Part shown: positions 1 through 26,797 of the stretch, in pieces | Layout of the letters: the number at the start of each line of letters is the position of its first letter | How positions within the stretch are numbered: position 1 is the first letter of the stretch | DNA from: a virus | DNA: 26,797 nt | Direction: 5' to 3' (one strand) | IMG/VR virus record: IMGVR_UViG_3300032282_003851 | Location: 1 to 26,797 of that record | Made by a program: the position numbers and the translations under genes | Notes under the pieces: generated by a model | Seen by the model: only the letters and a program-made list of their open reading frames with translations | Database searches by the model: none | Told to the model about the DNA's origin: nothing

Positions 1-1
1 A

Positions 2-277
2 GCCGCAAAGCATGTCCTCTCCGAAACCGAGATCGACGAGATCTTGTCAAAAATGATACTCGGGGAGCTGGAGATCGAAAGGACTTTAATTTTTGAGGGT
101 ATCAAAACGGAGGTAAAGGTTAAACCCGATCATGGAGATATTAACCGAGCGGCGGAGTTGCTTTACAAACGGAAAGGATCTTTTTCTCCTGAAAAGACGG
201 AGACAAAGATCGAGGACGGTAACGCTCAAAAATTTGAGATCCAGTTAAGCAACGGGAGCGTAATTAAATTCGGATAA
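2..277 (+). CDS. terS: Terminase small subunit, C-terminal part (cut by window edge)
   Basis: The frame is open from the first bases of the window, so the N-terminus lies outside; the TTG at 44 is internal, not a start. About 91 residues are visible. The pattern of a short helix (ETEIDEILSKMILGELEIE), an acidic/basic stretch, then DINRAAELLYKRKGSFSPEKTE is the usual C-terminal half of small terminase subunits in Bacteroidetes phages, where a phrase like 'RIKAIAELNKMDGAYAPEKTE' precedes an acidic tail. The small subunit recognises the phage DNA and hands it to the large subunit, which is encoded about 700 bases downstream on the same strand. The DNA-binding helix-turn-helix would be in the missing part. 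The assignment is from sequence style plus position. Confidence 0.7.
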   Translation, partial: AAKHVLSETEIDEILSKMILGELEIERTLIFEGIKTEVKVKPDHGDINRAAELLYKRKGSFSPEKTETKIEDGNAQKFEIQLSNGSVIKFG

Positions 278-278
278 T

Positions 279-524
279 ATGAAACAACGCAACGGGCAAA
301 GCAAAGGAAACCTCCAGCGGAGAGCGATTAAGATTATCCCGCAAAAGTCGACGATCGGCAAGGTTAAAAACAACCAGCTAAAAAAGCCGTCTCGAGTTGC
401 CTCGCCAAAGTCGCCCTCGTATATCCCAGCGGAGAGCGAGCAAAAGAAAATCCAACGTAATACGGCAAGCTCGAGGCGCTTGTCCCGATATATTGACGAG
501 TTATTTAATAAAAAAAAGCCATGA
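279..524 (+). CDS. Small basic protein of unknown function
   Basis: An 81-residue protein very rich in Lys, Arg, Ser and Gln, starting one base after the terminase small subunit stop and ending in an ATGA overlap with the next gene. That tight packing is the main evidence that it is real. It has no hydrophobic segment and no motif I recognise. The N-terminal 60 residues look disordered, with a short helix near the end (RRLSRYIDELFNKKKP). A nucleic-acid-binding or packaging accessory role would fit its charge and position between the two terminase genes, but that is inference. The overlapping frame at 397-591 is a weaker alternative because it runs 70 bases into the next gene. Confidence 0.55.
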   Translation: MKQRNGQSKGNLQRRAIKIIPQKSTIGKVKNNQLKKPSRVASPKSPSYIPAESEQKKIQRNTASSRRLSRYIDELFNKKKP

Positions 525-967
525 AAATAAGAGATTTTATAAACGGGATCGTAAATTACGACAAATTCGGCGGCGGTTACTTTTGGATTAACGACCCGAA
601 AGGCGGTAAGCAAATGCTCGCCGAGTTGCGCGGCTGGGGACATATCCAAAACATGTTTAAAGCGGCGGGAGGAGCGATCGACGACGCCGCCGCCGCCAAG
701 TTTCAAGATGAGGTCGGAGACTGGATCGCCGCCGCAATTAATGAAAAGCTCGAGAGAGAGGCAACTCCAGCGCCCGCCGCTCCAGTCGAGCACGACTTTA
801 CATGGTTAATCGCGACGGTATATCGTCTCGGCAAAAACGCCAACGACCCGCAATGGATCGCCGCCTTTCGCGAGTACAATACCGACAACGACTTAAGGTT
901 GTCGATTACTTGCGCCCCTTGTTACGCGAAAGTTTTAACATATCTCCGAGCCAAATACTCCCGATAA
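521..967 (+). CDS. Hypothetical phage protein with C-terminal CxxC
   Basis: A 148-residue protein that overlaps the preceding stop by ATGA and ends 3 bases before the terminase large subunit start, so it is part of the packaging operon. The N-terminal 50 residues (IRDFINGIVNYDKFGGGYFW, then a Lys-Gly rich turn and AELRGWGHIQ) look like a compact conserved domain. Residues 55-80 are Ala/Asp rich and probably helical, followed by a Pro-Ala linker (TPAPAAPVEHD, about 82-92) and a second helical domain. Cys131 and Cys134 form a CAPC motif near the C-terminus that could bind metal or form a disulfide. I do not recognise the family; its place between TerS and TerL suggests a packaging or head role. 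Confidence 0.65.
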   Translation: MKIRDFINGIVNYDKFGGGYFWINDPKGGKQMLAELRGWGHIQNMFKAAGGAIDDAAAAKFQDEVGDWIAAAINEKLEREATPAPAAPVEHDFTWLIATVYRLGKNANDPQWIAAFREYNTDNDLRLSITCAPCYAKVLTYLRAKYSR

Positions 968-970
968 TTA

Positions 971-2281
971 ATGATCGTCGACATAAGTAGAAACCCCAAA
1001 CAAGAGCAATTTTTTAATATCGCGGCGGAGGCGGTACTCGGGCAAAACCCTTATCGCAATCTAAATTACGGCGGAGCAATTCGCGGAGGCAAGACCTTTA
1101 TCTCCCTCGCTTGCTTAACGACGTTTTGTAACTGGTTTCCAAACTCGCGCTGGCATATATTTCGCGCCGACTTTCCAGCTCTCCAGTCCTCGACGATCCC
1201 GTCTCTCGAGAAAATCCTCGCGGGCTCTCCTCTTTGGGGCTGGAATAGGGATAAAAGTAATTTTTTTGCGTACCATAAAAAGACGGAGGCGCGGATCTTT
1301 TTTAAGGGAGAGAATATAACCCGAGATCCCGAGCTTAACGACTTACTCGGTATGGAGACAAACGGGATTTTTTTCGAGCAAATCGAGGAGCTCTCCGCGA
1401 AACTTTGGCAAATAGGGCAAAGCCGCGTCGGGAGCTGGTACATACCTCATATGCCGACGCCGATAACTCTTGCGACGTTTAACCCGACTCAAACATGGAT
1501 TAAAGAGGCGATTTATATCCCTTATCTCAAAGGAGAGCTCCGAGCTCCTTATTACTTTCTCCCAGCGTTGCCAAACGAAAACCCTTTTGTAACGTCCGAG
1601 CAATGGAGCGTATGGAGGACGCTTGCCGAGCGATATCAAAAACAATTCATCGAGGGAGACTGGACGGACTTTGCGGATAAAAATAACCTTTGGGCGTTCG
1701 CTTTTGACGAGAAAAGACATGTCGTCGAGGGAGAGATCGAGATTAACCCCAGCGAGGCGATATATCTCTCTTTTGACTTTAATAAAAATCCGATTTGTTG
1801 CTCGGTCGTACAATGGTACGAGAGCGAGATCCGAGTTATCGAGACGATTAAGTTAAGCTCCTCCGACATTTACGAGCTTTGCAACTACATAAAAGCAAAG
1901 TATCTCGGATTAATGCTTATCGTTACTGGAGACGCGAGCGGATCAAATTCGAGCGCTCTTGTTAAGGGAAATCTTAATTATTATACGGTTATCATGGCTC
2001 AATTAAATCTCGCGGCGGGACAAATGTACGTCCCCAGCGTTAACCCTCGTATCGAGTCAAATCAGGTACTCGTTAACTCGCTCCTCTCTCATTACTCGAT
2101 AAAGATCTCAAAAGCTCGAGCGGCTGGGTTAATATTCGATTTAAAAAACGTCCGAGTACAACCCGACGGAGCGATCGAGAAAGGAGATCGAAACGATCCG
2201 ACAAAACAAGCGGACGCGCTCGATACTTTTCGTTATTTTTGTAACACTTTTTTAAGCGGATTTATAAATTATAAACAATAA
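971..2281 (+). CDS. terL: Terminase large subunit (packaging ATPase-nuclease)
   Basis: This 436-residue protein is the motor that pumps DNA into the prohead and cuts it. The ATPase domain has a Walker A loop GGAIRGGKT at residues 34-42, a Walker B strand with acidic end (GIFFEQIEE, 132-140), and the coupling motif ATFNPTQ (168-174). The C-terminal RNase H-like nuclease shows its acidic residues in LSFDFN (Asp269), VTGDASG (Asp321) and QADALDTFRYF (Asp415/Asp418). Length is normal for short TerL proteins of the Terminase_6/RNaseH-like type. The ATG at 971 follows the upstream stop by 3 bases. All motifs are intact, so it should be active. Confidence 0.96.
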   Translation: MIVDISRNPKQEQFFNIAAEAVLGQNPYRNLNYGGAIRGGKTFISLACLTTFCNWFPNSRWHIFRADFPALQSSTIPSLEKILAGSPLWGWNRDKSNFFAYHKKTEARIFFKGENITRDPELNDLLGMETNGIFFEQIEELSAKLWQIGQSRVGSWYIPHMPTPITLATFNPTQTWIKEAIYIPYLKGELRAPYYFLPALPNENPFVTSEQWSVWRTLAERYQKQFIEGDWTDFADKNNLWAFAFDEKRHVVEGEIEINPSEAIYLSFDFNKNPICCSVVQWYESEIRVIETIKLSSSDIYELCNYIKAKYLGLMLIVTGDASGSNSSALVKGNLNYYTVIMAQLNLAAGQMYVPSVNPRIESNQVLVNSLLSHYSIKISKARAAGLIFDLKNVRVQPDGAIEKGDRNDPTKQADALDTFRYFCNTFLSGFINYKQ

Positions 2282-2293
2282 ACCCTCTCAATC

Positions 2294-2965
2294 ATGGAGA
2301 CAAAATACCCAAATCTAAACGAATTTTTTAAGCGTAACCATGCCGAGCGCAACTGGGCGACAAGCGAGACCGTCTCGGGCGTCGGATCGGAGCTCCGCTT
2401 TACCCGCGACCTACATAAAAACCTCGTCTCGTTTATAAACAAAAACAAAGTCTCCTCGTTGCTCGATCTCCCTTGCGGAGATCTTAATTACATTAAACAT
2501 GTAATCGCGGAGATAAAGCTCGAGCGTCCTTTTGGGTATGTCGGAGCGGATATTGCGACCAATCTTATCGCCGAGAATATTATCAACTTTCCCGAGCTGG
2601 AGTTTCGGGCGCTTAATGTCGTCTCCGATCCTCTCCTCGCTTGCGACATGATCCTCGTCCGCGATTGCCTTGTACACTTGCCGACCGATCTTGTATTAAA
2701 TGCGTTGAAAAATCTATCAAAAACAAAGACAAAATTTATCGCGGTTACTACTTTTCCCGAGCACCCGATAAACGTCGAGCTCTCCGCGCTGGGGAGCTGG
2801 AGGACTTTAAACCTTTGCGCCGAGCCCTTTAATTTGCCCGAGCCGCTCGATATAATCGTCGAAAATTGCGCCGAGTATGGAGGAGAGTATAAGGATAAGT
2901 CTCTCGGAGTATGGTCGCCCTCTCAAATAAGAGAAGCAATCTCCGCCGCCGCGTCGAGCCGCTGA
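2294..2965 (+). CDS. Class I SAM-dependent methyltransferase, glycan-cluster type
   Basis: A 223-residue Rossmann methyltransferase. The SAM-binding motif I is LLDLPCGD (56-63), the acidic end of beta-2 is in GADIATN (84-90), and a motif DCLVHLP follows beta-4 (124-130). The N-terminal phrase WATSETVSGVGSELRFT (21-37) and the later GSWRTLNLCAEPFNLPEPL are hallmarks of a family commonly found among glycosyltransferases, thought to methylate sugars. It lacks any DNA methyltransferase motif (no DPPY/NPPF or PC loop), so I would not call it a restriction-evasion enzyme. It follows TerL by 12 bases on the same strand and converges on the minus-strand GT4 gene, overlapping its 3' end by 43 bases. 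Confidence 0.85.
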   Translation: METKYPNLNEFFKRNHAERNWATSETVSGVGSELRFTRDLHKNLVSFINKNKVSSLLDLPCGDLNYIKHVIAEIKLERPFGYVGADIATNLIAENIINFPELEFRALNVVSDPLLACDMILVRDCLVHLPTDLVLNALKNLSKTKTKFIAVTTFPEHPINVELSALGSWRTLNLCAEPFNLPEPLDIIVENCAEYGGEYKDKSLGVWSPSQIREAISAAASSR

Positions 2966-3909
2966 ATCCAGTCCGTTAAATTGTAATTTTTTTCGATCTC
3001 CCGACGGATAATCGGAGCGATTAACTCGGCTTTCTTGCGATTGTAATACTTAAGAGCGTTAAAAATCTCGGCGTAACTTTCAAAGACGGACGACCCCTTT
3101 ACGATATGCGAGGGGATACCGTCTCGATTAAGGGCAAAGACGCGCAATCCGCTCGCTTGCGCCTCCAGTATCGCAAAAGACCCGCTCTCGCTGGGAGAGG
3201 GGACAAGGAGGCAATCGAAACGAGTATAAATATCCGCCGCGTCTTTTGGATCGACAAATCCCTTATAATAAAAGTTAAGAGTTTGAGAGGCGCGATTTAT
3301 AAACGCTTTGTAAAAATCGCTCTCGGGTACTCCTCGTCCGTAATAATGGAGCTCGTAATTATGGTCGGGATTAAGGGCGTTAAATTTATCGACCGCGTCA
3401 AAAAATGAGAGAGGGATCTTTTCGTCCGAGACGCGTCCGACGATACCGCAAATAAATTTACCTTGTCTCCGCTGGTTGCTCGGCTTGTATTTATTACAAT
3501 CGATACCGAGATTAATCGGGACGATAAGAATATCTCTCCAGCTTTGCGCCTTGCTTATCGGCTTATAATTTGAGATCGCGAGCTTTGGCTTTGGAAACTG
3601 GGAGACGTTAAACGCAAAGGAAAAAGCTCCATGTATAAACCAAACTCGGCGCGGGATCATGGAGAGCCAAATCTCCGAGCTCAAAAAAGGATCATGTATT
3701 ACGACAACCGAGTCGGGATATTGAGTTAATAAGATCCTCGAGAGCTCGTCCGTCGTTTTGTATGTTTTAAAATTCGAGTTTCCATAATTGAGACCGCCCT
3801 CGATGGCATAAAAAACGCTCTCAAAACGCGACCCCTTTACCCAGCAATCGACAAGACGCTCTCCTCCTCCGAAAAAAACTTTATGAGCGGTAATATGCAC
3901 GATCCTCAT
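2923..3909 (-). CDS. Glycosyltransferase family 4 (GT-B fold)
   Basis: A 328-residue retaining-type sugar transferase. The N-terminal Gly-rich loop FFGGGERLV (12-20) is the acceptor-side GT4 signature; the C-terminal half contains GIVGRVSDEK (155-164), followed by the donor-binding EX7E motif ESGSFAILE with Glu241 and Glu249. It probably transfers a sugar from a nucleotide sugar onto a surface glycan or onto a virion protein; the substrate cannot be read from sequence. It is the last gene of a three-gene minus-strand operon, its start overlapping the GT2 stop by 4 bases. Its stop lies inside the 3' end of the + strand methyltransferase gene. Codon and word use match the neighbouring phage genes, so it is not a recent import. 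Confidence 0.92.
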   Translation of the reverse strand: MRIVHITAHKVFFGGGERLVDCWVKGSRFESVFYAIEGGLNYGNSNFKTYKTTDELSRILLTQYPDSVVVIHDPFLSSEIWLSMIPRRVWFIHGAFSFAFNVSQFPKPKLAISNYKPISKAQSWRDILIVPINLGIDCNKYKPSNQRRQGKFICGIVGRVSDEKIPLSFFDAVDKFNALNPDHNYELHYYGRGVPESDFYKAFINRASQTLNFYYKGFVDPKDAADIYTRFDCLLVPSPSESGSFAILEAQASGLRVFALNRDGIPSHIVKGSSVFESYAEIFNALKYYNRKKAELIAPIIRREIEKNYNLTDWIQRLDAAAEIASLI

Positions 3910-4637
3910 AAGTACCTCGTATAAAGTTTTTGAGCTTGCTCGATCTTATGGTCGAGACCGTAACGGATTATCGTATTATTACCAGTATCTCGGCGATAAT
4001 AATAAATCGGATCGGATATCGGTACGACGCCGACGCCTCCGATTAACTCAAAGAGGCGATATATTAAAGCGACGTCCGTACAATTTACCAGCCAACAACC
4101 CGAAAAGATAAAGTCCTCCGCCGATAATAGCTTTACAAACTCCCAGCGACAAGATCTCGGAGCGGTCGCCCAAAAAGGGACGGAGGCAAAACGCCCCTCC
4201 TCAATTAATCCGCTGGGATATCGGACGAGCTGGTTAACCTCTCCAGTCTTAAGGTCGCTCCAGTTTCCATAAGTTAACCGAGCGCCTCCTTTATACGCCT
4301 CCGCAATAACGTCGAGGCAACTCGGAGAGATCATGTCGTCGAGGTCTATAAACAAAACGACGTCGGTATCGTTTCCCGAGTATCGTATCGCCTCGATCCC
4401 TCTCCAGCGAGAGAAAGCCGCGCCGTAATTTTGATCGTTATTTATGATCGATATCATATTTTTGAAAGGAGAGCTCTCGGCAAAGGATCGGAGCTTGCTC
4501 TCGGTCGTATCGGTCGAGCCGTCGTTTATTACATAGATAAAAACCTCATGATCCGCCGCCGCGCTGGTTATACTATTAAGGCAATCCGCCGCCCAGCTCT
4601 CGCAATTATAACCAGTAATGACGATTTTAAACCTCAT
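3906..4637 (-). CDS. Glycosyltransferase family 2 (GT-A fold)
   Basis: A 243-residue inverting-type sugar transferase. It begins with the usual first strand (IVITGYNCESW, 5-15), has the nucleotide-binding NDGSTD at 38-43, the QNYGAAFSRWRGIE helix, and the metal-binding DxD as LFIDLDD ending at 101. A conserved tail with PISDPIYYYRRDTGN resembles the acceptor region of bacterial surface-polysaccharide enzymes. No membrane helix is visible, so it is likely cytoplasmic. It overlaps both neighbours by 4 bases (ATGA), meaning the three genes are translationally coupled and probably act on one glycan. Confidence 0.93.
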   Translation of the reverse strand: MRFKIVITGYNCESWAADCLNSITSAAADHEVFIYVINDGSTDTTESKLRSFAESSPFKNMISIINNDQNYGAAFSRWRGIEAIRYSGNDTDVVLFIDLDDMISPSCLDVIAEAYKGGARLTYGNWSDLKTGEVNQLVRYPSGLIEEGRFASVPFWATAPRSCRWEFVKLLSAEDFIFSGCWLVNCTDVALIYRLFELIGGVGVVPISDPIYYYRRDTGNNTIIRYGLDHKIEQAQKLYTRYL

Positions 4638-5113
4638 ATTAAAACGATTGCGGTCTTATCCTCGTCCGTTAAGATCTCCGAGACGGGTTTGTTAAACTTT
4701 CGGCGTATTGTTAAGGCGAGCTCCAGCTCCGAGAGACGGTTTGTATCGTCGATAAGGATCGGGCAATCTAAAAAGAAACGATCCGCGTACTTAAGAAACC
4801 CCGAGCGCCCGATAATTGCGGGAGGAGCGTCGATAATAAGGAGATCGTATTTTTGCGGGAGGAGGTCGATAAATTGCGGCTCGTACCAGCCGTCGACGAT
4901 CGGAGCAAATATGTACTTTATATTCGAGTACTTTCCGACATACTCGGTATCATGCTCGACGCAAATAACTTTAAACCGCTTTGCAAGCTCATGAGATCCC
5001 GATCCGCTCCCCAGCTCGACGATTGTACTCCCCTCCGCGATATTCTCGACGATCCAGTTATAAACCGCCGCGCCGATCGCCCAGCCTCCGAGATTATTTT
5101 TGTCGTGCTCCAT
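4634..5113 (-). CDS. Small class I methyltransferase of the glycan operon
   Basis: A 159-residue Rossmann protein: motif I IVELGSGSGSHELAK (31-45), acidic SAM-ribose contact in ICVEHD (50-55), and the beta-4 motif DLLIIDAPP (90-98) followed by GRSGFL. These match compact methyltransferases that sit in surface-glycan clusters. It is the first gene of the minus-strand operon, coupled to the GT2 by an ATGA overlap. Upstream of its ATG is a hairpin followed by five Ts in the transcription direction (5121-5153), so expression may be attenuated. A different start downstream is unlikely because the N-terminal helix (NNLGGWAIGAAVYNW) looks part of the fold. Confidence 0.85.
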   Translation of the reverse strand: MEHDKNNLGGWAIGAAVYNWIVENIAEGSTIVELGSGSGSHELAKRFKVICVEHDTEYVGKYSNIKYIFAPIVDGWYEPQFIDLLPQKYDLLIIDAPPAIIGRSGFLKYADRFFLDCPILIDDTNRLSELELALTIRRKFNKPVSEILTDEDKTAIVLI

Positions 5114-5120
5114 AAGTTAA

Positions 5121-5153
5121 GAAAAAGCGGGGACGATAACCAGTCGCCCCCGC
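5121..5153 (-). terminator. Intrinsic terminator or attenuator before the glycan operon
   Basis: Read on the minus strand, bases 5153-5144 and 5136-5127 form a 10-pair GC-rich stem (one A-C mismatch) around a 7-base loop, followed at once by five Ts (5126-5122). This is the standard form of a rho-independent terminator. It lies 8 bases before the ATG of the first gene of the minus-strand operon, leaving no room for a promoter between them, so transcription must pass through it. That makes an attenuator plausible; a simple block against antisense reading is the alternative. Confidence 0.65.
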
Positions 5154-5204
5154 AAATGAAAACAAATCGCTTTTTAAACCGCCCCTAAAATAAATATTTA
5201 AAGA

Positions 5205-5236
5205 TTGCGAGGCATATTTTAAAAAGATTATTTTTG
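5205..5236 (+). promoter_or_regulatory. Bacteroidetes-type promoter for the tail block
   Basis: TTG at 5205-5207, a 21-base spacer, and a full TAnnTTTG box (TATTTTTG) at 5229-5236. The ATG of the large repeat protein follows 22 bases later, through an A/C-rich leader without a Shine-Dalgarno motif. The same TTG-21-TAnnTTT[G/A] layout recurs at 19188-19219 and, on the other strand, at 10947-10978, which supports it. It sits between the divergent glycan operon and the tail genes. Confidence 0.75.
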
Positions 5237-5258
5237 CGAAACCCCAAACCGTTAAAAA

Positions 5259-7190
5259 ATGGTTACTCCCCTAATGCCTACTCACCCAAACGAGAGCCCG
5301 AGCTCTCCCAGTCTGTTAAACGATTGCGATAATTGTTTGCGCGTCGACGTTAACCAATGCGCGGAGATACTGGTATTTAATCTCGGGCTCAAAGAGGGGA
5401 CGGATTACGACTTTTCTTTTATCGATAATCATGGTAAAAAACATATCGTCCGAGCGACTGGACTTGCCGACGGGAGCGCGATAATTAATACCTCCGATTT
5501 ACCGCTCGGCTTTCTTATTGTTTACGCTGGAGTTAAGACCGTAACGATCCGCGAGGTCGGATCTTGCGACGATCTTTGCTTTAACTCTTGCGCTAATAAG
5601 GTCGAGTTTTTTTGTTGTATAATTTTAACCCCAGTCGATACGACTGGAGATATTGACGATCCTATCTCGGTCGAGATCCCTTGTTGCAAGGGAAAGGAGA
5701 GTCTCGTATTATTATCGCTTACTATAGTATGTAACGACCCGCTCGACGGAGGCGGAGTTGCAAGTTTATCGGGGACGGTAATTAACGGATCGGGGTCTTA
5801 TGAATTGCAAGTTAATTACGGCGGAGGCTGGGAGACGGTCGAGATATTTTCAAGCGTTACAAGCGGATCGATACTTAACGACTTTAATATCCCAAAAACC
5901 CCGCCCGAGCCCCTCTCGATACAAGTTAGGATTATCGATACGATAAGCGGATTAACCTCCAATGTTATTACGATAATCGTCCCGAGTTGTAATCCGATAA
6001 TCGAGGAAAGTATCGATTTTTTAAATGTATATTTTAAATGCAAGACGAATAAATACGCCGAGATTTCGGGGTCTTTTAATGTAGTCGACGGGTCGGGATC
6101 TTACGACTTTCAAATGTACGCGGGCGGAGTTTGGAATACGATCGCGACAAATATCCCCTCTCCGTTTACGACCCAAATTTTCGCGGGCGTCGACTCGGAG
6201 GGAGAGTTTCCCGCTCGAATAATCGACTCGGCTACTGGGGCAGTATCAAACGAGTTAATCGTATACGGCGAAAATTGCGGAGGATCTGTAAAAAGTATCT
6301 CGATATTAAGCGCCTCCTCCTCTTGCGAGGGAGAGCAGCAAGACGAGAGCGTACAAATCGAAATTAATTACGACGGGACGGGGCATACTTTCGAGCTCCA
6401 GTATTATGACGGCGCGAGCTGGATAACGATCGGGACGACGCTTGGAGTCGGGCAAACGCAATTTTATGTTATCGCTTATAACTCGGGCGTCCCCGCTGGA
6501 GGTTACTTAATAAGAGTTAACGATACGACGCAAGGTATTTACTCCGTCACGCAAAATTTAAACTTTGTCGATTGCGCTACCTCCGCAATTTTCCTCGACG
6601 GCGTACAACTGGGAGAGGAAAATAACCTCTCTCATATTTATTCGACCGATAACGTATACGAGTACTCGTATAGCTTATTCGACTTAGTGAGAGAGTACTC
6701 GACCGATAATGTATTTTTTGACACGATCGCAAACTCTCTCGGCTGGCTGGGTAGTAACCCCGACACCGCCTCGCACCAAAACACCGCGAGCAATATTCAT
6801 TACTCCGCTGGCAACTTTGTCCGTCTTGTCGGTAAAGATAGCGGAGGCGGACTTGTATACTCGAACTCTCTCCAAATCGTAACCTCCCCGAAAGTTTCAA
6901 AAGCCGATCCTTATTGTTTCGCAAATCAAAACGGAGTAACGATCGGAGGACTTGTCGACGCTGGTTACTTTCAAAATTATATTATCGAATATCGCCTCGC
7001 TGGGAGCGGAGATCCTTATACCGTTCTCGGAGTTTATAACGCAACGAGCGGGACTTTTGGAGACTTTAACGTACCGATCGGCGCGGGTAACGAGTTCGCA
7101 AATACCTCTCTCGACATAAGATTACGATCGGACGTTAACGCGTGGATCTTTTCCCCTGACTTTACCGTAACACTCTCGCCACCATGTTAA
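5259..7190 (+). CDS. Large repeat virion protein, probable appendage or adhesin
   Basis: A 643-residue protein built from about five beta-rich repeats of roughly 90-100 residues: near 151-244, 253-340, 346-439, possibly 440-545, and 545-643. Each carries a line such as GSGSYELQVNYGGGWETV (177-194), GSGSYDFQMYAGGVWNTI (278-295) or GTGHTFELQYYDGASWITI (373-391), and most end with a single Cys (VPSC, GENC, FVDC, SPPC). This looks like Ig-like or fibronectin-type domains used in phage tail fibres and host-binding appendages. The N-terminal 145 residues differ and hold eleven Cys including CDNC and FCC. There is no signal peptide. It opens the tail block under its own promoter and overlaps the next gene by 7 bases. 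Adhesin is inference from repeats and position. Confidence 0.65.
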   Translation: MVTPLMPTHPNESPSSPSLLNDCDNCLRVDVNQCAEILVFNLGLKEGTDYDFSFIDNHGKKHIVRATGLADGSAIINTSDLPLGFLIVYAGVKTVTIREVGSCDDLCFNSCANKVEFFCCIILTPVDTTGDIDDPISVEIPCCKGKESLVLLSLTIVCNDPLDGGGVASLSGTVINGSGSYELQVNYGGGWETVEIFSSVTSGSILNDFNIPKTPPEPLSIQVRIIDTISGLTSNVITIIVPSCNPIIEESIDFLNVYFKCKTNKYAEISGSFNVVDGSGSYDFQMYAGGVWNTIATNIPSPFTTQIFAGVDSEGEFPARIIDSATGAVSNELIVYGENCGGSVKSISILSASSSCEGEQQDESVQIEINYDGTGHTFELQYYDGASWITIGTTLGVGQTQFYVIAYNSGVPAGGYLIRVNDTTQGIYSVTQNLNFVDCATSAIFLDGVQLGEENNLSHIYSTDNVYEYSYSLFDLVREYSTDNVFFDTIANSLGWLGSNPDTASHQNTASNIHYSAGNFVRLVGKDSGGGLVYSNSLQIVTSPKVSKADPYCFANQNGVTIGGLVDAGYFQNYIIEYRLAGSGDPYTVLGVYNATSGTFGDFNVPIGAGNEFANTSLDIRLRSDVNAWIFSPDFTVTLSPPC

Positions 7191-7552
7191 ACGCTCTCGT
7201 AATAATTTCGGCGCTCTCGTTTTGTACGAGTATAATTTGCGTCGGTATACATAACTTAATCGGACGCGACGGCATGTTACTCGCAAAGCTGGGAGAGTAT
7301 CTTTTACTCGAGCTCCCGATTTGGATCTGTAAAGTTTTATTTGCTTGCTTGCCTTGTATGGCTTCATTTTGGGGGTCGCTCGTTTGGCTTGCGGTTATAT
7401 CGGTAATCCCAGTCGAGGGGTTGTCTTTGTTTTTTAATCTCGCGCTGGTAATCCCTTTCGTATTTATGGTCTCGGGGTTTAACACCCTCGCGGACGCTTT
7501 CTTTTTGTATTGCGACGTATATAAAAATGACGATCATGAGTTACATATCTAA
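7184..7552 (+). CDS. Small integral membrane protein
   Basis: A 122-residue protein with about four hydrophobic segments (near 3-22, 45-60, 62-78 and 83-100) and a short acidic tail (YKNDDHELHI). No enzyme motif is seen. It overlaps the repeat protein by 7 bases and the next small gene by 26, so it belongs to the tail operon. Membrane proteins sometimes occur before the tape measure in phages of this group; possible roles are DNA entry, exclusion of other phages, or a holin. The lysis candidates at 24305-24868 make a second holin here less likely. Function unknown. Confidence 0.7.
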   Translation: MLNALVIISALSFCTSIICVGIHNLIGRDGMLLAKLGEYLLLELPIWICKVLFACLPCMASFWGSLVWLAVISVIPVEGLSLFFNLALVIPFVFMVSGFNTLADAFFLYCDVYKNDDHELHI

Positions 7553-7736
7553 CCTCGAGGCGGCGGGCTGGTCTTATACTGGGGGTTGTCGTTGCGGCGG
7601 AGTATTAAAACATAAATATTCGAGGGGCAAAGATCGCCTCCTCGTTTATCCCGAGCGCGATCGGTTTGTATTGCGTAAATTTGGGGCGCAAAGTTTCGGA
7701 GGAGATCTAAATAAATTAATCGAGGTATGCAATTAA
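7527..7736 (+). CDS. Small protein with CxC motif
   Basis: A 69-residue protein with TGGCRCGGVLKHKY (18-31), a short basic middle and a C-terminal LNKLIEVCN. The CRC pair suggests a tight turn or metal site. I chose the ATG at 7527 because it follows an A-rich leader (TAAAAATG); the second ATG at 7536 would give a start three codons shorter with the same domain. It overlaps both neighbours. Small proteins with a similar Cys-Gly-Gly turn and a basic strand occur in many phages next to tail genes, but I do not know a function. Confidence 0.65.
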   Translation: MTIMSYISNLEAAGWSYTGGCRCGGVLKHKYSRGKDRLLVYPERDRFVLRKFGAQSFGGDLNKLIEVCN

Positions 7737-8311
7737 AAACGAGAATAAAGTCTATTTTAAACGGAGGGCGTAACGCCTTTCCCGACGCCAAACATAGAAT
7801 CGTCCCCGCCTTTACTTTTGAGGGCGTCGATTACTATAAGTTTGACGCCGCTCATGGAGACCTCCCTTACAAGAGAGCTCTCGCGGCGATCGTCGTTTAC
7901 AAAGAGCTCGAAATGTCTTGCTCGGTCGATTACCTCAAAAAGCACGTCGCAAAGGTTAACGAGATCCTCTCCGCGCCGAAATTTACCCTCGCGTCGGCAA
8001 TGACTTTACAAAAATTAAACACTTATCTCGAGGAGCGTTTAACTTTCCCTTTCGAGCCAAATCTCGGGCTTAAGCTGGGGACGGTTGTTTACTTTGACGA
8101 GAGCGAAAATCCGTACGATTATGATCCTAAATACGCGGAGGAAAAGATAAAACGCTGGAGGAGCGGGGCGGGCGTCCGCGATTTTTTTTTGAAAACGCCG
8201 TTAATGGAGTTAATACCCTTTTTAAAGAGTTACGAGGGAGATATCGAGATTTATACCCAAACGATCGACGCGATAAACGCGATACATTTGGGCGGAGTTT
8301 CGGGAGCGTAA
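7727..8311 (+). CDS. Tail assembly chaperone, unshifted form
   Basis: A 194-residue protein directly upstream of the tape measure, the usual place for the tail chaperone (lambda G position). Visible features: an N-terminal domain with FEGVDYYKFDAAHGDLPYKR (31-50), a helical middle and a C-terminal helical segment (LMELIPFLKSYEGDIEIY). It starts inside the last codons of the preceding gene. Its 3' end carries in-phase slippery heptamers, and the -1 frame continues open past its stop to 8526 without any start codon of its own, so a fraction of ribosomes probably makes a longer product. Such chaperone pairs coat the tape measure and recruit tube subunits. Similarity to a named family is not clear; position and frame logic carry the call. 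Confidence 0.7.
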   Translation: MQLKTRIKSILNGGRNAFPDAKHRIVPAFTFEGVDYYKFDAAHGDLPYKRALAAIVVYKELEMSCSVDYLKKHVAKVNEILSAPKFTLASAMTLQKLNTYLEERLTFPFEPNLGLKLGTVVYFDESENPYDYDPKYAEEKIKRWRSGAGVRDFFLKTPLMELIPFLKSYEGDIEIYTQTIDAINAIHLGGVSGA

Positions 8312-8526
8312 TAAATGAGACGAGCTGGAGCTTTGAGCGTCAAATTATCGACATAATACTCGAGGGAGACGCGGCAAGGTTACAAGAGCTCGACAACTGG
8401 ACGGCGATCGATTGTTTTGCTCGGCTTAATTATAGGCTGGGAATATTGAAAAAACAAAAAAAAGAAAGCGAGCAAAATGCCCGAGCAAATTATACTCGAG
8501 TTCGTCGGAGATCCGAGCGGACTTAA
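7727..8526 (+). CDS. Tail assembly chaperone, -1 frameshifted long form
   Basis: The interval 8312-8476 looks empty, but the -1 frame is open from 8131 to the stop at 8524-8526 and contains no ATG, GTG or TTG before a TTG at 8446. Its later part reads like a protein: NETSWSFERQIIDIILEGD, then LDNWTAIDCFARLNYRLGI and a Lys/Glu-rich end. A -1 shift at TTTGGGC (8287-8293) joins 189 residues of the upstream frame to 77 residues, giving 266. This reproduces the lambda G/GT arrangement immediately before a tape measure, whose start at 8477 lies inside the extension. A second candidate slip site is the run of nine Ts at 8182-8190; the upstream frame keeps good coding character after it, so the later site is preferred. 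Confidence 0.72.
8287..8293 (+). other. Programmed -1 ribosomal frameshift site
   Basis: TTTGGGC in the exact X XXY YYZ phase of the upstream gene (T|TTG|GGC), six codons before its stop. Shifting back one base here leads into the open extension frame ending at 8526. The competing site is the T run at 8182-8190, which is also in phase (T|TTT|TTT). Confidence 0.6.
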
Positions 8527-10732
8527 ACCCGTCGCCGACGCAATGTCGGCTCTCGGTAAATTAACAGACGACCAGCGCAAGAGCTTACAAAAAGCGACCG
8601 ACGATTTCAATACCCGCAAGACGGCAATCGTCGCAAGCGAGAAAGCAAGCGCGGACGCGATCGGTAAAACGACGACCGCGATAAGCAACGAGGCGGCGGA
8701 GCTTAATAAAGTATCGAAAGGGCTTAATGAGATATCGAAATCGGTTGCGGGCGGCAATCTCAAAGGAGTATCGGACACGTTTAAAAAAGCGGGCGACGCG
8801 ATCGGCGAGACGGTAACGAAAACGATCTCTCTCAAGACGCAACTCCGTACACTTAAGCAAGAGTTACAAGGGCTCGAGGTCGGATCGAAACGTTTTAAAG
8901 AGGCGTCGATCGAGGCGTCAAAGCTGGAGGATAAGATCGGCGACGTTAACGAGCAAATCCGCGTAATGAGTAAAGATACATTTGCTCTCGACGCGGTTGT
9001 CGACGGCGTTCGCGGTATTACGGCGGCTTATTCACTCGCGCAAGGAGCGGGCGCTTTATTTGGAGAGGAGAATAAAAATTTACAAGAGGCGCTCGTTAAG
9101 ATTAACGCCTTAATGCTCGTCTCGACCAGCTTGCAAGAGGTCTCAAATCAATTAACGGGACAAGGCGCGGCAAAGCTCGGGATTTTAAGTATTGCGACAA
9201 AAGTACAAACGTTTGTAATGGAGGGCGCGACGTTTGCGGCTAAAGCGTTTCGCGGAGCTTTGGTCGGTCTCGGTCTCGGCTTGGTCGTTACATTGCTTTA
9301 CGAGGCTGCAAAGGCTTTCGGATTGTTTACGGACTCCGTCGACGATAATACCAGCGCTCTCGATAAAAACGAGGAGGCTCGTAAAACGTTTCTCGAGCAA
9401 GACGAGGCGATTATTAATAAACTGGAGGAGCTTAAGGTCTCGGAGAAAGCAAGGCTCGAGGCGGCGTTAAAAAGCGCCGAGCAACTCCGCAAAATAAGAG
9501 CGGACGACGTTAACGGTTACGATACTTTACTGAAAAAGGCAAAAGAGAGCGGAGATAAAAATTATATTATTGAGGTTGAAAACTACATAAAAAAAGACGC
9601 GTTAAGGATTAAGGAGATAAACGACGAGGTAAAAGTACTCGACGAGCGGATCTCCGCAACAAAGGACGCTCTCGCGGCGATTGCAAAAGAGGAGGACGCC
9701 GCCCGTAAAAAGGAGGCGGAGGCTCGAAAAAAAGCCGACAAGCCGACCGAAATGCTCGCGCAAATCGAGGAGGGTTACAAACAAGAGCAAGCCGCTCTCC
9801 AGCGCAAGATCGACGCGGAGATCGCCGCCGAGAAAAAAGCCCTCGACGATAAAAAGAAATTAAAAGAGGACGCGGCGGACGCGGAGAAAGCAAACGAAAA
9901 GGAGTTAATGGATCATATCGCGACACTCCATAAGAAAAAGGACGACGAGATCGTTAAGAGCGAAAAGGACGCCGCCGCAAAAAAAGAGGAGCTCCGACAA
10001 GCCGAGATCCAAGCGGTCGGCATACTGGTCTCGACGATCTTTACAATAACCAACGCCCAGCGCAACGCCGATTATGAGGCGCAACTTAATCACTTGGCGA
10101 CCATGAGAGACGCCGAGCTAAATAACAAGGACTTAACGGAGGCTCAAAAGGCGGCGATTAATGAAAAGTATCGGAGAGAGGAGGCGGCGATTAAGCGCAA
10201 GCAGTTTGAGCAAGAGCGATCCGCAAAAATTATCGAGGCAACGATCGCGACCGCTCTTGCGGTTGTAAAGGCTTTACCTAATTACGTCGCGGCGGCTTTG
10301 GCTGGAGTTGCTGGGGCGGCTCAAATCGCGATTATCGCGTCGCAACCGACGCCCGCTTTCGCGAAAGGTACGGAGTACGTCGAGGGCGCTGGGACTGGGA
10401 CGAGCGACTCGATACATGCAAAGCTCTCGAAAGGCGAGCGCGTTGTCCCCGCAAAAATTAACGAGTCGCTCGCTGGCATACCAAACGAGGCGCTCCCGAG
10501 ACTTGCGGCGCTGGCTGGCATGATACCAAACATATCGGGAGATTATCTCGGAGGACTGGATCGTAACGCGTCCGCGAGTTTCGATTATAAGCTCATGGCA
10601 AAAGAGATATCCTCGACGCTTGCGAACGCGACAAAGCCGCAAATATCAATCGATAAAAACGGCTTTAATATCCTCCTCGTAAAAGGAAACTCGAGAGCGA
10701 CGTATCTTAATAATCGATACTTAAGCAAATGA
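8477..10732 (+). CDS. Tape measure protein
   Basis: A 751-residue protein with the classic tape measure layout: long helical and coiled-coil N-terminal half (LKTQLRTLKQELQGLEVGS), a hydrophobic segment near 262-282 (LVGLGLGLVVTLLYEAAKAF), a strongly charged Lys/Glu/Ala coiled coil from about 300 to 560, a second hydrophobic stretch near 588-621 (VAAALAGVAGAAQIAIIAS), and the familiar end FAKGTEYVEG followed by KLSKGERVVPAKIN. At about 1.5 angstrom per residue this predicts a tail of about 110 nm, pointing to a siphovirus. The start overlaps the frameshifted chaperone by 50 bases. In infection such proteins leave the tail and may help DNA cross the envelope. Confidence 0.93.
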   Translation: MPEQIILEFVGDPSGLKPVADAMSALGKLTDDQRKSLQKATDDFNTRKTAIVASEKASADAIGKTTTAISNEAAELNKVSKGLNEISKSVAGGNLKGVSDTFKKAGDAIGETVTKTISLKTQLRTLKQELQGLEVGSKRFKEASIEASKLEDKIGDVNEQIRVMSKDTFALDAVVDGVRGITAAYSLAQGAGALFGEENKNLQEALVKINALMLVSTSLQEVSNQLTGQGAAKLGILSIATKVQTFVMEGATFAAKAFRGALVGLGLGLVVTLLYEAAKAFGLFTDSVDDNTSALDKNEEARKTFLEQDEAIINKLEELKVSEKARLEAALKSAEQLRKIRADDVNGYDTLLKKAKESGDKNYIIEVENYIKKDALRIKEINDEVKVLDERISATKDALAAIAKEEDAARKKEAEARKKADKPTEMLAQIEEGYKQEQAALQRKIDAEIAAEKKALDDKKKLKEDAADAEKANEKELMDHIATLHKKKDDEIVKSEKDAAAKKEELRQAEIQAVGILVSTIFTITNAQRNADYEAQLNHLATMRDAELNNKDLTEAQKAAINEKYRREEAAIKRKQFEQERSAKIIEATIATALAVVKALPNYVAAALAGVAGAAQIAIIASQPTPAFAKGTEYVEGAGTGTSDSIHAKLSKGERVVPAKINESLAGIPNEALPRLAALAGMIPNISGDYLGGLDRNASASFDYKLMAKEISSTLANATKPQISIDKNGFNILLVKGNSRATYLNNRYLSK

Positions 10733-10734
10733 GG

Positions 10735-10911
10735 TTATTTGCAATGATAAAGCTCTCCCGCCTCGTCGGTAAACTGGACGCCTTTTTTTATATCGTCGTA
10801 ACGATCGTCCCCTTTGCAATAAGTCTCGGCATGGAGAGGAGTTTCGCACTCGTAACACTTTTTGCAAGAGGAGAGAGCAAGGATTGAGAGGATAAAAACG
10901 ATTTTTTTCAT
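10735..10911 (-). CDS. Small lipoprotein, moron-like
   Basis: A 58-residue minus-strand gene in the gap between the tape measure and the next tail gene, just under common length cut-offs. It starts MKKIVFILSILALSSCKK: a basic N-terminus, a hydrophobic core and a lipobox L13-S14-S15-C16, so it should be lipidated at Cys16. The mature part is about 43 residues with Cys19, Cys22, Cys32 and Cys57 (KKCYECETP, YCKGDD, ending YHCK). Small flavobacterial lipoproteins often begin in this way. It has a full Bacteroidetes promoter reading only into it, and opposes the late genes around it. This is the pattern of a moron: a gene expressed independently, often to change the host envelope or exclude other phages. 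That role is inference. Confidence 0.8.
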   Translation of the reverse strand: MKKIVFILSILALSSCKKCYECETPLHAETYCKGDDRYDDIKKGVQFTDEAGELYHCK

Positions 10912-10932
10912 GGTTTAAAGTTTAGTTAATTT

Positions 10933-10940
10933 TAGATTTA
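10933..10940 (+). promoter_or_regulatory. Possible -7 box for the tail-tip gene
   Basis: TAGATTTA, one base from TAnnTTTG, 24 bases before the ATG at 10965, the same distance as in the two stronger + strand promoters. No TTG lies 21 bases upstream (CAT instead), so it is weaker or needs help. It sits next to the divergent lipoprotein promoter. Confidence 0.35.
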
Positions 10941-10946
10941 CGAGAT

Positions 10947-10978
10947 CAAATATAAAGCCAAAAAATGAGTAAATACAA
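10947..10978 (-). promoter_or_regulatory. Promoter of the minus-strand lipoprotein
   Basis: Read on the minus strand: TTG (complement of 10978-10976), exactly 21 bases, then TATATTTG (complement of 10954-10947), a full TAnnTTTG match. The lipoprotein ATG follows 35 bases downstream. The TTG element lies inside the first codons of the divergent + strand gene. The spacer equals that of the promoters at 5205 and 19188. Confidence 0.75.
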
Positions 10979-13316
10979 ATTTACGATAATAGATTACTCG
11001 GTTAACCCAGCGGGAGACTCGACCGTTATACCCGAGCCCGTCGGCTGGGACGGATTGATAATAAAGCTCCAGCGCTCGCCCGAGTATCATGGATTTTTTG
11101 ATTATTTCGATAACTCGATCTCGGGTCTCCAGTTTGACGGAGAGGGTTTCGACATAATTAAATCCGCTTACTCGGTACTCGGGAGCGCTGCAAAACTCGA
11201 GCTCGAGATCGAGTACGCTTGCTCGGAGACGGATTCTTTCGAGCCGCTTTATACTGGACGATTTGACTTTAACACATACTCGGAGACTTGCGGCGATCGT
11301 TGCTTTATCGAGATCAATATCGAAACGACCTCTTGTCTTGTCGACTTTAAAAACCGCTCGGATCAAAAAGTCGATCTCGAGAGCTTGCGATCGTTTGACT
11401 TGCCCGACGGAGATCCCGACGATTTGACGGCTTACGCTGGTCTCGGTTTCGATATCGAGCTACTTGCGAACGCCGTCTTTTTACGGACGTTTTACCAAAT
11501 GACGGACGGCAATATTTTTTACTTTACGGACGGCGTCGGAGCTTTGCTCGGAGAGGCGGCGACACATTATTACACTTTTGCGCTCGATAAACCAGTCGAG
11601 ACGACTTTACCCTCGTTTGCTGGGATAACCTTTGCTTACGACGTACTTAACGGGACGCCTCCGTCCCCCTTAGAAAACTTTATTACAAACGGGTTTCCGA
11701 TCTTTACTTTGAGCGAGCTCTCCGCGCTGGCATGTTACGGAGATTTTAATATCTCCGCTCATGTAAAGGGCAATTTTATCGAGGACACAAACTCCGATCG
11801 TAATTACGGCTCGAGCTGGGTATTAATACACGTCGATACTGGAGGGACGATTACCGTACTCGATACCCAAACGATCGACGCGGGGACGGCGTACGCTGGC
11901 GGAGTACCTCATAACCAGCTTTTCGATAAAACTTTAACGGCAACGGTATCGCTGGTCGAGGGAGATAAAATTTACGTCGCCTTATTGCTTTTTAATTATC
12001 AATACGACACCGCTCCCGATCCTTATACGTTATCCGTCGAGTTTGAGATATACGATTTTGATATTAACGGCTTAACGCAATGCGACCCGACCGAGAGTAA
12101 AGTTTTTCTCGTTAACGAGACCGCCTCGAGGATCGTCGAGAGTATTACAAACGATTGCCTCCGCGTTTATTCCGATTACTTTGGGCGCGTCGACGCTTTA
12201 CCTTATACCAGCGCGTCCGACGGTTGCGGGAGCTGGGAGATACTTACAAACGGACTTAATATCCGCCGCGCCGTAATGGTCGACGATACCGACCCGAAAA
12301 CCGTCCTCTCATTTGCGGAGCTTTGGGCTGGACTTAATCCGATACATAATCTCGGGCTCGGCGTCGAGGTCGATCCAAATCGCGCGGATCATGAGCTTTT
12401 GAGGCTGGAGAAAGTACAATATTTTTATGACGACGCCGTTATCTTTACGATTAACGACATTAAAGATCTTAAGCGATCAATCTTGCCGAGCGAGATTTAT
12501 TCGACATTTAACGGCGGCTTTCAAAAATACGAGACCGAGACGGCGGGAGGGCGTAACGATATACACGCAAAGAGAAATTTTCGGACAACGATCTCGAATA
12601 TAAAAAACGCGCTGGAGCAAGTCTCCTCGTTTATCGCGTCGGGACACTCGATCGAGGTTACGCGCTGGCAAGTCGGAGCGACCTCGCAAGACTGGAGATA
12701 CGATAACGATACCTTTGTCGTTTGCGTTGTCCGAGACGAGGGAGCTCTCGGAGGCTGGAGGGTCGAGCGAGGAGAAAGTATGCCGACCGCCGACAACTTG
12801 CCAAACTGGGAGACATGTTATAATGTACTCATATCTCCCCAGCGCAACGCTCGCCGCTGGACGCCGATAATATTACAAGCATACGTCGATTTTTTAAACG
12901 GGACGATCAAATTTATGGACGGGACGGGCAATATTATCGCCTCGACATTTATCCTCCCAAATACCTCGACCGATTGTATTACGCAAGACGACGCGATACC
13001 GTTTGTGAATATGCCCGAAAACGCCGATATCTCTCTCTCGGCGAGCGCGGCTTATCCTTTTGACCCCGATAATATAGAAAATTTTTACCCGTTCAAAAAA
13101 CCCGAGCGCGTCCGTTTCGAGTACCCGTTAAGTTTTGAGGACTGGAAAACAATTAAAGCAAATCCGAGAGGTTTAATTGCTTATAATTGCGGCGACGGAG
13201 TCCTCGAGCAAGGCTGGATCGAGGAAATAAACTATAAAATTAACGACGGGATCGCGGAGTTTATACTTATACCGCGTATCGACGTCGATCAAATAGGAGT
13301 ATATTATTATGGCTGA
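10965..13316 (+). CDS. Tail-tip or baseplate structural protein
   Basis: A 783-residue protein right after the tape measure on the + strand, where distal-tail and tail-associated proteins are expected. The first 130 residues (PVGWDGLIIKLQRSPEYHG, then GLQFDGEGFDIIKSAY) form a motif I associate with large tail proteins of Bacteroidetes phages. The middle is beta-rich with aromatic strands; the end (GDGVLEQGWIEEINYKIND, then EFILIPRID) resembles a beta-barrel hub fold. Cys residues are spread through the chain (SETCGDRCF, NDCLRV, DGCGSW). No enzymatic motif is seen. It overlaps the next gene by 8 bases. The structural role is a confident inference; the exact part (Dit, hub or tip) is not. Confidence 0.7.
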   Translation: MSKYKFTIIDYSVNPAGDSTVIPEPVGWDGLIIKLQRSPEYHGFFDYFDNSISGLQFDGEGFDIIKSAYSVLGSAAKLELEIEYACSETDSFEPLYTGRFDFNTYSETCGDRCFIEINIETTSCLVDFKNRSDQKVDLESLRSFDLPDGDPDDLTAYAGLGFDIELLANAVFLRTFYQMTDGNIFYFTDGVGALLGEAATHYYTFALDKPVETTLPSFAGITFAYDVLNGTPPSPLENFITNGFPIFTLSELSALACYGDFNISAHVKGNFIEDTNSDRNYGSSWVLIHVDTGGTITVLDTQTIDAGTAYAGGVPHNQLFDKTLTATVSLVEGDKIYVALLLFNYQYDTAPDPYTLSVEFEIYDFDINGLTQCDPTESKVFLVNETASRIVESITNDCLRVYSDYFGRVDALPYTSASDGCGSWEILTNGLNIRRAVMVDDTDPKTVLSFAELWAGLNPIHNLGLGVEVDPNRADHELLRLEKVQYFYDDAVIFTINDIKDLKRSILPSEIYSTFNGGFQKYETETAGGRNDIHAKRNFRTTISNIKNALEQVSSFIASGHSIEVTRWQVGATSQDWRYDNDTFVVCVVRDEGALGGWRVERGESMPTADNLPNWETCYNVLISPQRNARRWTPIILQAYVDFLNGTIKFMDGTGNIIASTFILPNTSTDCITQDDAIPFVNMPENADISLSASAAYPFDPDNIENFYPFKKPERVRFEYPLSFEDWKTIKANPRGLIAYNCGDGVLEQGWIEEINYKINDGIAEFILIPRIDVDQIGVYYYG

Positions 13317-14265
13317 TACCGCGATTTTTTCTCCGAGCTGGAGCTTTGTCGCTCTCGGGGACTTTCCTTACGATTTGACTGTTTGTCATGAGCCCGAGAC
13401 GGTTTGTATACCAATGATCTCGATCTCCGATTTACGTTTTCAGGTTTACGCAAGCGTATTATCTCCGACCCCAGTCGTCGCGTTTCCCGAGCGGACGATC
13501 TTTGCTTATCCGATCCCTCTCGACGCCGATTGCCAATACGACGAGATCCCTGACTTTCCTGATCTTAAGCCGCTGGAGGCAACCGTAACACCGATCTCGG
13601 ACAAGGTCGGAGCGGTCGCGGTTATCTCATTTGATACTCAAAATATTACCAGCTTTGACGATATACCAGTTTACGGGAGCGGAGGTACGATCTCCGTCGG
13701 AGATTGCTTTAAATTCGTAATCGTCGAGGTATGGACGAGCGGCGTATCAAAAGAGGTTGTCTCGCAAACGACGCTCGGTTGTACGAATTGCTTTAAACGA
13801 GTTTCCGATCCTTGCTTTCTCTCGCGTATTGAGTACTCGAATAACGAGAACGCTTTTGATTTTTATTATAATAACGGCAACTCTCTCGGCAATCCAAATC
13901 GAGTACTTTTACCGTTTTACTTACACTCTCCCCAGCTTTTACACGACGAAAGCTCGTACCAAACGTCGAGCGGAGTTTATATTAAGCTCTCGGAGAGGAT
14001 CGAGGAGGAGCTTATCTTGCAAACGGATTACATGCCGCAAGGATTCCACCGCCGACTCAAGATCGCCCTCGCTCATGATTTTATCAATATAAGCAATACA
14101 AATTACGACGACTTAATTAATATCTCAAACGATTTCGTATGTCGAGATCCGTATGAGATAGACTGGAAACCCGACATCGTCGACCTCCAGCTCGCGCAAG
14201 GAAAAACAAAAGTAAAGATCTCCGCGCCGCTCTCTTTGTATAACTCGAATTGTAAACCCGCCTAA
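13309..14265 (+). CDS. Tail-tip associated structural protein
   Basis: A 318-residue beta-rich protein that overlaps the stop of the previous tail gene by 8 bases. It has ten or so Cys, several in close pairs (TVCHEPETVC, 24-33; LGCTNCFKRVSDPCF in the middle; SNCKPA at the end), no signal peptide and no membrane segment. The coupling to the large tail gene and lack of catalytic motif suggest a partner of the tail tip. I do not recognise a family; a receptor-binding role is possible because such genes often follow the baseplate proteins. Confidence 0.6.
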   Translation: MADTAIFSPSWSFVALGDFPYDLTVCHEPETVCIPMISISDLRFQVYASVLSPTPVVAFPERTIFAYPIPLDADCQYDEIPDFPDLKPLEATVTPISDKVGAVAVISFDTQNITSFDDIPVYGSGGTISVGDCFKFVIVEVWTSGVSKEVVSQTTLGCTNCFKRVSDPCFLSRIEYSNNENAFDFYYNNGNSLGNPNRVLLPFYLHSPQLLHDESSYQTSSGVYIKLSERIEEELILQTDYMPQGFHRRLKIALAHDFINISNTNYDDLINISNDFVCRDPYEIDWKPDIVDLQLAQGKTKVKISAPLSLYNSNCKPA

Positions 14266-14274
14266 ATTAAAAAA

Positions 14275-15354
14275 ATGGAAAAGCTATTAACAAAAAAGGA
14301 GCTCGCAAAGCTCAAAACCGCCGCAAACAACTCGATCTCTCTTGCTTTCGATATGGTCGAAAGCGTACTCGAGAGCGCCGTTAACGAGCTCCTCGCTCAT
14401 GAGATCGATAAGGTTGTCGGCATAATGCCGTCGGGAGATCAGATCCCAGTTACCCCAGCCGATAAAACGTCGGGGATAATATTACTCGCGCTCGGACATG
14501 CTTATTATGGCGAAATGGCTGCAAATCTCGCGGGCTCGATCCGTTACTCGGATAAAGATATCCCGATTCATTTGGTTTATCATGGCAACGCGCTCGATCA
14601 TTTGGGGCAAGATAAGCTCCGCCTTTTTACCAGTATCGCGCAAGCTCCAGCGGAGAGCTTTACAAAGGGCGGTAAAACGGCATACTTTAAAGCAAAGACC
14701 TATCTTTACGACTTAAGTCCGTACGATAAAACGCTTTACCTCGACGTCGACATGATCCTTTTCGGCAACCGTCGCGCCTCCGACTTTATCGCCGCGCTGG
14801 ACGGGGTCGACTTTGCGATCCAAAACCGCGACGCGATCGAGCTCTCCTCAATTAAAGAGGGCGACAAGCCTCCTTTTTATCTTTGGGCGGACGTTGCCTC
14901 AATTAAAAAGGCGTACGACTTAACCAGCGGCAAACTTTACGGCCTACACTCCGAGTTAATGTACTTTGAAAAAAATCCAAAAATGGAGGCTTTTTTTAAT
15001 GAGGTTAAAGAGATTTACGAGCGTCCTAAAATGGAGGCTCGCGAGTTCGCTGGAGATATCGCGGACGAGCTGGCTTTTGCGGTTGCAATGCTTAAGACGG
15101 GCGTTAAACCTCATGTCGAGCCGTACTCTCCCGTCTACTGGAGAAAGCTCGACGGTCGTAATGGAGTGCCGCACCGTATTAATGATCTCGGCGCGAAATT
15201 TTTTGCGTACTCCGTCGGCGGTAATGTGCAACCTCCGCAAATGGTCGACATTTATAACCTCATGGCAAAGGCTTACATGAGAGCCGTCGGCGTCTCCCGA
15301 GTTTGGGCGCTGAAAAACAAAAAGAACTTTATTAAAGAGCGTCAATCCTTATGA
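14275..15354 (+). CDS. GT8-like GT-A glycosyltransferase
   Basis: A 359-residue protein whose residues 66-330 fit a nucleotide-sugar transferase: a first strand GIILLALGHAYYGEMAANL (67-85), the donor-site AYFKAKTYLYDLSPYDKTLY (136-155) and the metal-binding LDVDMILF (156-163, DVD at 157-159), as in glycogenin/galactosyltransferase-type GT8 enzymes. The first 60 residues form an extra helical domain. It sits between tail-tip genes and the portal, overlapping the portal start by 4 bases, so it is co-expressed with virion parts. It may glycosylate a virion protein or host glycan. It is separate from the minus-strand glycan operon but uses the same codon style. The family is fairly sure; the substrate is unknown. 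Confidence 0.78.
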   Translation: MEKLLTKKELAKLKTAANNSISLAFDMVESVLESAVNELLAHEIDKVVGIMPSGDQIPVTPADKTSGIILLALGHAYYGEMAANLAGSIRYSDKDIPIHLVYHGNALDHLGQDKLRLFTSIAQAPAESFTKGGKTAYFKAKTYLYDLSPYDKTLYLDVDMILFGNRRASDFIAALDGVDFAIQNRDAIELSSIKEGDKPPFYLWADVASIKKAYDLTSGKLYGLHSELMYFEKNPKMEAFFNEVKEIYERPKMEAREFAGDIADELAFAVAMLKTGVKPHVEPYSPVYWRKLDGRNGVPHRINDLGAKFFAYSVGGNVQPPQMVDIYNLMAKAYMRAVGVSRVWALKNKKNFIKERQSL

Positions 15355-17330
15355 GTGCACAACAACAAAAACCAACTCCAGCGCAAGAGGCGGCGGAGTA
15401 TTTATTAAGCGGCAAAAGACACGCGGGTTATACGGAGTCCGTAAAGATTTACGAGGCTTTGCGTATTCATATCGAGGGTCTTTATCCCGATCAATTAATC
15501 GCAACGCGTCGCCCAAACGAGAGCGAGAAAATTTGGAGATTTCGCAAAGACATTTACCAGCCGATAACAAAAGACACGCCAAACCGCGTTATAACATCGC
15601 TCGGCAAGATCCGTCGCTCTCCTGACTGGTCGATTAAATATCCCGACGCTCCCGCAAACTCAAAGATCGCGGAGGGCGAGCTTTTATCCGATTACCTCGA
15701 GAAAAATTATCCGTATCATACCAGTATAACAAACTGGGTATTTAAGATCGCGCTTAAGAGTATGCTCGGAGATCCGAACGCGCTCGCGGTTATTTTGCCG
15801 AGTAATATTTACGCTCCCGCTGGAGAGTACGTTAAGCCGATCGCGTTAATCTTTAACTCTCCGAACGTAATCGCGTACGAGGAGGGGCGCTTTGCAATCC
15901 TTAAGTACAAAGGATTTGACAACGATAAAGGCGGACGCGAAAATTATTTGATCGTTACGCCGACCTCGATCGAGTGGACGTACATAACAAATAAAAAAAC
16001 GATCGTAATCGCGGACTCATACGCTCATGATCTCGGTTATTTGCCCGTTATCCGTCTCGGCGGTACGTTTTGCGTTAATCATGGAGCGCAAACGATTTAC
16101 GAGAGTTACCTCTCTCCAATGCTCCCCTATCTTAACGAGGCGGCTCGAGAGTACTCCGATCATCAAGCGGAGATCCTCCAGCATATTTTTTCCGAGACGT
16201 GGGAGTGGGCGTCGCAAGGTTGTAATACTTGCAAAAACGAGCTCGGGATCTCGGTCGGACAAATTAAAAACCCGAAAAACGTAACGGGCAAATCCTTAAT
16301 AAAGTGTCCCGATTGCTCGGGGACTGGGATCTCGCCTTACAATAAGCTCGTAATCCGCCCAGCAAAAACAAATCTCGGAGAGCAACCCGCGCCGATCCCG
16401 CCGAAAGGCTTTATCGAGAAAAATACCGAGATCGCCCGTTTGCAAGACGAGCGGATCGAAAAACACCGATATCGCGCTCTCGCCTCGATTAACTTTCAAT
16501 TTCTCGACAAAGCTCCGCAATCCGAAAGCGGGATCGCAAAAGAGGTCGATCGGGACGAGCTTAATAATTTCGTTTATAATGTCGCCGAGACGATCGTCGA
16601 GGATCTCGACTTTATAATTAAAGCGATAACGGATTATCGATATATGGATCTTATCCCAAATACCGCCCAGCGTTACGAGATACTCCCGACGATCCCAGTC
16701 CCTCAAAAATTTGATCTCGTTAATCCGAGTTACTTAATCGACGAGTACGGCAAGGCAAAGACCGCAAATATGAGCGGGGTCGTTTTGTCGGCAATGGAGG
16801 CGGAGTTTGTCGCAAAAAAATTTATCGCCGAGCCCGAGCTCCTTGCGGTCTTGCAATTAACTTACAAGCTCGATCCGATCCCGAGCAAAACGACGGACGA
16901 AAAAATGAGCATGTATCAAAATAAAGCCGTAACGCAAGAGGCTTATATCGTCTCGAGCAATATTAACGCCTTTATAAAGCGGGCTCTTTTGGAGGATCGC
17001 GATTTTATGAGCAAGCCAACGGGCGAGCAAGTTGCAACGCTGGAGAGTTTCGCGCAAGAGGTAATCGATACATACGAAAATAATAAGGACTTAATACCGA
17101 CGCCCGACGGAGCTCCGAGCGCCGCCGATCTCAAATTTACGGTCGGAGGACTTACAAGCATGATCGAGATCGCGAAAGCGGTCGCGTCGGGTTTATATCC
17201 GCTTAACGCGGCGGTCGCTCTTGTTCAAGATCGTTTCGGATTAACGGAGGACGAGGCAAGAGCCCAGCTCGGCAATCCTCAAATAATAACAGATCCAAAT
17301 AAAGTTGACAACGTCTTAAAATTAACGTAA
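15351..17330 (+). CDS. Portal protein with zinc-ribbon insert
   Basis: A 659-residue protein opening the head block. The N-terminal third (EKIWRFRKDIYQPITKDTPN, then ITSLGKIRRSPDW) and the stem/clip region are of the portal type found in Bacteroidetes phages, and it is followed by the MuF protein, scaffold and capsid genes as expected. Residues 291-294 (CNTC) and 319-322 (CPDC, followed by SGTG) form a four-Cys zinc-ribbon-like insert, resembling a DnaJ half-site. The C-terminal region has long helices and ends with DRFGLTEDEARAQLGN. It forms the ring at one capsid vertex through which DNA enters and leaves. The ATG overlaps the preceding stop by 4 bases. Confidence 0.88.
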   Translation: MSAQQQKPTPAQEAAEYLLSGKRHAGYTESVKIYEALRIHIEGLYPDQLIATRRPNESEKIWRFRKDIYQPITKDTPNRVITSLGKIRRSPDWSIKYPDAPANSKIAEGELLSDYLEKNYPYHTSITNWVFKIALKSMLGDPNALAVILPSNIYAPAGEYVKPIALIFNSPNVIAYEEGRFAILKYKGFDNDKGGRENYLIVTPTSIEWTYITNKKTIVIADSYAHDLGYLPVIRLGGTFCVNHGAQTIYESYLSPMLPYLNEAAREYSDHQAEILQHIFSETWEWASQGCNTCKNELGISVGQIKNPKNVTGKSLIKCPDCSGTGISPYNKLVIRPAKTNLGEQPAPIPPKGFIEKNTEIARLQDERIEKHRYRALASINFQFLDKAPQSESGIAKEVDRDELNNFVYNVAETIVEDLDFIIKAITDYRYMDLIPNTAQRYEILPTIPVPQKFDLVNPSYLIDEYGKAKTANMSGVVLSAMEAEFVAKKFIAEPELLAVLQLTYKLDPIPSKTTDEKMSMYQNKAVTQEAYIVSSNINAFIKRALLEDRDFMSKPTGEQVATLESFAQEVIDTYENNKDLIPTPDGAPSAADLKFTVGGLTSMIEIAKAVASGLYPLNAAVALVQDRFGLTEDEARAQLGNPQIITDPNKVDNVLKLT

Positions 17331-17333
17331 AGC

Positions 17334-18944
17334 ATGTCGACCGCCCCCGAGCAATTAATTAAAGACCTCGTCGATAAGATTAAGACGAGCGTATCGGGTT
17401 TCGATCAATCGTTACCAGTTACCCAGCGCCAAATTATGAGCGAGGTCGAGTTGCTTATTAAGGGACTGGAGACAAATAACTCGGGTAATATTATCGCGAA
17501 CGCTCAAAACTTAAGGACGGTCGGGATAATACAACAAAAGCTCCAGTCGATAATTAGCTCTCCCGAGTATCGTCGATCAGTAAAGGATTATCTCGGCAAT
17601 TTTAACGACGTCGCCAAATTAAACGATAAGTATTACTCGGCTCTCTCGGATAATTATACAAGACCGCCGATCGTCGCCGAGCTCCAAAAGCAAACGATCG
17701 ACGCGACGATTAACTCCTTAACGGCGGCGGGTATATCTCAAAGCGTAACGAGCAAGGTGCAAGATATCCTCCGCGTTAATATTACGACGGGAGCAAGTTA
17801 CGCGGATCTCTCCCAGCAACTCCGCGACTTTTTAACGCAAAACAAAACGGGAGAGGGAGCGCTCGAGAGGTACACGAAACAAATTACGACCGACGCGCTT
17901 AATCAATACTCGGCGCAATACTCGAAAGCGGTCTCCGACGATCTCGGCTTTGAGTGGTTTCGGTATACTGGAGCGGAGATTGAGGACTCGCGTCCTTTTT
18001 GCAAAGCAATGATCGATAAAAAGTACTTCCACAAATCCGAGATCCCGAAACTCCTCGAGGGCAAGTTTCCCGAGTTCGCGGATAATAAGGGAGTAATTTA
18101 CGATAAAACTGGTCTCCCCGCTGGCATGGTTGCGGGGACGTCTCCCGAGACTTTTTTTACATATCGCGGCGGGTATAATTGCGGACATCAAATCGTCGGA
18201 GTGCCGACCGACTCCGTCCCTCCCGAGTACCGAAAGGCTTTGCTTTTTGGAAAGCTCGACGAGCCGATCGGTATAAAAACAAAACCCGCGAAAGCTCCAG
18301 CGCCGACAAACTTACCTCCCGACGCTCAAAAGGCGCTCGAGTTGCTTAAAAACTTTAAACCAGCAAAAACGATTAAGGAGGCGACAAAATTCGCAAACGA
18401 CGCAAAGCTCGCAAAGACCCCGATCGATTATAAGCTCGCAAAAGGAGCGGCGGCTTTGCAATACGTTAATGAGCTTAATGCCGCCTTATTAAAATTAAAG
18501 AGCGAGGGGCTCGAGGTTTACGATAAAGTATTTTTGTCAAACTCTCCGACAAAGACTTTCCGAGCTCAAAACTGGACGAGATACCTTTCAAATGGAGATA
18601 TACAAATGAGCCTCCAGCTTAATATCGGAAAAGACTTATCTCTTGCAAATTATAAGCGCGTCGCCGATTCAGGCTGGAGTATCTCGAGATCAATAAACGA
18701 TACGATCAATCATGAATACGGACATTTTTTAACAAAGCCGCCAACGAGAGCGGAGTACGATCGGATCGATCCTATACTTATGAAAATTAAGATCCCAGTA
18801 TCGGAGTATGGAGCGACTCAAGGCTGGGAGGCTCTCGCTGAAATTTACGCGCTCTATAAGAGAGAGGGCGTTGCTCCTCTCGAGCAAGACTGGATCGATT
18901 TTTTTAATAAATACTCGGCTAAAATAAAAATCCCAAATAAATGA
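17334..18944 (+). CDS. MuF-type minor head protein fused to a zinc metallopeptidase-like domain
   Basis: A 536-residue protein of at least two parts. Residues 1-295 are a phage head morphogenesis (SPP1 gp7/MuF) domain: helical first half, then WFRYTGAEIEDSRPFCKAM (208-226) and GGYNCGHQIVGVP (279-291), the Cys/His-bearing end typical of the family. A Pro/Ala/Lys linker (about 311-330) leads to a C-terminal domain with INHEYGHFLT: HEYGH at 460-464 is the HExxH zinc-peptidase motif, with a downstream WEALAEIYALY (498-508) whose Glu499 or Glu503 can be the third zinc ligand as in gluzincins. MuF domains in other phages carry toxin or effector domains in this position. Here the domain could process head proteins or enter the host with DNA. 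It overlaps the next gene by 4 bases. Confidence 0.82.
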   Translation: MSTAPEQLIKDLVDKIKTSVSGFDQSLPVTQRQIMSEVELLIKGLETNNSGNIIANAQNLRTVGIIQQKLQSIISSPEYRRSVKDYLGNFNDVAKLNDKYYSALSDNYTRPPIVAELQKQTIDATINSLTAAGISQSVTSKVQDILRVNITTGASYADLSQQLRDFLTQNKTGEGALERYTKQITTDALNQYSAQYSKAVSDDLGFEWFRYTGAEIEDSRPFCKAMIDKKYFHKSEIPKLLEGKFPEFADNKGVIYDKTGLPAGMVAGTSPETFFTYRGGYNCGHQIVGVPTDSVPPEYRKALLFGKLDEPIGIKTKPAKAPAPTNLPPDAQKALELLKNFKPAKTIKEATKFANDAKLAKTPIDYKLAKGAAALQYVNELNAALLKLKSEGLEVYDKVFLSNSPTKTFRAQNWTRYLSNGDIQMSLQLNIGKDLSLANYKRVADSGWSISRSINDTINHEYGHFLTKPPTRAEYDRIDPILMKIKIPVSEYGATQGWEALAEIYALYKREGVAPLEQDWIDFFNKYSAKIKIPNK

Positions 18945-19147
18945 GAAAAGAAACCCTCTCCGACGGATCTTTTACCCTTATCTCCGATCCTCCTCCTTGT
19001 ATCGATTGCAAGTTTGCAAACTTAAAAGCTCGGACATGTAAAGCGTTTCCCGACGGCATACCTCGCGAGATAATATCAGGAGATAACCAGCATACAAAAC
19101 CCCTCCCCGATCAAAAAAATAAAGTCGTATTTGAGCCGATCAAATAA
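18941..19147 (+). CDS. Small Cys-rich phage protein, probable metal binder
   Basis: A 68-residue protein with C20-x2-C23-x9-C33 and His51: PPPCIDCKFANLKARTCKAF, followed by PDGIPREIISGDNQH. The phrase CKAFPDGIP...I..G...H..P is one I know from conserved small proteins in many phages and bacteria, of unknown function. The three Cys plus His could bind one zinc. It overlaps the MuF stop by ATGA and is the last gene before the scaffold promoter. Confidence 0.75.
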   Translation: MRKETLSDGSFTLISDPPPCIDCKFANLKARTCKAFPDGIPREIISGDNQHTKPLPDQKNKVVFEPIK

Positions 19148-19166
19148 TTAACAATCGGTTGTTAAT
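19147..19166. repeat. Inverted repeat upstream of the scaffold-capsid promoter
   Basis: ATTAACAA-TCGG-TTGTTAAT: perfect 8-base arms around a 4-base centre, starting in the stop codon of the preceding gene and ending 21 bases before the TTG of the promoter. AT-rich arms make a poor terminator and there is no T run, so a repressor or activator site is the likelier reading. Confidence 0.5.
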
Positions 19167-19187
19167 AAAAAATAAAAGCGAAAGCTC

Positions 19188-19219
19188 TTGTTTTTTCAAT
19201 CTTTTAAACTTTATATTTA
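19188..19219 (+). promoter_or_regulatory. Bacteroidetes-type promoter for scaffold and capsid
   Basis: TTG at 19188-19190, 21-base spacer, TATATTTA at 19212-19219 (one base from TAnnTTTG). The scaffold ATG is 23 bases further on. A separate promoter here fits the high amounts of scaffold and capsid protein required. Confidence 0.7.
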
Positions 19220-19242
19220 CCCAAACTTAAAAACGTGCTCTT

Positions 19243-20115
19243 ATGGCAAATAATGTCGGCGAATTAATCGGAGAAATTTTCGGACTGGTCGGGATCGACG
19301 CAACGGACGAAAAATACAAGCCTCTTGTATCAATAACAACCCCGATCGACGCGGACACCGCCGACAAGATCTCGAAAAATATCCTTTCGATTGACACCGC
19401 AAAAATGAGCTCCCAGTTAAAAGCTCATTTTAAGGCGCAAACTCTTAACGGAGTGGACGCGCAACATGAGGAGCTCGCGACCGAGTACGGACTCGATCCA
19501 GCGGACGCCGCCGAGCTTAAGTCGATTAAAGATACTTTCGAGCGTAATAAAAAACTAATCGCGAAAGTAAAAGCCAACGTCGAAAAGTTAAACGCTGGGA
19601 AAGGAGATACCGCAAAGCTGGTCGAGGAAAACCGAAAGCTAAACGACGCGATCCTCGCAAGTAAAGCGGATTTCGATAAGAAACTCGCGGACATACAAGC
19701 GAACAAAGAGAGCGAGCTTAACGATTACGCGATTATGTCTCATTTGCGCTCGCTTAAATATGCAAACGAAAACGTCGACGCGGATATTAACGCGTTAACC
19801 GCAAAATCTGTAATACAAAACGCTCTCGCCTCCAAAAAAATCGGAGTTAAAAGAGACGCGACAAATACTTTGAGATTGTATCAGTTAGAAAATCCCGAGC
19901 TCGACTATCTCGAGAATCACAAACCGATCTCATTTGCCGACCTTGCCTCAAAAGAGTTGCAAGCGAAGAAAATGCTCGCAATAACCGACCCGAGCCGAGC
20001 GACGGGTAAAACTGGCAAAGACGCCGCTCCCGCTGGAGGTAAAAACGACGCCGCTCCCGATAACTCGGAGGCGATCTCTTTTTACGATCAGCAACTCGCC
20101 CAGTTTGAGCGATAA
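19243..20115 (+). CDS. Capsid scaffold protein
   Basis: A 290-residue, strongly charged, mostly helical protein directly before the capsid gene. Residues about 95-165 form a coiled coil (LIAKVKANVEKLNAGKGD, then LVEENRKLNDAIL), and the C-terminus is a flexible Gly/Ala/Pro-rich linker (GKTGKDAAPAGGKNDAAPDN) ending in a short helix (ISFYDQQLAQFER) that probably binds the capsid shell. This is the normal architecture of phage scaffolds. No protease motif (Ser-His or ClpP-like) is present in it. It starts a transcription unit under the promoter at 19188. Confidence 0.82.
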   Translation: MANNVGELIGEIFGLVGIDATDEKYKPLVSITTPIDADTADKISKNILSIDTAKMSSQLKAHFKAQTLNGVDAQHEELATEYGLDPADAAELKSIKDTFERNKKLIAKVKANVEKLNAGKGDTAKLVEENRKLNDAILASKADFDKKLADIQANKESELNDYAIMSHLRSLKYANENVDADINALTAKSVIQNALASKKIGVKRDATNTLRLYQLENPELDYLENHKPISFADLASKELQAKKMLAITDPSRATGKTGKDAAPAGGKNDAAPDNSEAISFYDQQLAQFER

Positions 20116-20163
20116 GGAAAAGCGACCGAGCCGCCTTTTTTACTTTTTTAAAACCTCAAAAAC

Positions 20164-21321
20164 ATGTTAGGATTTGCACCCGCTTTGTTACAACATATGA
20201 AAGTTGTCGCCGAGCAAAATTACGCGGGGATTAAAATTACCCCCAGCGGCTTTTTCAAAGCCCTTATCGAAAATAACCCAGCTTTACGCGTTGTCGGAGC
20301 TGGAGGCGAGAGTATCGACCCGTTAAAACTTTCAACGAAAGCGGGACATATTCGCGACGTAAAATTAAAATACCTCCCTCGTATTACCGACTCGCAAATC
20401 GGGACGGAGGATAATTGCGACAACGATCAAATTTTCCAGTATAACGAAATGGATCTCGCCGCGCCGAGCTTCCGTAAATTTTCGTTTTTCCTCGACTGGC
20501 GCTTTGTTGAGCGTTATCAGGAGGAGGCGAGCAAACTCGTTACTACTGGCAACCCGAGTACGTCGGTATTGCAAGAGCTTGTCGATCAAATTCAGCACGC
20601 GGTTAATGGTCTTGTCGTTTCAATGGATAAGGCTTTGCTTGCTCAAACCGTTTTCGGGACAAACGTAACGACGGGTAATAATCTTGCAAAGTCGATTAAT
20701 ATCAATAAGGACGGCAGCGTCCTCGACCTTTCGCAAGGATTGATCGAGATATTAAGCGACGCGCAAGAGAATGAGTTCAACGGAGAGCTGATCCTTGTCG
20801 GAAACGGACTTTTTAACAAATTCGAGATCGCAAAAGCGGGCGGAGCGTTAAACGGGACGGGTAACGCTATGAATTTGGCGGCGTTAAGCGGGTATAAATG
20901 GTATAACGATATTAACTCCGCAACCGCTATTAATTACGGAGCGAACGCGGTCGCCGCTTTTGCGAAAGGGACGGTCGGTTATGTCGATATTGACCGTTAT
21001 GTCGCTTGGAAAACTGGCAAATTTGGGAGCTCATGGTTTACGCAAATCATGTTACCAATAACCAGCGGCGACGGAGTTCAAACCATGACTAATTTTAACC
21101 TCCAAATAATCGAGAAAGATTGCCCGAGCGAAATGTACGACGGATATAATCAATCGAGCGTCGATCGCGGTTATCAGGTTATTATATCAAAGCGTTTCGG
21201 CTTGTTTCAGCAACCGAGCAACTCTTATCAGGCTGGAGATCGTCTTGTTAACAATAACGGATCTTTGCTTTATAATATTGCGAACGATTGCGACCCTTGC
21301 GAGGGCGGAGCGCTTAAATAG
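20164..21321 (+). CDS. Major capsid protein
   Basis: A 385-residue protein 48 bases after the scaffold, in the expected place. It has the N-terminal helix (LLQHMKVVAEQNYAG), a PRITDSQIGTEDNCD loop, a long helix-strand body (VVSMDKALLAQTVFG) and late segments such as YVDIDRYVAWKTGKFGSSWF and TMTNFNLQIIEKDCPSEMYD that fit an HK97-type shell protein. Cys85, and Cys376/Cys379 in the terminal NDCDPCEGG, are unusual for a capsid protein. Codon use shows more TTCG and CGT than neighbours, in keeping with high expression. A GC hairpin lies downstream. Confidence 0.85.
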   Translation: MLGFAPALLQHMKVVAEQNYAGIKITPSGFFKALIENNPALRVVGAGGESIDPLKLSTKAGHIRDVKLKYLPRITDSQIGTEDNCDNDQIFQYNEMDLAAPSFRKFSFFLDWRFVERYQEEASKLVTTGNPSTSVLQELVDQIQHAVNGLVVSMDKALLAQTVFGTNVTTGNNLAKSININKDGSVLDLSQGLIEILSDAQENEFNGELILVGNGLFNKFEIAKAGGALNGTGNAMNLAALSGYKWYNDINSATAINYGANAVAAFAKGTVGYVDIDRYVAWKTGKFGSSWFTQIMLPITSGDGVQTMTNFNLQIIEKDCPSEMYDGYNQSSVDRGYQVIISKRFGLFQQPSNSYQAGDRLVNNNGSLLYNIANDCDPCEGGALK

Positions 21322-21379
21322 TTAAGCGGCTTGTAAATGGTATTGCGGGGACGATTGATCGTCTCGAGGCTTAAGGGCT

Positions 21380-21406
21380 GGGGAGAGGGGAGCGAAACCC
21401 CTCCCC
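21380..21406 (+). other. GC-rich hairpin after the capsid gene
   Basis: GGGGAGAGGGG (21380-21390) pairs with CCCCTCCCC (21398-21406) with a 2-base bulge and an AGCGAAA loop. It is followed by GCAACTTA and A-rich sequence, not Ts, so it is not a standard terminator. It may protect the 3' end of scaffold-capsid RNA or reduce reading into the next genes. GCGGGG at 21345-21350 could pair with CCCCGC at 21403-21408 instead, an alternative fold. Confidence 0.5.
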
Positions 21407-21430
21407 GCAACTTAAAAAAAAATTAAAAGC

Positions 21431-22441
21431 ATGGCTCTCGATTGCTTGCGTAATTATGTCGGTATACTGGGTTGTGGCTTGCCCGAGCCCGAGAGCGGTT
21501 TATTTATTAACTCGCTGGGTATACCTCTCGAGAGTATCGAGAAACTCTCGACACCCGAGCAACAAAATTTTGTCGGCGTATGGTCGGACGTTCAAACTCG
21601 AGCGACCCGTCGTCTTAATACCGCGATAACCTCTTTTTTCTCCCAGCGATACAAACTTAACTCGATCCGCGAGATCGTCGCAATACAATCGAAACCCGAT
21701 CCGCTGGTTACAACTCCAGCGGGGGCGCAATGGAGAGGAGTTATTTACGCCGCCCGAGATATTAACGGAGATCCGTCGTCGGTTCTCCAGTCTTTAAATA
21801 TACAATCGGTCGCCGTTTATTGCCCGATCGCTGGAGCAACGATTACGCTCGGGATCTTTGACTTACAAACTGGAGCTCGCTTAATTACGAAAGTAATAAA
21901 CTCGTCTCTGGCTGGAGATAATCTTTTTAAGATTAACGCGGGCGGATATATCGGCGGATTTTTTATCGGTTATTATGCAACTTTTGCGGGAGCGGAGCTT
22001 AAGATCGACGCAAACGAGGACGCCTCTTGCGATTGCTCGACGTCTTGTTGCGACGGAGTATTAAAAGGCGCAACCGTCGACGGAGCAACCGTTAATGATT
22101 TCGATATCTTAACGCTGGAAACTTTAAATAATACTTTCTCCGTACGTCCGATCTTATCTTTATCATGTAGTTGGGACGGTTTGGTTTGCGGATATAAAAG
22201 TTATTTTGCAACGGCTTACTGGTACGCGCTGGGAGAGGAGCTTATGAGCGAGAGAATATACTCGGCTCGTTTAAATAAGTTTACTCTTATGGGAAAAGAC
22301 GAGGCTCTCGCCCGTCGAGACGAGTTTAAAGCTCGGTATCATGAGGAGTTAACCAACGCGATCGAGAGTATTACATTTGATACCTCCGATTGTTGTATCG
22401 AGTGCAACGAAACCGTAATAAAAAGGGAGGTTTGTTTATGA
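21431..22441 (+). CDS. Head-tail connector-region protein, Cys-rich
   Basis: A 336-residue protein after the capsid gene, where connector or adaptor proteins lie. The N-terminal 85 residues are helical and connector-like; residues 100-190 are a beta-rich insertion (VYCPIAGATITLGIFDLQTG); the C-terminal part is helical again. It has 13 Cys, clustered at 200-207 (CDCSTSCC) and 321-325 (CCIEC). Such clusters hint at metal or disulfide stabilisation. No signal peptide. It ends in an ATGA overlap with the next gene. I do not recognise a family; position suggests head completion. Confidence 0.6.
   Translation: MALDCLRNYVGILGCGLPEPESGLFINSLGIPLESIEKLSTPEQQNFVGVWSDVQTRATRRLNTAITSFFSQRYKLNSIREIVAIQSKPDPLVTTPAGAQWRGVIYAARDINGDPSSVLQSLNIQSVAVYCPIAGATITLGIFDLQTGARLITKVINSSLAGDNLFKINAGGYIGGFFIGYYATFAGAELKIDANEDASCDCSTSCCDGVLKGATVDGATVNDFDILTLETLNNTFSVRPILSLSCSWDGLVCGYKSYFATAYWYALGEELMSERIYSARLNKFTLMGKDEALARRDEFKARYHEELTNAIESITFDTSDCCIECNETVIKREVCL
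22425..22431 (+). promoter_or_regulatory. Shine-Dalgarno-like site fixing the start at 22438
   Basis: GGGAGGT six bases before ATG 22438, in a window where most genes have only A-rich leaders. It supports this ATG over the longer frame from 22390. Confidence 0.55.
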
Positions 22442-23034
22442 TCTCTCTCGAGACAAATATCGCCGCCGTATTAACGCCGATTATTGCAAAGCTGGAGAGT
22501 AACGAGCTCGCCGATCGCGTCGCGAAAGTAGTCGCGTCCGAAATGCTGGGAGAGATCCGCGTCCGTATTCATCAAGAGGGCAAAGCCGCCGACGGAAACG
22601 ATATCGGGCAATATTCGACCGAGCCTCTTTACGTCGGAGTAAAACAAAATCAAAATATCGGGCGCTCATTTGGAGCTCCGCTGGGTAAAGAGTTTAACGG
22701 AAAGCGCCGATCCAAATTTGAGAGCGGCAAAAAGGCGGGACAACAACACGCCTCGAGATACTTTGCGGACGGATATAAAGGTTATAAAACGACGATCGGC
22801 CGCAACCAGCTCGGGAGAGTTAACCTCTCGTTAAGCGGGCAACTGGACGCGCAACTCGTATTAATACAATCTCCTCTCGGCTGGGGTCTCGGCTGGTTTG
22901 ATTCTGAAAAATACAAAAGAGCGGTCGCCTTACAAGCGGCAAAATATAAAAAAAAGATTTGGGCGTTAACAAGCGAGGAGGCGGAGAAAGCCGTCTCGAC
23001 CGCCGAAAGGGAGGTACTAAATGCCTTTTCTTAA
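22438..23034 (+). CDS. Tail-completion / virion morphogenesis protein
   Basis: A 198-residue basic protein. After an N-terminal helix (LADRVAKVVASEMLGEIRVR) comes the loop IHQEGKAADGNDIGQYSTEP and a second Lys-rich region (GKRRSKFESGKKAGQQ) ending with a helix. The 'G...DG.DIG.YS' pattern is characteristic of HK97 gp10/virion morphogenesis-type proteins that close the head-tail joint. The ATG at 22438 overlaps the previous stop (ATGA) and has a Shine-Dalgarno-like site; the upstream extension to 22390 is discarded. It overlaps the next gene by 14 bases. Confidence 0.68.
   Translation: MISLETNIAAVLTPIIAKLESNELADRVAKVVASEMLGEIRVRIHQEGKAADGNDIGQYSTEPLYVGVKQNQNIGRSFGAPLGKEFNGKRRSKFESGKKAGQQHASRYFADGYKGYKTTIGRNQLGRVNLSLSGQLDAQLVLIQSPLGWGLGWFDSEKYKRAVALQAAKYKKKIWALTSEEAEKAVSTAEREVLNAFS
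23009..23015 (+). promoter_or_regulatory. Shine-Dalgarno-like site before 23021
   Basis: GGGAGGT five bases before ATG 23021, the same motif as at 22425, again where the gene start lies inside the preceding gene. It may let these two genes be made in step at an overlap. Confidence 0.5.
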
Positions 23035-23635
23035 GGAGCAAATCGATATTATAAACAAAAAGCTCTCGGAGGTACTTTTCTCCGACAAGCGATTTGCTGG
23101 GGCTCAAATTAACGGGGTCGCCTCTCTTGCAACTTATAAGGACGGAGACGCGATAAAGACCTCTCCCGTCGTAATGGATCAAAATTATGAGGCTCGCTGG
23201 GTAGGTCTCGACGATACTTATCCTCTTATAATTTATCATCGTATAACTGGGATCTCATACTCCCAGCAAGGAAACTCCGCTCCGCAATTCGGTCGGGCGA
23301 GTAATAAGGTATCGCAAGCCGCCGAGATTTATCTCGTCGTTTATGGTCGTTTTGCGCCCTTACAATTAACAACCGAAAAACTCGAGGCTTTGCTTGTTGC
23401 TGGCTTTCCTGATTTGGTCGGATCGGAGGATCTCGCTCCGCTGGGTCTCGACTCTATGTTCGTTACTTTAATCTCGTCAAACCTTAACTCGCCGCAAGTT
23501 TACGCGGGAGAGTATACGGGGACGCCTTTAAAAATGAGCGCGGAGGATATTCTTTTTGCCGTCCGATATCGTATTGATACGAGCTTTCGGAAAAATTGTT
23601 TTTCGATTTGCGATTGCCCTCCAGTATTGAGGTAA
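23021..23635 (+). CDS. Probable tail terminator-type protein
   Basis: A 204-residue protein between the tail-completion gene and the tube-like gene, the normal place of the tail terminator that caps the tube. Its N-terminus has an amphipathic helix (FLKEQIDIINKKLSEVLF), a beta-rich centre (YPLIIYHRITGISYS) and a late strand pair (ILFAVRYRIDTSF) before CFSICDCPP. This resembles the alpha-beta fold of tail terminators in outline only. The ending holds three Cys in five residues. The call is by order and size. Confidence 0.5.
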   Translation: MPFLKEQIDIINKKLSEVLFSDKRFAGAQINGVASLATYKDGDAIKTSPVVMDQNYEARWVGLDDTYPLIIYHRITGISYSQQGNSAPQFGRASNKVSQAAEIYLVVYGRFAPLQLTTEKLEALLVAGFPDLVGSEDLAPLGLDSMFVTLISSNLNSPQVYAGEYTGTPLKMSAEDILFAVRYRIDTSFRKNCFSICDCPPVLR

Positions 23636-23672
23636 TCGAGTACTATGTTTAAAAATTTAATACCTTAAAAAA

Positions 23673-24230
23673 ATGGGTTATTATTCTACTGGCTGCGACG
23701 ATATTATCCCCGCGCCAAATTGCGACCCTTGCGCGAGTATGGAGTTCGCTCGACTGGGGTCTTTTGGATTTATCCGCTCCGATTATTATCCGACGATTGC
23801 CGCCGATCCGTCAAATCGCGCCCTTTGGGACGCTGGTATGTCGGCGCTCGATCCGACCGTCTTTTTGTTTCCGTTTACTCATGGAGAGCTCGCCGAGCCG
23901 TCCGAGCAAGTCGGAAACGGTTACGGTCGTCAAGTCGAGACGTTTCTCGGTTATGACTTTAACGCGACGGTTTACGAGCCAAACTATAAAGATAATTGCG
24001 ACTTTTGGAACGCAATTAAAAGGAGCAAAAATTATCATTTTGCATACTTTTCGAGCTCGCAAGTACACATTACTCCCGTCCCCGTTACCGTAATCCCAAA
24101 AGCTCCGATCGCCGACGATTTGACGGCGGAGGTTGTTTGGAAAATTACTGTAAAATGGAGGCATGAGAATCACCCTTGCCCGAGCGATACGCCGAGCGGG
24201 TTGCTGGAGTCTTGTTACATACCGAGCTAA
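23673..24230 (+). CDS. Probable major tail tube protein
   Basis: A 185-residue beta-rich protein, last of the head-tail block and followed by a strong terminator. Long strands with aromatic residues and the end LTAEVVWKITVKWRHENHP fit a tube subunit; the leader is A-rich (TTAAAAAAATGG), as for other well-expressed genes here. Cys8, Cys17 and Cys20 near the N-terminus (PNCDPCAS) repeat the CDPC seen at the capsid C-terminus. Tube proteins normally sit between terminator and tape measure; here the tape measure lies 13 kb upstream. Other minor tail roles remain possible. Confidence 0.55.
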   Translation: MGYYSTGCDDIIPAPNCDPCASMEFARLGSFGFIRSDYYPTIAADPSNRALWDAGMSALDPTVFLFPFTHGELAEPSEQVGNGYGRQVETFLGYDFNATVYEPNYKDNCDFWNAIKRSKNYHFAYFSSSQVHITPVPVTVIPKAPIADDLTAEVVWKITVKWRHENHPCPSDTPSGLLESCYIPS

Positions 24231-24243
24231 TCGGTTAAAAGTT

Positions 24244-24274
24244 AAAAGGGAGGGGCAAACGTCTCTCCCTTTTT
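24244..24274 (+). terminator. Rho-independent terminator of the virion block
   Basis: AAAAGGGAGGGG (24244-24255), loop CAAACG, and TCTCTCCCTTTTT (24262-24274): a 12-pair stem with two G-T pairs and a T run. It lies 13 bases after the stop of the tube-like gene and separates structural from lysis genes. Confidence 0.85.
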
Positions 24275-24304
24275 ACTATTGTTAAACCCTTAATCTTATA
24301 CCTT

Positions 24305-24634
24305 ATGTCTTATATGGAGCTCATTTTTGGGAGCGAGGATCTTAAATTAATCCTCGTCGGATTTTTTTACCTTAACGTCGGGATCTTGCTTGCGTCTCTT
24401 GTCGGGACGACGACCCGCGAGCCAAACTCCGAGCGTACGCCGTTTCGTTTTTCGTGGCGATTTTTTGTCTCGGATAACTGGTTGCGCTGGGCGAAAAGCG
24501 TTATTTTCGGGACGGTTGCTTTGCGTTTCTCGCAAGAGATACTCGGGAGCGCTCCGACCTCTTATATCGCTCTCATGGTCGGCTTTTCGATCGACGGCGT
24601 TGTTATGCTATTAAAAAACAAAAAACTATTTTAA
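24305..24634 (+). CDS. Holin-like membrane protein
   Basis: A 109-residue protein with hydrophobic segments near 14-34 (LILVGFFYLNVGILLASLVG) and 87-103, plus a weaker one near 62-77, and a basic end (LLKNKKLF). It opens the right-hand group of lysis-type genes after the terminator. Size, several membrane passes and the adjacent small membrane gene fit a holin or holin partner, which makes holes in the inner membrane. No family motif confirms this. Confidence 0.55.
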   Translation: MSYMELIFGSEDLKLILVGFFYLNVGILLASLVGTTTREPNSERTPFRFSWRFFVSDNWLRWAKSVIFGTVALRFSQEILGSAPTSYIALMVGFSIDGVVMLLKNKKLF

Positions 24635-24637
24635 CTT

Positions 24638-24868
24638 ATGACAACGACGGAGGATCGTATCGAAAGCGCGATCGCCTTTATTAGTGGCGATTTTTTAACT
24701 ATGTTTATTTTATGGATTCATTTTGACGCGATCGATATCGTTTTAAAGGTAGCGGCGACGGGCGTACTCGGAGGCGTCGGCGGCTTTGCTGGCTTACTGG
24801 GAAAGGATCTTTATAACATAACAAAAGACAAGATCTCAAAATGGAAAAACAAGGAGACGCCCGAGTAA
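24638..24868 (+). CDS. Second small membrane protein, holin candidate
   Basis: A 76-residue protein starting 3 bases after the previous stop. A hydrophobic part (19-35) is followed by a Gly-rich one (VAATGVLGGVGGFAGLLG, 38-55), then a basic tail (KDKISKWKNKETPE). Two membrane passes with a charged C-terminus are typical of class II holins. It overlaps the DUF5675 gene by 28 bases, tying it to lysis. Confidence 0.6.
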   Translation: MTTTEDRIESAIAFISGDFLTMFILWIHFDAIDIVLKVAATGVLGGVGGFAGLLGKDLYNITKDKISKWKNKETPE

Positions 24869-25365
24869 TAAACGACGCGAAAATTATCGCAATCGTTCAA
24901 AGGATTATCGCAAACGGAGACGCGGTCGATCTCTCCGTCCCGAGAAACAATATCGGAGTAATGTTTACCCGAAAGGGCGAGAGCTGGTCGCGCTTTTGTT
25001 ATACGCTCGAGGACGAGATCCGATCCGAGTTTGTAAAGATTTTCGGCGCGACATGTATCGAGGCTGGCTTGTATCAAATGAGGGTTACATACTCCCCAAA
25101 ATTTAAGCGCGAGACCGTCGAGATTACTCCGCTTTTTAAAACGTCGACAAAGTTTACAGGCTTGCGCGTACATGGAGGTAATACGGAGGCGGACTCTCAT
25201 GGCTGCATACTGGTCGCGTTTAATATTAACCCGCAAAAAACTCGGATCTTTGACTCCGCCGAGCGAGCTTTTACCCAGTTTGTAAAAGAGAGAAAGGGAG
25301 GGATCTTGCTTGTTGAAAATAAGCAACTTTCGTCGGACGGTAATTTTGTCGATTATTTATTATAA
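24841..25365 (+). CDS. DUF5675 / L,D-transpeptidase-like lysis candidate
   Basis: A 174-residue protein with the conserved order CYTLEDEIR (53-61), IEAGLYQMRVTYSPKFKRE (73-91), TGLRVHGGNT (106-115) and DSHGCILV (118-125). The HGGNT...D.GC pattern is the signature of the DUF5675 family, whose His and Cys resemble the L,D-transpeptidase site; these proteins occur in phage lysis regions and may act on peptidoglycan. Here His111 and Cys122 are both present. Residues 1-40 are an extension relative to the core; ATG 24961 (MFTRKGES) is an alternative start. No signal peptide, so export would need the holins. No other endolysin is seen in the window. Confidence 0.78.
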   Translation: MEKQGDARVINDAKIIAIVQRIIANGDAVDLSVPRNNIGVMFTRKGESWSRFCYTLEDEIRSEFVKIFGATCIEAGLYQMRVTYSPKFKRETVEITPLFKTSTKFTGLRVHGGNTEADSHGCILVAFNINPQKTRIFDSAERAFTQFVKERKGGILLVENKQLSSDGNFVDYLL

Positions 25366-25370
25366 ATTTG
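25363..25370 (+). promoter_or_regulatory. -7 box before the structured RNA
   Basis: TAAATTTG, a full TAnnTTTG match overlapping the stop codon of the DUF5675 gene. No TTG is 19-23 bases upstream. Another full match, TAATTTTG, lies at 25341-25348 with TTG 25 bases before it. RNA started from the nearer box would begin just where the hairpin arm begins. Confidence 0.4.
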
Positions 25371-25373
25371 CGG

Positions 25374-25458
25374 AGGATCGGAGCGCGGGTCGGGTACAAT
25401 ACCAAACCGAAAGGGGCGAAAAAGTCAAAGTCTCGCGAGTACTCCGATCCTATTTTTT
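25374..25458 (+). ncRNA. Candidate structured RNA or attenuator
   Basis: This gap between two genes is closed by a perfect 10-pair stem, AGGATCGGAG (25374-25383) with CTCCGATCCT (25442-25451), followed by A and six Ts (25453-25458). Inside it, CGCG (25384-25387) can pair with CGCG (25434-25437), and GGTA-CAA-TACC (25393-25403) makes a small inner hairpin. A promoter box lies just before and the T run ends 3 bases before the ATG of the nuclease gene. It could be a short independent RNA of about 80 bases, or a leader that controls reading into the nuclease and spanin genes. Confidence 0.45.
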
Positions 25459-25461
25459 ACT

Positions 25462-25842
25462 ATGCAAAAGGAGTATAATGTTTGCCTCGCGATCGCAAAT
25501 TATTTACGCTTACAATACCCGAGCGTCGAGTTTCATTTTGACCTTGCGGGAAACAACTTAAGCGAGGCGGCGCGTAATAAAAATAAGGCGATCCAAAAGC
25601 GGAGAGGCTTTCCCGATTTACAGATCCTCGAGCCTCGAGATCGCTTTGCTGGTTTGTTTATCGAAATTAAAGCACCTGACACGCGATTACAAAAGGAGTC
25701 GGGAGTTTGGGCGTCCGACCATATTCTCGAGCAAGCGGCTTATCTTTTGAGGTTAACGCAAAGAGGGTATCTCGCGGAGTTTGGCGTCGGCTTTGACGAG
25801 TGCAAACGAATTATCGATAATTACTTATCCCTCCCAAAATGA
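25462..25842 (+). CDS. VRR-NUC nuclease
   Basis: A 126-residue PD-(D/E)xK nuclease of the VRR-NUC family: RRGFPDLQIL (47-56, Asp52), LFIEIKAPD (65-73, Glu68 and Lys70), then QAAYLLRLTQRGYLAEFGVGFDE (split over 91-112) with Gln91. These are the catalytic acids, lysine and trailing helix of the family. Stand-alone phage VRR-NUC proteins are thought to cut DNA junctions or branched DNA during replication or packaging. It follows the structured RNA and is coupled to the spanin-like genes by an ATGA overlap, an odd place among lysis genes. Confidence 0.9.
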   Translation: MQKEYNVCLAIANYLRLQYPSVEFHFDLAGNNLSEAARNKNKAIQKRRGFPDLQILEPRDRFAGLFIEIKAPDTRLQKESGVWASDHILEQAAYLLRLTQRGYLAEFGVGFDECKRIIDNYLSLPK

Positions 25843-26195
25843 GCGACAAGCAAAAGACGGCGATCGTTATCGCGATATGCGTAATCCTTAACGCCGTAAT
25901 CATTTACGCGGTTATTGCCTCCAGCTCCCAGCGGGCGAGCAAAATACAAATCGAGGCGGATCTTAAGATCGCAAAGATCGAGACCGAGCGAGAGCAAATC
26001 GGTCGAGAGCTGGCAACGGTTAACGCGGATCTCCAGCGGGCAAAAGAGGAGCTCAAAAAGAAACCAAAAGAGCGGATTATTATTAAAAAAATATATGAGA
26101 CAAAGCGCGATTCTATTTTTGTTTTACCTTTCGACGATCGCCTCCAGTTACTCGCAAAGCGTTTACCCGCGAGCGATACTCTCGGAGGACGGTAA
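25839..26195 (+). CDS. Inner-membrane spanin-like protein
   Basis: A 118-residue protein with an uncleaved N-terminal membrane anchor (AIVIAICVILNAVIIYAVIAS, about 8-28) and a periplasmic coiled coil (EADLKIAKIETEREQIGRE, then LATVNADLQRAKEELKKK). This is the layout of an Rz/i-spanin. The next gene starts inside it in another frame, as in Rz/Rz1 pairs. It overlaps the nuclease stop by 4 bases. Spanins join inner and outer membranes at the end of infection. Confidence 0.62.
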   Translation: MSDKQKTAIVIAICVILNAVIIYAVIASSSQRASKIQIEADLKIAKIETEREQIGRELATVNADLQRAKEELKKKPKERIIIKKIYETKRDSIFVLPFDDRLQLLAKRLPASDTLGGR

Positions 26196-26520
26196 AAGGA
26201 TCGTCGAGATAACCGTTAACCAAATGGACTCGATACTCGGGACGTATAATCGTCTCGACGAGGAGCGGGCGCTTAACAAGTCGCTCGAGGAGGAGCTCGA
26301 TACTTGTCGCAAGGTCGTCGCCCTCCATGAGCAAAAGGACGAGCTCGCCGCGCAAGATAGCACAAAGCAAGCGGAGAAAAACTCCCAGCTCGAGATAAAA
26401 AACAAGGATCTCGAGGATCAAAACGCAAAGCTCCAGCGACAAAAAACAAGACGCTCGATACTGGTTTATATTACCTCGACCGCAGCCGCGATTTTGGCGA
26501 TAATTGCCGCGATAAAATAA
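26095..26520 (+). CDS. Exported coiled-coil protein with C-terminal anchor, spanin partner candidate
   Basis: The frame is open from 25915, but the N-terminal part before 26095 is a shadow of the preceding gene; ATG 26095 gives MRQSAILFLFYLSTIASSYS, a clear signal peptide, followed by VYPRAIL. The mature part is a long coiled coil (about 52-118) with one Cys71, ending in a membrane segment (LVYITSTAAAILAIIAAIK, 123-141). It starts 101 bases inside the i-spanin-like gene. Unlike Rz1 it has no lipobox, and unlike u-spanins it has a plain signal peptide plus C-terminal anchor. Proteins of this shape beginning 'YP...' after the signal are common in Bacteroidetes phages. The spanin role is inferred. 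Confidence 0.65.
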   Translation: MRQSAILFLFYLSTIASSYSQSVYPRAILSEDGKRIVEITVNQMDSILGTYNRLDEERALNKSLEEELDTCRKVVALHEQKDELAAQDSTKQAEKNSQLEIKNKDLEDQNAKLQRQKTRRSILVYITSTAAAILAIIAAIK

Positions 26521-26593
26521 CCGTCGCAAAAAATTATTTTTTTCAGCGTTCAAATCAGGAGTAATTTTTACCCCTAAATCTCGCAAACTCCCA

Positions 26594-26675
26594 AACGACG
26601 CGGCTTTTGCCGACCGCTTTTTACTCTCCTCCAGCGGATAAAAAACAAACTTTAGAGCAACGACGCGGCTTTTGC
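26594..26675. repeat. 17-nt direct repeat in non-coding region
   Basis: AACGACGCGGCTTTTGC occurs at 26594-26610 and again at 26659-26675, 65 bases apart, in the 193-base gap before the last gene. CCAGCGGA (26631-26638) and TCCGCTGG (26692-26699) form an inverted pair. No full TAnnTTTG box is seen. The repeats may be protein-binding sites controlling the gene at 26714. Confidence 0.5.
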
Positions 26676-26713
26676 GATTTGCGGAGGGGTCTCCGCTGGG
26701 GTAATTTAGCGGC

Positions 26714-26797
26714 ATGAAAACAAACGAAACAACCCTCTCGACACCGCTCCCCGAGCTTAACATTACCCCCGAGATCCGCGCCCTTATTGACGCTGGA
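26714..26797 (+). CDS. Start of an unknown gene, cut by window end
   Basis: Twenty-eight codons are visible: MKTNETTLSTPLPELNITPE and then IRALIDAG. The ATG follows a long non-coding gap with direct repeats, as expected for the first gene of a new unit. Too little is visible to name it; the open frame with window-typical codons and a polar N-terminus supports a real gene. Confidence 0.5.
   Translation, partial: MKTNETTLSTPLPELNITPEIRALIDAG

What the first reader, a model, noticed from the sequence alone, without database searches (positions are those of the whole stretch)
8131..8526. Hidden -1 frameshift extension of the tail chaperone fills an apparently empty gap
Between the stop at 8311 and the tape measure at 8477 no gene with a start codon exists, yet the -1 frame is open from 8131 to 8524 with protein-like sequence after 8311. 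TTTGGGC at 8287-8293 is in the right phase for slippage, and nine Ts at 8182-8190 give a second in-phase site. The context (directly before a tape measure) is the lambda G/GT setting. The extension has no start codon, so it can only be made by shifting. Choice of slip site is uncertain.
Basis: partly seen in the sequence, partly recalled or inferred. Interest (0 to 1): 0.72.

Follow-up and report, generated by a model that had tools for sequence, protein, structure and literature searches.

The report
Tail chaperone extended at nine Ts
In an unrecognised family of phages, probably of Bacteroidota, the helper protein that builds the tail appears to be made in a short and a long form by slipping one base at a run of nine Ts: a known kind of phage trick, but at an unusual site and with an unusually long stretch of DNA read in two frames at once.

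Summary
In detail: the -1 frame is open 8131-8523 (stop 8524-8526), has no usable start, and lies directly before the tape measure gene. In this window alone it is only mildly unlikely by chance; comparison settles it. In 31 distinct relatives (viral contigs plus one Bacteroidota MAG contig) the -1 frame stays open for 83 or more codons after a slip site (one is cut by its contig end) and encodes a homologous extension, while the zero frame also stays open for 40-80 codons. In close pairs synonymous change falls steeply in the overlap, so both readings are under selection.

TTTGGGC at 8287 is not shared; the conserved site is the nine-T run 8182-8190. Counting the window, 28 of 32 distinct members have T9, three have T8-C, and one has U_UUU_UUA about eight codons later.

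Best explanation: a lambda G/GT-like two-form tail assembly chaperone made by slippage on T9. Whether RNA polymerase or ribosome slips is unresolved; I lean slightly to the polymerase. The family has no PHROG, Pfam or fold match. A second Bacteroidota phage family (cultured members include B40-8) has a near-invariant A10 run where slippage would truncate instead of extend.

The parts
7727..8311 (+). Short form: tail-assembly-chaperone-like gene, 194 aa, zero frame
   Evidence: ORF; 31 distinct relatives, 22-39% identical; tape-measure-sized ORF next downstream
8182..8190 (+). Slip site: nine Ts (GAT TTT TTT TTG, contains in-phase T_TTT_TTT and T_TTT_TTG)
   Evidence: T9 in 28 of 32 distinct members, T8-C in 3, relocated T_TTT_TTA in 1
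8188..8526 (+). -1 frame extension, 112 residues plus stop (8188-8190 re-read after the shift); fusion 266 aa
   Evidence: Homologous extension in all relatives; unique part under purifying selection in close relatives
8189..8308 (+). Overlap read in both frames (40 zero-frame codons after the slip)
   Evidence: Zero frame open 40-80 codons past the run in every member; synonymous change strongly reduced in the overlap in close pairs
8287..8293 (+). TTTGGGC heptamer: in phase but rejected as the slip site
   Evidence: Not found at this place in any relative; conserved extension starts before it
8477..10732 (+). Tape measure gene, overlapping the end of the extension by 50 nt
   Evidence: PHROG tape measure match, E 2.6e-10

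Best explanation
The gene makes two proteins. Normal reading gives a 194-residue short form. A fraction of expression slips by one base at the nine-T run 8182-8190 and gives a 266-residue fusion whose last 112 residues come from the -1 frame. That the two frames are both used is shown by comparative evidence, not by protein data. From its place directly before the tape measure and its architecture the pair is inferred to act like lambda gpG and gpGT: the common part binds the tape measure and the -1 domain recruits the tail tube subunit. The slip is a homopolymer realignment: RNA polymerase adding one U at T9 (about 50%, my slight preference) or tandem -1 slippage of ribosomes on U_UUU_UUU (about 40-45%); both may contribute. 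The confidence given is for the two-form product made at the T run.
For: T run at the homologous place in 31 of 32 distinct members, 28 exactly T9. 34 of 41 plus-strand runs of 8 or more Ts in about 300 kb of relatives are at this site. Homologous extension in every relative with no shared start codon. Both frames constrained: e.g. L013/L020 zero-frame pS 0.73 upstream, 0.22 in overlap, unique -1 part dN/dS 0.13; L037/L038 0.93, 0.19, 0.10. Elsewhere in these genes FF is TTTTTT in only 6 of 29 cases. Tape-measure-sized ORF follows. For the polymerase: bacterial RNA polymerase slips efficiently in vivo at 9 As or Ts and its hybrid is 9-10 bp (PMC5009743); no conserved downstream structure or Shine-Dalgarno-like motif.
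Against: No protein or RNA evidence. Chaperone function rests on gene position; no PHROG, Pfam or fold match. Against the polymerase: three T8-C members and one with only U_UUU_UUA, and canonical heptamers in analogous genes of Porphyromonas phage005 and MT835630. T9 may partly reflect FFF in the -1 frame.
Confidence: 0.9

Rival explanations
1. Same two products at the same T run, but made by tandem -1 ribosomal frameshifting on U_UUU_UUU without a stimulator (rival only as to which machine slips).
For: T_TTT_TTT is in phase in all T9 and T8 members, including L025 and L032 where the run has another phase; T8-C members and the relocated U_UUU_UUA of L036 suit ribosomes better than polymerase. 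Analogous Porphyromonas-type genes use heptamers T_TTT_TTG and G_GGT_TTT. Ribosomal -1 shifting is the known route in lambda-type phages (PMC5009743).
Against: Seven Ts would suffice in the usual phase, yet nine are kept in 28 of 32; no conserved downstream structure or upstream motif.
Confidence: 0.43
2. Ribosomal -1 frameshifting at TTTGGGC 8287-8293, with only the last 77 residues as extension.
For: The heptamer is in phase and near the zero-frame stop, as in most known cases (PMC10885494).
Against: No relative has it there; conserved -1 sequence starts at the T run about 100 nt earlier.
Confidence: 0.03
3. The -1 frame is a separate gene with its own start, or an artefact of homopolymer sequencing error in one continuous gene.
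For: L002, L005, L012 and L036 have an ATG in the -1 frame 8-11 codons before the run, others a GTG or TTG. Homopolymers are error-prone.
Against: Those starts are not shared and the window has none. The zero frame stays open 40-80 codons past the run in every member and both frames are constrained, which one gene with a miscalled run would not give. The same run length recurs in many independent metagenomes.
Confidence: 0.03

Closest known systems
Lambda G/GT and the Xu-Hendrix-Duda class of tail assembly chaperone frameshifts
   Same: Gene directly before the tape measure; short form plus -1 extended form; homologous extension kept in relatives
   Different: Slip site is a T9 homopolymer lying 40-80 codons before the zero-frame stop (published mean slip-to-stop distance 26 nt in SEA-PHAGES and 36 nt in the Xu set, PMC10885494), so a long dual-coded overlap; no detectable sequence or fold relation
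Thermus thermophilus dnaX and Shigella spa13/mxiE transcriptional slippage
   Same: Homopolymer of about nine A/T used to make two products from one gene (PMC5009743); spa13 is likewise extended by slippage
   Different: Not phage tail genes; slippage by polymerase is shown there and only proposed here
phrog_8914 family (PDS1 gp_56, B40-8, Elizabethkingia TCUEAP2 annotated tail assembly chaperone)
   Same: Gene directly before the tape measure in phages of Bacteroidota, with a conserved homopolymer (A10) inside the gene
   Different: Long form is the normal reading and slippage would truncate it; homology to the T9 family only weakly hinted (C-terminal profile match, P 0.006, probability 6%)
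Porphyromonas phage005 chaperone-like gene (phrog_15994)
   Same: Gene before the tape measure with a -1 open extension that the record annotates as two tiny hypothetical proteins
   Different: Heptamer T_TTT_TTG, no long run; no detected sequence homology to the T9 family

Membership tests
Lambda G/GT-type tail assembly chaperone recoding | Gene directly upstream of the tape measure gene | tested here: met
   Window and most relatives with enough sequence
Lambda G/GT-type tail assembly chaperone recoding | Short form plus an extended form reached by a -1 shift, conserved in relatives | tested here: met
   Comparative only; the proteins themselves not observed
[quoted passage not shown]
   Shift 40-80 codons before the zero-frame stop
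Lambda G/GT-type tail assembly chaperone recoding | Sequence or fold relation to a known tail assembly chaperone | tested here: inconclusive
   No PHROG, Pfam, BFVD or PDB match; such proteins often lack similarity
Lambda G/GT-type tail assembly chaperone recoding | Binds tape measure and tube protein, absent from the virion | not testable with these tools
   Needs experiments
Canonical -1 ribosomal frameshifting | In-phase X_XXY_YYZ heptamer | tested here: met
   T_TTT_TTT in T9/T8 members, T_TTT_TTA in L036
Canonical -1 ribosomal frameshifting | Downstream structure or upstream Shine-Dalgarno-like stimulator | tested here: not met
   Mean z -0.46, 0.02, -0.32 for 40, 60, 80 nt; no shared motif. 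Pseudoknots not tested
Programmed transcriptional slippage | Run of nine or more A or T | tested here: inconclusive
   Met in 28 of 32 members; T8-C in three, T6-A in one
Programmed transcriptional slippage | mRNAs with extra or missing bases at the run | not testable with these tools
   Needs RNA sequencing

The most novel reading that the evidence does not exclude
Phages of Bacteroidota set the ratio of short to long tail chaperone by RNA polymerase slippage on homopolymers rather than by ribosomal frameshifting, in two opposite designs: T9 to extend a short gene (this family) and A10 to truncate a long one (phrog_8914 family, including cultured B. fragilis phages).
Probability: 0.42. Interest if true: 0.78.

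Novelty: new variant of a known kind. Interest (0 to 1): 0.6.

Why it matters
The G/GT shift is known to be widespread, but this chaperone family is invisible to PHROGs and Pfam and its second product cannot be found by any start-codon-based annotation. It is a clean case of a long overlap with both frames under selection, and it raises a testable alternative: that the two-form chaperone ratio can be set at transcription. The A10 family would make the question testable in cultured phages whose gene is now annotated as one ordinary protein.

Tried and rejected
TTTGGGC as slip site: rejected. Separate start for the extension: rejected. Conserved downstream hairpin: not found; a GCAGG/CCTGC stem in the L010-type subgroup is invariant, so no covariation evidence. 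Fold search: short form without significant hit in BFVD and PDB, extension without significant hit in BFVD. Homology of the T9 fusion to the A10 family: only 47 C-terminal columns aligned, weakly, so not claimed. Cultured phages with the T9 family: none by tblastn. Later profile searches added only L170 and L175. No paper found describing this in Bacteroidota phages (only open-licence papers are held).

Full report
Observation. The gene at 7727-8311 and the -1 open frame 8131-8523 (stop 8524-8526) are as described, with the tape measure at 8477-10732. In the window alone the open frame is not striking: 8.6% of synonymous recodings leave the 40 overlap codons open, and the 71 codons beyond the zero-frame stop are open in 2.3% of resampled sequences.

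Relatives. A protein search and profile rounds in viral contigs, plus one search of bacterial genomes, gave about 35 loci, later joined by L170 and L175. After removing duplicates, and leaving out L031, which ends before the site, there are 32 members counting the window; those aligned are 22-39% identical to it in the short form. L007 comes from a Bacteroidota MAG. No cultured phage in the collection carries the family.

Slip site. At one homologous place, after a conserved FF, 28 distinct members have exactly nine Ts, three (L009, L011, L012) have eight Ts then C, and one (L036) instead has T_TTT_TTA about eight codons further on. L025 and L032 carry the nine Ts in other phases but still contain an in-phase T_TTT_TTT. 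In about 300 kb of these loci, 34 of 41 plus-strand runs of eight or more Ts are at this site. Elsewhere in these genes FF is written TTTTTT in only 6 of 29 cases.

The extension. From the slip onwards the -1 frame encodes 83-112 residues in every member (L023 is cut by its contig end), homologous throughout. It has no shared start codon. In the window the homologous part begins about 100 nt before TTTGGGC, and no relative has that heptamer at that place. So the shift is at the T run, and the fusion is 154 zero-frame residues plus 112.

Both readings matter. The zero frame stays open 40-80 codons past the slip in every member. In pairs such as L013/L020 and L037/L038 the zero-frame synonymous difference drops from 0.73 and 0.93 upstream to 0.22 and 0.19 in the overlap, while the unique part of the extension has dN/dS near 0.1. 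Some pairs (L003/L005, L010/L027) are saturated or divergent and less clear.

Function. Tape-measure-sized ORFs follow the extension in most relatives. With the architecture this supports a G/GT-like tail assembly chaperone, by context; neither sequence nor fold comparison identified a known one. The short form is predicted as a beta hairpin followed by helices, the extension as helical. The lambda model (short form coats the tape measure, extension recruits tube subunits) is summarised in PMC5009743.

Who slips. There is no conserved downstream structure and no shared Shine-Dalgarno-like motif. Nine A or T is a length at which bacterial RNA polymerase slips efficiently in vivo, and its hybrid is 9-10 bp (PMC5009743). 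Against that, the T8-C and T6-A members and the heptamers in the analogous genes of Porphyromonas phage005 and MT835630 fit ribosomes better. I rate polymerase about 50%, ribosome 40-45%.

A second family. Following tape measure hits to cultured phages led to Parabacteroides phage PDS1 gp_56 and relatives (77 phage records; phrog_8914). Here the long form is one frame. Among 74 distinct viral-contig genes, 71 have A10 and 3 have A9 at a conserved KKK; all 222 lysine codons there are AAA against 48.7% elsewhere in the same genes. Both other frames stop within seven codons in 84%, against 17% of control positions, the design described for Thermus dnaX. Two cultured records with another run length have the gene split at the run: BF8P1 (A11) and P2559S (A8); either could be a homopolymer sequencing error. 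The B124-14 virion proteome named ORFs 38, 39 and 42 only (PMC3338817), consistent with a chaperone that leaves the particle. Homology between the two families is not established.

Limits. Counts cover related sequences and are not independent events. All functional statements are inferences from sequence.

Noticed in passing
L039 2570-3343 (PDS1 gp_56); L042-L047, L049-L130: A near-invariant A10 run (71 of 74 genes, A9 in 3) inside the single-frame gene before the tape measure, with only AAA lysine codons and stops close by in both other frames: a candidate programmed truncation in many Bacteroidota phages, cultured ones included.
   Followed up: partly
L041 1501-2266 (Croceibacter phage P2559S) and L042 1501-2254 (Bacteroides phage BF8P1): In these two records the A run is A8 and A11 and the same gene is annotated as two ORFs; real length change or homopolymer sequencing error.
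   Followed up: partly
L040 2768-3540 (Porphyromonas phage005a); L048: Chaperone-like gene with T_TTT_TTG (L048: G_GGT_TTT) and an unannotated -1 extension; the record shows two tiny hypothetical proteins there.
   Followed up: partly
window 7184-7552 and 7527-7736; L002 3246-3548 and 3554-3781; L006 3043-3369: A small hydrophobic-looking protein, and in window and L002 a small Cys/Gly-containing ORF, sit just upstream of the chaperone; PDS1 has a DUF1360-annotated gene in the same place. No Pfam match for the window gene.
   Followed up: no
L170 (IMGVR_UViG_2830710863_000002): The T9 member on a 51 kb contig whose name pattern suggests an isolate genome rather than a metagenome; it could give a culturable host for tests.
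   Followed up: no
window 2294-2965 (+), 2923-5113 (-), 14275-15354 (+): ORFs that by eye resemble methyltransferases and glycosyltransferases within the structural region, some on the opposite strand; similar-looking ORFs lie upstream of the chaperone in L170. Not checked against family libraries.
   Followed up: no

What the first reader, a model, noticed from the sequence alone, without database searches (positions are those of the whole stretch)
17334..18944. MuF minor head protein carries a C-terminal HEYGH metallopeptidase-like domain
The first 295 residues are head morphogenesis protein; after a Pro/Ala/Lys linker, residues 330-536 contain HEYGH (460-464) and a downstream WEALAEIYALY. 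MuF proteins in Firmicutes prophages are known to carry toxin domains at this place. A zincin version in a Bacteroidetes phage could be an effector injected with the DNA or the missing head maturation protease, as no other protease is encoded near the capsid gene.
Basis: partly seen in the sequence, partly recalled or inferred. Interest (0 to 1): 0.75.

Follow-up and report, generated by a model that had tools for sequence, protein, structure and literature searches.

The report
Phage head protein with protease warhead
A phage head protein carries on its end a zinc protease domain of a toxin-like family, and next to it lies a tiny gene that accompanies this protease in many unrelated phages and may be its safety catch.

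Summary
ORF 17334-18944 (536 aa) is a MuF-type head protein (residues ~1-295), a Pro/Lys/Ala linker, and a C-terminal domain with HEYGH (460-464) and WEALAE.
The tail is an M34-like zincin (the family of PPEP-1/Zmp1 and lethal factor). Homologues on other phage MuF and portal proteins keep H460, E461, H464, Y492, E499 and E503. The AlphaFold model's best solved-structure rows are M34, at modest Z.
It is not the head maturation protease: 88 of 101 distinct ORFs of this MuF family (best-80 lists) have no C-terminal domain. Besides the window, 12 have one: one the same zincin, the rest other HExxH, ADP-ribosyltransferase, CdiA-type or polyvalent-associated domains. The best reading is an exchangeable effector, inferred to be packaged and injected.
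New here: the overlapping 68-aa Cys-rich gene (18941-19147) lies beside the zincin in 18 of 26 testable phage zincin proteins and in none of 95 testable MuF loci without it. I propose it as the zincin's inhibitor. Against this, 8 of 26 lack it, and solo homologues occur in 19 of 395 bacterial genomes, none seen beside a zincin. Activity, packaging and inhibition are untested.

The parts
17334..18944 (+). CDS, 536 aa: MuF-type minor head protein with C-terminal M34-like zincin domain
17334..18218 (+). MuF-type body, residues 1-295, containing the conserved RGGYNCGHQ stretch near its end
   Evidence: relatives; profile match to classic MuF
18219..18335 (+). Pro/Lys/Ala-rich linker, residues 296-334
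   Evidence: sequence
18336..18941 (+). M34-like zincin domain, residues 335-536
18711..18725 (+). HEYGH, residues 460-464: predicted zinc ligands H460 and H464, catalytic E461
18807..18842 (+). YGATQGWEALAE, residues 492-503: invariant Y492, E499 (predicted third zinc ligand), E503
18941..19147 (+). 68-aa Cys-rich protein (C20, C23, C33, H51 and the ..P.GIP.. stretch conserved); starts on ATGA overlapping the MuF-zincin stop; proposed cognate inhibitor of the zincin
15351..17330 (+). portal protein (context)
   Evidence: phrog_7376, E 2.1e-18
19243..20115 (+). 290-aa coiled-coil, scaffold-like by position (context); homologues in the relatives
20164..21321 (+). 385-aa major-capsid-like protein by position (context); homologues in the relatives

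Best explanation
The tail is an M34-like zinc metallopeptidase effector anchored to a MuF-type head protein. Shown by sequence: the zincin signature, its homology to zincin tails of other phage MuF and portal proteins, its interchangeability with ART, nuclease and other tails, and its linkage to the small gene. Inferred: the MuF body places a few copies at the portal vertex inside the head, the tail enters the cell with the DNA, and it cleaves a host protein early in infection (host takeover, counter-defence or competition). Also inferred: the overlapping 68-aa CCCH-type protein, presumably made from the same transcript, binds and silences the zincin in the producing cell until it is packaged, as immunity proteins do for other MuF toxins. 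Zincin plus small gene behave as a cassette that is exchanged between unrelated head proteins.
For: 1) Catalytic residues: in A8 (window plus 21 other phage zincin domains) H460, E461, H464, Y492, E499 and E503 are invariant. In the 30 zincin ORFs listed, HExxH is in 30 of 30 and Y-x6-E-x2-A-E in 29 of 30 (the 30th has Cys for Ala). These rows were found with patterns from these motifs and include near-duplicates, so the count is biased. 2) Fold: the A5 profile hits lethal factor chains in the PDB at E 5e-6 to 2.7e-4 and a PPEP-like ATLF-domain chain only at 0.47; the profile is weighted by three bacterial proteins. The model from A8 (pLDDT 71.1, pTM 0.67) gives M34 entries in all of the top 43 VIA-align rows: lethal factor catalytic part Z up to 8.1, PPEP-1/Zmp1 6.7, PPEP-3 6.4; first unrelated row 5.5. 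3) Modularity: of 101 distinct MuF ORFs (window family), 13 have long tails. They are M34-like zincin (window, L008), other HExxH (L002, L079, L157, and L094 with LPD3), ADPrib_exo_Tox (L038, L040, L045, above cut-off), CdiA_C (L095 above cut-off, L093 weak), ART-like by eye (L096) and LPD3 below cut-off (L111). 4) Of 23 phage zincin ORFs scanned with Pfam, 14 carry Phage_Mu_F above cut-off and 3 a portal family (L187, L194, L198); 6 carry neither. L184 adds an ART after the zincin. 5) Small gene: adjacent in 18 of 26 testable phage zincin proteins, against 0 of 95 distinct MuF ORFs without this zincin that have at least 300 bp of DNA downstream (Fisher p 1.2e-15, sequences not independent). 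One copy each in 8 of 8 whole records searched, adjacent to the zincin or, in Jenst, one gene away. Reverse search in named phages: both testable lineages have a zincin upstream (lotta8; Jenst). 6) Cassette exchange: L008 and lotta8-2 tails are 39% identical over 241 aa (E 2e-47) while their MuF bodies are not alike (E 0.77).
Against: No activity, packaging or injection was shown. Foldseek against the PDB found nothing at E 0.001 or better, and the VIA-align Z values lie in a range that the tool itself calls middling. For the small gene: 8 of 26 zincin proteins lack it (L183, L184, L201, L202, L205, L208, L210, L213). The family is broader than the zincin: 19 of 395 genomes of the phylum of a Chitinophagaceae genome carry it, 0 of 19 with a zincin in the roughly 1.5 kb fetched on each side, and only 2 of those 19 are among the 48 genomes with an A8 zincin, about what chance gives (2.3). 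Most phages with the pair show no sign of being temperate: tyrosine integrase in 0 of 10 records and 1 of 10 (Jenst; the window had none), serine recombinase in 0 of 10 (records may be fragments), and lotta8-2 belongs to phages isolated as lytic (PMC7077304, section 3.2). Lysogen immunity is therefore an unlikely reason for the small gene in those phages, and Jamet 2017 found toxin-bearing MuF in no virulent phage of its set.
Confidence: 0.6

Rival explanations
1. The zincin is an autoprocessing peptidase (as proposed for polyvalent proteins): it cuts the MuF body from its own tail or from other cargo before packaging or after injection.
For: Iyer 2017 (PMC5512222, passages read) proposes this for zincins of polyvalent proteins and cites P1 DdrB processing. 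In L184 the zincin lies between MuF and an ART domain; L190 carries ARTs upstream of it. A Pro/Lys/Ala linker precedes the domain here.
Against: In the window no other cargo follows the zincin, and many homologues are also MuF-zincin with nothing after it. Bacterial homologues without a head protein exist.
Confidence: 0.2
2. It is the missing head maturation protease that cleaves scaffold or capsid.
For: No other protease was recognised among the window ORFs scanned.
Against: 88 of 101 distinct ORFs of the family lack any C-terminal domain though scaffold and capsid homologues persist in the family. lotta8-2 has a MuF-zincin and a separate gene annotated as PF00574 protease. Scaffold-type heads without a protease are known (SPP1, recalled).
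Confidence: 0.03
3. The small Cys-rich protein is not an inhibitor but a folding or packaging partner, a substrate, or a minor structural part of zincin-bearing heads.
For: It occurs in apparently lytic phages and, solo, in bacterial genomes without a linked zincin. Its CCCH pattern suggests a small zinc site (inference).
Against: It follows zincins on MuF and on portal bodies alike and is absent from the 95 testable distinct MuF ORFs without this zincin, so it tracks the zincin and not the head. [quoted passage not shown] PMC5576092).
Confidence: 0.4
4. The domain is a degenerate or non-enzymatic remnant, for example a binding module.
For: None beyond the lack of activity data; the model is only moderately confident.
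Against: The six invariant residues are kept in 22 of 22 aligned domains that share little else (mean column identity 20%).
Confidence: 0.05

Closest known systems
MuF polymorphic toxins of temperate phages (Jamet 2017, PMC5576092)
   Same: MuF body next to the portal gene, exchangeable C-terminal effector domains, metallopeptidase domains in 20% of 191 MuF toxins, small ORF downstream (89.4%) (passages read)
   Different: This is a MuF body that Pfam does not recognise, related to Bacteroidota prophages. Most of the paired phages tested show no integrase. Here one defined small-protein family tracks one defined zincin family; the passages read do not name such a family.
Polyvalent proteins with zincin MPTase and MuF domains (Iyer 2017, PMC5512222)
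   Same: Zincin domains with HExxH plus a downstream Glu in phage proteins; one was unified with lethal factor by HHpred there (passages)
   Different: The paper says its 12 MPTase clades are not specifically related to earlier defined clades; the present domain is M34-like by profile and by structure comparison. Whether it belongs to one of the 12 clades was not tested.
Bxa, a MuF-ADP-ribosyltransferase of a Bacteroides prophage (PMC11699363)
   Same: Bacteroidota phage MuF with a C-terminal antibacterial enzyme and small cognate immunity proteins encoded next to it (passages)
   Different: Bxa is an ART; immunity is by an ADP-ribosyl hydrolase and Bsi. The passages seen name ART, deaminase and alarmone synthetase tails, not a zincin.
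M34 peptidases: PPEP-1/Zmp1, PPEP-3, lethal factor catalytic domain
   Same: HExxH, downstream Tyr and Glu (roles recalled), best rows of the structural comparison
   Different: Low identity (12-19% in those rows); fused to a phage head protein; substrate unknown
Tox-ALF metallopeptidase with Imm-SuFu (Zhang 2012, PMC3482391)
   Same: ALF-type zincin used as toxin domain in conflict systems
   Different: The table row seen lists PVC and T2SS carriers and Imm-SuFu, not MuF and not a CCCH small protein (passages)

Membership tests
M34-like (ATLF/PPEP) zincins | HExxH zinc-binding and catalytic motif | tested here: met
   HEYGH 460-464, invariant H, E, H in 22 of 22
M34-like (ATLF/PPEP) zincins | Downstream Glu zinc ligand with a Tyr 7 residues before it | tested here: met
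   Y492 and E499 invariant in 22 of 22; that this spacing and these roles hold in PPEP-1 is recalled
M34-like (ATLF/PPEP) zincins | M34 fold | tested here: inconclusive
   Top 43 VIA-align rows all M34, Z up to 8.1, but Foldseek finds no PDB hit at E 0.001 and Pfam ATLF is not hit by the window itself; L213, L204, L202, L190 and L175 hit ATLF below cut-off
M34-like (ATLF/PPEP) zincins | Zinc-dependent proteolysis | not testable with these tools
   bench assay needed
MuF polymorphic toxins | MuF domain encoded next to the portal gene | tested here: met
   portal directly upstream; MuF profile match E 7.4e-5, prob 62%; not called by Pfam for the window, weak in relatives
MuF polymorphic toxins | Variable C-terminal effector domains on one body | tested here: met
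   13 of 101 distinct ORFs with long tails of several kinds
MuF polymorphic toxins | Small ORF (immunity candidate) immediately downstream | tested here: met
   ATGA-overlapping 68-aa ORF; linkage 18 of 26 vs 0 of 95
MuF polymorphic toxins | Carried by temperate phages | tested here: inconclusive
   No tyrosine integrase and no serine recombinase in the window record, but it is a 26.8-kb record that may be a fragment
MuF polymorphic toxins | Toxicity and neutralisation by immunity protein | not testable with these tools
   needs expression tests
Head maturation protease | Present in phages sharing the same head gene set | tested here: not met
   no C-terminal domain in 88 of 101 distinct ORFs of the family

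The most novel reading that the evidence does not exclude
A mobile two-gene module: an M34-like zincin warhead and a CCCH-type small inhibitor (conserved FPxGIP-like loop, perhaps a substrate mimic) travel together among the head proteins (MuF and portal) of unrelated, apparently often non-temperate phages. The inhibitor protects the cell or the assembling virion until injection. This would be a new class of zincin inhibitor and an injected protease used by lytic phages.
Probability: 0.4. Interest if true: 0.75.

Novelty: new variant of a known kind. Interest (0 to 1): 0.58.

Why it matters
MuF-linked effectors are known, but what the zincin ones do and how the producing cell tolerates them is open. 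The defined pair (zincin plus 68-aa protein) makes this directly testable, also in a cultured lytic phage (Flavobacterium phage lotta8). If the small protein inhibits the zincin, it gives a natural inhibitor scaffold for M34-type peptidases and a marker for finding injected proteases in metagenomic phages.

Tried and rejected
Head maturation protease: rejected, see rivals. Pfam, PHROGs, PDB-sequence, viral-contig and phage searches with the bare tail gave nothing firm. Relatives came through a weak plasmid hit (E 0.5) that proved to carry the same signature, then through profiles. tblastn with that plasmid protein found no phage record and only itself among plasmids. Single-sequence AlphaFold gave a useless model (pLDDT 39.8) and was not used. 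Foldseek on PDB with the good model: no hit at E 0.001. Searching viral contigs with A4 found no confirmed relative; A6 was too divergent to search with. The capsid protein query found no viral relatives by single sequence. A strict reading of the 68-aa family as zincin-only was tested and rejected for cells. tblastn with another member (L191) found no phage records and three plasmid-collection records that I did not follow. tblastn with the lotta8-2 zincin found only lotta8 records, and with the L185 zincin no phage record. The homologue L216 lies at a contig edge and cannot be tested for a zincin.

Counting rules. The MuF family sample is what three viral searches and one genome search returned; two of the viral searches kept only the best 80 of 227 and of 293 relatives. 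Rows dropped before the 18-of-26 count: L189 (contig ends at the zincin), L094 and its copy L172 (weak zincin match, about 256 bp left), L097, L175, L176, L178 and L179 (bacterial; none has the small gene), duplicates (L001, L065, L180, L181, L182, L186, L199, L206, L209, L211, L212), the second zincin ORFs in L190 and L194, and L214 and L215 (found through the small gene). The 26 include the window, which seeded the small-gene search; without it 17 of 25, p 5.7e-15. The control is 101 distinct MuF ORFs less window, L008 and L094 = 98, of which 95 have at least 300 bp downstream.

Full report
Observation. The ORF at 17334-18944 encodes 536 aa. HEYGH lies at 460-464 and is the only HExxH in the window's six-frame ORFs of at least 60 aa; 0.0016 would be expected in this protein from composition. 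The ORF follows a portal gene (phrog_7376) and precedes a coiled-coil 290-aa gene and a 385-aa gene that stand where scaffold and capsid genes stand; homologues of these were found within 3 kb after the MuF gene in 134 and 116 of 170 loci (iterated search). The window is a 26,797-bp virus record. Its host is not known, but relatives of the MuF body lie in four Bacteroidota records (Chitinophagaceae, Prevotellaceae, Dysgonomonas, a Bacteroidetes MAG).

The body. Searches with the whole protein and with alignments of its N-terminal part found relatives that match residues 1 to about 300 only; two of these searches kept only the best 80 of 227 and of 293. In 170 sources (window and its copy L001 included) there are 101 distinct ORFs. 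88 end within 39 residues of the conserved GGYNCGH-like stretch and 13 have long tails. The tails are M34-like zincin (window, L008), another HExxH type with weak M78 similarity (L002, L079, L157), HExxH plus LPD3 (L094), ADP-ribosyltransferase (L038, L040, L045; Pfam above cut-off), ART-like by eye only (L096), CdiA_C (L095 above cut-off, L093 weak), and LPD3 below cut-off (L111). A domain that most ORFs of the family lack, in phages with the same head genes, cannot be a general maturation protease. The MuF identity rests on gene order and on a profile match to classic MuF domains (E 7.4e-5, probability 62%); Pfam does not call it.

The tail. The bare tail had no family hit of note. A weak plasmid hit (E 0.5) showed the same HExGH ... 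YxxxxxxExxAE signature. Profiles then found bacterial proteins that by eye have signal peptides, of which L175 matches Pfam ATLF at 2e-5, below the cut-off. They also found tails of phage head proteins. Of 23 phage zincin ORFs scanned with Pfam, 14 carry Phage_Mu_F above the cut-off (L184, L185, L188, L191, L192, L193, L195, L196, L197, L200, L203, L205, L210, L213), three carry a portal family (L187, L194, L198) and six carry neither (L183, L190, L202, L204, L207, L208). L184 adds a C-terminal ART, and L190 has ART domains before the zincin. The window tail aligns with the MuF protein of L210 over 198 residues at 28% identity. In a 22-member alignment six residues are invariant, H460, E461, H464, Y492, E499 and E503, although mean column identity is only 20%.

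The fold. AlphaFold on that alignment gave pLDDT 71.1 and pTM 0.67; the single-sequence attempt failed (39.8). Foldseek finds viral 'Matrixin' and two 'Minor capsid protein' models at E 3.7e-5 to 9.8e-4 but nothing significant in the PDB. VIA-align puts M34 entries in all of rows 1-43: lethal factor catalytic region Z 8.1, rmsd 4.5 over 161 residues; Zmp1 Z 6.7; PPEP-3 Z 6.4. The first unrelated row is at 5.5. The tool warns that Z near 8 may be a common arrangement; the agreement of fold, sequence profile and invariant residues is what I rely on. 'M34-like' is therefore a resemblance supported by three lines, not a proven membership.

The small gene. ORF 18941-19147 starts on the ATGA that contains the stop of the MuF-zincin gene. 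It has no Pfam or NCBIfam name, and its PHROG (33375, E 9.1e-7) is of unknown function. Its homologues lie directly after the zincin ORF in 18 of 26 testable distinct phage zincin proteins, on MuF and on portal bodies; measured between stop-to-stop frames the distance runs from 84 bp of overlap to 172 bp apart. None is found in the fetched loci of the 98 other distinct MuF ORFs, 95 of which have at least 300 bp of DNA downstream (Fisher p 1.2e-15, with the caution that sequences are related). In 8 of 8 whole records searched, the family occurs exactly once. The reverse search from the small protein in the phage collection gave seven records of three lineages. Flavobacterium phage lotta8-2 has, directly upstream, a protein annotated with PF04233 that ends in the zincin. 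Brevibacillus phage Jenst has a zincin-matching virion protein as the second gene upstream, the only match in its 126-kb genome. The third is a contig edge. L008 and lotta8-2 share tail (39% identity over 241 aa) and small gene but not the MuF body, so tail and small gene appear to move together. Twenty-one members share C20, C23, C33, A35, I40, P41 and H51.

Results against the immunity reading. Eight of 26 zincin proteins lack the small gene. In 395 genomes of the phylum of a Chitinophagaceae genome the family occurs in 19, 0 of 19 with a zincin in the fetched 1.5 kb or less on each side, and only 2 of these 19 genomes are among the 48 with an A8 zincin (2.3 expected by chance). So the family has another life in cells. 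Tyrosine integrase: 0 of 10 records and 1 of 10 (Jenst has one; the window, lotta8-2 and seven others have none). Serine recombinase: 0 of 10 records including the window. Records may be fragments. lotta8-2 falls among the lytic isolates of PMC7077304 (section 3.2 read in full; other passages). If these phages are virulent, the small protein would protect the infected producer cell or the assembling particle, not a lysogen.

Literature. [quoted passage not shown] PMC5512222 (passages): zincin MPTases and MuF are hubs of polyvalent proteins; autoprocessing or effector roles are proposed. PMC11699363 (passages): Bxa, a Bacteroides MuF-ART with immunity proteins. PMC3482391 (passages): ALF-type toxin domains with Imm-SuFu. 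My searches (listings only beyond the papers named) showed no paper that I recognised as describing an M34-like zincin on MuF or portal proteins with this small partner; supplements could not be read, so Jamet's own tables may hold such tails.

Verdict. A real zincin domain, of the known kind 'effector on a MuF head protein', M34-like, with a newly noticed partner gene. The most valuable product is the testable pair.

Noticed in passing
window 2294-5113: A methyltransferase (phrog_3382) on + followed by two glycosyltransferases on - (Pfam group 1 at 2926-3909, family 2 at 3909-4637) and a further - ORF, between terminase and tail genes; possible virion or host-surface glycan modification.
   Followed up: partly
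window 14275-15354: By eye a glycosyltransferase family 8-like protein directly upstream of the portal gene; no Pfam or PHROG hit at E 0.01.
   Followed up: no
L194 4207-8089: Portal-zincin, then the small Cys-rich gene, then a second ORF matching the zincin profile: one small gene between two zincins.
   Followed up: no
L190 714-6482: Two consecutive large ORFs that both match the zincin profile, the second with ART domains, followed by one small Cys-rich gene.
   Followed up: no
L002, L079, L157: A second, different HExxH tail (weak Peptidase_M78) on the same MuF family, without the 68-aa gene in the available DNA.
   Followed up: no
L217-L235: The 68-aa family as a solo small protein in 19 of 395 genomes of the phylum of a Chitinophagaceae genome, function unknown.
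   Followed up: partly
window 24841-25365 and 25462-25842: DUF5675 protein (E 6.2e-16) and a VRR-NUC-like nuclease (below cut-off).
   Followed up: no
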